Origin: Ensifer adhaerens
Lineage (GTDB): Bacteria > Pseudomonadota > Alphaproteobacteria > Rhizobiales > Rhizobiaceae
DNA length: 64,000 nucleotides
Direction: 5' to 3'
Assembly: GCF_002007205.1 (NCBI RefSeq)
Contig: NZ_LAZS01000008.1
Span: forward strand, 434,001 to 498,000
Positions 1-64,000 of the stretch are shown here, in pieces; positions within the stretch are counted from its first letter, which is position 1, and the number at the start of each line of letters is the position of its first letter. The notes under the pieces were generated by a model. That model was not told the DNA's origin. It ran no database searches and saw nothing but the letters and a program-made list of their open reading frames with translations. Position numbers and translations under genes: made by a program.

Positions 1-1265
1 TCAAGGTCAAGAACGGCGGTACGAAACCGGGAGAAGAACCCAAGCCGGGCGAGGAGCCGAAGCCAGGCGAACCGAAGCCGGGTGAGCCGGAACCGGGCGT
101 CTTCGAAGGCGAGGCCTCCACCGGCAATCAACGCAAGACGGCGCTGGCGCTCAACACGCTCGCCCAGAGCGGCCCGTCGCTGGCGCTCTACAATGCCCTG
201 ATCCTGCAGGATGGCGATGCGGCACGCCGCGCCTTCGACCTGTTGTCCGGCGAGGTCCACGCCTCGGCGCAGACGGCGCTGATCAATGACAGCAGCCTGT
301 TGCGCAACGCCGCCAGCAACCGCATTCGCGATGCGTTCGGCGATGTGGGTGCGGCAAACGTTCCGGTTCTCGCCTACGGCCCGGAGGACAAGATCACGAC
401 GGGTGCGGTTGCCGCCGTCAACGCCGTACCCGTCGCACCGCCCGCGATGGTCGGCTGGGGCCAGGTGTTCGGCTCCTGGACCAACAGCGACGGTAACGGC
501 AATGCCGCAGGCCTTGACCAGTCGACCGGCGGTTTCATCACCGGCTTCGACGCGGCGGTTTCGGACAATGCGCTCGTCGGCATCATGGCCGGCTACAGCC
601 GCACCAACTTCGACGTCGACAATCGCGCTGCCAGCGGCGACAGCGACAACTATCACCTCGGCGTTTATGGCGGCGGCCGGTGGGGCGACGTCGCACTGCG
701 CTCCGGTCTTGCCTATACTTGGCATTCGATCAACACGTCGCGCAACGTCGCCTTCCCGGGTTTCAGCGATGAGCTGAAGGCCGATTACGACGCCGGCACC
801 TTCCAGGCCTTCGGCGAGGTCGGTTACCGTATCGACCTGCCGAGTGTCGCCCTCGAGCCCTTCGCCAACCTCGCCTATGTCAGCCTGCACACCGACAGCT
901 TCACCGAGCGCGGTGGTGCTGCGGCTCTGTCGACCCAGAGCAACACGACCGATACGACGTTCACGACGCTCGGTCTTCGCGCCTCGGCCCCGCTCAGCCT
1001 CGGCGCCACCGAAGCGAAGTTGCGCGGCATGCTCGGCTGGCAGCACGCCTTTGGCGACACGACGCCGTTCTCGACGATGGCGTTCGGCACGGGCAGCGCC
1101 TTCTCGGTCGCCGGTACGCCGATCGCCGAGGACGCGGCGATCATCGAAGCCGGCATCGACTTCGCGCTGACCGACGGTGCGAGCCTCGGCATCACCTATA
1201 CCGGCCAGTTCGGCTCCGGCACGACGCAGAACGCGGTCGACGCCAAGCTCGACGTGCGCTTCTGA
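1..1265 (+). CDS. Autotransporter, C-terminal part with beta-barrel (5' end outside window)
   Basis: The open frame runs in from the left edge, with codons starting at base 3, and ends in TGA at 1263-1265. The first ~30 residues are a low-complexity linker of repeated PKPGE/PKPGEE units. After it come a helical stretch (ALALNTLAQSG...) and ~270 residues of alternating glycine/aromatic strands typical of an autotransporter translocator (PF03797-like). The protein ends in ...KLDVRF, the terminal Phe expected for BAM recognition. The Pro/Glu repeat probably links passenger and barrel. The passenger lies outside the window, so its function (adhesin, protease, other) cannot be judged. The next gene starts inside the stop codon (TGATG), so the two are probably translationally coupled. 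Confidence 0.85.
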   Translation, partial: KVKNGGTKPGEEPKPGEEPKPGEPKPGEPEPGVFEGEASTGNQRKTALALNTLAQSGPSLALYNALILQDGDAARRAFDLLSGEVHASAQTALINDSSLLRNAASNRIRDAFGDVGAANVPVLAYGPEDKITTGAVAAVNAVPVAPPAMVGWGQVFGSWTNSDGNGNAAGLDQSTGGFITGFDAAVSDNALVGIMAGYSRTNFDVDNRAASGDSDNYHLGVYGGGRWGDVALRSGLAYTWHSINTSRNVAFPGFSDELKADYDAGTFQAFGEVGYRIDLPSVALEPFANLAYVSLHTDSFTERGGAAALSTQSNTTDTTFTTLGLRASAPLSLGATEAKLRGMLGWQHAFGDTTPFSTMAFGTGSAFSVAGTPIAEDAAIIEAGIDFALTDGASLGITYTGQFGSGTTQNAVDAKLDVRF

Positions 1266-1801
1266 TGCGCAGGCTCGTCTGGCTCTCGACAATGCTGATG
1301 GCGACCTTCGTCGCCATCACGCCGCTTTATGGGGAAGACGCTGCCGGCAAACCCGCGGCGCCATCCGAGCTTTCGGAGACCTACGAGGACTGGAGCGTTG
1401 CCTGCGCCGACATCGAGGGGAAAAAACATTGCCTCCTCTCGCAGCGCCAGTTCCACAAGAGCGGTCAGCATGTGCTGACGATCGAACTTCGCACGGCGGC
1501 GGAGGCCGGCCTTGAGGGGAGCCTCGCGCTCCCCTTCGGTCTTTATCTGGATAAGGGCGTCACGCTTGGCGTCGATGAGGCGACGGGCGGCAAGCCGACC
1601 CGGTTCCGCACCTGCCTGCCGTTTGGGTGCATCGTGCCTTTGACATTCACCGAAGCGACGGTTGCGTTGCTGCGCAGCGGCACGGCACTGAAGATCGGCG
1701 CCTTTGCCAGCGACACCGAAAAGGACGTGGCGTTCGCGGTATCGCTGAAAGGCTTTGCCGCAGCGCTCGACCGGGTGATCGCCCTTTCTGGCAAGAGCTG
1801 A
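1265..1801 (+). CDS. Invasion-associated locus B (IalB)-family periplasmic protein
   Basis: This is a 178-residue protein with an N-terminal signal peptide (MRRLVWLSTMLMATFVAITP). The mature part shows the IalB pattern: a W-x-V-x-C strand (DWSVACAD), a second Cys soon after (KKHC), a long central domain, and a C-x4-C pair (CLPFGC) near residue 120 that probably forms disulfides. The family is common in rhizobia, Brucella and Bartonella. It was named for erythrocyte invasion, but most members have no defined role. The start codon overlaps the stop of the autotransporter gene by one base, so it belongs to that operon. It may serve the exported passenger in the periplasm, which is inference. Confidence 0.8.
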   Translation: MRRLVWLSTMLMATFVAITPLYGEDAAGKPAAPSELSETYEDWSVACADIEGKKHCLLSQRQFHKSGQHVLTIELRTAAEAGLEGSLALPFGLYLDKGVTLGVDEATGGKPTRFRTCLPFGCIVPLTFTEATVALLRSGTALKIGAFASDTEKDVAFAVSLKGFAAALDRVIALSGKS

Positions 1802-1976
1802 GACCGGCTCTAGGGGCCGTCGCCTCATGCCCGTGCATCTGGCCGGTTTCAACGCGGACAGCCTCCCAAGACCGACCCGGTCGCACGAAAAGCGCGGCCG
1901 GGGCCTGCTTTTCGAGAACAGGCCGCAGGCACTGTCGAGGCCACCGATGGTGGGCGCCTAGGAATGCCAGTCGGGG

Positions 1977-2555
1977 CTATCGGGAGGATACGTCGATCGC
2001 ATCGCCGATCACGTAGAAGTGCCCGCCAGCGACATAGTGTAGGCTGCGCAAGGCGGGATCGGCCGTCTCGAACATCCAGCGCCCGTCGCGAAACACGCGA
2101 TCGTCGGCCCAGGCCGCGAAGACTTCGCCGACGAACAGGTCGTAACGGCTCTCAATCGACGGCTCACTGATCAGACGGCAGGCGAGCCAAGCGGAGCAGC
2201 CGGCAACGAGCGGAAGGTCATGCTCCGGCATTTCGAACAGCGCGACGCCGGCGTTGCGAAGTTTGTCGGGATCGTCGTGAAGGCTCGTTGTGCCCACCGC
2301 ATGCGTCAGTACCGCCTGGGCGGCGGTCGGAACCTGGATGACGAACACCCCCGCTTTTTCCGCAAGGCTGCGGGTACGGGTGGCGCTGTCGAGCACGACC
2401 GTCAGCTTGGGCGGATCATAATCGAGCGCGCAGGCCCAGGCGGCCGCCATCACGTCCTCAACGCCGCCATGGCGGGCGGAAACCAGCACTGTCGGGCCAT
2501 GGTTCAGCAGCCGGTATGCCTTTTCGAGTGGAACGGCACGAATATGCGAAACCAT
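1977..2555 (-). CDS. Flavin reductase-like (FMN-binding split-barrel) protein
   Basis: The product has 192 residues if it starts at the ATG at 2555, which has GGAG seven bases upstream. An in-frame start at 2585 would add ten residues without a better ribosome site. The sequence follows the flavin reductase split-barrel fold: a start like RAVPLEKAYRLLNHGPTVLVSA, then AAWACALDYDPPKLTVVLD and a SLAEKAGVFVIQVP segment that carry FMN contacts in the family. Such proteins reduce FMN with NAD(P)H or bind FMN in small oxidoreductases. The gene stands alone, and no partner monooxygenase is nearby, so its physiological substrate is unknown. Confidence 0.8.
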   Translation of the reverse strand: MVSHIRAVPLEKAYRLLNHGPTVLVSARHGGVEDVMAAAWACALDYDPPKLTVVLDSATRTRSLAEKAGVFVIQVPTAAQAVLTHAVGTTSLHDDPDKLRNAGVALFEMPEHDLPLVAGCSAWLACRLISEPSIESRYDLFVGEVFAAWADDRVFRDGRWMFETADPALRSLHYVAGGHFYVIGDAIDVSSR

Positions 2556-2734
2556 CAGACAACTCCGGCCGCCTATCGCGGACATCTAGCGATTTTCCTC
2601 TTCTATAGGGGCGCTGCATTGCGCCAACAAGCGTGAGCTTGGGGGCCTCCTCGCGGTGCCGGAGGGGCGGGACGGCAGCGGGCGGAGCGCGCTTGAACGG
2701 GAAGCAGGCGGGCGAAACATTAGCGTTTGACAAA

Positions 2735-2782
2735 CTCATACCCAATTGGCTATACGTCATTACATAGCCAATTGGGTATGAG
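2735..2782. promoter_or_regulatory. Perfect 19-bp inverted repeat, likely ArsR-family operator
   Basis: The left arm CTCATACCCAATTGGCTAT (2735-2753) and the right arm (2764-2782) are exact reverse complements around a 10-base spacer. Each arm also contains the palindrome CCAATTGG, so the site could hold two dimers. It ends two bases before the ATG of the ArsR gene at 2785, so bound repressor would cover the promoter and the translation start. Autoregulation is inferred from position and from the usual behaviour of the family. Confidence 0.75.
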
Positions 2783-2784
2783 AC

Positions 2785-3108
2785 ATGTCTGAGTTACAGG
2801 ATGCGGTTTTCCGGGCACTTGCCGATCCCACCCGGCGGGGGCTCTTCGAGCGCCTTTGCCGGCAGGGGGATACGACCGTGGTCGGGTTGTTGGCCGATGC
2901 CGGGGTTTCGCAGCCGGTCGTATCCAAACATCTCAAGATCCTGAAGGCTGCGGGGCTCGTGCACGACCGGCATGAAGGCCGCTACACCTATTACGGCGCC
3001 CGGCGCGAAGCGCTTGCGACGCTGGTTGACTGGACGACGGAGATGGCCGGCTTCTGGCAGGACCGCTTCGACGATCTCGATGATCTCCTGAAGAGAATGG
3101 ACCAATGA
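2785..3108 (+). CDS. ArsR-family transcriptional regulator
   Basis: This 107-residue winged-helix protein begins FRALADPTRRGLFERL and has the recognition region SQPVVSKHLKILKAAGLV (around residues 41-59), followed by the wing EGRYTYYGA. It lacks the cysteine metal-binding box of the ArsR/SmtB sensors. It fits the metal-independent group usually paired with an SRPBCC gene, as here: the downstream ATG overlaps its stop (ATGA). The start codon lies immediately after the 19-bp inverted repeat with hardly any room for a Shine-Dalgarno sequence, so translation may be leaderless or weak. It is probably the autorepressor of a three-gene unit ending at 3784. Confidence 0.9.
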   Translation: MSELQDAVFRALADPTRRGLFERLCRQGDTTVVGLLADAGVSQPVVSKHLKILKAAGLVHDRHEGRYTYYGARREALATLVDWTTEMAGFWQDRFDDLDDLLKRMDQ

Positions 3109-3524
3109 TCGAAACAACCAAAACTACAGAAACCACCCGCTCCGTCGTCGTCGAACGCAATTTCTCCCATCCGCCGGAGAAGATCTGGCGCGCGCTGACG
3201 CAGCCGCACCTGATCGCCGAATGGCTGATGCGCAACGACTTCATTCCCGAGGTCGGCCGTCGCTTTACCCTCTCGGCCGACTGGGGCCAGGTCGACTGCG
3301 AGGTCGAGACGATCGAGGCGAACCGCTCGCTCGCCTACCGTTGGGACACCAAGGACCTCACCAGTGTCGTCACCTGGACGCTCGTTCCTGCCAATGGCGG
3401 CACGAACCTGCGCATGGAACAGCGCGGCTTCAGGGCGGACCAGAAGTCCTATTTCCAGGGCGCAACCGTCGGCTGGCAGCGCTTTTTCACCCAGTTGGAA
3501 GAGGTCGTCGCGAAACTCGACTGA
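3105..3524 (+). CDS. SRPBCC / AHSA1-domain protein
   Basis: This 139-residue START-like protein belongs to the activator-of-Hsp90-homologue group. It shows the pattern VERNFSHPPEKIWRALTQPHLIAEWLM, the central strands RFTLSADWGQVDCEV and the C-terminal helix GWQRFFTQLEEVVAKL. The fold binds hydrophobic ligands. Members next to ArsR genes are usually of unknown ligand and are not chaperone cofactors. The start overlaps the ArsR stop by four bases, so the two are co-translated and the regulator probably responds to conditions in which this protein acts. Confidence 0.88.
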   Translation: MIETTKTTETTRSVVVERNFSHPPEKIWRALTQPHLIAEWLMRNDFIPEVGRRFTLSADWGQVDCEVETIEANRSLAYRWDTKDLTSVVTWTLVPANGGTNLRMEQRGFRADQKSYFQGATVGWQRFFTQLEEVVAKLD

Positions 3525-3568
3525 TCACCCTGCCGCTTGGAGACGAAGTACAAACTCAAGGTGCCAGA

Positions 3569-3784
3569 ATGACCTCTCTGATCCGCGTAATCCATCGTTG
3601 GACGTCGCTGCTTTTCTCCCTGGCCGTTGCCGCCATCTTTGTCGGCACGCCTTTGGCGACGCTTCCCGAATGGGTCTACTACCTGCCGCTGCCGCCGCTT
3701 GCCGTGCTGCTGCCGACGGGCCTCTATCTCTTCGTGTTGCCCTATCTCAGCAAGCCGCGAGGCAGGATGCAGGCGGCCGAGTAG
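3569..3784 (+). CDS. Small two-helix membrane protein, unknown function
   Basis: This 71-residue protein starts at the ATG at 3569, 44 bases after the SRPBCC gene and in the same direction. It begins MTSLIRVIHRWTS and has two hydrophobic helices, about residues 12-30 and 38-60, with a basic C-terminal tail (SKPRGRMQ). It therefore looks like an inner-membrane hairpin with both ends in the cytoplasm. Small proteins like this often complete ArsR-SRPBCC operons. I do not recognise a named family with confidence, and no function is proposed. Confidence 0.65.
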   Translation: MTSLIRVIHRWTSLLFSLAVAAIFVGTPLATLPEWVYYLPLPPLAVLLPTGLYLFVLPYLSKPRGRMQAAE

Positions 3785-3801
3785 GGGCATGGCCCGCCGA
3801 C

Positions 3802-4788
3802 TTACGCGGCGGGCAGAGCCGGGCTGGAGAAGCGCTTTCGATACTCGGCCGGCGTCACGCCGACATGGCGTGTAAAGGCACGACGCAGCGTATCGGCATC
3901 GGCAAAGCCGCATTGAGCCGCAACCTGCTTGGGTGCGTCATGGCCCTTTTCGAGAAGGCGGCGGGCCGCGTGCACCCGCGCCTCCTCGACCCAGCTTGCC
4001 GGCGTGATACCGACCTCGCTGCGGAAAAGCCGGGAGAAGTGGCGCGGGCTGAGATCCATACGCCTCGCGAGGCTGGCGACGCTGTGGTCCTGTGCGGGAT
4101 TGCCGGCGATCCAGCGCTGCAATTCCTGGAGCGCGGAGCGGCCGGCCGGTGCCGCCTCGCCCTTGCGGCTGAACTGCATCTGCCCTCCGGGCCGTTTGAA
4201 GAACATCACCAGCTGGCCCGCCACCCGTTTGGCGATTTCGTGCCCGAGATCCTCCTCGACCAGCGCTAGCGCCAGGTCCAGTCCGGCCGTCACGCCGGCG
4301 GCCGTGCGCAGCGGCCCGTCGCTCACATGGATCGAATCTTCGTCGACGGTCACATCGGGGAAACGCCGCGCGAGCTCTTCGGCCACGGCCCAGTGCGTCG
4401 TCACCCGCCGTCCCGCAAGCAGCCCCGCCGCCGCAAGGAAAAAGGCGCCACTGCAGACCGAGCCATAGCGCCGCACAGTTGGCGCGTGTAGCCGCAGCCA
4501 ATCCAGAACCACGCCATCCGCCGGAACTTCCGCTGCATTCGGGCATCCGGCAACAAGCAATGTGTCGATCGTTTCATCGAAACCATGACCGATGGTGCGG
4601 TCCGCCATCAACCGGACGCCGGACGAACTGCGCAGCGGCCCCGGCTCTGCTGCGGCGACGAGCAGGTGATAGGCCTCGCGGCCGACCTGCGCGTTCGCTT
4701 CGGCAAAGACATCCAGCGGGCCCGAGACGTCGAGGAGCTGTACGCCGGGCAGCGCCACCACCACGATTGTTCTCGTCGTCTGCTGCAT
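3802..4788 (-). CDS. GlxA-type transcriptional regulator (DJ-1/PfpI domain plus AraC HTH)
   Basis: The protein has 328 residues. The N-terminal ~190 form a DJ-1/PfpI fold (IVVVALPGVQLLDVSGPLDVF) with a cysteine at the nucleophile-elbow position (YGSVCSGAFFLA, C112). The C-terminal ~110 are an AraC/XylS double helix-turn-helix (HSVASLARRMDLSPRHFSRLFRSEVGITPASWVEEARV, written here in parts: RMDLSPRHFSRLF and GVTPAEYRKRF). The amidotransferase-like domain in this family is usually a ligand sensor. The gene is divergent from the HD-domain gene at 4899, which is its most likely target. Direct repeats suited to an AraC protein lie between them. Confidence 0.92.
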   Translation of the reverse strand: MQQTTRTIVVVALPGVQLLDVSGPLDVFAEANAQVGREAYHLLVAAAEPGPLRSSSGVRLMADRTIGHGFDETIDTLLVAGCPNAAEVPADGVVLDWLRLHAPTVRRYGSVCSGAFFLAAAGLLAGRRVTTHWAVAEELARRFPDVTVDEDSIHVSDGPLRTAAGVTAGLDLALALVEEDLGHEIAKRVAGQLVMFFKRPGGQMQFSRKGEAAPAGRSALQELQRWIAGNPAQDHSVASLARRMDLSPRHFSRLFRSEVGITPASWVEEARVHAARRLLEKGHDAPKQVAAQCGFADADTLRRAFTRHVGVTPAEYRKRFSSPALPAA

Positions 4789-4806
4789 TTGCGTCCGCCT
4801 CGATCC

Positions 4807-4849
4807 GTATTTGTCTGTATTTGCCGTGTTACGGCGATTGCAGACAATC
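4807..4849. promoter_or_regulatory. Direct repeats and palindrome between glxA-like and HD genes
   Basis: GTATTTG occurs twice (4807-4813 and 4817-4823) with a 10-bp period, one helical turn, as AraC-type half-sites often do. GATTG-caga-CAATC (4836-4849) is a short palindrome just downstream. Both lie between the divergent starts at 4788 and 4899. Binding is inferred from position only. Confidence 0.4.
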
Positions 4850-4898
4850 TAGTCGGTTTCTACCCTGCTGGCGAGTGGAAACCGCAAGGAGAAAGCAC

Positions 4899-5540
4899 AT
4901 GCCGTTCATCGCCAAAGAGGCCGCCATTCCCGATAGCAAACTGGCAAGGGCCATCACGGAGCATATCCGCGATACGGAGACGGAGGTGCTCTTCAACCAT
5001 TCGAGCCGCGTCTACCATTTTGGTGCGCTCGCCGGCATTCATCGTGGGCTGACCTTCGACCGCGAGCTGCTTTATGCCGGCGCAATGTTTCATGACATCG
5101 GCCTGATGCCGAGCCACAGCAGCCAGAACGAGCGCTTCGAAGTCGATGGCGCCCATGCCGCCCGCGATTTCCTGCGCAGCCACGGTATTTCGGAGGCAGA
5201 TGCCTACGCGGTGTGGACGGCAATTGCGCTCCATACGACCCCGGGCGTGCCCGAACACATGCATCCGGTCGTGGCACTGGTGACCGCAGGCGTCGAGATG
5301 GACGTGCTCGGCCTCACCTACAGGCAATATTCCGACGCCGAGCGCGAGGCGGTGGTTCGCGCCTTCCCGCGCACGCCGACCTTCAAGGAGGACATCATCC
5401 AGGCCTTCTACGACGGCATCAAGCACAAGCCCCACACGACCTTCGGCAACGTCAAGGCCGACGTCATCGCCGACAGGGAGCCGCATTTCCATCGCGGCAA
5501 TTTCTGCAACGTGATCCGCTGCTCGCACTGGCACGGCTGA
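4899..5540 (+). CDS. HD-domain hydrolase, cyanamide-hydratase-like
   Basis: The protein has 213 residues. The start at 4899 is supported by AAGGAG seven bases upstream. The metal-binding HD signature is visible as NHSSRVYHFG (H34) followed by GAMFHDIG (H65-D66), with a further histidine in TAIALHTTPG. This spacing resembles the cyanamide hydratase branch of HD proteins, which hydrate or hydrolyse small nitrogenous molecules, rather than nucleotide phosphohydrolases. The assignment is a resemblance only. Its neighbour and probable regulator is the divergent GlxA-type gene. About 220 bp without an evident gene follow the stop. Confidence 0.75.
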   Translation: MPFIAKEAAIPDSKLARAITEHIRDTETEVLFNHSSRVYHFGALAGIHRGLTFDRELLYAGAMFHDIGLMPSHSSQNERFEVDGAHAARDFLRSHGISEADAYAVWTAIALHTTPGVPEHMHPVVALVTAGVEMDVLGLTYRQYSDAEREAVVRAFPRTPTFKEDIIQAFYDGIKHKPHTTFGNVKADVIADREPHFHRGNFCNVIRCSHWHG

Positions 5541-5760
5541 GACGAGCCGCAGGCGCGCGGGCCGTCATCATGGAGGTGATGGTCCGTAAGCCTGACCGGC
5601 GCGGCCATCCGCGATCGCAGGTTCGGATCGCGTTCCCCTGTTTGCCGATCTCGGCAAGCGGCAAGGTTCGCGCTAAGCGTCTTCGCTGTCCTCGATCAAC
5701 CCCGCGGAAGAGCCGGTCCAGGCAAGGACCATTGAAGTCAAAACTTGCTTCAGGCTGCGT

Positions 5761-6648
5761 CTATTCCAAAAGGCAATCAATCAACGCCCGTGTAGCGGCC
5801 GAGAGATGGCGATGGGGCGGATAGATGAGCGAGAAGGGACGCGATCGTCCGCCGAACGCCGGCAGCAGTTCGACCAGGCTTCCGCGAGAAAGCCGATCCC
5901 GCACGACGAAGTCATAGGTCTGGCAGATGCCGAGACCCGCCTCGGCCAGCGATACGGTGCCGAGAACATCGTCTTCGACTTGAACGGAGCCTTGGGGTAC
6001 CCAGTCGACATCTAAACCATCGACCCGCAACAGCCAGGGGGCCGGCCGGCCGGTGCTCGGCATGACGAAGGGCAGGCAGGTATGGGCCGAAAGATCTTCG
6101 ATCGATTGCGGCGTCCCGCGCAGGGCGAGGTAATCGGGAGAGGCCACCAGCCTTAACGGCGCATCCGCAAGCTTCCTCCCGATCATGCCGCTATCGGGAA
6201 GCTGGCCGAGGCGAATGGCGAGGTCATAGCCTTCGGCGACAAGGTCGACATTGCGGTTGGCGATCGACAATTCGACCGTAACGCCGGGATGGCTGAGTGC
6301 AAACCGCGTCAGTTTCTCCGGCAGGCGGAAATGCCCATAGGTGGTGGAAACGCTGAGACGGACCCGGCCGGCCAAGGCGCCTTCGCCCTGCACGGCCCGT
6401 TCGGCCTGATCGATCGTCTCGAAGGCTGCGCGGACCTGCTCCAGATAGGTGCTGCCCGCTTCCGTAAGGCTGATGCGCCGTGTCGTGCGCCGCAGCAGTT
6501 GCGTGCCGAGCCTGGTTTCGAGGCGGGTGATTGCCCGGCTGAGCACGGATGGCGTGGTGGCCAGCGCAACCGCGCCGGCGGTCAGCGATCCCTTGTCCGT
6601 GACGGTGATGAAGGCCTCGACGTCGGCGAGGTGATCGAAACGTCGCAT
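5761..6648 (-). CDS. LysR-family regulator
   Basis: The protein has 295 residues if started at the ATG at 6648, which has GGAGG at good spacing. A start at 6672 lacks this. The N-terminal helix-turn-helix is clear (FITVTDKGSLTAGAVALATTPSVLSRAITRLE), followed by a full-length substrate-binding domain of the kind found in regulators of small aromatic or stress genes (LSVSTTYGHFRLPEKL). It is divergent from the DJ-1-like gene at 6768, with 119 bp between them. That gene is the natural candidate target. The effector is unknown. Confidence 0.92.
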   Translation of the reverse strand: MRRFDHLADVEAFITVTDKGSLTAGAVALATTPSVLSRAITRLETRLGTQLLRRTTRRISLTEAGSTYLEQVRAAFETIDQAERAVQGEGALAGRVRLSVSTTYGHFRLPEKLTRFALSHPGVTVELSIANRNVDLVAEGYDLAIRLGQLPDSGMIGRKLADAPLRLVASPDYLALRGTPQSIEDLSAHTCLPFVMPSTGRPAPWLLRVDGLDVDWVPQGSVQVEDDVLGTVSLAEAGLGICQTYDFVVRDRLSRGSLVELLPAFGGRSRPFSLIYPPHRHLSAATRALIDCLLE

Positions 6649-6767
6649 TCTTGCCTCCAAAGTCCAAATCATTTCCGCGGCGGCGCATTTATCGCCGCAA
6701 AGCGAAGCAATAGATAAGCAGTATCAATCGACGGCCGCAATCTCAGGCCCGCTTCAACCAGGAGAAA

Positions 6768-7466
6768 ATGATGCCGAACACAAGCGCCAGTCCGAAAAAA
6801 CCCGTGCTTTTTGTCCTTACCAGCCATGGCACCAAGGGCGATGGCGGCCAGCCGACCGGCTTCTACCTCGGCGAGGTCACCCATCCCTTGGCGGTGCTCG
6901 AGGCCGCCGGCATCGCCGTCGAGTTCGCATCGATCAAGGGTGGCGAGCCGCCGGTCGACGGCCTCGATCTGGAGGACAAGACCAATGCCCGGTACTGGAA
7001 CGACGAGACGTTTCGGGTCGCGATCCGCACGACCGCGAGGCTCGACGATGTCGACCCCTCGCGCTACGCAGCCGTCTTCTTCGCCGGTGGCCACGGCGCC
7101 ATGTGGGATCTGCCGCAAAGCAGCGCCGTCGACCGTGTCACCCGCTCGGTCTTCGAGGCCGGCGGCGCCGTTGCGGCGGTCTGCCACGGTCCGGCAGCGC
7201 TCGTGAACGTCAAGCTTTCGGACGGCCGCTATCTGGTCGCCGGTCGCAACGTCAGCGCCTTCACCGATTCCGAGGAGCGCGCCGTCGGCCTCGACAAGAC
7301 GGTGCCCTTCCTGCTCGCGAGCACGCTTGTGGAACGCGGGGCAACTCATCACCCGGCGGCGGACTGGACATCGAAGGTGGTTGTCGACGGACGGCTGATC
7401 ACCGGCCAGAACCCGCAGTCGGCGACCGGCGTCGGCGAGGCGCTTCGCGATATCCTGAGCGCCTGA
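6768..7466 (+). CDS. DJ-1/PfpI-family protein, Hsp31-like glyoxalase or amidase
   Basis: The protein has 232 residues. It has the type 1 glutamine-amidotransferase-like fold with a nucleophile-elbow cysteine in AAVCHGPAALV and an upstream glutamate-bearing helix (HPLAVLEAAGIAVEFAS). The long N-terminal segment SHGTKGDGGQPTGFYLGE and the motif FFAGGHGAMWDLP match Hsp31/YhbO-type proteins, several of which detoxify methylglyoxal or repair glycated molecules. AGGAG precedes the first of two adjacent ATG codons. It is divergent from a LysR gene that probably controls it. Confidence 0.85.
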   Translation: MMPNTSASPKKPVLFVLTSHGTKGDGGQPTGFYLGEVTHPLAVLEAAGIAVEFASIKGGEPPVDGLDLEDKTNARYWNDETFRVAIRTTARLDDVDPSRYAAVFFAGGHGAMWDLPQSSAVDRVTRSVFEAGGAVAAVCHGPAALVNVKLSDGRYLVAGRNVSAFTDSEERAVGLDKTVPFLLASTLVERGATHHPAADWTSKVVVDGRLITGQNPQSATGVGEALRDILSA

Positions 7467-7648
7467 TCCCGGCTCAGCGGGCTACCGGAACGGTCGGCAC
7501 CTCGGACCCGGCTCATGCTGCCGGCGAAGCATCGCCGACAGCGTGAGGCGAACCGGACAGGTAGGGCGCTCGACTGCCGTTGCGTTGGCCATGGCGGGAA
7601 ACCGGAAAAACCGCCATGTTCGCCATCCCTGTCGCGTCCGGTTGACAC

Positions 7649-7682
7649 GGCCCGCGCTCCCTTGGGTAAGCCGGCGCGGGCC
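7649..7682 (-). terminator. GC-rich hairpin downstream of the VOC gene
   Basis: The arms GGCCCGCGC (7649-7657) and GCGCGGGCC (7674-7682) are exact complements around a 16-base loop. The hairpin lies 26 bases beyond the stop of the minus-strand VOC gene. There is no U-run, so it is a weak terminator or an mRNA 3' stabiliser. The rest of the 241-bp gap 7467-7707 shows nothing else. Confidence 0.4.
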
Positions 7683-7707
7683 AGAAAGTTCCGTCGGGGA
7701 AGACGTC

Positions 7708-8181
7708 TCAGCCGCGCCGTGCCGCCTCGATCGCGGCAACGTCGATCTTGCCCATGTCCATCATCGCCTCGAAGGCGCGCTTTGCCTCGGCGCCGCCGGC
7801 CGCCAGGGCATCGGTCAGGACCCTTGGCGTGATCTGCCAGGAAATGCCCCATTTGTCCTTGCACCAGCCGCAGGCGCTCTCCTTTCCGCCATTGCCGACA
7901 ATGGCGTTCCAGTAGCGGTCGGTCTCCTCCTGGTCATCGGTGGCGATCTGGAACGAGAAGGCCTCGTTGTGCTTGAACATCGGGCCGCCGTTGAGACCGA
8001 GGCAGGGGATGCCGGCGACGCTGAACTCCACCGTCAACACGTCACCTGCCTTGCCGGACGGATAGTCGCCGGGCGCGCGGTGCACGGCGCTGACCCGGCT
8101 GTCGGGAAAGACCTCGGCGTAGAAGCGAGCGGCGGTCTCGGCGTCCTTGTCGTACCAGAGACAGATAGTGTTCTTGGCCAT
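7708..8181 (-). CDS. VOC-family protein (PhnB-like, glyoxalase fold)
   Basis: The protein has 157 residues. The ATG at 8181 has AAAGGAA upstream, and the in-frame ATG at 8202 has no ribosome site. It opens with NTICLWYDKDAETAARFYAEVFPDS and contains GNGGKESACGWCKDKWGISWQITP, the pattern of the PhnB/3-demethylubiquinone-methyltransferase-like VOC family. In those small proteins two beta-alpha-beta-beta-beta units form the fold, and they usually dimerise. No enzymatic reaction is established for most members. It stands as a single gene with a hairpin after it. Confidence 0.85.
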   Translation of the reverse strand: MAKNTICLWYDKDAETAARFYAEVFPDSRVSAVHRAPGDYPSGKAGDVLTVEFSVAGIPCLGLNGGPMFKHNEAFSFQIATDDQEETDRYWNAIVGNGGKESACGWCKDKWGISWQITPRVLTDALAAGGAEAKRAFEAMMDMGKIDVAAIEAARRG

Positions 8182-8437
8182 TACGCGTTCCTTTCGTTTC
8201 AAGCCGGACGGCCCGTTTCCTTCGCCACCTGCCCTGCGAGATAGGTCGGCGGCCCCGTTTCTCCACCCGAAACTTTGCTAGCGGATGCCTTTGCCTGACG
8301 GAATGCGCGTCGCAGGCACGTGCGCCGGGTCGTCGCATCCGGTGCTTTTCCGTTGGAAATTCAACCGGTGATACCTAACTGTGCGGCCTCGATGTGTGGC
8401 GCGGGGAGCCTTCTCCCGCACGCTTAAGGGGATAGAG

Positions 8438-9202
8438 ATGAAACAACTGAATCGAACTGTTGCGGTGGTGACCGGTGCCGGTCGCGGCCTCGGCGCGGCG
8501 CTGGCCTTTGCCCTCGCCGAGGCGGGGTGCGATCTCGTGTTGTGCGGGCGCAGCCAGAGCGCCCTCAAGGACGTGGCTGCCACGATCGCCGGAAACTTTG
8601 AGCGACGGGTTCAAACCGTTGCACTCGACCTTGCGGATGCGAAAAGCGTGGCTACGGCGATCGAAAGCATCAAGGCCGAGTACGGGCACGTCGATATCCT
8701 CGTGAACAACGGCGCCATGTGGCTCGAGGACAGTGACGAGGATCATCCTGAAGACGCGGTGTTCGGCGTCGTCAATGCGGCCGTTACCGGGACCTTCCTT
8801 TTCACCCAGGGACTGCTGCCCCTGCTCGGTCACTCGCCCCGGCCGGATATCGTTACGATCGGCTCGATCAGCGGCCTGCCAAACGCGGCGCTCCACTCCG
8901 TGTCCGTGCCGTTCTATGCCGCCAAGCGGGCGCAGGCGGCACTGGCCGACGGCTTGCGCCAGAAGCTCGCCGGTACGCCCATCCGCTCGATCGTCGTCCA
9001 TCCGCCATACCTCGAAGACATCTCGCCGCTTGATGGCGCATGGGAGGAGGCCGGCAGTCGGGAGAAGGGCGCGGCGGCGACGAACCGGGACATCGCCGAG
9101 GCGGTGTTGTTCGCGGTGACGCGGCCGCGGCATGTGACCTTGTCGATCACGGTCGATGCCGACGAAGGCGGCCTCTATCCGTCTCCGGCTCGCTCCGCCT
9201 AG
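8438..9202 (+). CDS. Short-chain dehydrogenase/reductase
   Basis: The protein has 254 residues, and the start at 8438 is supported by AAGGGGAT. The Rossmann glycine motif is TGAGRGLG (residues 12-19), the NNGA segment is present (ILVNNGAMW), and the catalytic Ser and Tyr-x3-Lys are in SISG and FYAAK. It is therefore an active-looking classical SDR. The substrate cannot be read from sequence. The gene is flanked by 256 bp upstream and 196 bp downstream and appears monocistronic. Confidence 0.9.
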   Translation: MKQLNRTVAVVTGAGRGLGAALAFALAEAGCDLVLCGRSQSALKDVAATIAGNFERRVQTVALDLADAKSVATAIESIKAEYGHVDILVNNGAMWLEDSDEDHPEDAVFGVVNAAVTGTFLFTQGLLPLLGHSPRPDIVTIGSISGLPNAALHSVSVPFYAAKRAQAALADGLRQKLAGTPIRSIVVHPPYLEDISPLDGAWEEAGSREKGAAATNRDIAEAVLFAVTRPRHVTLSITVDADEGGLYPSPARSA

Positions 9203-9207
9203 TGGCG

Positions 9208-9224
9208 GGCCCCTGTCAGGGGCC
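9208..9224 (+). terminator. Short hairpin after the SDR gene
   Basis: GGCCCCT-gtc-AGGGGCC begins six bases after the SDR stop. The stem is seven GC-rich pairs with a three-base loop and no T-run, so it is probably a weak terminator or 3' stabiliser. Confidence 0.4.
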
Positions 9225-9298
9225 GATCCCGACAAGATCCCGACCGCCTGCAATGGCGTTCGGCCAAACTCCGGCACGGTTCGCCAAAGGCCGTCATC

Positions 9299-9322
9299 TA
9301 TCGTCCACATATGCAGACGATA
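9299..9322. promoter_or_regulatory. Palindrome upstream of the GST gene, putative operator
   Basis: TATCGTC (9299-9305) and GACGATA (9316-9322) are exact inverted repeats with ten bases between, and the spacer holds the palindrome CATATG. The site lies 77 bp before the GST start and has the size of a dimeric repressor site. No adjacent regulator explains it. Confidence 0.45.
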
Positions 9323-9398
9323 AGTTCAGGTTCGGCCGACTACAGAGGCGCCGTCCACGTCGATATATCCATGACATCAACAATGGAGAAACGACACC

Positions 9399-10136
9399 AT
9401 GCACTCTGTCTCTGAACCGATCTTCACCTCAGGCTTTCCGCTGGGAAGCTCCGCCGGCCTGGTCACCGCCTTCGAGTGGCTCGGCCAGCCCTATCGACTG
9501 ACCCGCGTCGACATGCTCGGGGATATGCGCACCGAAGCCTACGAGCGGTTCAACGGTCGGGTGGAGACGCCCGTTCTGGTGACCGACAAGGGCGAAGTGC
9601 TGACCGAAACCATGGCGATCGCATTGTGGCTGGAGGCGCGCGATCGCGAGCGTCGCATCAGCTTCGCGCCCGGCACCTTCGAGGCGGACCGCATGCACCA
9701 GTTCATCGCCTTCCTCAACACCGGTTTTACCGGCGCCTTCTTTTCGATGTGGGTGGCGCTGGAGGCGGAGGACGCCAGCGACGAATACCGCGAGACGCTG
9801 CGCGCCTTCGGCCGCGAATTCGTCGCCAAGCGCCACCAGCAACTGGAAGCGATGATGAGCGATAGCGACTACCTGCTCGGCGATCGTCCGACGCTTGCCG
9901 ATGCGGTCTTTGCCGGCGTGGCCCGCTGGGTCGACTTCCATGAGGCGATCGATCCGAAGGACTACGAGCGCAACTATCCGCGCATCCACGCCTTGCGCCG
10001 ACGCATCGAAGCCGATCCGGCGTTTCGCTTCGCCCTCGCGATCGAGGATGGCGAACCTGCCGCCGGCAGCGGCGCGATGAAGGGCCTCGTCCCGCTGAAG
10101 GACGTGCTTGCGATGACCGGCGCACTCGGCGCGTGA
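9399..10136 (+). CDS. Glutathione S-transferase family protein
   Basis: The protein has 245 residues. It shows the thioredoxin-like N-terminal GST domain (GFPLGSSAGLVTAFEWLGQPYRLTRVDML, with VETPVLVTDKGEVLTETMAIALWLE containing the cis-Pro and the glutathione-binding E-T/S) and an all-helical C-terminal domain with DYLLGDRPTLADAVFAGVARW. The particular GST class and its substrate are not identifiable by eye. It is convergent with the YghU operon that follows, and a strong hairpin separates them. Confidence 0.88.
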   Translation: MHSVSEPIFTSGFPLGSSAGLVTAFEWLGQPYRLTRVDMLGDMRTEAYERFNGRVETPVLVTDKGEVLTETMAIALWLEARDRERRISFAPGTFEADRMHQFIAFLNTGFTGAFFSMWVALEAEDASDEYRETLRAFGREFVAKRHQQLEAMMSDSDYLLGDRPTLADAVFAGVARWVDFHEAIDPKDYERNYPRIHALRRRIEADPAFRFALAIEDGEPAAGSGAMKGLVPLKDVLAMTGALGA

Positions 10137-10152
10137 CCCGAGAAAAAGAGAA

Positions 10153-10175
10153 GGCGCACCGGCGAGCGGTGCGCC
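10153..10175 (-). terminator. Hairpin terminator of the yghU operon
   Basis: GGCGCACCG and CGGTGCGCC form a perfect 9-bp stem with a five-base loop. Read on the minus strand it is followed by TTCTCTTTTTCTC, a T-rich tract, so it is best assigned to the minus-strand operon ending at 10213. It may also act on the plus-strand GST transcript. Confidence 0.7.
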
Positions 10176-10212
10176 ACCTCGAATAGTTGGGGCGGCCAGG
10201 CCGCCGCCGACA

Positions 10213-10590
10213 TCACACCTCGAATACGTCTTCGAACGATTCCGGGAAGCTTTGGCGGGCAACCTTCTCGTTGATGATGAGCAACGCTTCATAGGACACG
10301 GGATCGAAATCCTTGTCGACCGGCAGCACCTCGCGTCCGAACAGGAGGTTCAGCCGGGCGGCATCGAGATTGCCGCGCTCGAATGGTTCCGCGCCGAAAT
10401 GATGCCAGAGGGCGTGGAGGAAGGCAGCATCGATGCGGTGCGCCCCAGAGCCGGGCCGGGCATGGCGGGGCAACGCCTTGATCGGCGTCGCCCCCTTGGG
10501 ATTGGCCCGACGGATGACGAACTGGATGCCCGTGCCCGGCATGGCGTAGGGAAACCCCCGGTGTTTCGTCATATCAGCCAGCTTTGCCAT
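10213..10590 (-). CDS. Conserved hypothetical protein, 125 residues
   Basis: The ATG at 10590 is preceded by AAGGAG, which overlaps the stop codon of the yghU-like gene, so it is the second gene of that operon. The sequence (MAKLADMTKHRGFPYAMPG at the start, DVFEV at the end) has no signal peptide or membrane segment. It is rich in His and Arg in its middle and has an acidic C-terminus. I do not recognise a family. The link to a glutathione-dependent oxidoreductase suggests a thiol or detoxification role, by context only. Confidence 0.65.
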   Translation of the reverse strand: MAKLADMTKHRGFPYAMPGTGIQFVIRRANPKGATPIKALPRHARPGSGAHRIDAAFLHALWHHFGAEPFERGNLDAARLNLLFGREVLPVDKDFDPVSYEALLIINEKVARQSFPESFEDVFEV

Positions 10591-10600
10591 TCTATTCTCC

Positions 10601-11515
10601 TTACGCGGTCTGCTTCTCGACGATCTTGTCCTGCGTCTTCGTCTCGAAGTCGGAGGCGTCGTGCCGCTCATGCAATTGCTCGGATGGATCGCCGCTCAGC
10701 CGGTTGACCATGCGGCCGCGCTTGACGGCCGGGCGGGCGGCGATCTCGGCCGTCCAGCGCTGGACGTGCTCGTAGCTCTGAACCTCGAGGAAGGTGCCGG
10801 CGTCGCCGTAGACCTGGCCCAGCGCCAGATTACCGTACCAGGGCCAGGTCGCCATGTCGGCGATGGTGTACTGGTCGCCGGCGAGGAACCGGTTTTCGGC
10901 GAGGTGGCGATCGAGCACGTCGAGCTGGCGCTTCACCTCCATCGCGTAACGGTCGATGGCGTATTTGATCTTCATCGGCGCATAGGCGTAGAAATGGCCG
11001 AAGCCGCCGCCGAGGAACGGTGCGGAGCCCATCTGCCAGAACAGCCAGTTCAAGGTTTCGGTGCGGGCGCGAAGCTCGCTCGGCAGGAAGGCGCCGAACT
11101 TCTCGGCGAGATAGGTGAGGATGGACGCCGATTCGAACACGCGCACCGGCGCGCCGCCGCCCCTTGGCGCATGGTCCATCAGCGCCGGGATCTTGGAGTT
11201 CGGGTTGATGTCGACGAAGCCGGAGCCGAACTGGTCGCCGTCCCCGATGCGGATCGGCCAGGCATCGTACTCGGCGTCCTTATGGCCGACGGCCAGCAGC
11301 TCTTCCAGCATGATCGTGACCTTGACGCCGTTGGGCGTCGCCAGCGAGTAAAGCTGCAGCGGATGCTTGCCGACAGGAAGATCCTTGTCCTGGGTCGGGC
11401 CGGCGATCGGACGGTTGATGCTGGCAAATGTTCCGCCATTGCTCTTGTCCCAGGTCCAGGCCTTGGGAACGTCGTAGCCGGCAGGGAAATTGTCGGCGGG
11501 GGATTTTTCGGTCAT
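10601..11515 (-). CDS. yghU: YghU-type glutathione transferase / disulfide-bond oxidoreductase
   Basis: The protein has 304 residues. The ATG at 11515 follows AAGGA, and a TTG one codon earlier is unlikely. It has the long N-terminal extension of the nu-class (YPKAW-like: YDVPKAWTWDKSNGG), NRPIAGPTQDKDLPVGKHPLQLYSLATPNGVKVTIMLEE split over the GST N-domain, the typical IPALMDH segment, FESASILTYLAEKFG, and the C-domain signature WQMGSAPFLGGGFGHFY. E. coli YghU and YfcG bind two glutathiones and act as disulfide reductases. The small hypothetical gene downstream is translated from an overlapping ribosome site. Confidence 0.92.
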   Translation of the reverse strand: MTEKSPADNFPAGYDVPKAWTWDKSNGGTFASINRPIAGPTQDKDLPVGKHPLQLYSLATPNGVKVTIMLEELLAVGHKDAEYDAWPIRIGDGDQFGSGFVDINPNSKIPALMDHAPRGGGAPVRVFESASILTYLAEKFGAFLPSELRARTETLNWLFWQMGSAPFLGGGFGHFYAYAPMKIKYAIDRYAMEVKRQLDVLDRHLAENRFLAGDQYTIADMATWPWYGNLALGQVYGDAGTFLEVQSYEHVQRWTAEIAARPAVKRGRMVNRLSGDPSEQLHERHDASDFETKTQDKIVEKQTA

Positions 11516-11645
11516 CAAATCGGTCCTTGTCGTGGCGGAAACGTCGAACGGTCGTGTTCGCTTTATATAGGAAGTTCATCAAGCCACCACATTGCGCAAG
11601 CGGCGAGGGCGACCATTCTCAATGGCGCTGTACTGGAGGATTTTT

Positions 11646-12053
11646 TTATCGAAGGCGGATGAGACCGGCATCCGTCGGCACGAAGCCGCAACGGCCGAAA
11701 TAGAAATCGCGCAGATGCGGATCGAAGTCGACATGCAGCCATTCGCAGCCCGAGGCCCTGGCGTGTGTCACCGCCTCTTCGACGAGCCGCGCGGCATAGC
11801 CTCTGCGCCTCAACGAAGACGTCACCATCGTGTCGAGCAGGAAGGCGTGGACGCCCCCGTCCCAGGCGACATTGACGAAGCCGGCAAGCGTGCCCGGGAT
11901 ACGCATCGAGACCCAGCCCAGACTGAAGCGATTGACCTGGGTCCACCAGTCGTCGTCGCTCAATGCATGCTCGAAGCATTCGGCGTGCAGGGCGTTCAGC
12001 TCCTTGTTTTCAAACGCTCCTCGCCACTCGAAGCGTGCAGCGCTGTCTTCCAT
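11646..12053 (-). CDS. GNAT-family N-acetyltransferase
   Basis: The protein has 135 residues, a compact single GNAT domain. The acetyl-CoA loop is recognisable in LDTMVTSSLRRRGYAARLVEEAV (the R-R-R-G-Y-A variant of the Q/R-x-x-G-x-G/A motif), followed by LHVDFDPHLRDFYFGRCGFVPT, the usual motif B with the Tyr general acid region. The acceptor substrate is unknown. The gene is alone on its strand between the YghU operon and the TerC gene. Confidence 0.88.
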   Translation of the reverse strand: MEDSAARFEWRGAFENKELNALHAECFEHALSDDDWWTQVNRFSLGWVSMRIPGTLAGFVNVAWDGGVHAFLLDTMVTSSLRRRGYAARLVEEAVTHARASGCEWLHVDFDPHLRDFYFGRCGFVPTDAGLIRLR

Positions 12054-12189
12054 ATTACCTCCCGAAAGTCACGTGTGACCGGCCGCGGATCGTTCCCACT
12101 CCCTACACGAAAAAAATCGCAGTGTCGTACTTGATGCGGAAAAACCGAGTTCCTATCTCCCGCCTAACCCGCTGGTCCGGGCCCCTCTG

Positions 12190-12233
12190 GCGAGAGCTTC
12201 GGCACTCTTGCGATGTCGGACCTTATTCCGACA
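12190..12233 (+). promoter_or_regulatory. Two tandem hairpins in the leader of the TerC gene
   Basis: GCGAGAG/CTCTTGC (12190-12196 with 12205-12211, one G-U pair, a CUUCGGCA loop) is followed directly by the perfect stem TGTCGGA/TCCGACA (12214-12220 with 12227-12233). They lie 26 bases before the GTG start. TerC/Alx genes are often under manganese riboswitches, but I do not see the conserved GGGGAGUAG core here, so no riboswitch is claimed. Confidence 0.35.
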
Positions 12234-12258
12234 ACATGTGCCGAATGGGGACCCGTCT

Positions 12259-13242
12259 GTGGATTATTCCTTCATGTCTGTAGTGTGGCTGGGAACGCCG
12301 CTCTGGTTGTGGGCGAGCTTTTTCGCCCTTGTCATCGCCATCCTGTCGTTCGACCTTGGTATTCTCCACAAGGAGAACAAGGAGATCGGCGTTGCTGAAA
12401 GCGTGAAGCTTTCCGCCTTCTATATCGTCCTCGGCCTGAGTTTCGGCGGTTTCGTCTGGTGGTATCTCGGTGCCGATTCCGGTCTTGCCTATATGACCGG
12501 CTTCGTCGTCGAAAAGACGCTCGCGCTCGACAACGTCTTCGTCATCGCGCTGATCTTCTCCTTCTTCGCCGTTCCGCGTATCTATCAGCACCGCGTGCTG
12601 TTCTGGGGTATCCTCGGTGTCATCGTGCTGCGCGCGATCATGATCGGCGTCGGCGCGACACTGGTCGCCGAATTCTCCTGGGTTCTCTATATCTTCGCCG
12701 CGTTCCTCGTCTTCACCGGCATCAAGATGCTTGTCATGAAGGAGGCCGAGCCCAACGTCTCGGACAATGCGCTCGTGCGCTTCATGCGCAGCCGTTTCAA
12801 CGTCACCGAGGAACATCACGGCGAGCGCTTCTTCGTGAAGCTCGTCAACCCCAAGACCGGCAAGATGACCTGGTTCATCACGCCCCTCTTCATGGCGCTG
12901 GTCATGGTCGAGGTTGCGGACGTGATCTTCGCTGTCGACTCGGTTCCCGCGATCTTCGCGATCACCACCGATCCGTTCATCGTCTACACGTCGAACATCT
13001 TCGCTATCCTCGGTCTGCGTGCGCTCTACTTCGCTCTTGCCGCGATGATCCATCGCTTCCGCTACCTGAAGCCGGCGCTCGCCGTCGTCCTGATCTTCAT
13101 CGGATCGAAGATCTTCGTCGCCGATCTCCTGGGGCTCGAGAAGTTCCCGGCGGCTCTGTCGCTCGGCGTGACCTTCGCGATCATCGCTTCGGGCGTGGTC
13201 TGGAGCCTGGTGAAGACGCGCGAAGAGCAGCAGCCCGCATAA
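12259..13242 (+). CDS. terC: TerC-family integral membrane protein
   Basis: The protein has 327 residues from the GTG at 12259, chosen because GGGGA lies seven bases before it. The ATG at 12274 has no ribosome site. There are about nine membrane helices with the conserved acidic family motifs ILSFDLGILHKE, EKTLALDNVFVIALIFSFF and EVADVIFAVDSVPAIFAIT. TerC/Alx/MeeY proteins are associated with manganese export, metal supply to exported enzymes and tellurite resistance. No ter operon is nearby, so a manganese role is more likely than tellurite resistance. A terminator follows the stop. Confidence 0.9.
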   Translation: MDYSFMSVVWLGTPLWLWASFFALVIAILSFDLGILHKENKEIGVAESVKLSAFYIVLGLSFGGFVWWYLGADSGLAYMTGFVVEKTLALDNVFVIALIFSFFAVPRIYQHRVLFWGILGVIVLRAIMIGVGATLVAEFSWVLYIFAAFLVFTGIKMLVMKEAEPNVSDNALVRFMRSRFNVTEEHHGERFFVKLVNPKTGKMTWFITPLFMALVMVEVADVIFAVDSVPAIFAITTDPFIVYTSNIFAILGLRALYFALAAMIHRFRYLKPALAVVLIFIGSKIFVADLLGLEKFPAALSLGVTFAIIASGVVWSLVKTREEQQPA

Positions 13243-13269
13243 CGCTGGGCGGATCTTGACGAGAAAATG

Positions 13270-13304
13270 CGGCGGCCTTCGCAAGGGGCCGCCGTCTTCG
13301 TTTT
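13270..13304 (+). terminator. Rho-independent terminator of terC
   Basis: CGGCGGCC (13270-13277) pairs with GGCCGCCG (13287-13294) around a nine-base loop, and TTTTT follows at 13300-13304. It lies 28 bases after the TerC stop, between convergent genes. Confidence 0.8.
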
Positions 13305-13327
13305 TCGGCTTGCCGCTGCCACGCCTT

Positions 13328-14743
13328 CTAGCCGATGATCGCCTTCGGTTCGAGGAAGGCCTCAAGGCCGAACGGACCGAACTCGCGGCCGATCCCGGAA
13401 TGCTTGAAACCGCCGAACGGTGCCCGGGCGTCGGCCGGCGCTTCGTTGATCACCACCCGCCCGGCCTCAAGCTGGCGGGCAACGGCGCGCATGTGCTCGG
13501 CATCGCTGCCAAGAACATAGGATTGCAGGCCGTAGTCCGTGTCGTTGGCGATAGCGATCGCCTCGTCCTCGTCCCGGTAGCGAACCACGCTCAGCACCGG
13601 ACCGAAGATCTCTTCGCGCGCAATCCGCATATCGTTGGTGACGTCTGTGAAGACGGTCGGGCGGACGAACCAGCCGCGCTCCAGTCCGTCCGGCCGACCC
13701 TCGCCGCCGACCAGAAGGGTCGCGCCCTCTTGCTGGCCGAGACGGATATAGGACTGGACCCGTTCCCACTGCCTGGCGCTTACCATCGGGCCGATGTCGG
13801 CCGCCGGATCGCTGGAGGGGCCGACCTTGAGTGTCGCGACGGCCTCTGCGAGACGCGTGTTGATTTCCACGTATCGCCTTTTCGAAACCAGCAACCGCGT
13901 TCCGGCGATGCAGGCCTGTCCGCTGTTGCGAAAGGCCGAGGCGAGAACGTGCGGGATGGCGCGATCGAGGTCGGCATCGTCGAGCAGGATCTGCGGTCCC
14001 TTGCCGCCGAGTTCGAGCGTTACGCGTTTGAAGGTCTCTGCGGCGGTGCGCAGGATCGTCCGTCCCGTCGTTGTCGAGCCGGTGAAGGTGATCTTGGCGA
14101 TGTCCGGATTCCGGCTGAGCTCCGCGCCGACGACGTGGCCGTGGCCGTTGACGACGTTGAGGACCCCGGGTGGCAAGTCGGCTTCGTGGAGGGCTTCGAG
14201 CAGCGTCTGGGTCTGGATCGCGCTCATTTCCGACGGCTTGATCACGATGCTCGTTCCGGCGGCGATCGCGGTGGCGAGCTTGGTGCAGATGAAGCCGATG
14301 TTGCTGTTCCACGGCGTGATGGCGGCCGCCACGCCGACCGGTTCCATGATCACGTCGGCATTGCCGATCCTGCGCGTGAAGGCATAGTCGGCCACGGTTT
14401 TCGCGGCGGCCTCGAACACGCCGGCGGCATGGGGCACGGAGAAGGCGAGGAAGGACTGCGGCGCGCCGTATTCGGTGGCCATGGCCGCGCGGAGCGCATC
14501 GGCCCTGGCGGCGACGGCATCGCGCAATGCCAGCAACAGGGACACGCGCTCGGCCGGTTCCGTCCGTCTCATCGCCGGAAAGGCACGTCTGGCGGCGGCA
14601 ATGGCGGCGCGGGCGTCCTCGGCATCGCCGAGGCGTACCTCGCCGATCTTTTCCTCGGTGGCGGGATTGAAAAGATCGAAGCGCTCGCTGCCATGAGGCG
14701 TTGCGAAGGCGCCGTCGACGTAAATCTGTTCGATAAGTTTCAT
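13328..14743 (-). CDS. NAD(P)-dependent aldehyde dehydrogenase
   Basis: The protein has 471 residues from the ATG at 14743, which has AGGA nine bases upstream. Longer frames lack a ribosome site. The ALDH hallmarks are present: the AAITPWNSNIGF loop near the cofactor, FTGSTTTGRTI (Rossmann contact), the general base in LELGGKGPQ and the catalytic cysteine in NSGQACIAGTRLL, with EEIFGPVLSVVRY further on. The substrate class cannot be set by eye. It is divergent from the LysR gene at 14840, which probably activates it. Confidence 0.93.
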   Translation of the reverse strand: MKLIEQIYVDGAFATPHGSERFDLFNPATEEKIGEVRLGDAEDARAAIAAARRAFPAMRRTEPAERVSLLLALRDAVAARADALRAAMATEYGAPQSFLAFSVPHAAGVFEAAAKTVADYAFTRRIGNADVIMEPVGVAAAITPWNSNIGFICTKLATAIAAGTSIVIKPSEMSAIQTQTLLEALHEADLPPGVLNVVNGHGHVVGAELSRNPDIAKITFTGSTTTGRTILRTAAETFKRVTLELGGKGPQILLDDADLDRAIPHVLASAFRNSGQACIAGTRLLVSKRRYVEINTRLAEAVATLKVGPSSDPAADIGPMVSARQWERVQSYIRLGQQEGATLLVGGEGRPDGLERGWFVRPTVFTDVTNDMRIAREEIFGPVLSVVRYRDEDEAIAIANDTDYGLQSYVLGSDAEHMRAVARQLEAGRVVINEAPADARAPFGGFKHSGIGREFGPFGLEAFLEPKAIIG

Positions 14744-14839
14744 CGTCCGTTTTCCTGTTGCGATGAAGGGGATATGCATCCGGGCGACCGTCAGGATAAG
14801 ATCATCAATCAAAGACAGGCTGATGAGGAAAATAGAGCA

Positions 14840-15784
14840 GTGAAGGCGAGCCTCTCGGAACTTGAGGCGGTGACGACGATTGCGCGGCTTGGCGGTTTCC
14901 GCGCCGCCGCGCGGGAGCTCGGCGTCTCGTCATCGTCGCTGAGCCATGCGGTGCTGGCGCTGGAGGAGCGGCTGGGCGTGCGCCTGTTCAATCGGACGAC
15001 ACGATCGGTGGCGCTGACGGCGGCGGGCGAGGGTTTCGTTGCCGAGGTCCTTCCCGCCCTTGCAGCCATCGAAGGGGCGGTCGAGCGGGTGACGGAATCG
15101 CAGGCGCGACCGACCGGCACGCTCCGGCTCAACACGTCGCCAGGGGCGGCCAAGATGGTGCTGCGGCCGCTGCTCGTCGAATATCTGAAGCGCTACCCGC
15201 AGATGACGCTGGAAGTCGCGACGGACAACGCGCTGGTCGATATCATCGCGCTCGGCTTCGACGCCGGCTTCCGGCTGGCCGAAGCGGTTCCGCCGGACAT
15301 GATCGCGGTTCCGGTGTTCCACCAGTCGCGCATGATCGTGGTCGGTTCGCCGGACTATTTTCGGCAAAGATCAGTGCCGCGGCGACCAGGCGACCTCCTG
15401 CAGCATGCCTGTATCCGTGCGCGCATGGCGAGCGGCAGGATCTACCACTGGGAGTTCAACCGCCGCGGAGAAAGCGTCGAAATCGACGTGCCGGGGCCGC
15501 TCATCCTCGACGACAGCGACCTGATGCTGGAGGCGACGCTTTGCGGCGCAGGACTGGCCTATCTCTCCGATCATGCGGTGCAAGAGCACGTCGCAGCCGG
15601 GCGGCTCGTGCCGGTGCTTGATGACTGGACGCCGCCTTATGACGGGCTTTGCCTCTATTTTTCCGGCCGGCGGCATGTGCCGGCAAAGCTCAGGGCGCTG
15701 ATCGATCTTGTTCGCGAGTTGCGCCCGGGCCGGGGCCGGATCGGCGCCGAGCTCCCGGCATCCGGCGGTGCGGGTGGGTCTTGA
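14840..15784 (+). CDS. LysR-family regulator (divergent from aldehyde dehydrogenase)
   Basis: The protein has 314 residues from the GTG at 14840, preceded by GAGGA ten bases upstream. An ATG at 14774 would add 22 residues with poor spacing. The HTH is typical (TTIARLGGFRAAARELGVS then SHAVLALEERLGVRLFNRTTRSV), and the effector domain is complete (GTLRLNTSPGAAKMVLRPLL). The same frame stays open for over a kilobase upstream, antisense to the dehydrogenase. That part is not coding. It belongs to the CrgA-like branch with regulators of nearby oxidoreductases. Confidence 0.9.
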   Translation: MKASLSELEAVTTIARLGGFRAAARELGVSSSSLSHAVLALEERLGVRLFNRTTRSVALTAAGEGFVAEVLPALAAIEGAVERVTESQARPTGTLRLNTSPGAAKMVLRPLLVEYLKRYPQMTLEVATDNALVDIIALGFDAGFRLAEAVPPDMIAVPVFHQSRMIVVGSPDYFRQRSVPRRPGDLLQHACIRARMASGRIYHWEFNRRGESVEIDVPGPLILDDSDLMLEATLCGAGLAYLSDHAVQEHVAAGRLVPVLDDWTPPYDGLCLYFSGRRHVPAKLRALIDLVRELRPGRGRIGAELPASGGAGGS

Positions 15785-15935
15785 AAAAATAACATGAGTA
15801 TTAAAGACAAGTTTATTTACGCGTGCTAAGAGACACGCCGTTCGTGCGGCCGGCCGGCTAGGCGATCGTATCTCGGCAGCCAGTGCGGGCGGCGCTGGAT
15901 GTCAAATCGAAGTTGTTTTGATCGGATCAGACACC

Positions 15936-16460
15936 ATGGTCGACATGGAAACACGCCATCAGGTCTATTTCGCCAATCGTACCGCCCTGGTTGCCTACGC
16001 AACGCGTATCGTCGGATCCCGCGAAACGGCCGAGGATATCGTGCAGGAGGCGTTCATCCGGTTCACGCCGGCGAACGCAACTGGGGTCTCTTCCGAAAAA
16101 TCGTCCGGCCTGTTGCCCGCCTATCTCTACAGGATCGTCCGCAATCTTTCCCTCGACCTCATCAAGCGGCGCAAGCTCGAGGTCCGGGAAGAAAGAAGCG
16201 AACCGCCTTATTGGTCTATGCCGATCGAGACGCCGTCGCCTGAAGATATCGTCGTCGCGGCCGACGAAATCCGGCAGGTCTCGATCGCCCTCGGCAACCT
16301 TCCCGAACAGGTCAGGGTGGCGCTGGAGATGCATCGCTTCGGCGGCTACACGCTGGAGGAGATTGCCGCTCACCTCGACGTCTCGGTTGCGACGGCGCAT
16401 CGCCACGTCCGCACCGCCATGATGCGCGTCGCGACAACCCTGGCGGGCAATACCTCATAG
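15936..16460 (+). CDS. ECF-family RNA polymerase sigma factor, FecI-like
   Basis: The protein has 174 residues from the ATG at 15936. A TTG at 15918 would give 180. Sigma region 2 is seen in LVAYATRIVGSRETAEDIVQEAFIRF and region 4 in LPEQVRVALEMHRFGGYTLEEIAAHLDVSVATAHRHVR (given as landmarks LPEQVR and VATAHRHV). The following genes encode FecR and an STN-domain TonB receptor, so this is a cell-surface-signalling sigma factor. It is held inactive until FecR relays that the receptor is loaded. Near-identical 31-bp elements before fecR and before the receptor gene are its likely promoters. The 150 bp upstream are AT-rich at 15785-15830 but show no clear iron-regulator box. Confidence 0.88.
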   Translation: MVDMETRHQVYFANRTALVAYATRIVGSRETAEDIVQEAFIRFTPANATGVSSEKSSGLLPAYLYRIVRNLSLDLIKRRKLEVREERSEPPYWSMPIETPSPEDIVVAADEIRQVSIALGNLPEQVRVALEMHRFGGYTLEEIAAHLDVSVATAHRHVRTAMMRVATTLAGNTS

Positions 16461-16476
16461 AAATTTTAGGGGGGTC

Positions 16477-16507
16477 GTGAAAAAAAATCCGGCGCTATTC
16501 GTCTTTG
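16477..16507 (+). promoter_or_regulatory. Putative ECF promoter before fecR (copy 1)
   Basis: The element starts GTGAAAAAAAATCCGG, has a 'GC' two bases on and ends TCGTCTTTG. It matches the element at 17594-17624 in length and at about 27 of 31 positions. A TGAAAA -35-like block and a CGTC -10-like block 16 bases apart fit ECF promoters. It begins 17 bases after the sigma-factor gene. Confidence 0.7.
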
Positions 16508-16565
16508 TGACAAACCGAGTGAATCCGATAGTGTCGCATCGACCACCGAGGTAGCAGGCAAAGCT

Positions 16566-17558
16566 TTGAGCAAGGACAACCACATTCCGGAAGCGTTGCT
16601 CGAAGAAGCGATGGACTGGTTCCTCGAACTGAAGGCGCGCCCCAACTGTCGCGATACCGAAGCGGCTTTCCAGGTCTGGCTCAGTCGGTCGGAACTGCAT
16701 GCCCGATCCTGGGAGGCGGCGCTGAAAACCTGGCGGCTTCTGGGCGAAGTGCCGCCTGCCCACGAACACCTCTGGCGCGGAGCAAAGCCGCAGATTGCGC
16801 GCGAACGGTCGTCCCGCCGCCGCATGGCCGGGGGGCTTGTGGCGGGGGCGGCGGTTTTCGCGCTCGCCGCCTGCCTCGCCCTGTTCGTCTCGCTGCCGTC
16901 CCTGTTCCTGTGGTGGCACGCGGATCACGTCACCGATACCGCGCAATCCAGGACGATCGCGCTTGCGGACGGAACGACCGTCGAACTGGGCGGCGGCAGC
17001 GCCATCGCTACCGAAATCGGTGCCGGCAGCCGCCATGTGAGGATTCTGAAGGGCGAAGCCTATTTCAACGTCGCCCGCGATCCTTCGCGTCCCTTCGTGG
17101 TCGAGGCGGGCGGCGTCGAGGTTTCCGTGCTCGGCACTGCGTTCGACGTGCAATTGGCGAGCACGGAAACCACGGTCGAACTGGCGCATGGCACGGTTGC
17201 CGTCTCCTACAGCGGCAACGAACACAAACAGAATTTCGAGCTGGCGCCGGGAGAAATGGCGACGGTGAGCCATGCGACCGGCGCAGTTTCGCGAAGCGCA
17301 ATCGCGCCGGACGAGATCGGCGCGTGGCGAAGCGGCAGGATGTTCGTCAACAACGTGACCGTTGCTGCGGCCGCCGAGCGGCTGCAGCGCTACCATTCCG
17401 CCTGGATCGCCGTTCCGCAGCCCGGTCTTGCAGGGCAGCGCGTGACCGGCGTCTACGACCTGAAGGATCCTGATCGTGCGCTCCAGGCGCTGGTGCAGCC
17501 CTTCGGCGGCAAGGTGCGCGCGGTGACGTCCTATGGCCGGGTTCTGACCCAATTTTAA
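16566..17558 (+). CDS. FecR-family anti-sigma factor / signal transducer
   Basis: The protein has 330 residues from a TTG start at 16566. No ATG or GTG with a ribosome site is nearby. The N-terminal ~75 residues form the cytoplasmic sigma-binding domain (EAMDWFLELKARPNCRDTEAAFQVWL, then SELHARSWEAALKTW). A single membrane helix lies around 88-118, followed by the FecR periplasmic domain (ADGTTVELGGGSAIATE, GEAYFNVARDPSRPF, VLGTAFDV) and a C-terminal STN-like region. The protein relays receptor occupancy to the sigma factor. It sits between the sigma and receptor genes, each separated by about 110 bp carrying the same promoter element. Confidence 0.92.
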   Translation: MSKDNHIPEALLEEAMDWFLELKARPNCRDTEAAFQVWLSRSELHARSWEAALKTWRLLGEVPPAHEHLWRGAKPQIARERSSRRRMAGGLVAGAAVFALAACLALFVSLPSLFLWWHADHVTDTAQSRTIALADGTTVELGGGSAIATEIGAGSRHVRILKGEAYFNVARDPSRPFVVEAGGVEVSVLGTAFDVQLASTETTVELAHGTVAVSYSGNEHKQNFELAPGEMATVSHATGAVSRSAIAPDEIGAWRSGRMFVNNVTVAAAAERLQRYHSAWIAVPQPGLAGQRVTGVYDLKDPDRALQALVQPFGGKVRAVTSYGRVLTQF

Positions 17559-17593
17559 TTGGAGTCAAAAAATCAGGAAAAAATCGCGCGCCG

Positions 17594-17624
17594 GTGAAAA
17601 AAAATCCGGAGCCGGTCGTCTTTG
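17594..17624 (+). promoter_or_regulatory. Putative ECF promoter before the TonB receptor (copy 2)
   Basis: This is the second copy of the element at 16477-16507: the same GTGAAAAAAAATCCGG block, then 'GC' and TCGTCTTTG at identical spacing. It overlaps an in-frame TTG at 17622, which argues that the receptor starts further downstream, at 17676. Confidence 0.7.
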
Positions 17625-17675
17625 GTTGGAAACGCACGCCTGCAAGGCGGTGCGGGATGCCGAGACGGGGGTAGA

Positions 17676-19985
17676 ATGCGTTTGCCGAAACGCCGCAAGG
17701 GACATCTGATTTTCAAGGCAGGACGTCGCCACGGCGGAGGACGCCTGCTGACGACGACGGCGATCGCCGCGTTTTCGTCCCTCGCCCTGATACCCGTTTC
17801 CACCGCGTCGGCCCAGCAGTCTACATCCCGCGTCGGCAATGCCCGCGCTTTCGACATCCCTTCCCAGCCGCTTGCCAGCGCGCTGAATGCCTTCGGACGG
17901 CAGTCCGGCCTACAAGTGACCTTGGCGGCCGCAACCTCGCAGGGACTTCGCTCGGCCACAGTTAGCGGAACGTTCACGGTCGACCAGGCGCTTGCGCGGC
18001 TGCTTTCCGGCACCGGCATTTCCTACAGCATATCGGGTGGTACCGCGCTGGTCGGCGCGCCTCTCTCGGCAGGCGGCAGCGAAGCGGTCGCCACGGACGG
18101 CGCAACGGTGCTCAATCCGATCTCGGCTTTCGGTGCCGGTCCGCTCGGTGCCGGCGAGATCGTCATCTCGTCGGAAGACCTTAAGCGGAAGAACCCGGCC
18201 GACATTGCCGATGTATTTTCGGGCGAGCCCGGCATTTCGGTCGGCAGCTCGCTGCCGATGTCGCAGAAGGTCTATGTCCACGGTATCGAGGAAACCAGCC
18301 TTGCCGTGACGATGGATGGCGGCCGCCAGAACAACAAGGTCTTCCATCACAACGGCACGAACCTCATCGATCCGGGCCTTCTGAAAACGGTCAGCGTCGA
18401 TGCCGGCGTTGCGCCGGCCGATGCCGGCCCGGGGGCGCTTGCCGGTGCTATTTCCTATGAAACGATCGATGCACGCGATCTGCTGGATGGCGACGGCTTC
18501 GGCGGCTTCGTCACGTCCAGCTACAATTTCAACGGCGACACCGTGACGACGGGGCTCTCGGCCTACGGCATGCAGGACGGGCTCGAGTTCCTCGGCTACT
18601 TCAATTTCGGCAAGGGTAACGATTTCACGGCCGGCAACGGCCAGGAGGTGCAAGGTACCTCCACGGACCTCCTGAGCGGGCTTGGCAAACTCGCCTACGA
18701 GTTCGACAGCGGCGACCGCTTCGAGATCAGCCACGACAGCATAAGGGACGATGCACCGCGTCCGTTCCGGGCCAACATGGGGTCGACGACGGGCAGCAAG
18801 CCGTGGGAGCCGCCTATCCGCGACTATACGCTCGAACGCGGCAACACGGTCTTCACCTATACCGACAGCACGCCCGAGGGGTGGTGGGATCCGACGCTGC
18901 TGCTTGCCTACAGCAAGACCGAAGTCGAAGTGCCTGTTTTTCCGAAGCCGGCGCCCGGTCTACCCGTCAGCTACCAGGGGATCGGTGCATCGGACGGCTT
19001 CAACGGCAAGTTCGAGAACAAGTTCTCCCTCGACATCGGCAACGTGATCGCCGGCATCGACTTCTACGACGACGAGGCGAAACTCAGGGACATGTTCGAT
19101 TCCGGCTCGGAAAAGGCCCGCAACCTCGGCTTCTACGCCCAAGCACGGCTCGAGCCGTGGGAACGAACGCGCCTTTCCTTTGGCGCCCGCGGCGACAATC
19201 AGCACTTCACCGGAACCACCGGTCAGGAGTGGACCAATTCCGGCTTCAGCGGCAATGTTTCGGGTGAATACGATCTGATCGAGGACCTGCTGACGGCCAA
19301 GGCCGGCTATTCGCATGTCTGGGCCGGCATACCGCTTGCCGAAAACTTCATCATCAATCCCAAGTGGGATTATGGACAGGGCCCGAAGCCGGTGACGGCG
19401 GACAATTACATCCTCGGGCTGGAGGCAAACTACAACGGCTTCACCGTCGAAGGCAGCGTTTTCCAGACGGATATCGATGACGCCCGCACGCCGCGTTTTG
19501 CGGTCACCAAGGGGATCGACGCGCACGACGTCCGCTCGCGGGGCTTCGAGATCGGCGGCGGCTACACCTGGGGAGATGGCTATTTCAAGGTGAAATACGC
19601 CAATATCGACGTCGAAATCGACGGCAAGCCCGCGGACTCCGATCTCGGCACCTATCTTGCCACCCCGGCCGGCCAGATCATTACCTTGCAGGCAGTCCAC
19701 ACGCTGGCGGACTGGGGCGTCACCCTCGGCGCCGATGCGGAAATTGCGCTCGACTACGACGATGTTCCTCACGGCAGCAGCGCGCTGGAAGGCTATCAGG
19801 TCTTTAACGCGTTTGTCGAATATGTGCCACCGCAGCGGACCAATCTCACGCTGCGGGCGGAACTGAAGAACATCTTCGACGAGACCTATTCGGACCGGGC
19901 AACCTACGGCCAGGAGTTCAAAGCGGTAACGCCACTCTACGAGCCGGGCCGTTCCTTCATCCTGACCGCCAGAGCGAGTTTTTAG
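17676..19985 (+). CDS. TonB-dependent outer-membrane receptor with STN signalling domain
   Basis: The protein has 769 residues from the ATG at 17676 (GGGGGTAG upstream). A long signal sequence ends near TASAQQ (residue 48). An STN domain follows at about 60-125 (FDIPSQPLASALNAFGRQSGLQVTLA), then a possible TonB box (ATVLNPI, ~143). Next are the plug (SSEDLKRKNPADIADVFSGEPGISVG, DGGRQNNKVFHHNGTN) and a beta-barrel ending in ...LTARASF. The STN domain contacts FecR, so the receptor both imports and signals. Its ligand could be the petrobactin-like siderophore made by the genes downstream. The plug also resembles haem/haemophore receptors, so the ligand is unproven. Confidence 0.92.
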   Translation: MRLPKRRKGHLIFKAGRRHGGGRLLTTTAIAAFSSLALIPVSTASAQQSTSRVGNARAFDIPSQPLASALNAFGRQSGLQVTLAAATSQGLRSATVSGTFTVDQALARLLSGTGISYSISGGTALVGAPLSAGGSEAVATDGATVLNPISAFGAGPLGAGEIVISSEDLKRKNPADIADVFSGEPGISVGSSLPMSQKVYVHGIEETSLAVTMDGGRQNNKVFHHNGTNLIDPGLLKTVSVDAGVAPADAGPGALAGAISYETIDARDLLDGDGFGGFVTSSYNFNGDTVTTGLSAYGMQDGLEFLGYFNFGKGNDFTAGNGQEVQGTSTDLLSGLGKLAYEFDSGDRFEISHDSIRDDAPRPFRANMGSTTGSKPWEPPIRDYTLERGNTVFTYTDSTPEGWWDPTLLLAYSKTEVEVPVFPKPAPGLPVSYQGIGASDGFNGKFENKFSLDIGNVIAGIDFYDDEAKLRDMFDSGSEKARNLGFYAQARLEPWERTRLSFGARGDNQHFTGTTGQEWTNSGFSGNVSGEYDLIEDLLTAKAGYSHVWAGIPLAENFIINPKWDYGQGPKPVTADNYILGLEANYNGFTVEGSVFQTDIDDARTPRFAVTKGIDAHDVRSRGFEIGGGYTWGDGYFKVKYANIDVEIDGKPADSDLGTYLATPAGQIITLQAVHTLADWGVTLGADAEIALDYDDVPHGSSALEGYQVFNAFVEYVPPQRTNLTLRAELKNIFDETYSDRATYGQEFKAVTPLYEPGRSFILTARASF

Positions 19986-20097
19986 CGCGACGGTCCCGAC
20001 TATTGCTGCCGGATCCTCCCGGGCGGCAGCACCCAAGACGCTCAGGCGGTCATTTCCGGCCGCCCGGGCAGCGAAAGCCGATAGACAGGAAGTTCCA

Positions 20098-20388
20098 ATG
20101 CAAGAAGCGACCACCCATTTTGCGACGGAAGACGGCCAGAAATACCTGACGCAACTGTGCAAGCATTTCGCCCACAAGATCGACGTTGAACAGGCGGGCG
20201 ATCGCGCCGAGCTCCGGTTCTCCTGCGGCACCGGCTATCTAAAGGCCGCAGCCGATGGCCTGGGCATCCGCGCCAGCTCGCCCGACGATGCCAATCTCGC
20301 CGACACGAAATCGGTGATCGAAAGCCATCTTCTGCGCTTCGCGTTCAAGGAAGAGCCCGGCCCGCTTGCCTGGCAACCGGCCGGCTAA
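20098..20388 (+). CDS. DUF2218-domain protein
   Basis: The protein has 96 residues with AGGAAG before the ATG. The pattern HFATEDGQKYLTQLCKHFAHKI...AELRFSCGTGYLKAAADGLGIRASSPD matches the DUF2218 family: small cytosolic proteins with a conserved K-x-L-x2-L-x2-H-x3-K/R and a later G-x2-A-x-loop. No biochemical function is known to me. It is placed between the TonB receptor and the siderophore synthetases, about 110 bp from each, which ties it to iron uptake by context. Confidence 0.82.
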   Translation: MQEATTHFATEDGQKYLTQLCKHFAHKIDVEQAGDRAELRFSCGTGYLKAAADGLGIRASSPDDANLADTKSVIESHLLRFAFKEEPGPLAWQPAG

Positions 20389-20492
20389 GCGGACCGTTCG
20401 CAAACCAGTTCCGACAAGAAAATTCAATGTGTTGGTCGAAAGCGCCAACGCAAATGCGCGGCTGTGCGTGTCGCGTGCCGAGGATCGACAGG

Positions 20493-22277
20493 ATGCAATC
20501 GTCTAGGCAAATCGCAGAAATCGCCACCTTTCAAAGCTTCGCAAACTGCTACCTGCGCGAAGTGAACCCCGGTATCCGGGCCATGCATCGCGCCGCGGGC
20601 GGCGTTTTCGACTGCGTCGAGTGGTCTCTTCCAAGACAGCACATGATCCTGCGCGTCGAGGTGACGTCGCCGTCGCTCTGCGGCCCGCACCACTTCGGCA
20701 GGGTCTGGGGCAGGGGCGTTTCCGACGCCACATGGCGCCAGATCGAACTGATATCGGCGCTCCATATCCTGGTGCATGAATGCTACCGCCAGGCCGATGA
20801 GGCCAGGGCCGAGGCCTTGCGCGGTTTCGAACTCGAACTGCTGATGCGTGTGCTGGAAAGCTACCAGCAGACCGCGCTCTACATCGACAGGGCCGAGCCA
20901 GGACCGGCGGACGGCGACCACTTCATCGAAGCGGAACAGGCGCTCGTCTTCGGACACTGGCAGCATCCGACGCCGAAGAGCCGCCAGGGCATGACCTATT
21001 GGCAGCAGGAATCCTACGCGCCGGAGCTGCGCGGCCAGTTCAAGCTGCACTACTTCGCGGCGAAACGCGCCGATATCAGGCACGATTGCGCCCGCGAATT
21101 TGCAGCGCCTGAGATCGTCCGCTCCCTGGTCGGGCCGGATGCCGACGGCATGGCGCTTCCCGCCGACGAATATCTGCTGCCGATGCATCCGCTTCAGGCC
21201 GAAGCCCTGCTGCTTGATCCCGATATCCGGGGCATGCTGGGGGAAGGGCGGCTGCGTCATCTCGGCCCTGCCGGCCCTGACTTCACCGCGACGTCATCGG
21301 TGCGCACGGTTTACGGCGCCGATGCCGGCTGGATGCTCAAGTTTTCCCTGCCCGTGCGCATCACCAACTCCGTGCGCCTGAACCGTCGCCAGGAGCTCGA
21401 AGCGGGCGTCGCGATGGCAAAGCTGATCGACCGGATCGGTTTTGCCGAACGGTCCAAAAACTTCCGCATCATCCAGGACCCCGCCTATATCACGCTCGAT
21501 CTGCCGGGGCGCAACGAGAGCGGCTTCGAAGTCATCCTGCGGGAGAACCCCTTTTCCGGCAACAGGGGAAGCGGCGTCGTCACTGTCGCGGCCCTGACCG
21601 CCGATCCCCTTCCGGGGCAGGTCTCCCGCCTCGAACGGCTGGTTCGGACGGTCGCCGCGCGCACGGGCGAGAGCCTGGCGGACGCGTCGCTTCTCTGGTT
21701 TCGCCGCTATCTCGACTGCGCCGTCGAACCGCTGATCCGCCTTTACGATGACTATGGCGTCGCGCTCGAAGCGCACCAGCAAAACAGCCTGCTGGACGTC
21801 GGCGCCGGCTATCCGTGCGTCAGCTACTACAGAGACAATCAGGGCTTCTACCTCTCGGAACGCTATCGCAGCCTGATCGCCGGCCATGTTCCGGAGACAC
21901 AAAGGATCGCGTCGCTCTATTTTGCCGAGAGCGAAATCCGTGATCGCTTCGCCTACTACCTGATCGTCAATCAGGTCTTCTCGGTGATCAGCCGCATGGG
22001 CCATGACGGGCTCTGCGACGAGAGCCTGCTCCTGCGCGAGTTGCGCACGCATCTGGAGCATTATGCCGCCCGAATGACCGCAGCCGGTCGCGACTTTGCC
22101 CGTCACGTCCTCGATCTGCCGACGATCGTCTCCAAGGCCAATCTGACGACGCGCCTCTACGACGTGGACGAACTGCAATCCGGCAATGCGCCGTCCCTTT
22201 ATCGCCCCGTGCCGAACCCACTCCGGGCGCCGGCCGTTCTGACCGTGCCGAGGACCGATCATGCCATTGCCTCTTGA
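20493..22277 (+). CDS. asbA: NIS siderophore synthetase, AsbA-like (IucA/IucC family)
   Basis: The protein has 594 residues from the ATG at 20493 (GAGGA eight bases upstream). Longer in-frame starts lack a ribosome site. Family motifs: ALVFGHWQHPTPKSRQGM (ATP/citrate region), LLPMHPLQAEALL, TSSVRTVYGADAGWMLKFSLPVRITNSVR (in parts) and LEAHQQNSLLD with the C-terminal FerIII-reductase-like domain. In petrobactin synthesis AsbA condenses citrate with spermidine using ATP. The length (about 600) and the gene order with asbB-C-DE-F support this assignment over aerobactin synthetases. It overlaps the next gene by 17 bp. Confidence 0.85.
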   Translation: MQSSRQIAEIATFQSFANCYLREVNPGIRAMHRAAGGVFDCVEWSLPRQHMILRVEVTSPSLCGPHHFGRVWGRGVSDATWRQIELISALHILVHECYRQADEARAEALRGFELELLMRVLESYQQTALYIDRAEPGPADGDHFIEAEQALVFGHWQHPTPKSRQGMTYWQQESYAPELRGQFKLHYFAAKRADIRHDCAREFAAPEIVRSLVGPDADGMALPADEYLLPMHPLQAEALLLDPDIRGMLGEGRLRHLGPAGPDFTATSSVRTVYGADAGWMLKFSLPVRITNSVRLNRRQELEAGVAMAKLIDRIGFAERSKNFRIIQDPAYITLDLPGRNESGFEVILRENPFSGNRGSGVVTVAALTADPLPGQVSRLERLVRTVAARTGESLADASLLWFRRYLDCAVEPLIRLYDDYGVALEAHQQNSLLDVGAGYPCVSYYRDNQGFYLSERYRSLIAGHVPETQRIASLYFAESEIRDRFAYYLIVNQVFSVISRMGHDGLCDESLLLRELRTHLEHYAARMTAAGRDFARHVLDLPTIVSKANLTTRLYDVDELQSGNAPSLYRPVPNPLRAPAVLTVPRTDHAIAS

Positions 22278-23997
22278 TCTCAAGGGCCGCCCGGACGAGC
22301 GGGTGCTTCGCCAGCTCGTTGCCGCCCTGCTTTTCGAAGGCATCGTTGAGGCCAGCGAGCAGACGGACGGCGATGTCACGAACTTCCAATGGTCGCTCGG
22401 GGGCCGGCAGTTCCGCTGCCGCGGTGCCATCGGCCCCTTTGGCCGGCTGCGACTGGCGGCGGGATCGGTGGAGATGCGCGACGACGCGGATGGCTGGGGC
22501 GTGCCGCCGCTGGCGCACCTGGTGTCCGCCCTGCCGGGCAGCGGTCCGACCCGCGGGAAGCTGCTCGACGAACTCACGCAGACGATTGCCTTCAGCGCCT
22601 GGAACGAGCGCCGTGTGCCGGCTCGGCCGCGCCGCGCCTTGCCATTTTCCGAGCTGGAGGGCGCGCTTGACGAGGGGCATCCCTATCATCCCTGCTACAA
22701 GGCGCGCACCGGCTTTTCCGTTGCCGACCATGCGGCCTATGGGCCGGAGACGGGAGAAGCGTTCCAGCTCGTCTGGCTGCTCATCGCGCGAAAACATCTG
22801 CGCCAGGCCCTGCCTTGCGACGAGGAGGCCTTCTGGCAAGCGGAACTGGGCGAGGAAATCTGGTCCGAACTGCGGTCGAAACGGCAGCAGCGCGGCGTTT
22901 CGCCGGATGCCTTCGGCCTTCTACCGTTGCATCCCTGGCAATGGCGCGAGCTCCGTGAGACCCGGCTTGCCGGTTGGATCGCCGCCGGCGAAGTCCTTTG
23001 CCTCGGTCCAGCGGGGGACCGATACACGGCGACGCAGTCGGTTCGCTCGCTGTTGAACCGGGACCGGCCCCTCGCTTCGAGCATCAAGCTGCCGCTCAAC
23101 ATCGTCAACACCTCGTCGCGCCGCATACTCGAGCCGCATTCGGTCTGCACGGCACCGGTGATCTCGCGCTGGATCGCCGGGATGGTTGCGGGCGATCCGG
23201 CCTTTTGTGAGCGTTATCCGCTGACCATCCTGCAGGAATTTGCCGGCATCATCGCCGATGGCGACGGACCTTTGGCGGGACAGGTTGCAGCCATCTGGCG
23301 CGAGAACGCGGAAGCGACGCTCGCACCCGGCGAGGCCGTCATCCCTTTCAATGCCTTGATGATGGTCGAGGCAGACGGGCGCGCGTTTGCCGACGACTGG
23401 ATCAGGCGCTTCGGTCTGATGCCCTTCATCAACCGGCTGATCGAAGTGGCGGTCCTGCCCGTCTGGCACCTCCTGGTCCACCATGGCCTGGCGGTCGAGG
23501 CGCATGGGCAGAACATGTTGCTCGTCCATCGCGACGGCTGGCCGGTCAGGCTCATCCTGCGCGACTTCCACGAAAGCATCGAGTTCTCGCCGAGCTTTCT
23601 GCGCGCGCCGGAAAAGGCGCCGGATTTCCTGTCACTCCATTCGGCGTACCTCGATGCGGAGCCCGACCAGTTCTATTGGACGGAGAACCTGGATTCGCTG
23701 CGCGAATTGGTGATGGACACGCTGTTCGTCTACAATCTCAGCGAGATCTCCCATCTTCTCGACCACTGCTACGACCTGCCGGAGGCACTCTTCTGGCAGC
23801 GCGTCCAAACCGTGCTTGCCTCCTATGAGGGGGAGCACGCCGCGACCGAGCGGCTGGCGCAGCTTAGCTGCGACCAGCCCCGCATCCTGACCGAATCCCT
23901 GATGACGAGGAAGCTGCTCGCGCTCAAGCCGGAATACCACCACGAGGTGGCGAACGCCTTGGCCGCAAGGACGCTCCAACGAAGGAGAAAGCCATGA
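22261..23997 (+). CDS. asbB: NIS siderophore synthetase, AsbB-like (IucA/IucC family)
   Basis: The protein has 578 residues. The start lies inside the end of the asbA-like gene with GAGGA six bases before it. Motifs: EGALDEGHPYHPCYKARTGF, LLPLHPWQWREL, TATQSVRSLLNRDRPLASSIKL (in parts), LNIVNTSSRR, VEAHGQNMLLVH and RLILRDFHESIEF. The HPxxKxRxG block and the EAHxQN block are those of a complete enzyme. In the petrobactin route AsbB adds a second spermidine or 3,4-dihydroxybenzoyl-spermidine arm to the citryl intermediate. Two different NIS synthetases side by side fit a citrate-based siderophore with two polyamine arms. Its end overlaps the next start (ATGA). Confidence 0.85.
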   Translation: MPLPLDLKGRPDERVLRQLVAALLFEGIVEASEQTDGDVTNFQWSLGGRQFRCRGAIGPFGRLRLAAGSVEMRDDADGWGVPPLAHLVSALPGSGPTRGKLLDELTQTIAFSAWNERRVPARPRRALPFSELEGALDEGHPYHPCYKARTGFSVADHAAYGPETGEAFQLVWLLIARKHLRQALPCDEEAFWQAELGEEIWSELRSKRQQRGVSPDAFGLLPLHPWQWRELRETRLAGWIAAGEVLCLGPAGDRYTATQSVRSLLNRDRPLASSIKLPLNIVNTSSRRILEPHSVCTAPVISRWIAGMVAGDPAFCERYPLTILQEFAGIIADGDGPLAGQVAAIWRENAEATLAPGEAVIPFNALMMVEADGRAFADDWIRRFGLMPFINRLIEVAVLPVWHLLVHHGLAVEAHGQNMLLVHRDGWPVRLILRDFHESIEFSPSFLRAPEKAPDFLSLHSAYLDAEPDQFYWTENLDSLRELVMDTLFVYNLSEISHLLDHCYDLPEALFWQRVQTVLASYEGEHAATERLAQLSCDQPRILTESLMTRKLLALKPEYHHEVANALAARTLQRRRKP

Positions 23998-25274
23998 TCC
24001 GTATCGACGACAGGCTCTATGACGAGGCCTATTTCAACAAAAGATCGGCCGAGCTCGCGGCCGAGATCGGCCTTCGCGCGCAAGATACCGGCCGCTACGC
24101 CGTCTGCTTCTCGGAAACGGTCGATTGGCTGGCGCTGTTTTTTGCCATCCGCCAGGCGGGGGCGAGCGTGCTGCCGATCCATCCGGGCACACCGTATCAG
24201 GCTGCGCGCAAGCTCGCGATCGGCGCCGGCTGCGACCGGCTGTTCTACAACAGCCTAACGGCCGAAGTCCTCGAAACATCCGAGTTGCCTTCGTCCGAAG
24301 GTACGCTGTTGCAGATGAGCTCTGGCACGACCGGCGCGCCGAAATGCGTGGCGCGCAGCTGGCGGGAGATCGATGCCGAGATCGAGAGCTATGTCGCCAC
24401 CTTCCGCGAACCGGAGGACATGACGCCGGTCATCGCCTGCCCGACCACCCATTCCTACGGGCTGATCTGCGGTATCCTGGTGGCGCTGAAGCGCGGGCAG
24501 ACTCCCGTCATCGTCAACACCGCGAACCCGAAGTATCTCCTGAAGATACTGCGCGAGACCGAAAGGCCGCTGCTCTATTCCTCGCCGGCGATCCTGCACA
24601 CGCTGGCGCGGCTGATGCCCGCGGGCGAACAGATCCACGCGACGATGACCTCGGGCACGCTGCTTCCCGACCCGTGGTTCGCCGACATTCGCGCGAAGAG
24701 CCGGTTCATGTTCCAGCAATATGGTTGCTCGGAATCCGGTTGCATCGCCATCAATCCGGATGTGACGTCCGCCGGCGACATGGGTTTCGTCCTGCCGCAT
24801 CTGATCGCGGCGACCGGCAGCAGCGCCGAGGATGCGGGTGAGATCGTCGTCAAAAATGGCGACGGTTCGCCGATCCACACGCGTGACCTCGGCTACCTTC
24901 GTGCCGACGGCATGCTGGTCTTCGTTTCGCGTCTGGACGACATGATCAATGTCTCCGGCCTCAACGTCTATCCGAAGGACGTGGAGGATGCCGTCATGGC
25001 CATGCCTGCGGTCACCGACGCAGTCGCCTTCCGCAAGTCCGACCGGTTTGCCGGCGAGCGCGTCGCGCTGCTTTTCAGCGCAGAGACACCAGTCGCACCG
25101 CAGGCGGTGCGCGAATGGTGCAGCCGGCACCTCGCGTCTCACCAGTTGCCGATGGAGATCCTGCAGATCGATGCGGTTCCGCGCCAGGCGAACGGCAAGA
25201 TCAGCCGTCGCGATGTCGCGGCACGTCATCTGGCGGGCGAATTCAACAAGTCGATCGCGGGAGCCGCATCATGA
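23994..25274 (+). CDS. asbC: Aryl-AMP ligase, AsbC-like
   Basis: The protein has 426 residues and is an adenylate-forming enzyme. The core motifs are MSSGTTGAPKC (A3), QYGCSESG (A5), TRDLGYLRADG (A7), SRLDDMINVSGLNVYPKDVED (A8; quoted in parts SRLDDMINVSG and NVYPKDVED) and RQANGKISR with the catalytic A10 lysine. The length is that of AsbC (~410) and shorter than typical EntE/DhbE (~540). In petrobactin synthesis AsbC adenylates 3,4-dihydroxybenzoate and loads it on the AsbD carrier. It overlaps both neighbours by four bases (ATGA), so the operon is tightly coupled. Confidence 0.87.
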   Translation: MIRIDDRLYDEAYFNKRSAELAAEIGLRAQDTGRYAVCFSETVDWLALFFAIRQAGASVLPIHPGTPYQAARKLAIGAGCDRLFYNSLTAEVLETSELPSSEGTLLQMSSGTTGAPKCVARSWREIDAEIESYVATFREPEDMTPVIACPTTHSYGLICGILVALKRGQTPVIVNTANPKYLLKILRETERPLLYSSPAILHTLARLMPAGEQIHATMTSGTLLPDPWFADIRAKSRFMFQQYGCSESGCIAINPDVTSAGDMGFVLPHLIAATGSSAEDAGEIVVKNGDGSPIHTRDLGYLRADGMLVFVSRLDDMINVSGLNVYPKDVEDAVMAMPAVTDAVAFRKSDRFAGERVALLFSAETPVAPQAVREWCSRHLASHQLPMEILQIDAVPRQANGKISRRDVAARHLAGEFNKSIAGAAS

Positions 25275-26584
25275 CCGAAAGCGAAGTTCTGGCGGCGATC
25301 GAGGCCGTCCTCATTGACAAGATGGCGCATGGCCATATGAACGGCTTCGGCCTCGATGCCCGCCTCAACGAGGACCTCTATCTCGACTCCGTCCTGATCC
25401 TCGAAATCTTCCTCAATCTCGAGCTCGAATACGGGCTGTCGGTGCCGGAAGAGGCGATCGCGAAGCAGGAGATCGAAACGGTCGCAGATCTCGTTGCCCT
25501 TTATGTGCCCAAGCCGACCGCCGCCATCGTGCCGGCCTTTCCGCTCACGGGCGGGACGAGCGACGAAGGCGTGCACGGCGAGGCCTATTACGACATCAAG
25601 GTTCATTGCTTCGTCAGCTGCGTCTCGGATGGCCTGAAGCGAAACGGGCTCGATCAGCGGCCGTTCTATTTCGGCGTCTGGGACGCGAAGTTCGCGGTCA
25701 GCGAGCGTTTCGAGCTTCTCTATCACGCGCCCGACATCACCCAGGAATTCTTTCGCGGCTGGTTCGAGCGGCTTTACGGTGTCTCGGTCGTCGAGTGGTA
25801 CGACCCGGATCGCACCAAGCTCGACAACCTTGCGGTGCTCACCGGCCTGCTGAAGCAGCGCAGCGAAACGGGTTCGGTGATGGTCATGCTCGACATGTTC
25901 CACCTGCCGGAGCGGGAGAACAAGTTCAACCAGAACCCGTTCCCGCACTATCTGATGCTGCAGGAAACGGCTGATCCCGAGACCTGGTTCGTAAACGACC
26001 CCGACTATCGCTGGGAAGGCGAGATCGCCAAGGAAAAGGTCGTCCATGCCATCATGCAGCCGACGGTCGGCGGCGGCTATGTCTTCGACAATGCCGAGGC
26101 GCGCACGCCGTTTGCCGAAGATCTGAAAGCCTATTTCGAGGCCTGCTTCGTCCGGGACTGCAATCCGCTGGTCGATGCGGTTCGGTCAATCGTTGCCGCG
26201 CATCTCGACGGGACGAACGGCGTCGCGCTCGCGGATCTTGGCACGGCGGTGCGGGAGCTGCCGGTCATCACCATCCGCAAATATGCCTATGAGCACGGCT
26301 TCGCCTTCTACTGGCGGGCGCTGAAACTGCCTTCGGCCGAGTTCGAACGGTGGTGTGAGGAAATCGAGTCGCTGGTCCAGTCGCTGAAGACCCTGCACTA
26401 CGCCTGCATGAAGCTTGCCCAGACCGGGGACCGCGCCTTGGCGCAGCCTGTCTTCGAGCGCCTCGACGAGGCGGACCGGCTCGAAACGAAACTGAAAAAC
26501 AAGCTCGCCGAGGCTTTCGATCTCTGGTGCGATCTTGCCATCCCCGCCGAAAGCCATCCCCCATTGAAGAGAGTTGCGCGATGA
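25271..26584 (+). CDS. asbDE: Aryl-carrier protein fused to AsbE-like transferase (AsbD-AsbE fusion)
   Basis: The protein has 437 residues. Residues 1-85 are an acyl-carrier domain with the phosphopantetheine serine in DLYLDSVLILEIF (S40). After a ~20-residue linker rich in Pro/Ala, residues ~105-437 resemble AsbE: YYDIKVHCFVSCVSDGLKRNGL (in parts), FYFGVWDAKFAVSERF, VMLDMFHLPERENKFNQNPF and NDPDYRWEG. In Bacillus these are separate proteins: AsbD carries 3,4-dihydroxybenzoate and AsbE passes it to spermidine. Here one frame runs through both with no stop between. It starts in the asbC stop and overlaps asbF by ATGA. The fusion is seen directly, and the joint function is inferred. Confidence 0.83.
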   Translation: MTESEVLAAIEAVLIDKMAHGHMNGFGLDARLNEDLYLDSVLILEIFLNLELEYGLSVPEEAIAKQEIETVADLVALYVPKPTAAIVPAFPLTGGTSDEGVHGEAYYDIKVHCFVSCVSDGLKRNGLDQRPFYFGVWDAKFAVSERFELLYHAPDITQEFFRGWFERLYGVSVVEWYDPDRTKLDNLAVLTGLLKQRSETGSVMVMLDMFHLPERENKFNQNPFPHYLMLQETADPETWFVNDPDYRWEGEIAKEKVVHAIMQPTVGGGYVFDNAEARTPFAEDLKAYFEACFVRDCNPLVDAVRSIVAAHLDGTNGVALADLGTAVRELPVITIRKYAYEHGFAFYWRALKLPSAEFERWCEEIESLVQSLKTLHYACMKLAQTGDRALAQPVFERLDEADRLETKLKNKLAEAFDLWCDLAIPAESHPPLKRVAR

Positions 26585-27426
26585 GAGTTTCGCTTTGCAC
26601 CATCACCTTCCGGCATCAGCTGATATCGCTCGACGAGATCGCCGCCTGGGCCGAAGCCAACGACTTCCAGGGCATCGAACTCTGGGGCGCACATGCGCGA
26701 AATCTGGCGCCACGTGCCGACCGCAATGCGGAATGGCTGGATGGCTACGGCCTGTCGGTGCCGATGATCAGCGACTACCTGCCGCTCGACGGCGACGTGG
26801 AGGCCCTGCGGCACAAGGCGGTGGAGCTTTGCCGGCTTGCCCGGCGGTGGCGCACCCGCAAGATCCGCACCTTTGCGGGAAGCCGCGGCAGCCTCGAAGT
26901 GAGTGCCGACGAGCGGCAACAAATTGTCGAGCGCCTGAAGGAGATCTGCACCATCACCGCCAGTTACGGCATCCATCTGCTTGCCGAAACTCACCCGAAG
27001 ACGTTGGCTGACACGGCAGCCTCGACCAACAGGCTGATCGAAGAGGTGAACCATCCCTATTTCGCGATCAATTTCGATACCCTGCATGTGTGGGAAGGTG
27101 GCGACGATCCGGTCGCCGTGCACCGCACGATGAAACCGCACATTCGCCACTACCACCTGAAGAACATCGTCAGCCGGGCAGACCTTACGGTCTTCGAGCC
27201 GGCCAACGTCTACGCTGCCGCCGGCAGCCGCCGCGGCATGACGCCACTTTTCGAAGGGGTTGTCGATTATGATCGGTTCCTGGCGGAGGTCGCCGGCGAG
27301 TCGCAGGTTGATGCGTCGCTGGAATGGTTCGGCAATGATTGCCTCGAAACTCTGCGTCGCGACCGCACGCGGGTCCGTCTGGTCGTCGAGGGGATCGCAC
27401 CGGCTCGCAGAGCAGCAAACCTCTAG
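26581..27426 (+). CDS. asbF: 3-Dehydroshikimate dehydratase, AsbF-like
   Basis: The protein has 281 residues, the length of AsbF (280). It is a TIM barrel of the sugar-phosphate isomerase/epimerase superfamily. The likely metal and catalytic residues are visible: E136 and H138 in LLAETHPKT, D166 and H169 in NFDTLHVWEGGDD, H190/H192 in HIRHYHLKN and E248 in ASLEWFGND. The ETH and FDxLHVW spacing match the dehydratase and not xylose isomerase. The enzyme converts 3-dehydroshikimate to 3,4-dihydroxybenzoate, the aryl cap of petrobactin. It is the last gene of the operon, and a hairpin follows. Confidence 0.87.
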   Translation: MRVSLCTITFRHQLISLDEIAAWAEANDFQGIELWGAHARNLAPRADRNAEWLDGYGLSVPMISDYLPLDGDVEALRHKAVELCRLARRWRTRKIRTFAGSRGSLEVSADERQQIVERLKEICTITASYGIHLLAETHPKTLADTAASTNRLIEEVNHPYFAINFDTLHVWEGGDDPVAVHRTMKPHIRHYHLKNIVSRADLTVFEPANVYAAAGSRRGMTPLFEGVVDYDRFLAEVAGESQVDASLEWFGNDCLETLRRDRTRVRLVVEGIAPARRAANL

Positions 27427-27456
27427 GCCCTTGCCCACAATCGAAGCGCTGAAAGG

Positions 27457-27484
27457 CTGCTCGCCGTCTGATGTCGGCGAGCAG
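27457..27484 (+). terminator. Hairpin ending the asb operon (probably bidirectional)
   Basis: CTGCTCGCCG (27457-27466) and CGGCGAGCAG (27475-27484) form a perfect 10-bp stem with an eight-base loop. It lies 30 bases after asbF and 7 bases from the stop of the convergent cyclase gene. There is only a short T run, so Rho-independent strength is moderate. Confidence 0.6.
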
Positions 27485-27491
27485 TTGGCCG

Positions 27492-29318
27492 TTAGACCGT
27501 GCGCAGCCGGTAGATCTCGGTCTCTTCGGTCCGCCCGGCGAGGCAATGTTTGCCATGCTGGGCGAGGTCGGAGCGATCCTCGGCCACCAGATCGAAGGTC
27601 TCGCCGCTGAGGAGGATCACCACTTCTTCACCCGGCGCGATCGCTTTGCCGAGCTGCTCCAGCCGGTTGCAGGCGTTCACGGTGTCGCCGACGATGGTAT
27701 AGGCGGACCGTCCGGTCATGCCGATATTGCCGGCGACAACAGGGCCGGAATGGATGCCGATCCGAACGCGGAGCGGTGGAAGGCCCTGTCGACGGCGGTC
27801 CGCATTGTCCCTGGCGATGGCCTTGGCGATCGCGCGTGCGGCGCGGATGGCACGGTCGGCGTGATCCTTCTGCGCGTCGGGCGCACCCCAGAAGGCCATC
27901 ACGCAATCACCGATGAACTTGTCGATGGTTCCGCCTTCGCTTTCGATGCAGTTGCCGAGCAGGTCGAAGTGGCTGTTGAGCAGCGCTGCCACGTCGCCGG
28001 CGCAGGTCTTTTCTGCCGTCGCGGTGAAATCGACCACATCGGTGAACATGATGGTGACGGTGCGTTGGGTCGATGCCAGATCCTCGCTGCCGATCAGATG
28101 GCGCACGAGCTTCTTCGGCACATAGGTCTCGAGCCAGCGCAGGCCTGTCAGCATCGTGTTGTACGCCTTGGCCTGTTCGTTGAGCTCGGTGAACAGGCTG
28201 CCGGGAAGCGGGCGCAGAGCGGCAAAATCGAGCATGCCGACCGCACGCACCTCCCGCGCCATGCTCGTGACGGGGCGAACGATCAGGCGGCCGACAATCC
28301 ACGCGATGATGATCGCGACAAACAGCACGACGAGACCGGCAATGCCGGCCCGCAGCAGATCCCAGATCGGCTTCTCGACCGATTCGATCGGAACCTCGAC
28401 GCCGATGATGAGCGCGGACGGAGCATAGCCGCGGATTTCGCGTGTCAGGATGACGCGTCCATCATCTCCCTGCTTGACCGCGCGCACCTCCATGTCCGTA
28501 TCGTCGAAGGTCTCGGGCGGACCTTTCCACAGTGCGGCGAGAAAAGGATCGCCCAGCTCGTCGAGCTTCGGCAACCGGTGTTCGGCCGAAAGGAGCGGGT
28601 GGCCCGAGGCCATCAGCGGATGGGCGAGCACTTGATCGCGGCCATAGAGAACGAAGGGGGTCGTCCCGGGGTTCGAGACGGCAATCTGGCGCAGGAAGTC
28701 GGACATGGTGTCGACCGTGATCGTGGCGCGGAAGACGCCCGCAAATTCGCCGTTGTGGCTTGCCGGCTGCTGTAGGTTCGTAACCGACGTTCGTATCGCC
28801 GGATCGGGCACGAAATAGACAGGTCCCCAATGGGGCGTGCCGCTGCGTCGCGCCTCCTCGATCTCCGAACGCTCGTTGTCGCTGGTGACCTTGTCGGTGT
28901 AGGAAAAGACCCCCTTTGGGCCTTGTGTAACCCCGATAAGATCGCCGTTGGGTCTGACGAAGGAGAGCACCCGAACTTGCGGTGTTGCTGCCAGAGCGCC
29001 TGTCATCACACGCTCGAACTCCGGCAGATTCTTCGGATCGAGACGGCCAGCGCCGACCTCTCGCGCCAGAAAGGCGAGCTGATCCTCGACGGGCGAAAAG
29101 CGGCTGCCGATTTGCGTCTGCACCGCTTCCAGGCCGAGATGGGCCGATTGAACGAGCAGATCGCGGGTGGTTCCCGCCGACATGAACCAAACCACGGAGA
29201 GGATGACTGCCGCGGTCAGTGCGACCAGTGCCGCCATCACGATCGCCAGCGTCCGCGATAGCGAAATGGTTCGCTTGTGTGTTTCGGCGTCAGCCGCCTT
29301 GTTCGTCTGCACGTGCAT
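27492..29318 (-). CDS. Membrane receptor-type class III adenylate/guanylate cyclase
   Basis: The protein has about 608 residues from the ATG at 29318 (weak GGGG site). An upstream TTG at 29402 would give 636. A first membrane helix lies near residues 20-45, then a ~270-residue extracytoplasmic Cache-like sensor (VRPNGDLIGVTQGPKGVFSYTD, in parts), and a second helix near 320-345. A HAMP segment follows (GRLIVRPVTSMAREV), and then the cyclase domain with IMFTDVVDFTATAE (metal Asp), KFIGDCVMAFWGAP, RIGIHSGPVVAGNIG and YTIVGDTVNACNRLEQ (Asn/Arg transition-state region). Rhizobia have many such cyclases. Sensing of a small periplasmic ligand is inferred. Confidence 0.88.
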   Translation of the reverse strand: MHVQTNKAADAETHKRTISLSRTLAIVMAALVALTAAVILSVVWFMSAGTTRDLLVQSAHLGLEAVQTQIGSRFSPVEDQLAFLAREVGAGRLDPKNLPEFERVMTGALAATPQVRVLSFVRPNGDLIGVTQGPKGVFSYTDKVTSDNERSEIEEARRSGTPHWGPVYFVPDPAIRTSVTNLQQPASHNGEFAGVFRATITVDTMSDFLRQIAVSNPGTTPFVLYGRDQVLAHPLMASGHPLLSAEHRLPKLDELGDPFLAALWKGPPETFDDTDMEVRAVKQGDDGRVILTREIRGYAPSALIIGVEVPIESVEKPIWDLLRAGIAGLVVLFVAIIIAWIVGRLIVRPVTSMAREVRAVGMLDFAALRPLPGSLFTELNEQAKAYNTMLTGLRWLETYVPKKLVRHLIGSEDLASTQRTVTIMFTDVVDFTATAEKTCAGDVAALLNSHFDLLGNCIESEGGTIDKFIGDCVMAFWGAPDAQKDHADRAIRAARAIAKAIARDNADRRRQGLPPLRVRIGIHSGPVVAGNIGMTGRSAYTIVGDTVNACNRLEQLGKAIAPGEEVVILLSGETFDLVAEDRSDLAQHGKHCLAGRTEETEIYRLRTV

Positions 29319-29429
29319 GCCCCGTGTTGCAGCAGGTGCGCGCAGTTCGCGTAGCCCCGCAAGGAATGCACCGTCTTCTAGCTGTTTTGGGCTTTTTTCC
29401 AACCGTGTGTCGTGCTTTGCCGCTCTGCG

Positions 29430-30614
29430 TCAATCTGTCCCTTCGAGCCGCTTGCTGATCGGCGCGAATTCCGGTGTCGCCTTGCGCGGCGTGGTGTCGC
29501 GCTCGTTGGCCTCCATCTGCTGCCAGTATTTCCACCCGACCTTCTTCGAACCCAGTTCGTAGTCCATGCCGTCCCAGGCGTCTTCGCGGAAGCTGTAGAA
29601 AGCCCAGTGCAGATCGTCCTTGTCGAACGTGGCCAACACGTCCTCAAGATAGGTCCTGCAGCCGGACCAGAGGCGCATGCAGCCGAATTCTCCTGCGACC
29701 AGCCGATTGAGCGGCACGCCCCTGTCTTTTGCCCAACGCACTGGCTCTGCCAGATAGGCCTCGACCCGCGCCTTGTCCCATGTCTCCTCGCCGTCGCCGA
29801 AGGGTGCTTTGCCGGGATAGGCATAGGGCTTGTCGCGTTTCATGTTCGGTGCGCTCGTCGCCGCATAGGGTTCGTACATGTGGAAGCTGTAGAGCACCTT
29901 CTGGTCCGTCAACGCGGCTGGCCAATAGGAAAAGGCGTCGGCGGCCGCATACCAGCCGGCATCCGCCATGATCGGTGTTGCCGGATCGACCGCGCGGATG
30001 GCGGCGATCACCGTCTCGTAGAAGGCCTTCAGGTCCGCGGCGCTGCCGGCCTTTTCGTCGTACCACGCCTGCATCGTCTCCAGGTCGGCATGTTCGGCAA
30101 GACCGTTTTTCTTTTCGGGCGCCGGTTCGTTGACGATGTTATAGGCGGCGACCGCCGGATGGTCCTTCAGTTCGCGGGCCAGATCCTGCCAGAAGGCTGC
30201 TGCCTGGTCCCACCAGATCTTGTCCTGCCAGAGGCGGCCGTCGAAGCGATTGCCGTTGTTCTGCGCCCAGCGCATGCCGGGAAGCGACAGCGGCGCGATG
30301 ACGACCTTGAGGCCCGCCTTGTCGGCGCGATCGAGCGTTTCCTTAAGTGTCTTCAGGTCTGCCGCCGGAATGCCCTCGTACTTGTCCGCATTACCGATCA
30401 GGTAGTCGCGACCGGCCGGTGTCCATTTGTCATAGGAGAGGCGCACCCAGGTGGCGCCGTACCCCGCCAACGCTTTGAAATAGGCGTCGTCCGGCGGCAG
30501 CCGGTTGAAACTGTTGCCGCCATGCTGGGGCTTGTCCCAGAAGGTGATGAGATCGGCGGCAGCGGCCGGGCCTGTGAGACTGAAAGCGAGGAGGGCGGAG
30601 GCAATCAGGCGCAT
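29430..30614 (-). CDS. Secreted glycoside hydrolase, GH5-like (cellulase family)
   Basis: The protein has 394 residues with a clear signal peptide (MRLIASALLAFSLTGPAAAA). It is a TIM-barrel GH5-type enzyme: the acid/base glutamate is in YNIVNEPAP (E163), His/Tyr are in SFHMYEPY (H245, Y247), and the nucleophile is in LVAGEFGC (E309). The spacing of about 146 residues is normal for the family. It probably cleaves a beta-glycan outside the cytoplasm, and the exact polysaccharide is not predictable. It is monocistronic, with the cyclase gene following 111 bp later on the same strand. Confidence 0.85.
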   Translation of the reverse strand: MRLIASALLAFSLTGPAAAADLITFWDKPQHGGNSFNRLPPDDAYFKALAGYGATWVRLSYDKWTPAGRDYLIGNADKYEGIPAADLKTLKETLDRADKAGLKVVIAPLSLPGMRWAQNNGNRFDGRLWQDKIWWDQAAAFWQDLARELKDHPAVAAYNIVNEPAPEKKNGLAEHADLETMQAWYDEKAGSAADLKAFYETVIAAIRAVDPATPIMADAGWYAAADAFSYWPAALTDQKVLYSFHMYEPYAATSAPNMKRDKPYAYPGKAPFGDGEETWDKARVEAYLAEPVRWAKDRGVPLNRLVAGEFGCMRLWSGCRTYLEDVLATFDKDDLHWAFYSFREDAWDGMDYELGSKKVGWKYWQQMEANERDTTPRKATPEFAPISKRLEGTD

Positions 30615-30748
30615 GCGGTTGATCTTTCTGGGTTCTGGCCTTCGAGGAAGTGGATTTGCGCCGCCAACCTACCGGCGGATCGCTTCACCGATGTTCCCTG
30701 GGGAACAGCTTGAGGAACAGCGGGCGTCATCCCTGCCAGAAAGCGGCT

Positions 30749-30775
30749 TTGCGGCGGATGGTCAATCCGCCGCAA
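30749..30775 (-). terminator. Strong hairpin after the alpha/beta hydrolase gene
   Basis: TTGCGGCGGAT (30749-30759) and ATCCGCCGCAA (30765-30775) form a perfect 11-bp stem with a five-base loop. It lies 27 bases beyond the stop of the minus-strand hydrolase and upstream of the GH5 gene, so it likely insulates the two. No long T-run follows. Confidence 0.6.
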
Positions 30776-30802
30776 TGTCCTTGGTCGTGGCTATCCGCGC
30801 GT

Positions 30803-31558
30803 TCAGTCGGAAAGCGCGGTTGCTGCCTTCTCGATCAACGCGGCGACAGCCGCTGGCTGGGACAGAAACACCGCATGGCTGGCCTTTACCTCGACCTGTT
30901 CGCTGCCGGCGCGCCTGGCCATGGTCCGCATCAGTTCCGGATGGATGGCACGATCCTCGGTAGCGACCAGCGCCCAGCTCTTCTTGTTCTTCCAGGCCGG
31001 TGCGGTGATCTTCGTCTCGAAGGCAGCTTTCGCGGGAAAGACCTGGGAGTGGGCCATGAAACGAGCCTCTTGCTCGGGCAAATCGGCTGCAAAATCCTGC
31101 GCAAAGACCTTCGGGTCGAGGTAGAGGTAGCCGTCTCTGGTTGCGGCGATGCCGTTGGTGGCCGCCGGGGTGCGAGCGGCAAGATCAAGCAGGCTCTCGC
31201 CTGCATCCGGCTGGAACGCGGCGACATAGACGAGACCCGCGACATTGTCGGTTGTTCCGGCCTCCGTCACGATCATGCCGCCGTAACTGTGGCCGACGAG
31301 AAGCGAGGGGCCGTCCTGCAGCTCGAGGATGCGTCTGGTCGCCGCTACGTCATCGCCAAGCGAGGTCATCGGTGGCTGGACGACAGTGACGTTGAAGCCC
31401 TTGGCGCTCAGGAGATCGAAGACCTTGCGCCAGCCGGACCCGTCGGCAAGCGCACCGTGCACGATGACGACGTTCTTGATGGGGTCGGCAAGAGCCTGCC
31501 CGAGCGGGGCAGCCACCAATGCCAGGAGCGTGGCCGCCAGAATTCTTGTCTTTCGCAT
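30803..31558 (-). CDS. Secreted alpha/beta hydrolase (esterase-like)
   Basis: The protein has 251 residues from the ATG at 31558 (AAGGAAAG upstream). The longer open frame has no ribosome site. The signal peptide is MRKTRILAATLLALVAAPLGQALA. The fold is marked by VVIVHGALADGSGW (oxyanion region), the nucleophile elbow GHSYGGM (Ser in LLVGHSYGGMIV), an acid in ATEDRAIHP and the catalytic His in ASHAVFLSQP. It resembles plant salicylate-esterase/hydroxynitrile-lyase-like bacterial hydrolases. The substrate is unknown, and the export signal means it acts in the periplasm or outside. Confidence 0.88.
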   Translation of the reverse strand: MRKTRILAATLLALVAAPLGQALADPIKNVVIVHGALADGSGWRKVFDLLSAKGFNVTVVQPPMTSLGDDVAATRRILELQDGPSLLVGHSYGGMIVTEAGTTDNVAGLVYVAAFQPDAGESLLDLAARTPAATNGIAATRDGYLYLDPKVFAQDFAADLPEQEARFMAHSQVFPAKAAFETKITAPAWKNKKSWALVATEDRAIHPELMRTMARRAGSEQVEVKASHAVFLSQPAAVAALIEKAATALSD

Positions 31559-31717
31559 TGTATCTTTCCTTTTCTTGAGGGTTCGGTTCCCCTGCACGCG
31601 GCGTCTTCTGGGGGAGCAGTGACGCTTCTCGAATTTGGAAGGCGCACGAGCCCGCCCGCTGCCTGTGGGCAGCGTGATCTCGTTCGCCTTCAATGGTGAT
31701 GGTGAAGCGGAGAGCCG

Positions 31718-34105
31718 CTACGGAAAGAGCAGCGCTTCCTGTTCCGTTGGTGCACGCCTGCCCGCAGTCAGCGCCGCGACCGACGCCGAAATGGCGTTAC
31801 GGTCGAGCCGGAAATGTCGGTAGAGGTCGCCGATCGTGCCGGTCTGGCCGAAGTGTTCGACGCCATGCGGGATGGTTCGATGGCCGGCGACCGCCCCGAG
31901 CCAGGAAAGTGTCGCCGGATGGCCGTCAATCACGGTGACGATCGCGCAATGATCGGGCAGGGGATTGAGCAGCCGTTCGATATGGCTTGTCGCCCGCGGG
32001 TTGCCGCGAGCTCGCTCGCGCTGTGCCGCCGTCCAGCCGGCGTTCAGGCGGTCGGCGGACGTGACCGCAAGCACGCCGATGTCGCGGCGGACCTCCCCGA
32101 TCATGCCCGCCGCAGCGATCGCCTCATCGGCGACGGCCCCCTGATAGGCAATGACGATATCGCAGTTGGGACCCGGCTTCCTCAGCCAGTAGGCACCGTC
32201 GATCGCGCCCCGGCGGAAGTCGTCGTCAACGCGCTTCAGCGGTTGTTCGAGCGGCTTGGTGGTGAGCCGCAGATAGACCGAGCCGCCGGTCTCGTCGCGC
32301 AGCCAGGTGCGCTCGTCCGGGTCGTTGTCGCCGTCGCGTTGCAGGTAGTCGAAAGCCCATTCCATGATGACGGCAAGCTCATCGGCAAAGGCCGGCTCGA
32401 AGGCTGCGAGGCCATCCTGGCTGATCCCGATCAGCGGCGTGCCGATCGACTGGTGCGCGCCGCCCTCCGGCGCCAACGTGATGCCTGAGGGTGTGCCGAC
32501 GATCATGAAGCGGGCATCCTGGTAGCAGGCGTAGTTCAGCGCATCGAGGCCACGGCAAACGAAGGGGTCGTAGACCGTGCCGATGGGGATCAGCCTCTTG
32601 CCGAACAGCGAATGACTGAGGCCGGCCGCACCCAAAAGCAGGAACAGGTTCATTTCGGCTATGCCGAGCTCGAGATGCTGGCCTTGCGGCGTGAACTCCC
32701 ATTTCGCGGTCGAGGCGATGCGGTGCTCGATAAAGGCGTCGGCGAGCGGCTGGCGCGCGAAGAGCTTGCGCCGGTTCACCCAGGCGCCAAGACTGGTCGT
32801 GCCGGTGACATCGGGCGATGTCGTCAGGATGCGCTCGGCAAGCTCCGACTTGCCCTTGGCGAGATCGTCGAGAATCTTGCCGAAGGCCATCTGCGTCGAG
32901 ATCTCGCGCTGCGTCTCGAACGCAATCGGCGGCACCTCAAGCCGGCGATCGGCATGGCGGCGCGTGCCGTCGGCGAAGAAGGGCGCCGAGGCGAGGAACG
33001 TTTCGAGCGCCTTTCGATCTGGAACGCCGGCAAAGGGCTCCCATTCCTCGCCGGGCGCGACACCCATATGCGCCTGCCATTCGGCGAACTGGGTCGTCGT
33101 CATCAGGCCGCCGTGATTGTCCTTGTGGCCGGCGATCGGCGTGCTCCAGCCCTTGATCGTATAGGCTAGGAAGCAGGTGGGCCGGTCGTGGTCGATAGCG
33201 GCAAACGTCGCGGCCATGGTCTCGACGCAGTTGCCGCCAAGGTTTTCCATCAGCGCGGAAAGCTCCGCATCGCTGCGCCGGTCGATGAGAGCCGAGACGT
33301 CGCCCTGGTCGCCGAGATCATCGGCGAGCCGCTTGCGCCAGACGGCACCGCCCATGAAGGTGAGCGCCGCATACTCCTGGTTGGAGCAGCGGTCGATCCA
33401 GTCGCGTAGTTTTTCGCCGCCAGGCTCGGCGAAGGCGGCGCGTTGCAGCACGCCGTACTTGACCCGCACCACGTCCCAGCCGAAGGCGTCGAAGATCTTC
33501 TCGACGCGCTCGAACAGCCCTTCGCGCACGATGCCGTCGAGCGACTGCCTGTTGTAGTCGATGATCCACCAGCAGTTCCGAAGGTCGTTCTTCCATCCCT
33601 CCTGCAGCGTTTCGTAGACATTGCCTTCGTCAAGCTCGGCGTCGCCGACGAGCGCCACCATGCGCCCGAGCTTGCCTTCGCCCCACTGCTTGGCGCGAAC
33701 GAAATCCTGGACGATTGATGCAAGTGCGGTGATGCCGACACCGAGACCGACAGAGCCGGTCGAAAAATCGACGTCGTCGACATCCTTGGTCCGGCTCGGA
33801 TAGCTCTGCGCGCCGCCAAAGCCGCGGAAGTTCACTAGCTTCTCGCGCGTCTGCCGGCCCATCAGATAGTGCATCGCGTGGAAGACCGGCGCCGCATGCG
33901 GCTTGACGGCAACACGATCCTCCGGCCGCAGCGCCGAGAAATAGAGCGCGGTCATGATCGAGACGACCGAGGCGGAACTGGCCTGATGCCCCCCAGTCTT
34001 GATGCCGTCGACCTTCGGCCGGATGTGGTTGGCGTGATGGATCATCCAGTGGGAGAGCCAGAGCAGGCGCTTTTCAATGGTCTTCAGGTGGGTCGTGTCG
34101 GTCAT
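31718..34105 (-). CDS. Homodimeric-type 2-oxoacid dehydrogenase E1 (AceE/transketolase-like, ThDP-dependent)
   Basis: The protein has 795 residues, in the size class of AceE (887) and unlike the heterodimeric PdhA/B. The thiamine-diphosphate motif is GDAELDEGNVYETLQEGW (154-171), with the closing Asn in IIDYNRQSLDG (N185). The transketolase pyrimidine-binding region is seen in EFTPQGQHLELGIAEMNLF (in parts) with its conserved glutamate. It would decarboxylate a 2-oxoacid and feed an E2 encoded elsewhere. It starts 50 bp after the acdS stop in the same direction, so 2-oxobutyrate from ACC deamination is a plausible substrate. Pyruvate or a branched-chain oxoacid are alternatives. Confidence 0.82.
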   Translation of the reverse strand: MTDTTHLKTIEKRLLWLSHWMIHHANHIRPKVDGIKTGGHQASSASVVSIMTALYFSALRPEDRVAVKPHAAPVFHAMHYLMGRQTREKLVNFRGFGGAQSYPSRTKDVDDVDFSTGSVGLGVGITALASIVQDFVRAKQWGEGKLGRMVALVGDAELDEGNVYETLQEGWKNDLRNCWWIIDYNRQSLDGIVREGLFERVEKIFDAFGWDVVRVKYGVLQRAAFAEPGGEKLRDWIDRCSNQEYAALTFMGGAVWRKRLADDLGDQGDVSALIDRRSDAELSALMENLGGNCVETMAATFAAIDHDRPTCFLAYTIKGWSTPIAGHKDNHGGLMTTTQFAEWQAHMGVAPGEEWEPFAGVPDRKALETFLASAPFFADGTRRHADRRLEVPPIAFETQREISTQMAFGKILDDLAKGKSELAERILTTSPDVTGTTSLGAWVNRRKLFARQPLADAFIEHRIASTAKWEFTPQGQHLELGIAEMNLFLLLGAAGLSHSLFGKRLIPIGTVYDPFVCRGLDALNYACYQDARFMIVGTPSGITLAPEGGAHQSIGTPLIGISQDGLAAFEPAFADELAVIMEWAFDYLQRDGDNDPDERTWLRDETGGSVYLRLTTKPLEQPLKRVDDDFRRGAIDGAYWLRKPGPNCDIVIAYQGAVADEAIAAAGMIGEVRRDIGVLAVTSADRLNAGWTAAQRERARGNPRATSHIERLLNPLPDHCAIVTVIDGHPATLSWLGAVAGHRTIPHGVEHFGQTGTIGDLYRHFRLDRNAISASVAALTAGRRAPTEQEALLFP

Positions 34106-34155
34106 CGCCAGGTTCCGATGGAGAAGGACGAAAGGTGACAGTCTAGGCCAAGGAC

Positions 34156-35175
34156 TCAGCCGTCCTTGTAGTAGTAGCTGTAGCCGTTGAGCGCCGGCGC
34201 GCCGCCGAGGTGGGCGTAGAGAACGCGAGCCCCCTCCGGGAAGAAGCCCTTGCGGGTAAGGTCGATCATCCCCTGCATGGATTTGCCCTCATAGACCGGG
34301 TCGGTGATCATCGCTTCGGTGCGAGCCGCGAGCCGGATCGCCTCGTTGGTTTCCTCTGATGGTACGCCATAGGCGGGATAGGCGTAATCGGGATTGATGA
34401 CGATCTCGTCTTCGCGGATTGGCCTGCCGAGGCGAACCAGCTCGGCGGTGGAATTGACGATCTGTCGGACCTGGGAACGCGTCTGCTCAAGCGTACCCGA
34501 CGCATCGATGCCGATCACCCGATCGGCGCGGCTTTGCGCAGCAAAGCCGACGATCATGCCGCCCTGCGTGGAGCCGGTGACGACGCAGACGACGATGTAG
34601 TCGAAAGTGAAGCCGAGCTCGTTCTCCTGTGCCGCCACCTCTTCGGCAAAGCCGACGTAACCGAGCGCGCCATATTTGTGCACCGAGGCGCCGGCCGGGA
34701 TCGGATAGGGCTTGCCGCCGGCATCTTTGACCGACTGGATCGCGTCCTCCCAGCTCTTGCGAATGCCGATGTCGAAGCCGTCATCGACCAGCCGGCTGTC
34801 CGCCCCCATCAGCCGTGTCATCAGGATGTTGCCGACACGATCATAAACGGCATCGTAGTGCGGCACCCATTTTTCCTGGATCACAACGCATTTCATGCCG
34901 ATCTTGGCAGCCGTGGCGGCGACCATGCGGGTGTGGTTCGACTGCACGCCGCCGATCGAGACCAGCGTATCGGCGCCGGACGCGATTGCGTCGGGCACGA
35001 TGTATTCGAGCTTCCGGAGCTTGTTGCCGCCCATGGCGAGACCGGAATTGCAGTCGTCGCGTTTCGCATAAATCTCGACCCTGCCGCCGAGCGCCGCCGT
35101 CAGCCGCGGCAGATGCTCGATCGGCGTCGGGCCGAAGGTGAGGGGGTAGCGTTCGAACTTCTCAAGCAGTGACAT
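34156..35175 (-). CDS. acdS: 1-Aminocyclopropane-1-carboxylate (ACC) deaminase
   Basis: The protein has 339 residues from the ATG at 35175 (GGAGG nine bases upstream). It is a fold-type II PLP enzyme with the Schiff-base lysine in [11 protein letters not shown] (K52). Residues that separate true ACC deaminases from D-cysteine desulfhydrases are present: Y295/E296 in DPVYEGKSM and L323 in LYAHLGGAP (E295 and L322 in the usual numbering). The enzyme turns the plant ethylene precursor ACC into ammonia and 2-oxobutyrate and promotes root growth and nodulation. It is divergent from the Lrp-type acdR gene and followed closely by an E1 gene. Confidence 0.95.
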
Positions 35176-35318
35176 TGATCCAGGCCTCCGTGTGAAAATT
35201 GCAGGAGAAGGATAGGCGAAGTCGCGTGAAAGGTGCTCTCTAAGTTGCTGTCCAAAGTTCTCCGGACCGAATAGAATTCCGATCAAGTTTTGTCTTTCTT
35301 CAAAATGCGGGTTAGAAA

Positions 35319-35795
35319 ATGAAAGATTCTTCCGATGACGATTTTGACCGGATCGATCTCAAGATCCTGCGTGCCCTGCAATCCGAAGGACGGCTGACGA
35401 ACGCCGACCTCGCCGAGCGGGTAAACGTCAGTCCGGCGACCTGTCATCGGCGAACACAGAGGTTGTTCGAAGAGGGCCATATCACCGGCGTGAGGGCGGA
35501 GGTCGCGCCGGCAGCGGTCGGTCTTGGAGCGTTGGTGATGGTCGGCGTTGTGCTCGATCGCTCGACGCCCGAGAGCTTTGCGGCCTTCGAGGGCGCGGTG
35601 CTGGAGATGAAGGAAGTGCTCGACTGCAATCTCGTTGCCGGCGACTTCGACTATCTCTTGAAAATCCGGGTCCGAGACATGGCGGACTTCAACAAACTGC
35701 ACGGTCAGAAGCTGATTGCGCTGCCGGGGGTGCGCCAGACGCGCACTTTCTTTGTGATGAAGGAAGTCAAGGAGAACGCCCGGCTGCCGTTCTGA
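35319..35795 (+). CDS. acdR: Lrp/AsnC-family regulator of acdS
   Basis: The protein has 158 residues with an N-terminal HTH ([38 protein letters not shown], in parts) and a C-terminal RAM/AsnC effector domain ([31 protein letters not shown]). Position and family match AcdR, the Lrp-like activator described upstream of acdS in rhizobia and Pseudomonas. The two genes are divergent across a 143-bp region (35176-35318) that must hold both promoters. I did not find a convincing exact operator there. The start at 35319 has only a weak ribosome site. Confidence 0.88.
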
Positions 35796-35840
35796 CAGTC
35801 GTCGAACGATTGGCCTTTCGCATCGAAGGGCACACGAGAC

Positions 35841-35863
35841 CCGGCACGTCTTCAGCGTGCCGG
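35841..35863. terminator. Hairpin between acdR and the ABC ATPase gene
   Basis: CCGGCACG-tcttcag-CGTGCCGG lies in the 93-bp gap between convergent genes. The 8-bp stem can serve transcripts from both sides. There is no T-run on either side, so efficiency is uncertain. Confidence 0.5.
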
Positions 35864-35888
35864 ATGCGGCCCAATAGGTGCAACCCGG

Positions 35889-37724
<1,836 letters not shown>

Positions 37725-37777
37725 CTCGTCTCCTCCGTCAGATGCTGTGCGTGTCGTTGTCTGGTCGTCGTTGCCGC

Positions 37778-38977
37778 TCAGTCGGGCCAGCGCAGCAGGC
37801 CTGCGAAGCGGCGTGCGTTGCGCTCGCTGAGCGATGTCGCGATGATCTCGTTGGAGCTCCTCGCCTTGTCGAGTTCTTCGGCAAGCCGGCTGGCGACGAT
37901 CGTCTCCTGGCCCGGGTGCAGGTTGCAGGGGTCGAGGTAGAAGTAATTGTGCTCGGCCTCGTGGTCGCGCACGATGATTGGCGGCGTGCCGCGGGCAAGC
38001 GCGTCGGCGAGATCCCAGGCGGTGATATGGGCTTCCTGCGGGTCGATGTTGACGCGCAGCCGGTCGAGCGGGTTGTTGGTCGGGTCGGCCTCGATCACCG
38101 GCTTGATGCCGGGACGGCCGTCGAGCGTCTCTTGCCAGAGATTGAGGTAACCGGTTTCGCGTTCGCGGATGCCGGCGTGGTCACGCGTCTCCCAGGCTTG
38201 GAGCGCCGCCATCACCCCGAGCATGCTTTCCTTGCCGACCTTCATGCCGCGGCCGATGCCGAGGTTCTGCAGGAAGGTTTTGCGCACCAGGTCCTTCTTG
38301 CCGGCGACGATGCCGGAGGTCGGGCCGCCCAGGAACTTGTGGCCGGAATAGAGCACGATGTCGGCGCCCTCATCGAGGAAGATGCGCAGGTCGTATTCCG
38401 AGGCCGCGTCGACGATGACGGGCACGCCCTTCGCATGGCAGACCTCGGCGAATTCCCTGAGGCCGACGAGGCCGTATTGCACGACGTGATGCGAGACGAC
38501 GTAGACGGCGCAGGCCGTGCGTTCGTTGATCGCGCCTTCGATGTGATAGCGATAGGCCGATGTCGCCTGGCCGACGATGACAGGCTTGGCGCCGGCAAGG
38601 CGGATCGCCTGGTCCACGGGCGCGCCGTAGCTCACCACATGGCCCATCTGGAGAATGACCTCGTTCTTCAGGCCGGTCGTATCCGGCAGGCGCTCGATGG
38701 CAGCAAGGTCGCTGCCGGTCATGCAGCCTGCGACCGCAAGGCTGATGCCGGCGGAACAGGAGGCCGTAATGAAGCCGGCCTCGGCACCCGTCAGCCGCGC
38801 AATCACCGGGCTGACCTTGCGCTGCAGGTCGTTGATCTCGACGAACTGCGGCAGTATGCCTGTCATGGCAGTGATCGCTTCCGGGACCACGATCGATGCA
38901 CCGAGGCTGGTCATCGTGCCGGAGACGTTGATTACGGGACGAAGTCCGAGAGCTTCGCGAATGTCACGGTCAGGCAT
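37778..38977 (-). CDS. SelA-like PLP-dependent enzyme (D-glucosaminate-6-P ammonia-lyase / DgaE-type family)
   Basis: The protein has 399 residues from the ATG at 38977, chosen for GGAG six bases upstream. An ATG four codons earlier lacks one. It has the fold-type I layout of the SelA-like family: [17 protein letters not shown] at the N-terminus, the aspartate in [10 protein letters not shown] and the PLP lysine in [14 protein letters not shown]. Relatives include D-glucosaminate-6-phosphate ammonia-lyase and uncharacterised partners of COG3964 amidohydrolases. It is not a selenocysteine synthase, because no selenium genes are nearby. With RidA in the regulon, an ammonia-lyase acting on an amino acid is a reasonable guess. 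Confidence 0.8.
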
Positions 38978-39029
38978 AGTGGTCTCCATATGATTTTCTG
39001 GCAGGCGATTTTCTGGCGGTCGAAGCGGG

Positions 39030-39069
39030 TAGACTATTCCGTCTTCGCGGAATATCTACCATAGTAATG
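39030..39069. promoter_or_regulatory. Inverted repeat between SelA-like and IclR genes, putative IclR operator
   Basis: TAGACTATTCCG (39030-39041) and CGGAATATCTA (39048-39058) form an 11-bp inverted repeat with one bulged C and a six-base spacer. CCATAGTAATG follows directly (39059-39069). The motifs GGAATAT and CCATAGTWATG recur at the promoter of the binding-protein gene (45238-45279), so one regulator probably binds both. Confidence 0.55.
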
Positions 39070-39182
39070 AAGTATGGGTGAGGCTTTCCGTCATCGAATG
39101 CGACCGCTGGCGGCGGTGCAGCAACGGCAAAGCCCGGCAATTTCCTGATGATGCGCGCTCCAGGCTGCGCAGGAGTGGAACA

Positions 39183-40001
39183 GTGGACAAGACGATGACC
39201 GACGCCGCGCCGAACGACGACATCGAAACGACCGGCAAGCCGCGCCGCTCGCGCGTGAGCGGCATGGATCGCGCCCTGCAGGTGCTCGATTTCCTCTATG
39301 AAACCGGCGCCCCTAGCGGCGTCTATGCCATTGCCAAGGCCGTCGGTGCGCCGCTGTCGACGGCCTACGTCATCGTCGACGACATGGTCGAAAAGAACCT
39401 GCTCAGCCGCGATGCCGATGGTCTCGTCTGGCTCGGCGACCGGCTCTACCATTATGGCCTCGCCTATGCCCGCTCGCTCGATTTCCTCGGTGTCGCCACC
39501 CGCGAGATGCACGACCTCGGCCGTGAAGTCGCCGAAACGATCCAGCTTTGCGGCCGCGACGGCGACTACATGCAGGTGCTTGCCATGGCCGACGGCCCGG
39601 GCCATTTTCAGGTGACCTCGCGCGTCGGTACCCGCGTTCCGCTCAACTGGACGGCCTCCGGGCGCCTGCTCGTCGGTCATCTGCCGGCCGATGAACGGCT
39701 CGAGCTCTTCCGCCGTTGTGCGCGCACCTCGCCGACCGGTCGCGCCGACATCGATCCGGCCGCCCTTTCCGCCCAGGCCGAGAGCGCGCTTGAAGCGCGC
39801 CTTTCGATCCAGGCGGGTGAATCCGATTACGCGGTCGCCTGCGTCGCCGCACCCATCCTCGACGACAAGGGCAATTGCGCCGCCACGATCTCGATCGTTC
39901 TGCCCGAGCAGAAAATCCTCGACGACCGGGCGTTCTACGCCGATCACGTCAGGGTTTCCGCCGAGCGGATCGAGAAGATGATGGGCTGGCGCAGCCATTG
40001 A
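39183..40001 (+). CDS. IclR-family regulator of the transporter/catabolic cluster
   Basis: The protein has 272 residues from the GTG at 39183, which has AGGAG seven bases upstream. An ATG four codons later is the alternative. The N-terminal winged helix is GMDRALQVLDFLYETGAPSGVYAIAKAVGAPLSTAYVIVDDMVEKNLLSR (given by its ends), followed by an IclR effector domain (ETIQLCGRDGDYMQVLAMAD, VGTRVPLNWTASGRLLVGHL). It sits in the middle of the regulon and is divergent from the SelA-like gene. It probably represses or activates both outward transcription units in response to the imported substrate. Confidence 0.9.
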   Translation: MDKTMTDAAPNDDIETTGKPRRSRVSGMDRALQVLDFLYETGAPSGVYAIAKAVGAPLSTAYVIVDDMVEKNLLSRDADGLVWLGDRLYHYGLAYARSLDFLGVATREMHDLGREVAETIQLCGRDGDYMQVLAMADGPGHFQVTSRVGTRVPLNWTASGRLLVGHLPADERLELFRRCARTSPTGRADIDPAALSAQAESALEARLSIQAGESDYAVACVAAPILDDKGNCAATISIVLPEQKILDDRAFYADHVRVSAERIEKMMGWRSH

Positions 40002-40016
40002 TCCGACCTCCCGTCG

Positions 40017-40532
40017 TCACTCGTGAAGAGCGACGATCGCCTCGATCTCGACGGTGATGTTGCCGGGCAGCGACCCGAAACCCACCGCCGAGCGCGCATG
40101 GCTGCCCGCTTCGCCGAAGACGTCCATCATCAGGTCCGAGCAGCCGTTGATGACGCGCGGATGTTCGGCAAAATCCGGAACGGCATTGACCATGCCGAGG
40201 ATCTTGACAATGCGCTTGACCTTTCCGAGGTCCCCCAGCGCGTCATGCATGACGGCCAGCAGGTTGATGCCGGTCAGTCGCGCATGGTCATAGGCGCTGT
40301 CGATATCGACATCGCCACCGACCTTGCCCGCATAGAGATGACCGTCGGGCTCGCGAGGGCCCTGGCCGGAGAGATACAGGATGTTGCCTTCGCGCACATG
40401 CGTCACGAAATTGGCGATCGGCGGCGGCGCCGGCGGCAGGTTGATGCCGAGGGCCTGCAGGCGGTCGTAGGGTGAGACAGCGGCAGGGCTGTCGTTTTTC
40501 GGATCCAGACTGTTCACGCGTTGTCCTGTCAT
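40017..40532 (-). CDS. RidA-family enamine/imine deaminase
   Basis: The protein has 171 residues, somewhat longer than RidA (~130) because of a 20-residue N-terminal extension. The family pattern is YDRLQALGINLPPAPPPIANFV, ILYLSGQGPREPDG and IVKILGMVNAVPDFAEHP, the YjgH/COG0251 variant of about 155 residues. These trimers hydrolyse reactive enamines left by PLP-dependent lyases. It is the last gene of the operon that begins with the binding protein at 45222. Its presence suggests that the SelA-like enzyme releases a 2-aminoacrylate- or enamine-type intermediate. Confidence 0.87.
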   Translation of the reverse strand: MTGQRVNSLDPKNDSPAAVSPYDRLQALGINLPPAPPPIANFVTHVREGNILYLSGQGPREPDGHLYAGKVGGDVDIDSAYDHARLTGINLLAVMHDALGDLGKVKRIVKILGMVNAVPDFAEHPRVINGCSDLMMDVFGEAGSHARSAVGFGSLPGNITVEIEAIVALHE

Positions 40533-40553
40533 TTTTGTATGCTGCGCCTCGGT

Positions 40554-41762
40554 TTAGCGGTAGCTGAAGCCGTGGCTGTGGTCCGGGCATTCGATGTGTT
40601 GCGGCTGGTAGCGGTTGGCGGCGACCACCTCGGTGCCCATCACCGCGTAGCGCGGCTCGAAGAGGCGGTTGAGATGGGCCTCGGCGCCGAGGGAATCGAA
40701 GACCCGGAGTTCGCTATCGACGAGATCGAAGAGGGTGAACTCGGCGCGGGCGCCGACACTCAAGAGATTGTCCATCGAAAGGCGGATAACCGAGGCCGGT
40801 GCCTGGGTCACGGCCTCGACCACTTTCTCGAAGGGCATGCCGACACTCAAGAGCTTCGACATGGTGGTGCCGAGATCCCAGACGGACTGGTTCATGCTGC
40901 GCAGATGCACGTCGGTGGAGATCGAGAAGGGCAGGAGCCCACGGGCGATCGCCACTTCCGCCACGCGGAAGGAGAAGGAGGCGCCGCCGTGGCCGATGTC
41001 GAGGCGGATGCCTTCGCCGGCGCAGCGCTCCGCAAGCTCGAACAGGTCTTCGTCCTCGATGATGCTCGAGCCGGCCTTGCCGTTGAAGCAATGGGTGACG
41101 ATGTCGCCTGGGCCGAGGATTTCGAGCACCTCGTCGTAGAGCGCCGGCGGCTCGCCGACATGCACCATCATGGGGATCTTCAGGATTTTGGCGATCTTCT
41201 TGCCGAGCTTCACCGGGGTCACGCCCCAGGATCCGGTGATCACATGGCTGGCACGCACCTTCAGCCCGACGATGTGCTCGCGGTTTTCCTGGTAGCAGGC
41301 GATGATACGGTCGATGTCGATCGAGCGGATGTCCGAGAGTTCGCTGACGCGGTTGCAGGCGACGAGGCCGATCGAACCGAGATTGAGGAACGCCTTGATG
41401 CGCTCGCGCGACGGCTCGATGATGTATTCGCGGAAGCCATGGAAATTGGCTTCGCCGGCCGAGCCCGCATCGACGATGGTGGTGACGCCGCGCTCCATGC
41501 CGCAAAGCTGCGGACGCACGGAAATGTCGGTGCCGCCGTGCCAGACATGGGCGTGCAGGTCGATCCAGCCGGGCGAAATCCAGGCGCCCTTGCCCTCGAT
41601 GCGACGCATGTCGCCTGATGCCTCCAGGTTCGGGCCGAGGGCTGCGATGCGGCCTTCGCCGTCGACGAGGATGTCGATGGTTTCCGCCGGTGGCACCATG
41701 CCGAAGGCGACGGGCTTCACCTGGCTGATGAGGACCGGACCGTTGCTTTTTTGGTTAGCCAT
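40554..41762 (-). CDS. COG3964-type amidohydrolase / deacetylase
   Basis: The protein has 402 residues with a two-metal amidohydrolase TIM barrel: HxH in IDLHAHVWHGG, a metal-bridging/ligand region in GLKVRASHVI (Lys likely carboxylated), MMVHVGEPP, THCFNGKAG and the late aspartate in FSISTDVH. This is the COG3964 group, annotated as dihydroorotase-like. Characterised relatives hydrolyse acetyl-(R)-mandelate, and others are partners of SelA-like enzymes (EF_0837/AHA_3915 type). It lies three bases after the permease stop, so it is cotranscribed with the transporter. It probably deacylates the imported compound. Confidence 0.85.
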   Translation of the reverse strand: MANQKSNGPVLISQVKPVAFGMVPPAETIDILVDGEGRIAALGPNLEASGDMRRIEGKGAWISPGWIDLHAHVWHGGTDISVRPQLCGMERGVTTIVDAGSAGEANFHGFREYIIEPSRERIKAFLNLGSIGLVACNRVSELSDIRSIDIDRIIACYQENREHIVGLKVRASHVITGSWGVTPVKLGKKIAKILKIPMMVHVGEPPALYDEVLEILGPGDIVTHCFNGKAGSSIIEDEDLFELAERCAGEGIRLDIGHGGASFSFRVAEVAIARGLLPFSISTDVHLRSMNQSVWDLGTTMSKLLSVGMPFEKVVEAVTQAPASVIRLSMDNLLSVGARAEFTLFDLVDSELRVFDSLGAEAHLNRLFEPRYAVMGTEVVAANRYQPQHIECPDHSHGFSYR

Positions 41763-41765
41763 GAC

Positions 41766-42635
41766 TTACAGATCCTTTCTGAGGCGGGGGTCGAGCATGT
41801 CGCGAAGGCCGTCCCCGACCATCTGCAGCGACAGGACCGAAAGAACGATGGCGATGCCGGGGAAGAGCGTCACCCAGTCGGCCTGGCCGATATATTGGCG
41901 GCCGGACGCAATCATCGTGCCCCAGGTCGGGATTTCCGGGCTGACGCCGACACCGAGGAAGGAGAGGCCGGCTTCGGCGAGCATCGCATGGGCAAAGAGG
42001 AAGGTGCCTTGCACCAGGACCGGCGACAGCAGGTTGCGCAGCACATGCCGCGTCATGATGTGCGGCGTCGAGATGCCGAGCGCGCGGGCCGCCTCGACGT
42101 AAGGAAGCTCACGGATGACCAGTGTCGACGCGCGCACCACGCGGGCGAGCCGCGGCGCATAGACGATGCTGAGCGCGATGATCACGGTCGTCAGCGAGGG
42201 GCCCAAGGCCGCGACCAGCGCGATCGCCAGCAGGATGTCCGGGAAAGCCATCATCGCGTCGATGACGCGGGCGATCGGGGTGTCGAGCTTCGGAAAGAAG
42301 CCGGCAAGCAGGCCGAGCACGACGCCGATCACGGTTGCGAGCGTGACGACGGCGGCGCCCACAAGCAGCGACAGGCGGCCGGCATAGATGGTGCGGGAAA
42401 AGACGTCGCGGCCGAATTCGTCGGTACCGAAGAACCATTGCAGGCTCGGCGGCGACAGGCGGTTGACGATCGACAGCTTGCCGGGCGCGTAAGGCGCAAT
42501 CAGCGGCGCGAAGATCGCAAGCAGCACGAAGACGGTGAGCACGATGAGGCCGAAGGCAACGGTCTTGCGCTTCAGCAGGCGGCGGATGAACTTGCGGCCT
42601 TCGCTCTCGTTCGGGGCAGATACGGAAATAGCCAT
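41766..42635 (-). CDS. Peptide/opine-type ABC transporter permease (DppC-like)
   Basis: The protein has 289 residues with a hydrophobic N-terminal anchor (FGLIVLTVFVLLAIFAPLIAPY) and five further helices. The family's OppC_N segment and the EAA loop with EAARALGISTPHIMTRHVLRN are present. FGTDEFGRDVFSRTIYAGR is the expected periplasmic signature of DppC/OppC. Its ATG overlaps the stop of the DppB-like gene (TGATG). It forms the translocation pore with that protein. Confidence 0.93.
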   Translation of the reverse strand: MAISVSAPNESEGRKFIRRLLKRKTVAFGLIVLTVFVLLAIFAPLIAPYAPGKLSIVNRLSPPSLQWFFGTDEFGRDVFSRTIYAGRLSLLVGAAVVTLATVIGVVLGLLAGFFPKLDTPIARVIDAMMAFPDILLAIALVAALGPSLTTVIIALSIVYAPRLARVVRASTLVIRELPYVEAARALGISTPHIMTRHVLRNLLSPVLVQGTFLFAHAMLAEAGLSFLGVGVSPEIPTWGTMIASGRQYIGQADWVTLFPGIAIVLSVLSLQMVGDGLRDMLDPRLRKDL

Positions 42636-43576
42636 CAGTAGCGCACCCTTGGATCAACGAGGAGGTAGAGCATGTCGATCGCGAAATTGATCAGCACGTA
42701 GAGCGCGGCGATGACGAGCAGCGCGCCCTGGATGACCGGATAGTCGCGGCGAAGAACGGCGGAGACGACGAGATTGCCGACGCCCGGCAGGCCGAAGACG
42801 GTTTCGGTGACGACGGCGCCGGAGATCAGCACGGCGGCGGTGAGGCCGATGATCGTCAGGATCGGGATCAGCGCATTCTTCAGCGCGTGCTTCATCACCA
42901 CCTTGCGTTCGCCAAGGCCCTTGGCGCGGGCGGTGCGGATGAAATCGTCACCGAGCACGTCGAGCATCGAGGCGCGGGTGAAGCGCAGGATCAGCGCGGA
43001 GGAGACGACGCCGAGCGCGATTGCCGGCAAGGTCAGGTGATACATGCGATCTGCGAAGGAGGAGCCGGGACCGCCATAACCAGAGACGGGGAACCAGCCG
43101 AAACGCACCGCAAACACCTGGATCAGGATCAGGCCGAGCCAGAAGCTCGGTATGCTCGCCGCCAGCATCGCAAGCGTCGTTGCGGCCTGGTCGACAAAGG
43201 ACCCGCGCCTGTATGCGGCGTAGATTCCGATCGGCAGCGCGATGGCGCAGGCGATCACGATCGAAAACAGAGTGAGGAAGAAGGTCGGCTCGGCACGCTC
43301 TGCCAATGCCGAGGTCACCGGCTGGTTGAGGAAGATCGACTGGCCGAGATCGCCCTGCAGCAACTGCCCGATATAGTAGACATATTGCAGGCCCAGCGAC
43401 TGGTCGAGGCCAAGCCGGGTGCGCAGTTCCGTAATGTCCTCCTGGGTCGCCTCCGGGCCGAGCATGACGGCTGCCGGATCGCCCGGCGTCACCCGGACGA
43501 TGACGAAGACAATGGTGACGACGATCGCCATGACGACGATCATGCCCATCAGCCGCTGGAAGATGTAGCGTAACAT
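42635..43576 (-). CDS. Peptide/opine-type ABC transporter permease (DppB-like)
   Basis: The protein has 313 residues. The start MLRYIFQRLMGMIVVM, the segment FVIVRVTPGDPAAVMLG and the EAA loop with FIRTARAKGLGERKVVMKHALKNALIP are typical of DppB/OppB. Six membrane helices are expected. It starts 116 bp after the binding-protein gene, and the gap holds a strong hairpin likely to lower its expression relative to the binding protein. GAGG precedes the start. Confidence 0.93.
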   Translation of the reverse strand: MLRYIFQRLMGMIVVMAIVVTIVFVIVRVTPGDPAAVMLGPEATQEDITELRTRLGLDQSLGLQYVYYIGQLLQGDLGQSIFLNQPVTSALAERAEPTFFLTLFSIVIACAIALPIGIYAAYRRGSFVDQAATTLAMLAASIPSFWLGLILIQVFAVRFGWFPVSGYGGPGSSFADRMYHLTLPAIALGVVSSALILRFTRASMLDVLGDDFIRTARAKGLGERKVVMKHALKNALIPILTIIGLTAAVLISGAVVTETVFGLPGVGNLVVSAVLRRDYPVIQGALLVIAALYVLINFAIDMLYLLVDPRVRY

Positions 43577-43635
43577 GGTGGCCTCGAACCTTTCCTGTGC
43601 GCCTCAACCGTCGGGACGGAAATGGCGCGCCCTTC

Positions 43636-43670
43636 CGGCGGGCGCCTGACCAATGGCCGGGCGCCCGCCG
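43636..43670 (-). promoter_or_regulatory. Strong intercistronic hairpin between binding protein and permease genes
   Basis: CGGCGGGCGCC (43636-43646) and GGCGCCCGCCG (43660-43670) are perfect 11-bp complements with a 13-base loop. It begins 22 bases after the binding-protein stop, within the operon. Such structures usually protect the upstream mRNA segment and partly terminate transcription, giving more binding protein than permease. Confidence 0.7.
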
Positions 43671-43692
43671 AAGTCCCTGGGAGGGTGGGAGC

Positions 43693-45222
43693 TTACTTCT
43701 TGATCGAAGCGTTCCAGAAATACGGCCACGGGGCCGGCGAGACGCCTTCAAGCGTCTTTGCCTTGGCCGACAGCGCGTTGAAGTCGCCGATCTTGATGAA
43801 GGGCACTTCCTCGAAGATCACCTTCTGCACGTCGGCCCAGAGCGCCACGCGCTTGGCCGGATCGGATTCGGCGTTGAAGGCATCGACCGCCGCGGCGCGC
43901 GCCGGGGTGTCCCAGTTGCCGGGCGCCTTGGTCGACATCATGCCGATGAGGGCCGGTTCCGGCAGGAAGGGGCTGTGGGTGATGTAGATGTCCCAGAGCG
44001 TCGGGTCGGCGCGGTGTTGGGTGAGCGTCGCCCAGTCGACCACCTGCAGATCGACGGTGAAGCCGGCGAGCTTCAGGTATTCGGCCGCAACCTGCGCCAT
44101 CTTGTAGTGGAACTCGTACTGGCGGCTGGTGAGGATGCGCAGCGGCTCGCCCTTGTAGCCGGCGGTCTTCAGCAGTTCGCCGGCCTTTTCCGGATCGGCG
44201 ATATTGTAGGCGCCTTCGGTGCCGGCATCGGTGCGCCAGGTGTACTGCGAGGGGTAAAGGGCCGCGTCGAGCGCATAGAAGTCGGTGGTGCCGAAGGCGG
44301 CCGCCATCATGTCTTCCATGCTGAGCGAAGCGCGGATCGCCTTGCGCAGGTCGAGGTTCTTGGTCATGCCGTTGCCGGAGTTGAGCACGAAGACCGGCCA
44401 GCCGAAGGGTTGCAGCATGACGGCATCGGAGGCGCTCGAACCCTTGACGCGCTCGAAGGATTCGACCGGCAGAGAATCGACATAATCATACTGACCGGAA
44501 ACGGCGGCCTCGACACGGGTGTTCGGGTCCGGCACCGGCACGAAGCGGATTTCGTCGGCATATTGGTGGCGGGCGCCGCCATAGCCGTTGGCCTCGCCTT
44601 CCGGCGACTTGTAGGCGTCGTAGCGGGTCAGCTGGATATACTGGTCGGCCTTGCGCTCCTTCAATTGGTAGGGGCCGGTGCCGACGAAATCGGTCATCGG
44701 CTCGGCCTGCTTTTCCGACGGAAGCACGATTGCTGCGGAGTTGTTGAAGGCGAGCAGCGAGACGAGCGGCGCGTAAGGCGTGTTGAGCGAGATCTTCACG
44801 GTCAGCGGATCGACCGCCTCGATGCCTGAGATCGTCGTTGCCGTCTGCTTGCCGCGCGAGGCGACCTTGGTCCAGCGCTCGAGCGAGGCGACGACGTCCT
44901 TAGAGTCAAGCTCGGTGCCGTCGTGGAACTTGACGTCCGAACGCAGCTTGATCGTGTAGGTCTTGCCGTCGGCGCTGATCTCGGGAAGCGCTGCGGCCAG
45001 AAGCGGCGTCGGCTTCCAGTCCTTGTCGAAGGTGTAGAGGGTCTCGAAGATGTGCTGCGAGACGATGCCGACGAGGTCGGCCGTCGATGCCATCGGGTCG
45101 AGCGTCGGCGGTTCGCCGACGGTCGCGACGTTGATCACGCCACCCTTTTCCTGGGCAAAGGCGAGCGTCGCCGAGGCCACCAATGCTGTTCCGATAAGCA
45201 AGGCAAGTTTAGTCGATTTCAT
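43693..45222 (-). CDS. ABC transporter periplasmic substrate-binding protein (SBP_bac_5, peptide/opine type)
   Basis: The protein has 509 residues with a signal peptide (MKSTKLALLIGTALVASATLAFA) and GGAGGAG before the start. It has the family 5 landmarks: TVGEPPTLDPMASTADLVG, YTIKLRSDVKFHDGTELDSKDVVASLERW (in parts) and VGTGPYQLKE, plus C-terminal lobe elements such as DPAKRVALWADVQKVI. This family takes up di/oligopeptides, opines, nickel complexes or glutathione. With an amidohydrolase and PLP enzyme in the regulon, an acylated amino compound is likelier than plain peptides. It is first in an operon running to 40017. Confidence 0.92.
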   Translation of the reverse strand: MKSTKLALLIGTALVASATLAFAQEKGGVINVATVGEPPTLDPMASTADLVGIVSQHIFETLYTFDKDWKPTPLLAAALPEISADGKTYTIKLRSDVKFHDGTELDSKDVVASLERWTKVASRGKQTATTISGIEAVDPLTVKISLNTPYAPLVSLLAFNNSAAIVLPSEKQAEPMTDFVGTGPYQLKERKADQYIQLTRYDAYKSPEGEANGYGGARHQYADEIRFVPVPDPNTRVEAAVSGQYDYVDSLPVESFERVKGSSASDAVMLQPFGWPVFVLNSGNGMTKNLDLRKAIRASLSMEDMMAAAFGTTDFYALDAALYPSQYTWRTDAGTEGAYNIADPEKAGELLKTAGYKGEPLRILTSRQYEFHYKMAQVAAEYLKLAGFTVDLQVVDWATLTQHRADPTLWDIYITHSPFLPEPALIGMMSTKAPGNWDTPARAAAVDAFNAESDPAKRVALWADVQKVIFEEVPFIKIGDFNALSAKAKTLEGVSPAPWPYFWNASIKK

Positions 45223-45237
45223 GTTTTCTCCTCCTCA

Positions 45238-45279
45238 ATATTCCATAGTTATGCTATGTCGTTCTTTATTTTGGAATAT
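45238..45279. promoter_or_regulatory. Inverted repeats upstream of the binding-protein gene, putative IclR operator
   Basis: ATATTCCA (45238-45245) and TGGAATAT (45272-45279) are exact inverted repeats. CCATAGTTATG (45243-45253) overlaps the left arm, and CATAG-ttatg-CTATG is a smaller palindrome. Both GGAATAT and CCATAGTWATG are shared with 39030-39069. The site lies between the divergent binding-protein (45222) and racemase (45461) genes. Confidence 0.5.
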
Positions 45280-45460
45280 AAAACGGCACAAAGGTGGAAA
45301 TGTCAACGGGGTGTCGCCCGCCTGTCACAATCGCTGCCGCGTCACCGGCTTCCGGAGCCGGGAAGAGTTGGTTTGTCGGGATCAAGCGCGGCGACGGGAG
45401 CTATCGCGAAGCCTCGCGATTTGTTAGCCCGGAGTCCGGTTCGAAATGGGAGAGCGTTGG

Positions 45461-46159
45461 ATGAAGGTCATCGGCCTGATCGGCGGCATGAGCTGGGAGA
45501 GTTCGGCTGAGTATTACCGGATCATCAACGAGACGGTTCGCGACCGCTTGGGGGGCGTGCATTCGGCAAAATCGCTGATGTGGTCGATGGATTTCGGCGA
45601 GATCGAGCGGCTGCAGCATCATGGCGACTGGCAGGCTCTGACCGGGGAAATGATTGCCGCGGCACGGCGACTGGAAGCGGGCGGCGCCGATTTCCTGATG
45701 ATCTGCACCAACACGATGCACAAGATGGCAGCCGACGTTTCGGCAGCCGTTTCCATTCCGCTGCTTCATATCGCCGACCCGACGGCGGCGAAAATCAAGG
45801 CCGCAGGCCTTCGAAAGGTCGGCCTGCTCGGTACGGCCTTTACGATGGAGCAGGACTTCTACAAGGGGCGGCTGAAGGAGACGTTCGGCCTCGATGTGCT
45901 GGTGCCGGAGGCGGAAGACCGGGCGAAGGTGCACGAGATCATCTATCGCGAGCTCGTTGCCGGCGTCGTCAAGGACAGCTCGCGCGACGCCTATCGCGCC
46001 ATCATCGCGCGGCTTGTCGATGCCGGCGCAGAAGCGATCATCATGGGCTGCACCGAAATCATGCTGTTGATTTCACAGGCCGACAGCCCGGTGCCGGTGT
46101 TCGATACGACCGAGATCCATGCGCTTGCCGCGGTCGATGTCGCGCTCGCAGACACCTGA
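45461..46159 (+). CDS. Aspartate/glutamate racemase-family protein
   Basis: The protein has 232 residues from the ATG at 45461 (GGGAG upstream). Both catalytic cysteines of the family are present: CTNTMHKMA in the first half and GCTEIMLLI in the second. It opens IGLIGGMSWESSAEYYRIIN, as in broad-specificity racemases such as YgeA. It is divergent from the ABC transporter operon and shares its control region, so it may interconvert the D and L forms of the imported amino acid. Substrate specificity is not readable from sequence. Confidence 0.88.
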   Translation: MKVIGLIGGMSWESSAEYYRIINETVRDRLGGVHSAKSLMWSMDFGEIERLQHHGDWQALTGEMIAAARRLEAGGADFLMICTNTMHKMAADVSAAVSIPLLHIADPTAAKIKAAGLRKVGLLGTAFTMEQDFYKGRLKETFGLDVLVPEAEDRAKVHEIIYRELVAGVVKDSSRDAYRAIIARLVDAGAEAIIMGCTEIMLLISQADSPVPVFDTTEIHALAAVDVALADT

Positions 46160-46201
46160 CCACGGCCGGCTGGTGGCCGACCGTGGTCGCAAACGCTGGT
46201 G

Positions 46202-46495
46202 TTAGTGCAAGGTGAATTCCCGGGGCTCGCCCGGAAACAGGCTGAGAAGCGCAATGCCCTGCTGCAAAAGCAGTTCGGCCGCCGGCAGGTCGCCGACCAC
46301 CAGGTCGTCCGCACAGCCGATGATGATGTTGGCGAGGCTGATCGAGTTCTCGGCGAACCGGTCGTCGCCGATCTCGTAGGCCTTCTCGGCCGTTGCCTCG
46401 AGCGCCTCCGCCACCAGCGCCATCATGTTGGAGCGTTCATCCAGTGTCATTGCATCAAGTGTCTTGGCGTCGGGAGTCTTGGCAGTTGTCTGCAT
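46202..46495 (-). CDS. Small acidic helical protein, unknown function
   Basis: The protein has 97 residues with AAGG seven bases before the ATG. The first 20 residues contain a repeat of the type K-T-x-D-A (KTPDAKTLDAMTLDE). The rest is predicted helical and acidic (EALEATAEKAYEIGDDRFAENSISLANIIIG). No membrane segment or signal peptide is evident. I do not recognise a family. It is convergent with the racemase gene and follows 211 bp without any gene (46496-46706). Confidence 0.55.
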   Translation of the reverse strand: MQTTAKTPDAKTLDAMTLDERSNMMALVAEALEATAEKAYEIGDDRFAENSISLANIIIGCADDLVVGDLPAAELLLQQGIALLSLFPGEPREFTLH

Positions 46496-46706
46496 GATTA
46501 CCTTCCCTATTGTTCAAGCCGAAATGGCCGCGCCGGCCGAGGCCGGGGGAAAAGTCTACGACTGGGGTGGGTTAAGGAGGGGAGCCGGCGTCGAACGCGG
46601 CTTCTCCATAAAGATCGTGCGCGGCGGCCCGATATGCAAGGAATGGCTACTATGCGGCTGGCGCATGGGTCGGCGGACCCGCGTGGCGTAGACTTCAGAA
46701 GTCTTA

Positions 46707-47714
46707 TCAGATTGTTCCTATTGCATCTTTTCGTTTTCGAGTAGGGTCCCCTGGACGCCGGATACCCTCGGTCGTGATATGGGGTGGCCTTGCCGGCCAT
46801 GCCAGGCTTTCGTCGACTGTCAGGCGATCTGCGGTGCATTCCTGGGCGAGAAAGTCGATGAAGGTGCGAACGGAGGGCAGAAGTCCGCGCCTGGAGGGGA
46901 AGACGGCGTGCACGATACCGGATGCCGGACGCCACTGCGGCAGCACCGGCACCAGGGCGCCGGCCGCCAGATCCTTCCAGATCATCATGGTCGGCAGCTG
47001 CACGATGCCGGCGCCGTCGAGCGCGGCCTCGCGCAGCGCCGCCATGTCGTCGGTCAGGAAGCGTGGCTCGTGCCGGACGACCGCCTGCTCTCCATCGGCG
47101 CTTTCCAGCCGCCATTCGTAGCTGTGGGTGGCCGAGGTCCAGGCGAGGCTCGGCAGGCCCGCCAGCTCAGCGGGCTCGCCGATCGGTTCCTTGAGAAAGC
47201 CGGGCCTGGCAACGAGATACTGCGAGCTGTCGTCGAGCTTGCGCATCACGAGCTCACTTCTCTCCAGCGGCGGAAACCGCACGCGGATCGAGACGTCGAA
47301 GCCTTCGGCGATCACGTCTACGCGGCGGTTGGTGCTTTCGAGCTGCAGGCTGATTTTCGGATGCGCGGTCATGAACCGGGCGAAAAGTCGGCCGAACTGG
47401 AAGGAAATCAGTGCTGTGGGGCAGCTGACCCGGAGGCTGCCCTGGGGCTCTCCCTGGTGCTGGGCAATGAATGCATCGGCCGCCTCGGCCTCGATTAACA
47501 CCGCGACGCAACGCTGGTAATATTCGCGACCGACATCGGTGACGAAGAACCGCCGCGGCGAGCGTTGGATCAGCCGGACGCCGATCCGGTCCTCCAGCAT
47601 CGCAATGCGTCGGCTCAGCCGGGACTTTTGCGTTCCGGTCGCCCGTGCCGCAGCCGCAAAGCCGCCATGCTCCACGACTTGGACAAAATAGTAGAGGTCG
47701 TTCAGGTCTTGCAT
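46707..47714 (-). CDS. LysR-family regulator (divergent from YcaC-like hydrolase)
   Basis: The protein has 335 residues. The HTH is LYYFVQVVEHGGFAAAARATGTQKSRLSRRIAMLEDRIG (in parts), followed by SLRVSCPTALISFQFGRLFARFM in the effector domain. The QKSRLSRRI recognition helix is typical of regulators of quinone- or oxidative-stress-related genes in proteobacteria. The C-terminal ~30 residues after WPARPP are basic and extra to the usual ~305-residue length. It is divergent from the isochorismatase-like gene at 47861, which it probably controls. Confidence 0.9.
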   Translation of the reverse strand: MQDLNDLYYFVQVVEHGGFAAAARATGTQKSRLSRRIAMLEDRIGVRLIQRSPRRFFVTDVGREYYQRCVAVLIEAEAADAFIAQHQGEPQGSLRVSCPTALISFQFGRLFARFMTAHPKISLQLESTNRRVDVIAEGFDVSIRVRFPPLERSELVMRKLDDSSQYLVARPGFLKEPIGEPAELAGLPSLAWTSATHSYEWRLESADGEQAVVRHEPRFLTDDMAALREAALDGAGIVQLPTMMIWKDLAAGALVPVLPQWRPASGIVHAVFPSRRGLLPSVRTFIDFLAQECTADRLTVDESLAWPARPPHITTEGIRRPGDPTRKRKDAIGTI

Positions 47715-47860
47715 CGTTCTATTGATAGGACGCTGCGTCGGAATTCACAATCTATTTGCATGCGCAGTCCTGCGGTAGCCTACGTTCAATCACAGCGGAT
47801 CAGGCAGCAACACCTGCGCTGCCGGCGGTGAGGGAAACCAAACGAAGGAAAGGACTTCCG

Positions 47861-48487
47861 ATGACCAAGCCCTACGTACGTCTCAACAAGGATGATGTCG
47901 CCGTCCTGCTCGTCGACCATCAGGCCGGCCTGTTGTCGCTGGTGCGCGATTTCGATCCGGACAAGTTCAAGAACAATGTCCTGGCGCTGGGCGATCTCGC
48001 CAAATACTTCAAGCTGCCGACAGTGCTGACCACCAGTTTCGAAGATGGTCCGAACGGCCCGCTGGTGCCGGAGCTGAAGGAAATGTTTCCCGATGCGCCT
48101 TTCATTCCCCGCCCGGGTCAGATCAACGCCTGGGATAACGCGGATTTCGTCAAGGCGGTGAAGGCCACCGGCAAGAAGCAGTTGCTGATCGCCGGCGTGG
48201 TGACCGAGGTCTGTGTCGCGTTTCCGGCACTTTCGGCGATCGAGGAAGGCTTCGAGGTCTTCGTCGTCACGGACGCCTCCGGCACGTTCAACGAGGTGAC
48301 GCGCGATTCCGCCTGGTCGCGCATGACCGCCGCCGGCGCTCAGCTGATGACCTGGTTCGGCGTTGCCTGTGAACTGCACCGCGATTGGCGCAACGACATC
48401 GAAGGTCTCGGCACGCTGTTTTCGAACCACATTCCGGACTACCGCAACCTCATCACCAGCTACAACACCATGGCGGCGCGCAAGTAA
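47861..48487 (+). CDS. YcaC-like isochorismatase-family hydrolase
   Basis: The protein has 208 residues, the length of YcaC. The cysteine-hydrolase triad is visible: Asp in VLLVDHQAGLL, Lys in ATGKKQLLIAG and Cys in GVVTEVCVAFPAL. VTDASGTFNEVTRDSAWSRM and the late LLTW-like segment LMTWFGVACELHRDW are also those of YcaC octamers. The substrate of this branch is unknown, and it is not an isochorismatase of siderophore synthesis. GGA-rich sequence precedes the ATG, and a perfect terminator follows the stop. Confidence 0.88.
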   Translation: MTKPYVRLNKDDVAVLLVDHQAGLLSLVRDFDPDKFKNNVLALGDLAKYFKLPTVLTTSFEDGPNGPLVPELKEMFPDAPFIPRPGQINAWDNADFVKAVKATGKKQLLIAGVVTEVCVAFPALSAIEEGFEVFVVTDASGTFNEVTRDSAWSRMTAAGAQLMTWFGVACELHRDWRNDIEGLGTLFSNHIPDYRNLITSYNTMAARK

Positions 48488-48508
48488 GGCACGCCTGGCG
48501 ACAAACGA

Positions 48509-48542
48509 CGAAAGCCCCGGCCTGAATTGGCCGGGGCTTTCG
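48509..48542. terminator. Bidirectional hairpin terminator
   Basis: CGAAAGCCCCGGCC (48509-48522) and GGCCGGGGCTTTCG (48529-48542) are perfect 14-bp complements around TGAATT. On both strands the stem ends in an A/T tract (AAAG/CTTT). It separates the convergent YcaC-like and MFS genes. Confidence 0.85.
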
Positions 48543-48563
48543 CGTTGGCTTTTGCCGTGGTGG

Positions 48564-49748
48564 CTACGCGCGGCTGGGGGCTTGCTCGGCGTCCTGCACG
48601 TCCACGCGGGCGGCGGGCTTGAGCCGGCCGGTCAGGAGCAGGCTGACGGCGAGGAAGGGCACGAGGACGCCAAGGCCGAAGCGCATGTCGCTGTACTCGG
48701 CGATCAGGCCGATCAGGGGCGGTCCGAGCAGGAAGCCGAGCAGCGCAATGAAGGACAGGATGGCGACGCTCGCTGCGGCCGGCCGGTCCTTCTGATCGGC
48801 AGCGGCGGTGACGGCGAAGGGGAAGCCGACGGACACGCCGAAACCCATGGCGGCAAAGCCGAGAAGCGCTGCCCAGGCGGCGGGGCTTACGACCACCAGA
48901 AGCAGCCCGGTGATGCTGGCGATGCCGCAGGCACGCGCCACCGCAACCGGTCCGTAGCTCGCCTTCAGCCGGTCGCCGCCGAAGCGCCCGGCCGCCACCA
49001 TGAAGGCAAAGATCGAGTAGCCGAAACCGGCGCTGGCGCTGGAAAGCCCGAAGACGTCGCGCAGGAAGACGGCCGACCAGTCGGCGACTGCGCCTTCGGT
49101 CATGGTGATGCCAAAGACAAAGAAGCAGACGCCAAGCAACGCCCAGCCCGGCAGCTTGCGTCTGGACGGTGCCGCTTCTGCAGCCGCGGCCTCGCCGCTC
49201 TTGAGGAGCGGCAGCTTCCGGGCGAAAAAGACGCTGATCGGCAGCATGCCCGCGGCCGTCAGCGGCACTGCCCATTCCGGTGCCACGTGCAGCGCCGCGA
49301 AGCCGACGCCGACCAGGCTGCCGGTCATGATGCCGAGGCTCCAGAAGCCGTGGCAGGTGCTCATGATCAGCTGCCCGGAGTGTTTCTCGATCGCGTCGGC
49401 CTCGACATTGAGGCCGAGTTCGAGCGTGGTCAGTGCCGCGCCGACGATGGCGAGCGCCACGAAGAGCACCTCGATGTTCGGGGCCCATGTCGGCAGCCAG
49501 ACGAGGGCCAGAAAGACAACGAAACCGTAGAGGATCGTGGCGCGGCCGCCGATCCAGGCGACGAAACGTCCGGCAAACGGAAGCGTCAGCAGAATTCCGA
49601 CGGGCATGCCCAGCAGCGCGATTGCCAGTTCCGCCGGGCCGAGGCCGAGCCTTTGCTGTATGTCGGGAATGCGCGGCAGCCAGGCGCCGAAGGCGATCGG
49701 TTGCAGGAAGAAGATCAGCATGATGAGCCGTTGATTGGTCATGCGCAT
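48564..49748 (-). CDS. MFS transporter, YbjJ-like
   Basis: The protein has 394 residues from the ATG at 49748 (GGGGA just upstream), and the ATG two codons later is also possible. Twelve hydrophobic helices are recognisable, with the MFS signature in GRFVAWIGGRATILYG (loop 2-3) and conserved early residues QPIAFGAWLPRIPDIQQRLGLG, as in the YbjJ/fucose-permease-like group. The substrate is unknown. A longer open frame upstream has no ribosome site and covers the promoter region with its palindrome. Confidence 0.87.
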   Translation of the reverse strand: MRMTNQRLIMLIFFLQPIAFGAWLPRIPDIQQRLGLGPAELAIALLGMPVGILLTLPFAGRFVAWIGGRATILYGFVVFLALVWLPTWAPNIEVLFVALAIVGAALTTLELGLNVEADAIEKHSGQLIMSTCHGFWSLGIMTGSLVGVGFAALHVAPEWAVPLTAAGMLPISVFFARKLPLLKSGEAAAAEAAPSRRKLPGWALLGVCFFVFGITMTEGAVADWSAVFLRDVFGLSSASAGFGYSIFAFMVAAGRFGGDRLKASYGPVAVARACGIASITGLLLVVVSPAAWAALLGFAAMGFGVSVGFPFAVTAAADQKDRPAAASVAILSFIALLGFLLGPPLIGLIAEYSDMRFGLGVLVPFLAVSLLLTGRLKPAARVDVQDAEQAPSRA

Positions 49749-49835
49749 TGTTCCCCGGATATCGTGTCGCACGATGCCCCCTCGGCAGCGGCGAGAGCCG
49801 TCGAGCCGATGCGGTATGTGAAGAGATTCTGATAT

Positions 49836-49854
49836 TCTGAAAATTGTTTTCAGA
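49836..49854. promoter_or_regulatory. Perfect palindrome TCTGAAAA-ttg-TTTTCAGA, putative operator of the MFS gene
   Basis: The 8-bp arms with a three-base spacer lie 88 bp upstream of the MFS start, in AT-rich sequence unlike its surroundings. The size suits a dimeric repressor. No adjacent regulator gene accounts for it. Confidence 0.5.
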
Positions 49855-50005
49855 GCTTGTCGCGCGGGGCCGGCTCCGTCAAGGCGATAAGAGGCCGTCA
49901 AGTCGGAAAGCGGCGCCTTTCCGATAGAATGGCTGCCAGTGTTGCGAATGTGTCGCCACCAATCTCGGATTGGTATGGCTCTGATGAAAAAAATGTACAT
50001 GCCGG

Positions 50006-50031
50006 GCGGGGCGGGCTCTGGCACGCCCCGC
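50006..50031 (-). terminator. Terminator-like hairpin after the DUF2000 gene
   Basis: GCGGGGCG (50006-50013) pairs with CGCCCCGC (50024-50031). Read on the minus strand, ATTTTTTTCATC follows about ten bases later. It begins 21 bases past the stop of the DUF2000 gene. Confidence 0.55.
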
Positions 50032-50051
50032 GCCGCTTCGAGACTTTTGCC

Positions 50052-50468
50052 CTAGCGCAGCAATTTCAACGATCCCGTCAGCGACTTGACCCATTGGGCG
50101 GCGCCGGCCAGTCCAATGCCATCGATCGTCTCCTGCGAGAGGTCACGCTGCGGAAATTGCGTTTCGTAGTCCGCGTAGCTGTGCAGCGAACGCGCGAAGG
50201 CCGGAAACGGCACGACGACGCGTCCCTCCTCCTTCGGCAGCGCCTTCAAGAGCAGCGCGCGGATCGCCGGGCCATCGGCCTGGAGAATCGGGATGGGCCG
50301 GTTGGAACTGATATCGATCGTATTCTGCCTGCTGTCCGTCAGTCGCTGGTTACCGAGGCCGGGCATCGCCGAGCCGATGCCGATGGATATGGCCGCGATC
50401 GTGTTGGCCAGCTGACCCGGCAGAAGCTCGGGATTGACGATGATGGCGAGGCGAGTGTCCTGAAGCAC
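50052..50468 (-). CDS. DUF2000-family protein
   Basis: The protein has 138 residues from the GTG at 50468. There is no ATG near the conserved start, and AGAGG lies 11 bases upstream. The opening DTRLAIIVNPELLPGQLANTIAAISIGIG and the later PIPILQADGPAIRALLLKA (both in parts) match the DUF2000 family, a Bit1/PTH2-like fold of unknown function. It is divergent from an Lrp/AsnC gene at 50611, a pairing that suggests regulation by that protein. A terminator-like hairpin follows. Confidence 0.75.
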   Translation of the reverse strand: MLQDTRLAIIVNPELLPGQLANTIAAISIGIGSAMPGLGNQRLTDSRQNTIDISSNRPIPILQADGPAIRALLLKALPKEEGRVVVPFPAFARSLHSYADYETQFPQRDLSQETIDGIGLAGAAQWVKSLTGSLKLLR

Positions 50469-50610
50469 GTGGTCTGTTTCCTCTCTGTTTTTCAAGGCAG
50501 TTGCCGGGCGGGAGGATAGACCGTGTGGAGAGGTAGATTCTTTCGGATGTTGCCAACAATTATGAAGGCGCGGTAGATTATACCAGATACAACCGGAAAT
50601 GAGATAGAAT

Positions 50611-51096
50611 ATGCCTGCTGTTCTGGCCCCCGCCGACGTGAAGATCCTGACCGCGCTGCAAAATGACGGGCGCTTGAGCAACCAGGCGCTGTCGGAGGAG
50701 GTGGGCATGTCGACCTCGCCCTGCTGGCGGCGCGTGCGGCAGCTCGAGGACGACGGCGTCATCCAGGGTTACATGGCCGTTCTCAATCGCAGGGAAATCG
50801 GCCTCGGCGTGCTCGCCTTCATCCGGGTCAAGATCGACAGCCATACGGAGGCGGAAGCGGACGCCTTTGCCGATGAAGTGATGAAGCTCGATAGCGTCGT
50901 CGCCTGTTACAGCATTGCGGGCGACGCGGATTTCCTGCTCCAGGTCGTCTCGTCCGACCTCGATTCCTATTCGGATTTTGCGATGAAAGTGGTCCGTCGA
51001 CTGCCGTGCATCAAGGAAATGCAAACGACCTTCGTGCTGAAGGAGATCAAACCCTATAGCGGTCTGCCCCTGCGCGCCTCGGCCGGCCAGCGCTGA
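50611..51096 (+). CDS. Lrp/AsnC-family regulator (divergent from DUF2000)
   Basis: The protein has 161 residues. The HTH is VKILTALQNDGRLSNQALSEEVGMSTSPCWRRVRQLEDDGVI (landmarks LSNQALSEEVG and SPCWRRV), followed by the RAM domain (VLAFIRVKIDSHTEAEADAF, VVACYSIAGDADFLLQVV). It is the common one-domain-pair form that responds to amino acids. The divergent DUF2000 gene 142 bp away is the likely target. It is convergent with the LysR gene, with 12 bp between their stops. Confidence 0.92.
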   Translation: MPAVLAPADVKILTALQNDGRLSNQALSEEVGMSTSPCWRRVRQLEDDGVIQGYMAVLNRREIGLGVLAFIRVKIDSHTEAEADAFADEVMKLDSVVACYSIAGDADFLLQVVSSDLDSYSDFAMKVVRRLPCIKEMQTTFVLKEIKPYSGLPLRASAGQR

Positions 51097-51108
51097 GACC
51101 TCGCCTCG

Positions 51109-52014
51109 TCAGGAGGCGGAAGCCATCAGCGGGTCTTCCCGGACAGCCTCGACAAGGAAATCGAGAACGGTGCGCACCCGCAGCGGCACGTTCCTGCGCG
51201 AGGGGTAGACGACGCTGATCGGCAGGCGTGCGGGCGGAAACGCCGGCATGACGTTGACCAGCCGACCGGCCTCGATATCAGGGCATGCCAGGATATGGGA
51301 GAGGATCGCAAGGCCGTTGCCGGCGAGGACCGCTCGGTGCACGGCCACGGCGTTGTTGGCGACGAGCCGCGGCGCGATGCGCACGAAAACGTCGTCGGAC
51401 CCCTCGGAAAACGTCCACTGGCGACCGTCGCCGGCGCGGCTGTAGCAGATGCATTCGTGCCCGGCGATGTCGTCGGGTGTTCTTGGCTCAGGCCGCCCGG
51501 TCAGATAGTCGGGCGCGGCCACGAGAAATGCAGTCGTCCAGCCGATACGCCGGCAGATCAGGCCGCTCTCCGACACCGGACCCAAGCGCACTTCCAGATC
51601 GATGCCCTCTCCGACGAGATCCGAAGGCGACTCGCGAAAAAGCATCTCGACGGACAGGCCCGGATGACGGCCGAGCAGGGCGGCAAGACGATCGCTGAGA
51701 TAAAGGCCGAGCGGCGCGGGCAGAGTGAGCCGCACCCGGCCCGCTGCAAGCCCGGTCTCTCCGCCGGAGGCCTCGCGGAGAGCATCGACGGCCTCGACCA
51801 CGCGAAGCGCCATCGGGATCATGTGCTCGCCCTCGGCGGTCAGTGCCAGCGCATTCGTCGTTCGGTGGAGGAGGCGGGTGCTCAGGTGCTCCTCCAGCGC
51901 CGAAACCTGGCGCGAGACCGCCGGCTGCGTCAGGCCGAGATCGGTGGCCGCGGCGGAAAACGAGCCGGTCTCTGCCACCCGCAGGAAAGCTCTCAGCGCA
52001 GAAACGATATCCAT
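51109..52014 (-). CDS. LysR-family regulator
   Basis: The protein has 301 residues with HTH ALRAFLRVAETGSFSAAATDLGLTQPAVSRQVSALE (in parts) and an effector domain starting VRLTLPAPLGLYLSDRLAAL. It belongs to the large CrgA-like group. It is divergent from the CMD-SDR-cupin operon at 52144. However, the intergenic region carries two sites that match the box in front of the Rrf2 gene at 55413, so this LysR may not be the only regulator of that operon. Confidence 0.92.
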   Translation of the reverse strand: MDIVSALRAFLRVAETGSFSAAATDLGLTQPAVSRQVSALEEHLSTRLLHRTTNALALTAEGEHMIPMALRVVEAVDALREASGGETGLAAGRVRLTLPAPLGLYLSDRLAALLGRHPGLSVEMLFRESPSDLVGEGIDLEVRLGPVSESGLICRRIGWTTAFLVAAPDYLTGRPEPRTPDDIAGHECICYSRAGDGRQWTFSEGSDDVFVRIAPRLVANNAVAVHRAVLAGNGLAILSHILACPDIEAGRLVNVMPAFPPARLPISVVYPSRRNVPLRVRTVLDFLVEAVREDPLMASAS

Positions 52015-52091
52015 CCGGCTTCCCCATACGTTTCGACATAAGCCTTATGCGCGGAGTTTACGCCCGATCCGCTTTACTGTCCATCAATTAA

Positions 52092-52125
52092 GGATATCTT
52101 GTATCCATAAGGATAACAAATGTCC
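52092..52125. promoter_or_regulatory. Two tandem GGATA-N5-TRTCC boxes, putative Rrf2 operator
   Basis: GGATA-tcttg-TATCC (52092-52106) and GGATA-acaaa-TGTCC (52111-52125) lie 19 bp apart centre to centre, both preceded by TAA. A third box, GGACA-aaaaa-TATCC, is at 55465-55479 before the Rrf2 gene. The second copy ends 18 bases before the CMD start, so binding would block transcription. Confidence 0.65.
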
Positions 52126-52143
52126 GTAATTAGGAGCAAAGCC

Positions 52144-52623
52144 ATGACCCAGCGCCTGAACTACGCCCAGCAGTCACCCGAGTTCTTCAAGAAAATCTCC
52201 GAGCTCAGCTTCAGCCTGAAGGACAGCGTCATAGAGCAGAAGATCCGCGACCTCGTGAACATCCGCGCCTCGCAGATCAACGGCTGCGCCTTCTGCCTTG
52301 ACATGCATGTGAAGGAGGCAAAGATTCACGGCGAGAGCGAATTGCGCCTCTACCACGTCGCGATCTGGCGTGAATCGAGCCTCTTCATTCCGCGCGAACG
52401 CGCAGCGCTCGCCTGGACCGAAGCGGTCACGAAACTGCCCGAAGGCGGCATTCCGGACGAACTTTACGAACGCGTGCGCGGCCAGCTTTCGGAGAAGGAA
52501 ATCTCCGACCTGACTTTCTCCATCATGGTCATCAATGCCTGGAACCGTGTCAGCGTCGCCTCCAAGGCCGTCCCCGGTTCGGCCGACAAGCTCTACGGCC
52601 TCGACAAGGCCGGACTGAACTAG
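52144..52623 (+). CDS. Carboxymuconolactone decarboxylase / AhpD-like peroxidase-family protein
   Basis: The protein has 159 residues from the ATG at 52144 (AGGAG eight bases upstream). It contains the AhpD redox signature C-x2-C-x3-H in GCAFCLDMHVKEA (C48, C51, H55) with the preceding INGCAF turn, and the all-helical pattern of the family. Members reduce peroxides or are redox partners, and it is not a ring-cleavage decarboxylase despite the family name. It is first in a three-gene unit with an NmrA-like SDR and a secreted cupin. The promoter has two Rrf2-type boxes, fitting an oxidative or electrophile stress response. Confidence 0.88.
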   Translation: MTQRLNYAQQSPEFFKKISELSFSLKDSVIEQKIRDLVNIRASQINGCAFCLDMHVKEAKIHGESELRLYHVAIWRESSLFIPRERAALAWTEAVTKLPEGGIPDELYERVRGQLSEKEISDLTFSIMVINAWNRVSVASKAVPGSADKLYGLDKAGLN

Positions 52624-52651
52624 CCCCATTCCGCAGCGATAGGAGGATTCC

Positions 52652-53404
52652 ATGAAAATCGTCATCATCGGCGGAACGGGCATGATCGGCACCAAGACGG
52701 TGGAGCGCCTGCGCAGGCAAGGCCACGAGGTCATTGCCGCCTCACCGAACACTGGCGTCAATACGGTCACCGGTGAAGGTCTTGCCGAGGCGCTGACCGG
52801 TTGCGATGTCGTCATCGACCTTGCCAACGCGCCCTCCTTCGAGGACAAGGCGGTGCTCGACTTCTTTGAGACCTCCGGCCGCAACCTGCTTGCGGCGGAA
52901 AGATCGGCCGGCGTCAAACACCATATCGCGCTTTCGGTCGTCGGCACCGAACGGCTGCAGGAGAGCGGCTATTTCCGCGGCAAGCTCGCCCAGGAAAAGC
53001 TGATCAGGGCATCCGGCATTCCCTATACGATCGTGCATTCCACCCAGTTCATGGAGTTTCTGGGCGGCATCGCGCAGTCCGGAACGGTTGGCGACACGGT
53101 GCGCCTGTCGCCGGCCTATGTGCAGCCGATCGCGTCTGACGATGTCGCCGATGCCATGGCTGCGGTTGCGCTCGCCGCTCCCGTCAACGGCACGGTCGAG
53201 ATCGCCGGCCCGGAACGTTCGCGCCTCAGCGACCTCGTCGCCCGCTATCTCACGGCGAGCGGCGACAATCGCAAGGTCGAGCCTGACCGGGAGGCGCGCT
53301 ATTTCGGCGCCCTGCTTTCGGACGCCTCGCTCGTTTCCGACGACAATCCCCGTCTCGGCCGGATCACCTTCGAAGAGTGGTTCGCGTCGGTGCCCCGCAA
53401 GTAA
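52652..53404 (+). CDS. NmrA-like NAD(P)-binding SDR protein
   Basis: The protein has 250 residues. The nucleotide motif GGTGMIGTKTVERL (residues 7-20) is of the atypical/NmrA type. The body has FETSGRNLLAAERSAGVKHHIALSVVG (in parts) and YFRGKLAQEKLIRASGIPYTIVHSTQFMEF, the usual Y-x3-K-like segment (here Y/K in YFRGK). Such proteins sense the NAD(P)H/NAD(P) state or reduce quinones. It follows the CMD gene by 28 bp and precedes the cupin gene by 52 bp. Bacillus YwnB is a similar protein next to an Rrf2 regulator, which supports the Rrf2 connection here. Confidence 0.87.
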   Translation: MKIVIIGGTGMIGTKTVERLRRQGHEVIAASPNTGVNTVTGEGLAEALTGCDVVIDLANAPSFEDKAVLDFFETSGRNLLAAERSAGVKHHIALSVVGTERLQESGYFRGKLAQEKLIRASGIPYTIVHSTQFMEFLGGIAQSGTVGDTVRLSPAYVQPIASDDVADAMAAVALAAPVNGTVEIAGPERSRLSDLVARYLTASGDNRKVEPDREARYFGALLSDASLVSDDNPRLGRITFEEWFASVPRK

Positions 53405-53456
53405 CCGAACAGGACGCGCTCGTCGCGCGTCGCCAGTTTCTGAAAGGATTTCAGAC

Positions 53457-53864
53457 ATGATCAAATCTCTCCTCGCCGCTCTTGCCGTTACTGCAGCCCT
53501 GTGCGGCACCGCCGCTGCCGGCGACGCCGCCAAGGTCACGCTCGTCTATGAGCACGAATTGCCGAACGTTCCGGGCAAGAGCATCAAGGGTGTGCTGGTG
53601 GAATACGGCCCCGGCGGCTCGTCCGAGGCGCATACCCATCCGAGCACGGCCTTCATCTATGCCACGGTGCTGGAAGGATCGATCAAGAGCCAGGTCAATG
53701 ACGGCCCGGTGAAAGTCTACAAGGCCGGCGAGAGTTTTTCGGAGATGCCCGGCGACCGTCACGGCGTCAGCGCCAACGGCAGCGATACCGAGCCGGCCAA
53801 GCTGCTGGCGGTCTTCGTCGTCGATACCGCGGAGAAGGAACTGACCTATCCGATGACGAAGTAA
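53457..53864 (+). CDS. Secreted cupin-domain protein
   Basis: The protein has 135 residues with a signal peptide (MIKSLLAALAVTAALCGTAAA) and AAGGAT before the start. The single cupin barrel has a metal-site pattern in GGSSEAHTHPSTAFIYATVLEG (H-x-H...E/Y variation) and PGDRHGVSAN with the last histidine. It would bind a metal ion in the periplasm. It is third in the CMD-SDR-cupin unit, and together they look like a small stress-protection operon. The substrate is unknown. Confidence 0.87.
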   Translation: MIKSLLAALAVTAALCGTAAAGDAAKVTLVYEHELPNVPGKSIKGVLVEYGPGGSSEAHTHPSTAFIYATVLEGSIKSQVNDGPVKVYKAGESFSEMPGDRHGVSANGSDTEPAKLLAVFVVDTAEKELTYPMTK

Positions 53865-53931
53865 ATCGGCATTATTCGCGACGAGGGCCGGCGCCGGAGG
53901 CGAACCGGCCCTCGTCTCCGTGGAGCCATCG

Positions 53932-54942
53932 ATGTTCACTGACCAATTGCCGTTGCCTCTCGTTTTGATCAACCTTCTCGGCGTGACCGGCATCGTTGTC
54001 TGGCACCTGCAGGGCCGCGGCCGCCCGACCGCGAGGCTGATCGTCCAGATCCTGTTCTTTTCGGCGATGACTGCGGTTCTCATTCTCGCAGGCATCATGC
54101 CGCATCGCAGCGACGACGGGCATCTTCAAGGTGCTGCCGCCTTTCTGGCGGCGTCGGCGCGCGTGCTCTGGTGGACACATCTCGCCTGGTCGCTTATCGG
54201 CTTCGTGCGCATTTACATCGTTCTCGAGAAGCGGCCGCAGGAGGCGCGTCTTCTGCAGGATCTCATCGTCGCCGTGGTCTATCTCGGGGTGGCGCTTGCG
54301 GTTCTGGGTTTCGTGTTCAAGGCTCCCATCGGTACGCTTGTCGCCACCTCCGGCGTGGTCGCGATCATCTTCGGCCTGGCGCTTCAGAACACCCTCGGCG
54401 ACGTTTTCTCGGGCATCGCGCTGACGCTGGGCCGGCCCTTTGCCATCGGCGACTGGATCGCGCTTGGCGACGGCACCGAAGGTCGCGTCATCGAGAACAA
54501 CTGGCGCTCGACGTTCCTGCTCACCGGTGCCCACAATGTCATCGTTCTGCCGAACAGCGCGCTCGCCAAGGTGAGCCTCACCAACCTCAGCCGTCCCGAC
54601 GAGACCCATCAGATCGCATTGCCCGTCCGCCTCGCGGCGGATCACCCGCCGGAGCGGGTCGAAGAGGTGCTGCGGGCCGCCTTGCAGGGTTGCGGCCGGA
54701 TCGTGCACGACCCGGAACCGGTGGTCGCCCTCAAGGCCATCGACGCCGTGGCGATCGAAGCTGAACTGCAATTTCGTGTCAGAAGCCCGGCGGAAAGAAC
54801 GCCTGGGCGCAACGAAGTGATCGCCCGCGTGCATGAGCAATGCCGTCAAAGCGGGCTTTCGCTGGCGCCGCCGGCCCAAGCCTATCTCTACACGCCGCCT
54901 GCCGAGCCCGAGCTCAAGCCATCCTCAGCCGGCGCGCTCTAG
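53932..54942 (+). CDS. MscS-type mechanosensitive channel
   Basis: The protein has 336 residues from the ATG at 53932 (GGAG six bases upstream). A GTG at 53920 is the alternative. About four to five membrane helices lie in the first 180 residues. The pore helix and beta domain are marked by IIFGLALQNTLGDVFSGIAL, RPFAIGDWI and LPNSALAKVSLTNLSRP. It belongs to the MscS superfamily outside the classic YggB length. Its last 18 bases overlap the convergent Rrf2 gene. It may ride on the stress operon upstream, since only 67 bp separate them. Confidence 0.9.
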   Translation: MFTDQLPLPLVLINLLGVTGIVVWHLQGRGRPTARLIVQILFFSAMTAVLILAGIMPHRSDDGHLQGAAAFLAASARVLWWTHLAWSLIGFVRIYIVLEKRPQEARLLQDLIVAVVYLGVALAVLGFVFKAPIGTLVATSGVVAIIFGLALQNTLGDVFSGIALTLGRPFAIGDWIALGDGTEGRVIENNWRSTFLLTGAHNVIVLPNSALAKVSLTNLSRPDETHQIALPVRLAADHPPERVEEVLRAALQGCGRIVHDPEPVVALKAIDAVAIEAELQFRVRSPAERTPGRNEVIARVHEQCRQSGLSLAPPAQAYLYTPPAEPELKPSSAGAL

Positions 54943-55413
54943 CACCCATTCGAAACTGCGCTTCCAGAGGTCTGACGGGATCTCCTTCGAGAGGATTTCC
55001 ACCAGGTCGGACAAGCGCACGTTCCGCAACTTGTCGCGCCAGGCTTCATCCGCCTCCCACATGATGCGCGCCACGGCGCAGGGCGTCTCTTCACAGTAAC
55101 CGGGCGCCCGGCAGGGATTGTTGGCCCGGATGTTGGTGCAGACGAAGGTCCGCGACCTGCCTTCGACCGCCTCGACGATCTCAAGGAAGGTCAGTTCCGC
55201 CGGCGCTTTCGCCAGCCGGTAGCCCCCTGATGGACCGAGGGTCGTGTGGACGAGGCCCGCCTGTGACAGGCTCTGCAGCGCCTTCGACAGATACTCTTTC
55301 GGAAGCCCGTGGAATTCCGCCAGCGCCTTGGTCGAAAGGTAGCGGCCCTCGGGCAGGCCGGCGAGAATGGCGCAACAGTGCAGCGCCCATTCGACTTGGC
55401 TCTTAAGGATCAT
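54925..55413 (-). CDS. Rrf2-family regulator with four C-terminal cysteines
   Basis: The protein has 162 residues. The winged helix is EWALHCCAILAGLPEGRYLSTKALAEFHGLPKEYLSKALQSLSQAGLV (landmarks STKALAEFHGLP and LVHTTLGPSGGYRLAK). Four cysteines follow at 92, 101, 107 and 112 (C-x8-C-x5-C-x4-C), suited to an iron-sulfur cluster or redox switch. It differs from RirA/IscR at the N-terminus (MILKSQVEWALH). A GGACA-N5-TATCC box lies 52 bp upstream, and two related boxes precede the CMD operon at 52144, so it probably represses itself and that operon. Its 3' end overlaps the MscS gene on the other strand. Confidence 0.9.
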   Translation of the reverse strand: MILKSQVEWALHCCAILAGLPEGRYLSTKALAEFHGLPKEYLSKALQSLSQAGLVHTTLGPSGGYRLAKAPAELTFLEIVEAVEGRSRTFVCTNIRANNPCRAPGYCEETPCAVARIMWEADEAWRDKLRNVRLSDLVEILSKEIPSDLWKRSFEWVLERAG

Positions 55414-55464
55414 TCGCTCTAACGATCATTTACTCGTCCGGCAGATGCGCCTTGCATCTATTAA

Positions 55465-55479
55465 GGACAAAAAATATCC
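55465..55479. promoter_or_regulatory. GGACA-N5-TATCC box between Rrf2 and M23 genes
   Basis: This is the third member of the box family seen at 52092-52125, here preceded by TTAA and followed by CTAT. It overlaps an AAAAAATA-tccc-TATTTTTT palindrome (55469-55488). It stands between the divergent Rrf2 (55413) and M23 (55548) starts, so it could control both. Confidence 0.6.
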
Positions 55480-55547
55480 CTATTTTTTCCCTGTGTAAAC
55501 AGCGCCAGGTCGGATGACTGCGCGCGTCAAAGGCAACAGGAGAGGAA

Positions 55548-56450
55548 ATGGTCGCTGTCATCGGTTTTCTGCTGGCTCTCAGCATCCTGTTGCCGCTTGC
55601 CTTCATCTGGCGTCTGTGGCGGCTTGATGAACCGACGCGGCTTGGCTGGCTGCTGGCGCTTGCCGAGACCGCCGTGTTGCTGTCCCTGATCGGGCTTCTC
55701 AACCGCTGGGATATTGCCGGGTTCTGGACCCGGGCCGCGCTTGCCGTCCTCGCCGCCGTTGCCACACTCGTCCCGCTGCTGCGGCACAGGCATCGTCCCT
55801 GGCTGTCGCCGGATCGCGGCGTGCTGGCGCGCAGCCTCGTGCCGATGGTGGTCCCCCTTGTCGTCTTCGGCGCGGCGCTCGCCTATGTCGCATGGGGAAT
55901 GGGCGCGCGACACGATCCGCGCGCGCTGTCGTTTCCGCTTTCCGGCGGCCGCTTCGTCGTCGCGCAAGGTGGTGGCATCGGCGTGCTCAACCACCACAGC
56001 GACCACCCGGCGCAGCGGCACGCCCTCGACATTACCGCCGTCGGCGATGCTGGCTTCCGTGCATATGGCCTGCTGCCGAAGAATCCCGCCGACTATGCCA
56101 TCTTCGGCAAGACCGTCGTCAGCCCCTGCGCCGGAGAGGTGATCGCGGCGGTCGACGGACTGCCGGACCTTTCACCACCCGAGGTGGACCGGGACAATCC
56201 GGCCGGCAACCACGTGATCATCGCTTGCGATGGCATGCGGGTGGAACTGGCGCACCTACGCCAAGGCAGCGTGACCGCCGCCGTCGGCGCGCGGGTTTCC
56301 GCCGGTGCGCCGATCGGCACGGTCGGCAACTCCGGCAACAGCACCGAGCCGCACCTTCATATCCATGCCGTCGATGCCGGATCAGGAATGGGCGTTCAAC
56401 TGTCCTTCGACGGGCGTATCCCGGGTCGCAACGCGCAGTTCGTCAGGTGA
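55548..56450 (+). CDS. Membrane-anchored M23-family peptidase
   Basis: The protein has 300 residues. Four hydrophobic helices fill the first ~120 residues, and the rest is an M23 (LytM-like) domain. The zinc ligands are recognisable as H/D in ...QRHALDITAVG and the H-x-H motif in PHLHIHAVD. GNHVIIACDGMRVELAHLRQGS and GTVGNSGNSTEPHLH (in parts) are the conserved strands. It would act on peptidoglycan cross-links in the periplasm or be a regulator of other hydrolases. It is divergent from the Rrf2 gene, with the box between. Confidence 0.85.
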   Translation: MVAVIGFLLALSILLPLAFIWRLWRLDEPTRLGWLLALAETAVLLSLIGLLNRWDIAGFWTRAALAVLAAVATLVPLLRHRHRPWLSPDRGVLARSLVPMVVPLVVFGAALAYVAWGMGARHDPRALSFPLSGGRFVVAQGGGIGVLNHHSDHPAQRHALDITAVGDAGFRAYGLLPKNPADYAIFGKTVVSPCAGEVIAAVDGLPDLSPPEVDRDNPAGNHVIIACDGMRVELAHLRQGSVTAAVGARVSAGAPIGTVGNSGNSTEPHLHIHAVDAGSGMGVQLSFDGRIPGRNAQFVR

Positions 56451-56535
56451 GGGCCGGTGCCCGGTTGAGGGGGCGGCGCTTTACACGTGCGCCCTGATTG
56501 GCCAAATATGGGCCGCTTACGGGAGGAGCTCGTTC

Positions 56536-57180
56536 ATGGACATCGCCACCATGGCCGCCTTTGCGGCCGTCACCTTCATCGCTGTCGTCACGCCCGGCCC
56601 GGACGTGATCCTGGCGATGGCCAACGGCTCTCGCTTCGGCATGAAGAAGGCGGTCGCCGGGATGATCGGCGTTCTGCTTTCCGACTTCTTCCTGATCGCT
56701 GCCGTCGCAGCCGGCCTCGGTGCCATCCTCGCCGCTTCGGAATTCTGGTTCTCGGTCGTCAAATATGCGGGCGCCGGCTATCTCGCCTGGCTCGGCTACC
56801 GGATGCTTCGCCCCGGCGAAGCGAAAAGAGCGGACGGACAGGGTTCTGAGAATGCCGACCTCATTCGCACGGAATCCGCGCTCGCGATCTGCCGTCACAG
56901 CATGATCGTGGCCATTACCAACCCGAAGGCCTACCTGTTCTTCTCCGCATTGCTGCCGCAGTTCATCAACCCGGCCACGTCGCAACTGCCGCAGTTCCTG
57001 GCCCTCACGGCCGTGTTCACCGTCGTCGAGTTCGCCGTCATGTTCGGTTACGCCCTTGTCGGCTTCAAGACGACGCAGTTTGCCGCCTCGTCGATGCGGC
57101 GCTGGATGGAAAGAGGCTGCGGCGGGGGCCTGCTGGTCTCGGCCGCTTCGCTCGCGCTGGTGAAACGCGCCAACGGATGA
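56536..57180 (+). CDS. LysE-family amino-acid exporter (RhtB-like)
   Basis: The protein has 214 residues from the ATG at 56536 (GGGAGGAG upstream). It has the family signature FIAVVTPGPDVILAMANGSRFGMKKAV (in parts: VVTPGPDVILAMANG) and six helices, with the conserved NPKAYLFFSALLPQF in helix 4. The family exports Lys, Thr, homoserine lactone or similar small molecules. Substrate is not predictable. It follows the M23 gene by 85 bp and may share its transcript. Confidence 0.92.
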   Translation: MDIATMAAFAAVTFIAVVTPGPDVILAMANGSRFGMKKAVAGMIGVLLSDFFLIAAVAAGLGAILAASEFWFSVVKYAGAGYLAWLGYRMLRPGEAKRADGQGSENADLIRTESALAICRHSMIVAITNPKAYLFFSALLPQFINPATSQLPQFLALTAVFTVVEFAVMFGYALVGFKTTQFAASSMRRWMERGCGGGLLVSAASLALVKRANG

Positions 57181-57214
57181 TGGCCGGTCGTTCGCCTTCG
57201 GGATGCGGGAAGGA

Positions 57215-58489
57215 TCAGGAACCGGCCGGCCGTCGTGCCGGCGTGCCACTTCTAGATGGGCTTAGCGACAGAAGCGTCGTCGCGGTTTCGTCGGGCGCCG
57301 TCGAAGGGCCCGCGACAAACAGCGGCACGCCCGACTGATCTTCCGACCAGACGCTGTTTCTACCGGCGGCCTTTGCTGCATAGAGCGCGGCATCGGCGGC
57401 GGGAATGATCGCATGCACATCCCCATGCCGGTCGGCAAGGGCTATCCCGATGCTGACCGTCGCCGACAGCACACCCTTGGGCGTGCTCAGCCGGCGCGCT
57501 TCGAACGCGGTGCGAATGCTGTCTGCAATGGCGATTGCATCCGGGCGGTCCGCCTGTGGAAGGCAGACCGCGAATTCCTCCCCGCCCATGCGCGCGATCG
57601 TGGCATTGCGGGGGACGGCCTTCGAGACGATCTGCGCAAATTCGACGAGCACCTGGTCACCCACCGTGTGCCCGTAGCGATCGTTGATCGCCTTGAAGTG
57701 ATCGATGTCGAGATAGAGCAGCGCCCCCTTGGCCGGCTGCGTGGCGAGATGGGCCTCCATCTGCGCAAGGAACGAGCGGTGGTTCGGCACGCCCGTCAAC
57801 GCGTCGGTTTCCGAGGCGAGCTTGTAGCGTTGCTGGGTTCGCTCCTTGACCAGCGCGAAGAAGGCGAATCCCCCGGCAAGACTGTGAAAAAACAGCTCGA
57901 AGGTCAGCAGCTGATACCAGAGCGGCTGCGACGTTCCGGCGGCCGTATTGCCGGCGAGCGGCCAAAGCAGGACCAGCGGAATGCGGGCGAGGTAGAGCAG
58001 GCCGTGGGTGGCGAACACGAAGGCGACGATGTAGGAGCTGGGAAGCTTGCGGAAATTCTCCGAGCGGAAGATCTCGAGCGCGATCAATGCCGAATAGGCG
58101 AAGATCAGGACCGAGTAGAGTACGATCCGGCTGGTGACGCTCTCGCGAACATAGTCTGAAAAATAGGTGACGAGGATCCATAAGGCCGGGCCGAAGAGCG
58201 CAGCGGCGATCTTGAGCGGCTGATTGTCAAAGGCGCGCAAGCCGAGCCAGATCATCGCGAGCCCCAGCACAGCGAGCGCGTTGCCAAGCGAGATGGTCAT
58301 GAAGTTGTAGCCGTCGCCGCGCAGCGTCAACAGCACGAAGCCGACCGCGCTGATGGTAAAGGCTAAGGACCACAGAAGCAGCTCAAGGCTTTTGCGCTCC
58401 TGCCGCCAGGCAAGACCGAAGAAAGCGGCGAAGATCACCAATGTCGCGAACGAACTGAGCATGATCGTCGGGGTATGCAGGATGTCCAC
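57215..58489 (-). CDS. Membrane-bound GGDEF diguanylate cyclase
   Basis: The protein has 424 residues from the GTG at 58489, chosen for AGGAG six bases upstream. Longer frames lack a site. Seven hydrophobic helices (MASE-like) fill the first ~230 residues. The GGDEF domain has DALTGVPNHRSF, LYLDIDHFKAINDRYGH (in parts) and the active-site RMGGEEFAVCLP. The usual RxxD inhibitory site just before it reads RNAT, so product inhibition is probably absent. It makes cyclic-di-GMP and is probably a membrane sensor of an unknown cue. Confidence 0.9.
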   Translation of the reverse strand: MDILHTPTIMLSSFATLVIFAAFFGLAWRQERKSLELLLWSLAFTISAVGFVLLTLRGDGYNFMTISLGNALAVLGLAMIWLGLRAFDNQPLKIAAALFGPALWILVTYFSDYVRESVTSRIVLYSVLIFAYSALIALEIFRSENFRKLPSSYIVAFVFATHGLLYLARIPLVLLWPLAGNTAAGTSQPLWYQLLTFELFFHSLAGGFAFFALVKERTQQRYKLASETDALTGVPNHRSFLAQMEAHLATQPAKGALLYLDIDHFKAINDRYGHTVGDQVLVEFAQIVSKAVPRNATIARMGGEEFAVCLPQADRPDAIAIADSIRTAFEARRLSTPKGVLSATVSIGIALADRHGDVHAIIPAADAALYAAKAAGRNSVWSEDQSGVPLFVAGPSTAPDETATTLLSLSPSRSGTPARRPAGS

Positions 58490-58690
58490 CGTCGTCTCCT
58501 GATGTTCGCGCGAAACCATGCCCCACAAGCGTAAAGCTTTCGCAAATGACGGCTCCAGAGGCCGTGCCCAGCATCGGACGATCTGTGCCAAAACGGCGGT
58601 TGCCCCGGCGGGAAAACGGCAGGAAACGGGTTGAATTCGGATGCGCCCTGCACGATTTTGGGAGCAGACGCACAAGCGGAGGCGAGGCCG

Positions 58691-59260
58691 ATGGGTCAGG
58701 CGATGCATCGTTATTTCATCTTTGAGACCGCAGCCGGATTCTGCGGCATCGCCTGGAACGATGTCGGCATCACGCGCTTTCAGCTGCCGACCAGTACATC
58801 GCAGTCAACCGAGCGGCTGTTGCTGCGGCGCCTGCCTTCCGGCGAAGCGTCGGAGCCGACGCCCGAAATCCGGGCGGCGGTGGAAGCCGTGCGGCGTTAC
58901 TTCGAGGGCACGGAGGTCGATTTTTCCGGCTTCGCGGTGGATCTGCAGGGCCAGGATGAATTTTTCCTGCGCATCTATGCGGCCGCGCGGGCGCTGCGCT
59001 GGGGCCAGACCACGACCTATGGCGCGCTCGCCAAGGAACTGGGCGTCGGGCCGGAAGCAGCACGCGATGTTGGCCAGGCCATGGCGAAGAACCCGGTATC
59101 GCTGATCATCCCCTGCCACCGGGTGCTGGCCGCCGGCGGCAAGATCGGCGGGTTTTCAGCGCCGGGCGGTTCGACAACCAAGACGCGCATGCTCGAACTG
59201 GAAGGCGTCCATCTGGAAGAACAACAGGCCAAGCCCGCACAGCAGTCTTTCGGCTTCTGA
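58691..59260 (+). CDS. ogt: Methylated-DNA--protein-cysteine methyltransferase (Ogt/AGT type)
   Basis: The protein has 189 residues from the ATG at 58691 (GGAGG eight bases upstream). The ATG four codons later is possible. The suicide cysteine lies in SLIIPCHRVLAAGGKIGGF (C142 in PCHR). The DNA-binding helix region is TTYGALAKELGVGPEAARDVGQAMAKNP (in parts: TTYGALAKELG and VGQAMAKNP). The protein transfers alkyl groups from O6-alkylguanine to itself. The N-terminal domain starts HRYFIFETAAGFCGIAW. It is divergent from the GGDEF gene and monocistronic. Confidence 0.93.
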   Translation: MGQAMHRYFIFETAAGFCGIAWNDVGITRFQLPTSTSQSTERLLLRRLPSGEASEPTPEIRAAVEAVRRYFEGTEVDFSGFAVDLQGQDEFFLRIYAAARALRWGQTTTYGALAKELGVGPEAARDVGQAMAKNPVSLIIPCHRVLAAGGKIGGFSAPGGSTTKTRMLELEGVHLEEQQAKPAQQSFGF

Positions 59261-59337
59261 GGCGGTTCCAGCGCGGGACGCCTAAAGTCTGTCGCGTGAA
59301 AAAGGGGTCACACGCCAGGCTTCAAGCTCTTGTTTTT

Positions 59338-59386
59338 ATGCATGTCGTTGCCGCAAGATCGCTGCACACTTTTGCGCGACATGCAT
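59338..59386. repeat. Rhizobial-type intergenic palindrome (ATGCATGTCG...CGACATGCAT)
   Basis: ATGCATGTCG (59338-59347) and CGACATGCAT (59377-59386) are exact 10-bp complements around a 29-base interior that includes CGCTGCACACTTTTGCG. It sits between convergent genes and its right arm touches the stop of the MBL gene. From memory, very similar sequences recur in intergenic regions of Rhizobium/Sinorhizobium. I cannot count copies here, and only this one is in the window. Confidence 0.6.
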
Positions 59387-60651
59387 TAGCCTTTGGACCG
59401 TTGCTCGGCCTCGCGTTCGTAGACCGCGAGGAAAGCCTTGCCCATCAGCGACGTCTCGTTCTCGATGCTCTTTCGCAGGACCGCTGCGCGGGTTGCCTGA
59501 ATGGCCCGGTCGTCAGGTGCGGCCGCGCTCGCAAATTCCACGAGTTGCACCGCGAGGCGGAAATTACCAGCCTCCGACAGATGGGCGGCCCGTTTCGCGA
59601 GCCTTTCGGCGCCGCCGGCAAGGGCGGCCAGCTCCGATGCGAGATCGGCAGTCCTCGGCGGCTTGAGATGGGCGGCGTCGCCATCGAACCAGCCGGCGTA
59701 GAAGTGGTAGATGCCGCGCACAAGGAATTCCGGGTCGTCGTACTTGGCCGCCAGATAGGGCTTTGCCAGATATCCGTCCGGCACCTTCACCGCATGCAGA
59801 ACCTCGTCGAGGGTGGCGCCCCTGTTGATGAGTGCGAGCGTTTCACGCACGAAATGTTCGAGCGCCTCTGCCCCGTGGCGCAGCATCTCGGCAACCCGTT
59901 CTTCACCAAAGACGACCGGACCATGACCGGGAATGAGGACCGCCGGAGCGAGCGCTTCCATCCGCCGAAGTGCCGTCGCCCAATCCGCAGCATAACGCTG
60001 CACCTTGCGCGGATTGCCGGCATTCGGAAATACCCAGATGACGAAATCGCCACTCGCAAGGACGCGCCGTTCCGGCAGCCAGACGAAGGTAGCATCGTCG
60101 GTTTCGCCTCTGCCGTGAAAGAGTTCGATCCTCTCGCCGCCCACCGAGAGCGAGAGGGTATCGTCATAAACCACGTCCGGTCGACGCTGACCGATCGGGT
60201 AAATGTAGCCCGGTTTGTTGAACTGCTGGCTCTGCGCGATGCTGTTGTAGCCATGCGAAGCCTCGTACCGCTCCATCCGCCGCGTGACGTTGCGGTGGGC
60301 GACGATCTGCGGGCGCGCAAGTCCGCGCGCATCCGCTTCCCGGTCGATATCGGTGATCCCGCTCGTATGGTCGATATGACCATGCGTGAAGATGACGGTG
60401 TGGATGGGGCTGTCATCCCAGGAGCGTATGACGGCGAGGGTCTGCTTTGCCGTTTCCGGCTTCGCGGTGTCGATCAGGACCAGGCCTTCACGCGTGCGGA
60501 TCGCCGTCACGCTGCCGCAGAAATAGGTCGTGTGGACGGTGATGATATCGTCGGCGACGTGCGTGATGGCGCCATGCGAGACCGCAGCGGTCCATTCTTC
60601 CATCTGAGCCGTGCCGTCCCACAGCCGCTCGAACAACGGATCCTGTCTCAT
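59386..60651 (-). CDS. MBL-fold metallo-hydrolase, alkyl-sulfatase-like
   Basis: The protein has 421 residues. The metallo-beta-lactamase zinc motif is IFTHGHIDHTSG (H-x-H-x-D-H), with further ligands in LFHGRGETDDATFVW and LIPGHGPVVFGEE. After the hydrolase core (~1-260) comes an alkyl-sulfatase dimerisation-type helical region (DEVLHAVKVPDGYLAKPYLAAKYDDPEFLVRGIYHFYAGWFDG, in parts). The architecture is that of SdsA1-like sulfatases but shorter (SdsA1 is ~650) and without the SCP2-like C-terminal domain. There is no signal peptide, so it is cytosolic. A sulfate- or carboxylic-ester substrate is likely but unproven. Confidence 0.85.
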   Translation of the reverse strand: MRQDPLFERLWDGTAQMEEWTAAVSHGAITHVADDIITVHTTYFCGSVTAIRTREGLVLIDTAKPETAKQTLAVIRSWDDSPIHTVIFTHGHIDHTSGITDIDREADARGLARPQIVAHRNVTRRMERYEASHGYNSIAQSQQFNKPGYIYPIGQRRPDVVYDDTLSLSVGGERIELFHGRGETDDATFVWLPERRVLASGDFVIWVFPNAGNPRKVQRYAADWATALRRMEALAPAVLIPGHGPVVFGEERVAEMLRHGAEALEHFVRETLALINRGATLDEVLHAVKVPDGYLAKPYLAAKYDDPEFLVRGIYHFYAGWFDGDAAHLKPPRTADLASELAALAGGAERLAKRAAHLSEAGNFRLAVQLVEFASAAAPDDRAIQATRAAVLRKSIENETSLMGKAFLAVYEREAEQRSKG

Positions 60652-60773
60652 GGGCTCTCCATCCTCGAAGCAATCGCCGTCACCTTTAGCATTGCCGGCC
60701 GTGATTGGAAGCCGGTGCGTATGGTCGCGCGGGCACGCCTTCGGATTTGGGCTCCGTCATTGGAGACGTTCGC

Positions 60774-63700
60774 TCATTGAAGAAGCTTGAACAGCTTTCC
60801 CAAGGTGCCGGTTTCCTGCGCCGGCTGCTCGGCCTCGGCGGCGGGTTGCTGATCCGGCTGCGGTGTTTCCGGCGCTGGCTGTTCCACCGCGGTGTCGGGC
60901 GGAACTTGCCCATCGACGGGCGGTGCCGCGTCGGGCTCGGTGCCGCCGCCGATGATCTGCTCGATGGAGAGTTCGCTGCCTTCATCCTTCGGCTGCTTGC
61001 CGATGGCGCCGCCGAGGATGTCGCGGATTTTTCCTCCCTTGCCTTCCCCGGACAGAAGCTCGTCGAGCCCCAGCTTGCCCGTCGGCAATCCGAGCTTCTT
61101 CAAGGTCGCAAGCGCCGCATCGGGGTTCTTCAAGAGGCCCGAGAGGTCGGGATAGATGCGCGGCGCGGCAAATGACCCCTCGATGACAACAGGCACGCCG
61201 ATGCCTTCGGTCGCGATGTCGGCGCCCTGGCCCTGCAGGGATGCGACCACGCGCGGATCGAGGCGGAAGTTCAGCTGATCCTCCGGCAGGTTTGCCTCAC
61301 CCTTGCCGCTCATCCGCACGAGCGGACCGACGAGCTTGATGTCGTCCGTGCGCGCAACGCCGTTGTCGATGGCAAAGGACGCCCCGAGTTCGGTGAAGCC
61401 GGTCGCCTTGTCGTCGTTCTGCTTGAAGCCTGAGGACATCAGGCCGACGAGATTGTTGTAGACGTCGGCCACGTCGATCCCGCGAATTGCGCCGTCGGAG
61501 AAACGGACCTCAGCCGTGCCCTTGAGCGATCGCTTGAGCGTGCCGGTCGTGCCGCCGGCGCCTGCAATGTCGAAGGTCGTCTGCAACGCGCCTTCGAGGT
61601 GCTTGAAGTTCGCAAGGTCGATGAGCAGCGGCGCGGCGGAGGCGCCCGATATCGAGGCCCTCACGGCGATCGACGGCTCCGTGCCGGATCCGTCGGCGGT
61701 CAGGCTCGCCGCCACCTGGCCGCCATAGAAGGGGCTTTCGGGAATGTCGAGGTTTGCAACCCCCTCGGAGATCTTCAGGGTGGTTGCGGCCGGCCCGGCG
61801 ACGACACGACCGTAACCGAGCTTCTCGGCATCGACCTTGATGGAGGCATCGATGGAGCGAAGCGCGGACAGATCCAGCGGCGCATCCGGGGCAGGGCTTC
61901 CGCTTGATTTGCCCTTGGCCTTCGCCTGCGGTGCGGCCGACGGAGCGCCGGCCAGCCGCGCGAGATCCAACTCCTGGAAATGGAGCGCGCTCGAAATTTT
62001 GAGCGGTGTCCCGAGTTCGACCGCGCCGTTGCCGCTTCCCTCGACCCCGTTGACCGAGAGCGTGGCCTTCTGGAACGCGACGCCGGCAGCGCTTGCCTGC
62101 ACGTCGCCATTGAAGGCGAATTGCGCGATGCCGCCCGCGTCGGCCTGACCGATCCAGGCAAGAAGCGCCCGCAGGTCTGCGGCCGCGAAGTTCACTTTGC
62201 CTGCATAGCTGCCCGCAAGCGCCGCCCTGCCATCCAGCGCAAGGGTCGCTTCCTTCGTACGCAGGTCGAGTTTCAGCGGGATGTCGCCCGCGCGGGCGTT
62301 GGCGTCCATCAGCAGGTCGCGGACCGGCAGCGTGAGATCGATGTCGGCGGGCTTGCCGCGCCACACAAGGCCGCCCGCAAGACGCATCGGCTTGGCCAGG
62401 CCGTCGATCTTGAGGGCGAGTTTCTTTGCCTTCACCTCGGCCATGGCCGGATCGGTGATGCCGGGAATGACGATGGTCGCGTCGCGCAGGCTTGCGCCGC
62501 CGGTCACGTTGATCGTCTTGCGCACAGAGCTTGCGCTCAGTCCGCGAAACGCGAAGCCCGTGTCCATCGTCACGGTTCCCGACAGCGGCACCGATTGGCC
62601 GGCCAGAGCCGCGAGTTTGGAAACATCAAGGCCGTTGCTGACGACGCGGCCCTTAAAAATCGGCTCGTTGGCGCTGATGTCGGCTGTAAGATCGGCGGCA
62701 ACGCTGCCGGCGTCGATGCCGAGATGTTCAAGCCGGCCGGTCAGCTGCCCGTCCTTGAGCGTTGCCGTCAGCGCGACGTCGGAGGCGGAGATGTCGCCGA
62801 CGGCAAGAGCCGCGATATTGACGCTGATATCGGCATCGAAACCGGCGAGTGCCTGCAGGCCCGTTGCCGTCTTGGCCTTTTCCGTCCGGCCCGTCGGTTC
62901 CGTCGGCTGCGACGATGCGGCGGTCTCGCCGCCTTCGAGAAACGCGCTCAGATCCAGCCGGTCGGCGTTGAGGTCGGCGAGAAATCGCGGGCGGCTGCCC
63001 GGTACGAACAGTGCGTCGAGCCCGAGCGTTTCGTCTCCGACCGTGAGCTTGCCGCCGCGGATCTGGTAGCCGCCATTGGCATTCAGCGCCACCTGGCCGC
63101 TGGCGGTCAGTTCGGTGAGCCCTGCCGCAAGCGCAGGCTCGGCCTCCAGCGAGAGGCTGAGTTCGGCGGGCTTGTGCTCGAGCAGCGGACGCAAGGGCGA
63201 AACGCCCAGCGTCATCTCATATCGCCGGCCGTCGACACCGGCGCCAGCCGAAAGCGACAGCTCGCCGTCGATATCCGGAACGGCGAGCGTAAGGTCGAGA
63301 TCGTTGACGACGTCGGCCGAACCGCCGGCGTCCTCCTGCCTCAGCGTTCCCTCGCTGATCGAGATCTTGTCGATCGCGCTTTTTTCGAGGAAAGCGATAA
63401 GGGCGGCGAGTGGATCGCGCGCTTCGCCCGTGGTGGCCCCTCCCGCCTCGGCTCCTTCGTCTCGCGCGGTCGGTGCGGCCTCGGCCTTCGGCCGCAGCGC
63501 CACGACAGGGCGTACGAGCCTTACTTCCCTGACGTGCAGGCGCTCCGACCAGAGCGAGGAGAGCGTCACGGAGCCGGCGACTTCGCCGATCTCGGCGGTC
63601 ATGCCGTCGGCATCGAGCGAGACGTTTTCGGCGACAACGGCCAGATGCGGGACGACGGAAAGCCTGACCGGGCCGTTGAGCGCGATCGAACTGCCGGTCG

Positions 63701-63824
63701 TGTTCGAGAGTTGTCGCCCGAGCTCGGCGCGCATCCAGTCGCTCGAAACGAAGCTGGGCAGGATCATGACTGAAACGACAGCGAGGACGCCGAGCGCCAG
63801 CAGGCAAAGAAAGAAACGCCGCAT
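60774..63824 (-). CDS. AsmA-family protein
   Basis: The protein has 1016 residues from the ATG at 63824 (GAGGGG upstream). A longer open frame to 63968 lacks a ribosome site. An N-terminal membrane anchor (MRRFFLCLLALGVLAVVSVMIL) is followed by the AsmA N-domain (GSSIALNGPVRLSVVPHLAVVAENVSL, in parts) and a long beta-rich repeat body. The C-terminal AsmA_2 region (GVARTDDIKLVGPLVRMSGKGEANL) is followed by a Pro/Gln/Glu-rich tail. AsmA-like proteins (AsmA, TamB, YhdP, YicH) are thought to shuttle phospholipids between inner and outer membranes. It transcribes away from the window's right edge. Confidence 0.9.
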   Translation of the reverse strand: MRRFFLCLLALGVLAVVSVMILPSFVSSDWMRAELGRQLSNTTGSSIALNGPVRLSVVPHLAVVAENVSLDADGMTAEIGEVAGSVTLSSLWSERLHVREVRLVRPVVALRPKAEAAPTARDEGAEAGGATTGEARDPLAALIAFLEKSAIDKISISEGTLRQEDAGGSADVVNDLDLTLAVPDIDGELSLSAGAGVDGRRYEMTLGVSPLRPLLEHKPAELSLSLEAEPALAAGLTELTASGQVALNANGGYQIRGGKLTVGDETLGLDALFVPGSRPRFLADLNADRLDLSAFLEGGETAASSQPTEPTGRTEKAKTATGLQALAGFDADISVNIAALAVGDISASDVALTATLKDGQLTGRLEHLGIDAGSVAADLTADISANEPIFKGRVVSNGLDVSKLAALAGQSVPLSGTVTMDTGFAFRGLSASSVRKTINVTGGASLRDATIVIPGITDPAMAEVKAKKLALKIDGLAKPMRLAGGLVWRGKPADIDLTLPVRDLLMDANARAGDIPLKLDLRTKEATLALDGRAALAGSYAGKVNFAAADLRALLAWIGQADAGGIAQFAFNGDVQASAAGVAFQKATLSVNGVEGSGNGAVELGTPLKISSALHFQELDLARLAGAPSAAPQAKAKGKSSGSPAPDAPLDLSALRSIDASIKVDAEKLGYGRVVAGPAATTLKISEGVANLDIPESPFYGGQVAASLTADGSGTEPSIAVRASISGASAAPLLIDLANFKHLEGALQTTFDIAGAGGTTGTLKRSLKGTAEVRFSDGAIRGIDVADVYNNLVGLMSSGFKQNDDKATGFTELGASFAIDNGVARTDDIKLVGPLVRMSGKGEANLPEDQLNFRLDPRVVASLQGQGADIATEGIGVPVVIEGSFAAPRIYPDLSGLLKNPDAALATLKKLGLPTGKLGLDELLSGEGKGGKIRDILGGAIGKQPKDEGSELSIEQIIGGGTEPDAAPPVDGQVPPDTAVEQPAPETPQPDQQPAAEAEQPAQETGTLGKLFKLLQ

Positions 63825-63924
63825 GTTTCCCCTCGTTGCGAAAGCGACTGATTCGGTATCGTTTTCCACGGCGCGCTGTTTTGCAACTCTTGGCGCGATC
63901 CGCTTTCCTCGCCGGATGGAGGCG

Positions 63925-64000
63925 CTATCGGCCGGCGACACCCTTTGCGGCCGCGCCGCCATCGCCAATCCCGGGAGCGATGGTCTCGATCGTGGGGAGT
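63925..64000 (-). CDS. Possible 3' end of an upstream gene (partial, uncertain)
   Basis: On the minus strand an open frame runs in from the right edge and ends in TAG at 63925-63927, giving ...LPTIETIAPGIGDGGAAAKG... The third codon positions are mostly G/C, as in the real genes here, but 24 codons are too few for a firm call. The gap of 100 bp to the AsmA start would suit a separate promoter. Confidence 0.25.
   Translation of the reverse strand, partial: LPTIETIAPGIGDGGAAAKGVAGR

Follow-up and report, generated by a model that had tools for sequence, protein, structure and literature searches.

Closest described systems

Petrobactin carries spermidine arms, and the Bacillus asb operon has a set gene order, asbA to asbF. 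The same order is cited in two papers on related clusters (PMC11317620, PMC8822346). In rhizobia, Liu et al. (2022) described in Sinorhizobium fredii the same locus as the one analyzed here and found it to be required for siderophore production (PMC8822346). Specifically, in S. fredii CCBAU45436, a strain also used in a further study (PMC12815270), asbA was needed for CAS-positive siderophore production and RirA acted as a repressor (PMC8822346). The same paper lists Ensifer adhaerens Casida A among the genomes with the asb cluster and reports AsbABCDEF in 245 alphaproteobacterial genomes. A fusion of AsbD with AsbE has already been published for three clusters, those of rhodopetrobactin, roseobactin and methylolanthanin (PMC11317620), and homospermidine arms are recorded for rhodopetrobactin (PMC7857480) and methylolanthanin (PMC11317620).

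The locus compared here with these systems lies in a 64,000-nucleotide stretch (the window) of an E. adhaerens genome (G000). From the sigma factor gene to asbF its gene order is that of S. fredii, and in S. fredii USDA 205 (L059) the DE protein is likewise a single ORF of 441 aa and the promoter motif likewise lies 5' of fecR and of the receptor gene fprA. The two loci differ after asbF, where S. fredii has fatBDCE and the window does not. Among 12 of the 18 FecCD places of G000, the best fatBDCE match was a BDCE-like set at C1:16.5–20.4 kb, 42–49% identical to that of S. fredii USDA 205; a FatBDCE set beside the operon was considered and rejected, the FatE matches of the window lying at 36–38 kb with 25–26% identity and without FatB, FatC or FatD. 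All six functions of the Bacillus operon are present in the same order, but here AsbD and AsbE form one protein, the operon adjoins a receptor and sigma factor module of Gram-negative type, and the supply of spermidine is in doubt. The rhodopetrobactin cluster of Rhodopseudomonas palustris shares the DE fusion, the DUF2218 protein, the TonB receptor and the sigma factor partners (PMC11317620), and the homospermidine arms of its product (PMC7857480) find a counterpart in the homospermidine synthase of G000; it differs in its acetyltransferase, none being present among the larger ORFs examined here between 15.9 and 34.1 kb. The methylolanthanin cluster (mll) of Methylorubrum extorquens AM1 has the same enzyme families and a DUF2218 protein but differs in its fused mllBC and in its acetyltransferase and DUF4142 genes (PMC11317620).

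The locus is a genuine petrobactin-family operon that is already known in close relatives, and it is an ordinary gene cluster for Ensifer. The first-pass annotation had called it unusual in a plant-associated alphaproteobacterium, a view that was not supported: the marker gene DUF6005, counted by itself, is carried by all 16 genomes of the genus and by 29 of the 297 in the family sample, and the rhizobial cluster was published in 2022 (PMC8822346). DUF6005 scored 464–502 bits in 26 of the 29 family genomes and 310–317 bits in G022, G137 and G256. A GTDB-based collection yielded 236 stretches with an encoded relative, and the best 80 of these 236 were used.

The asb operon

The operon (20493–27426, all genes on the + strand) consists of five genes for AsbA, AsbB, AsbC, an AsbD-AsbE fusion and AsbF, successive genes overlapping by 17, 4, 4 and 4 bp. 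The first-pass annotation had proposed a petrobactin-type pathway in asb order, in five genes overlapping by 4–17 bp and with the aryl carrier and AsbE in one protein; coordinates, strand and overlaps were confirmed, and by Pfam and NCBIfam the families are those of the Asb proteins.

The first two genes encode NIS synthetases of the AsbA type (20493–22277, +; assigned by Pfam, by 82% identity to S. fredii USDA 205 and by falling with the other AsbA rows in the tree) and of the AsbB type (22261–23997, +; 80% identity to S. fredii USDA 205), both with an IucA_IucC domain (193.9 and 228.3 bits, respectively, in Pfam) and a FhuF domain. In PDB the best sequence match of AsbB was AsbB (3to3, E 4.5e-95) and that of AsbF was AsbF (3dx5, E 8.8e-77); AsbA was closest to the aerobactin synthase IucA (E 2.8e-47), no AsbA being among the 8 matches. 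The AsbC-type aryl-AMP ligase (23994–25274, +) has a Pfam AMP-binding domain, passes the NCBIfam model PRK08308 (561.6 bits against a cut-off of 513) and shares 87% identity with S. fredii USDA 205. The AsbD-AsbE fusion (25271–26584, +) begins with a carrier domain, with Ser40 in DLYLDSV, followed by DUF6005 (492.1 bits in Pfam); the nearest NCBIfam model to its N-terminus is AsbD, yet at 60.3 bits, under the cut-off of 100. The AsbF-type 3-dehydroshikimate dehydratase (26581–27426, +) is a xylose-isomerase-like TIM barrel in Pfam with motifs present at residues 133, 163, 189 and 246, which presumably hold the metal ligands.

The locus therefore carries what marks an asb cluster, that is AsbA-like and AsbB-like synthetases, an AMP ligase, a Ser carrier, DUF6005 and AsbF. 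Its likeness to the Bacillus Asb proteins is drawn from published identities (PMC8822346) and, for AsbB and AsbF, from the PDB entries. Across seven Ensifer/Sinorhizobium loci (L049, L050 and L055–L059) the orthologues share 82–95% (A), 80–92% (B), 86–95% (C), 83–92% (DE) and 83–90% (F) identity, and a chance match is not an issue. The genes 3' of asbF, encoding a cyclase-domain protein, a GH5-type protein, an alpha/beta hydrolase and a transketolase-like protein, lie on the opposite strand, so that the operon ends with asbF. Composition gave no sign of recent transfer, with a GC content of 63.6% for the operon and 63.7% for the window.

Upstream module and control elements

The ECF-FecR-TonB module that had been placed beside the operon was located upstream of it. 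It starts with a FecI-like ECF sigma factor (about 15918–16460, +, start codon uncertain; NCBIfam sigma70-ECF 84.4 bits, cut-off 42.9) that shares 71–94% identity across seven Ensifer/Sinorhizobium loci, followed by a FecR anti-sigma factor (16566–17558, +; Pfam FecR 72.3 bits). The TonB-dependent receptor (17622–19985, +; Pfam STN, Plug and beta-barrel) has an STN signaling domain and is the orthologue of S. fredii FprA, with 78% identity to S. fredii USDA 205; translation probably begins further downstream than 17622. Between the receptor and asbA lies a DUF2218 protein of the c14010/MllG type (20098–20388, +; Pfam DUF2218 89 bits).

A 30-bp motif, GTGAAAAAAAATCCGG-N6-TCGTCTTT, occurs in two copies in the window, as candidate sigma-FecI promoters 5' of fecR (16477–16506, +), with a matching motif in 10 of 16 rows, and 5' of the receptor gene (17594–17623, +), with the motif in 16 of 16; the rows are the window and 15 relatives picked for having the same upstream module. 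Also 5' of the receptor gene, all 16 aligned rows carry the 11 bases TCGTCTTTGGT unchanged. The pattern was drawn from its own two copies, so that its chance expectation of 0 is not independent and conservation serves as the independent test. The two copies occupy the same two regions as those bound in S. fredii, where FecI-Flag binds the promoter regions of fecR and fprA (PMC8822346).

A RirA-box-like element, TGAGTATTAAAGACAAGTTTAT, of the form TGA-N9-ACA (15795–15816, +), lies 5' of the sigma factor gene and left a footprint over the 16 rows, being largely conserved and altered in the more distant ones. It differs by one base from the published TGA-N9-TCA, of which no exact copy occurs from 13183 to 23417 and so none near fecI. 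In S. fredii the exact palindrome was present in five of ten RirA ChIP peaks (PMC8822346), and by analogy with those data RirA may bind the candidate element. The bare TGA-N9-TCA pattern says little in this window, as it has 26 matches in positions 1–64000 against 10 expected. Control by iron and FecI has been demonstrated in S. fredii; synteny and the conserved promoter sequence suggest the same control here.

Polyamine supply and predicted product

Going by orthology, AsbF would convert 3-dehydroshikimate to 3,4-dihydroxybenzoate, which AsbC would activate and load onto the carrier domain of the AsbD-AsbE fusion. From there the AsbE part would transfer 3,4-dihydroxybenzoate to a triamine, and AsbA and AsbB would join the arms to citrate, giving a predicted product of citrate with two triamine arms and 3,4-dihydroxybenzoate at each end. 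The TonB receptor would take the ferric complex back up, and its STN domain would signal through FecR to the sigma factor, the latter firing the promoters 5' of fecR and the receptor gene, while RirA would repress under iron.

The genome encodes a homospermidine synthase (HSS; C1:200379–201827, 483 aa), named by reading and by PF03435, NCBIfam giving no match for it. The sole CASDC model match in G000 scored 19.8 bits; NCBIfam assigns this protein to LysA (477.5 bits against a cut-off of 297.9), and SpeD had no match. In four loci of the genus, including L047, CASDC has a saccharopine-dehydrogenase-like neighboring gene, the four copies sharing about 98% identity; when this gene was compared with the seven PF03435 loci of G000 in search of CASDH, the best match covered 42 residues at 31% identity (E 0.035). 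S. meliloti requires CASDH for spermidine, and rhizobia making no spermidine are reported to have casdh-casdc absent (PMC13293326). The only complete known triamine route detected in G000 is that to homospermidine. Since the synthase is encoded, and the carboxyspermidine-route enzymes and SpeD were not found in G000, homospermidine is the most likely triamine; from gene content, a petrobactin-family siderophore built on it is given a probability of about 0.55. The first-pass annotation had already mentioned homospermidine arms as an example of a polyamine analogue.

Confidence in homospermidine is lowered by a spermidine-synthase-like fusion protein in the same genome. Two spermine-synthase-type proteins exceed the Pfam threshold of 22.9 bits, at 33.2 and 28.5 bits; one of them passes the NCBIfam model for a fused MFS/spermidine synthase (101.8 bits, cut-off 40), and both score well below what the SpeE and aminopropyltransferase models require. 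Both would depend on decarboxylated AdoMet, for which no SpeD match was found in G000. The protein passing the fused model at C2:18789–22154 (L012) is a large membrane protein. Bacterial homospermidine synthase, moreover, can form some spermidine from 1,3-diaminopropane.

A true petrobactin, with spermidine obtained by uptake, through the spermidine-synthase-like proteins or by an unrecognized route, appears rather unlikely. It would agree with the name given to the product in the S. fredii papers (PMC8822346, PMC12815270), with the 62–69% identity of S. fredii AsbABCDEF to their counterparts in B. anthracis (PMC8822346), itself a producer of spermidine-petrobactin (PMC7857480), and with the fused MFS/spermidine synthase-model protein of G000; the cell could import spermidine, and a divergent enzyme of the spermidine route could have been missed. 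Against it stand the missing CASDC, CASDH and SpeD in G000, the like want of a CASDC match in S. fredii USDA 205 (G312), and the nature of the published assay, which in S. fredii used CAS dye (PMC8822346); the terms "mass spectrometry" and "LC-MS" occur in the main text of neither S. fredii paper (PMC8822346, PMC12815270). Among the matches listed from open-licence PMC papers there was no chemical proof of the rhizobial product.

The preferred homospermidine reading may extend beyond this genome. With a chance somewhat short of even, the "petrobactin" of S. fredii, of part of Ensifer and of other rhizobia without CASDC may be a non-acetylated bis-homospermidine homologue distinct from rhodopetrobactin, with a calculated [M+H]+ of 747.392. 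On the same calculation petrobactin would lie at m/z 719.361 and a bis-acetylated form at 831.414, against 831.4228 given for rhodopetrobactin B in PMC13251462, so that these masses are provisional. Homospermidine arms, if present, would mean that a rhizobial siderophore has been published under an incorrect name and that authentic petrobactin is not the right ligand for receptor and xeno-siderophore studies. A single mass spectrum would then directly test how the polyamine metabolism of a species is linked to its siderophore.

All 29 marker-positive family genomes have HSS, while full-length CASDC was found in 7, SpeD in 2 and neither CASDC nor SpeD in 21. Full-length CASDC was present in 20 of 50 named marker-positive genomes (387–423 bits) and not in the other 30, which include S. 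fredii USDA 205; the 50 overlap with the 29 family genomes, so that the counts are not additive. Rhodopseudomonas infernalis and two Methylobacterium, likewise among those 30, are consistent cases, their relatives R. palustris and Methylorubrum making homospermidine compounds (PMC7857480, PMC11317620). Within the genus CASDC was matched in 8 of 16 genomes at 397–414 bits, which indicates that the search works there. As the marker is present in all 16, the Asb enzymes may take whichever triamine is present. No residue pattern tracking CASDC presence was found in AsbA, AsbB, AsbC or DE (best column P 0.6; number of good columns P 0.32), using 17 tree blocks set by hand. The enzymes thus show no homospermidine preference, and the argument is one of supply.

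The same genus counts and the lack of a specificity signature would also suit a mixture, in which AsbA and AsbB accept either triamine and the product follows the supply of the cell, including a mixed-arm form at m/z 733.377. Such a mixture is improbable here, since homospermidine is the one complete triamine route detected in G000 and uptake or another route would be needed. Far less probable still is a methylolanthanin-like metallophore of 4-hydroxybenzoate and acetylated homospermidine: the DE fusion, DUF2218, TonB receptor and sigma/anti-sigma factors are common to mll (PMC11317620), but B and C are separate here against the fused mllBC, the larger ORFs examined at 15.9–34.1 kb include neither an acetyltransferase nor a DUF4142 protein, and AsbF is close to the characterized enzyme, though an mllF exists too.

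Synthetase grouping and asb lineages

Least credible of all is another NIS siderophore, of the aerobactin or rhizobactin type, to which the IucA match of AsbA in PDB and a 36% identity of AsbA (residues 126–577) to an S. meliloti pSymA synthetase, taken to be of rhizobactin type from reading its unannotated record, might point, but against which stand the union of the AsbA rows in 93% of bootstrap trees, the asb families (Pfam) of the remaining operon genes and the identities to plasmid records, 41–43% for asb-type synthetases of Phaeobacter and 90–93% for those of Ensifer versus 28–32% for aerobactin IucA and IucC, among the matches listed (best 40 of 1720 for A and best 40 of 1830 for B). 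Neither the tree nor the plasmid-record identities supported an aerobactin-type or rhizobactin-type grouping. The first-pass annotation had held that a grouping with achromobactin, vibrioferrin or aerobactin enzymes would speak against its reading; the synthetases did not group with the aerobactin-type and presumed rhizobactin enzymes, the two types that the NIS tree took in. The AsbB rows stood on one side in 28% of bootstrap trees, the outside enzymes joining an unresolved AsbB set by a long branch and attaching away from the row of the window. In the PDB scores for AsbA, AcsD (E 3.8e-32) came behind IucA, by sequence score alone and not by a tree. A plasmid-borne IucA/IucC protein of Halobacterium salinarum (H83) shared 36.6% identity with AsbA over 96%, closer than aerobactin IucA.

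A quick joined tree of AsbA, AsbB, AsbC and DE (LG+G4; 51 rows, the window and 50 of the 80 loci) gave long-branch warnings for several distant rows and none for the window, whose partner was E. adhaerens ST2. The Ensifer and Sinorhizobium rows fell into two lineages, a starred set of six (the window, ST2, LC11, sesbaniae, Root278 and S. fredii USDA 205) and a second set of five (SD006, LC163, oleiphilus, Lc04 and A49) with Asb proteins 72–84% identical to those of the window. The lineages match CASDC status, the six rows being without it and the five with it, and if the proposal of a bis-homospermidine homologue is right they would make different molecules. In the second set the sigma factor, FecR, receptor and DUF2218 were not matched within the retrieved flank. 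The two asb lineages hence differ in their upstream genes (L062, L064, L066, L067 and L085 versus the window and L055–L059).

Of the 80 named loci, 22 gave no AsbF match within the retrieved flank (L063, L071–L074, L076, L082, L087, L101, L104–L106, L108–L110, L115, L117, L118, L120, L122, L126 and L129), of which L115 is truncated where its contig stops. Three of these loci, L104, L118 and L122, have genes that read as transporter-like 3' of DE in the place of AsbF.
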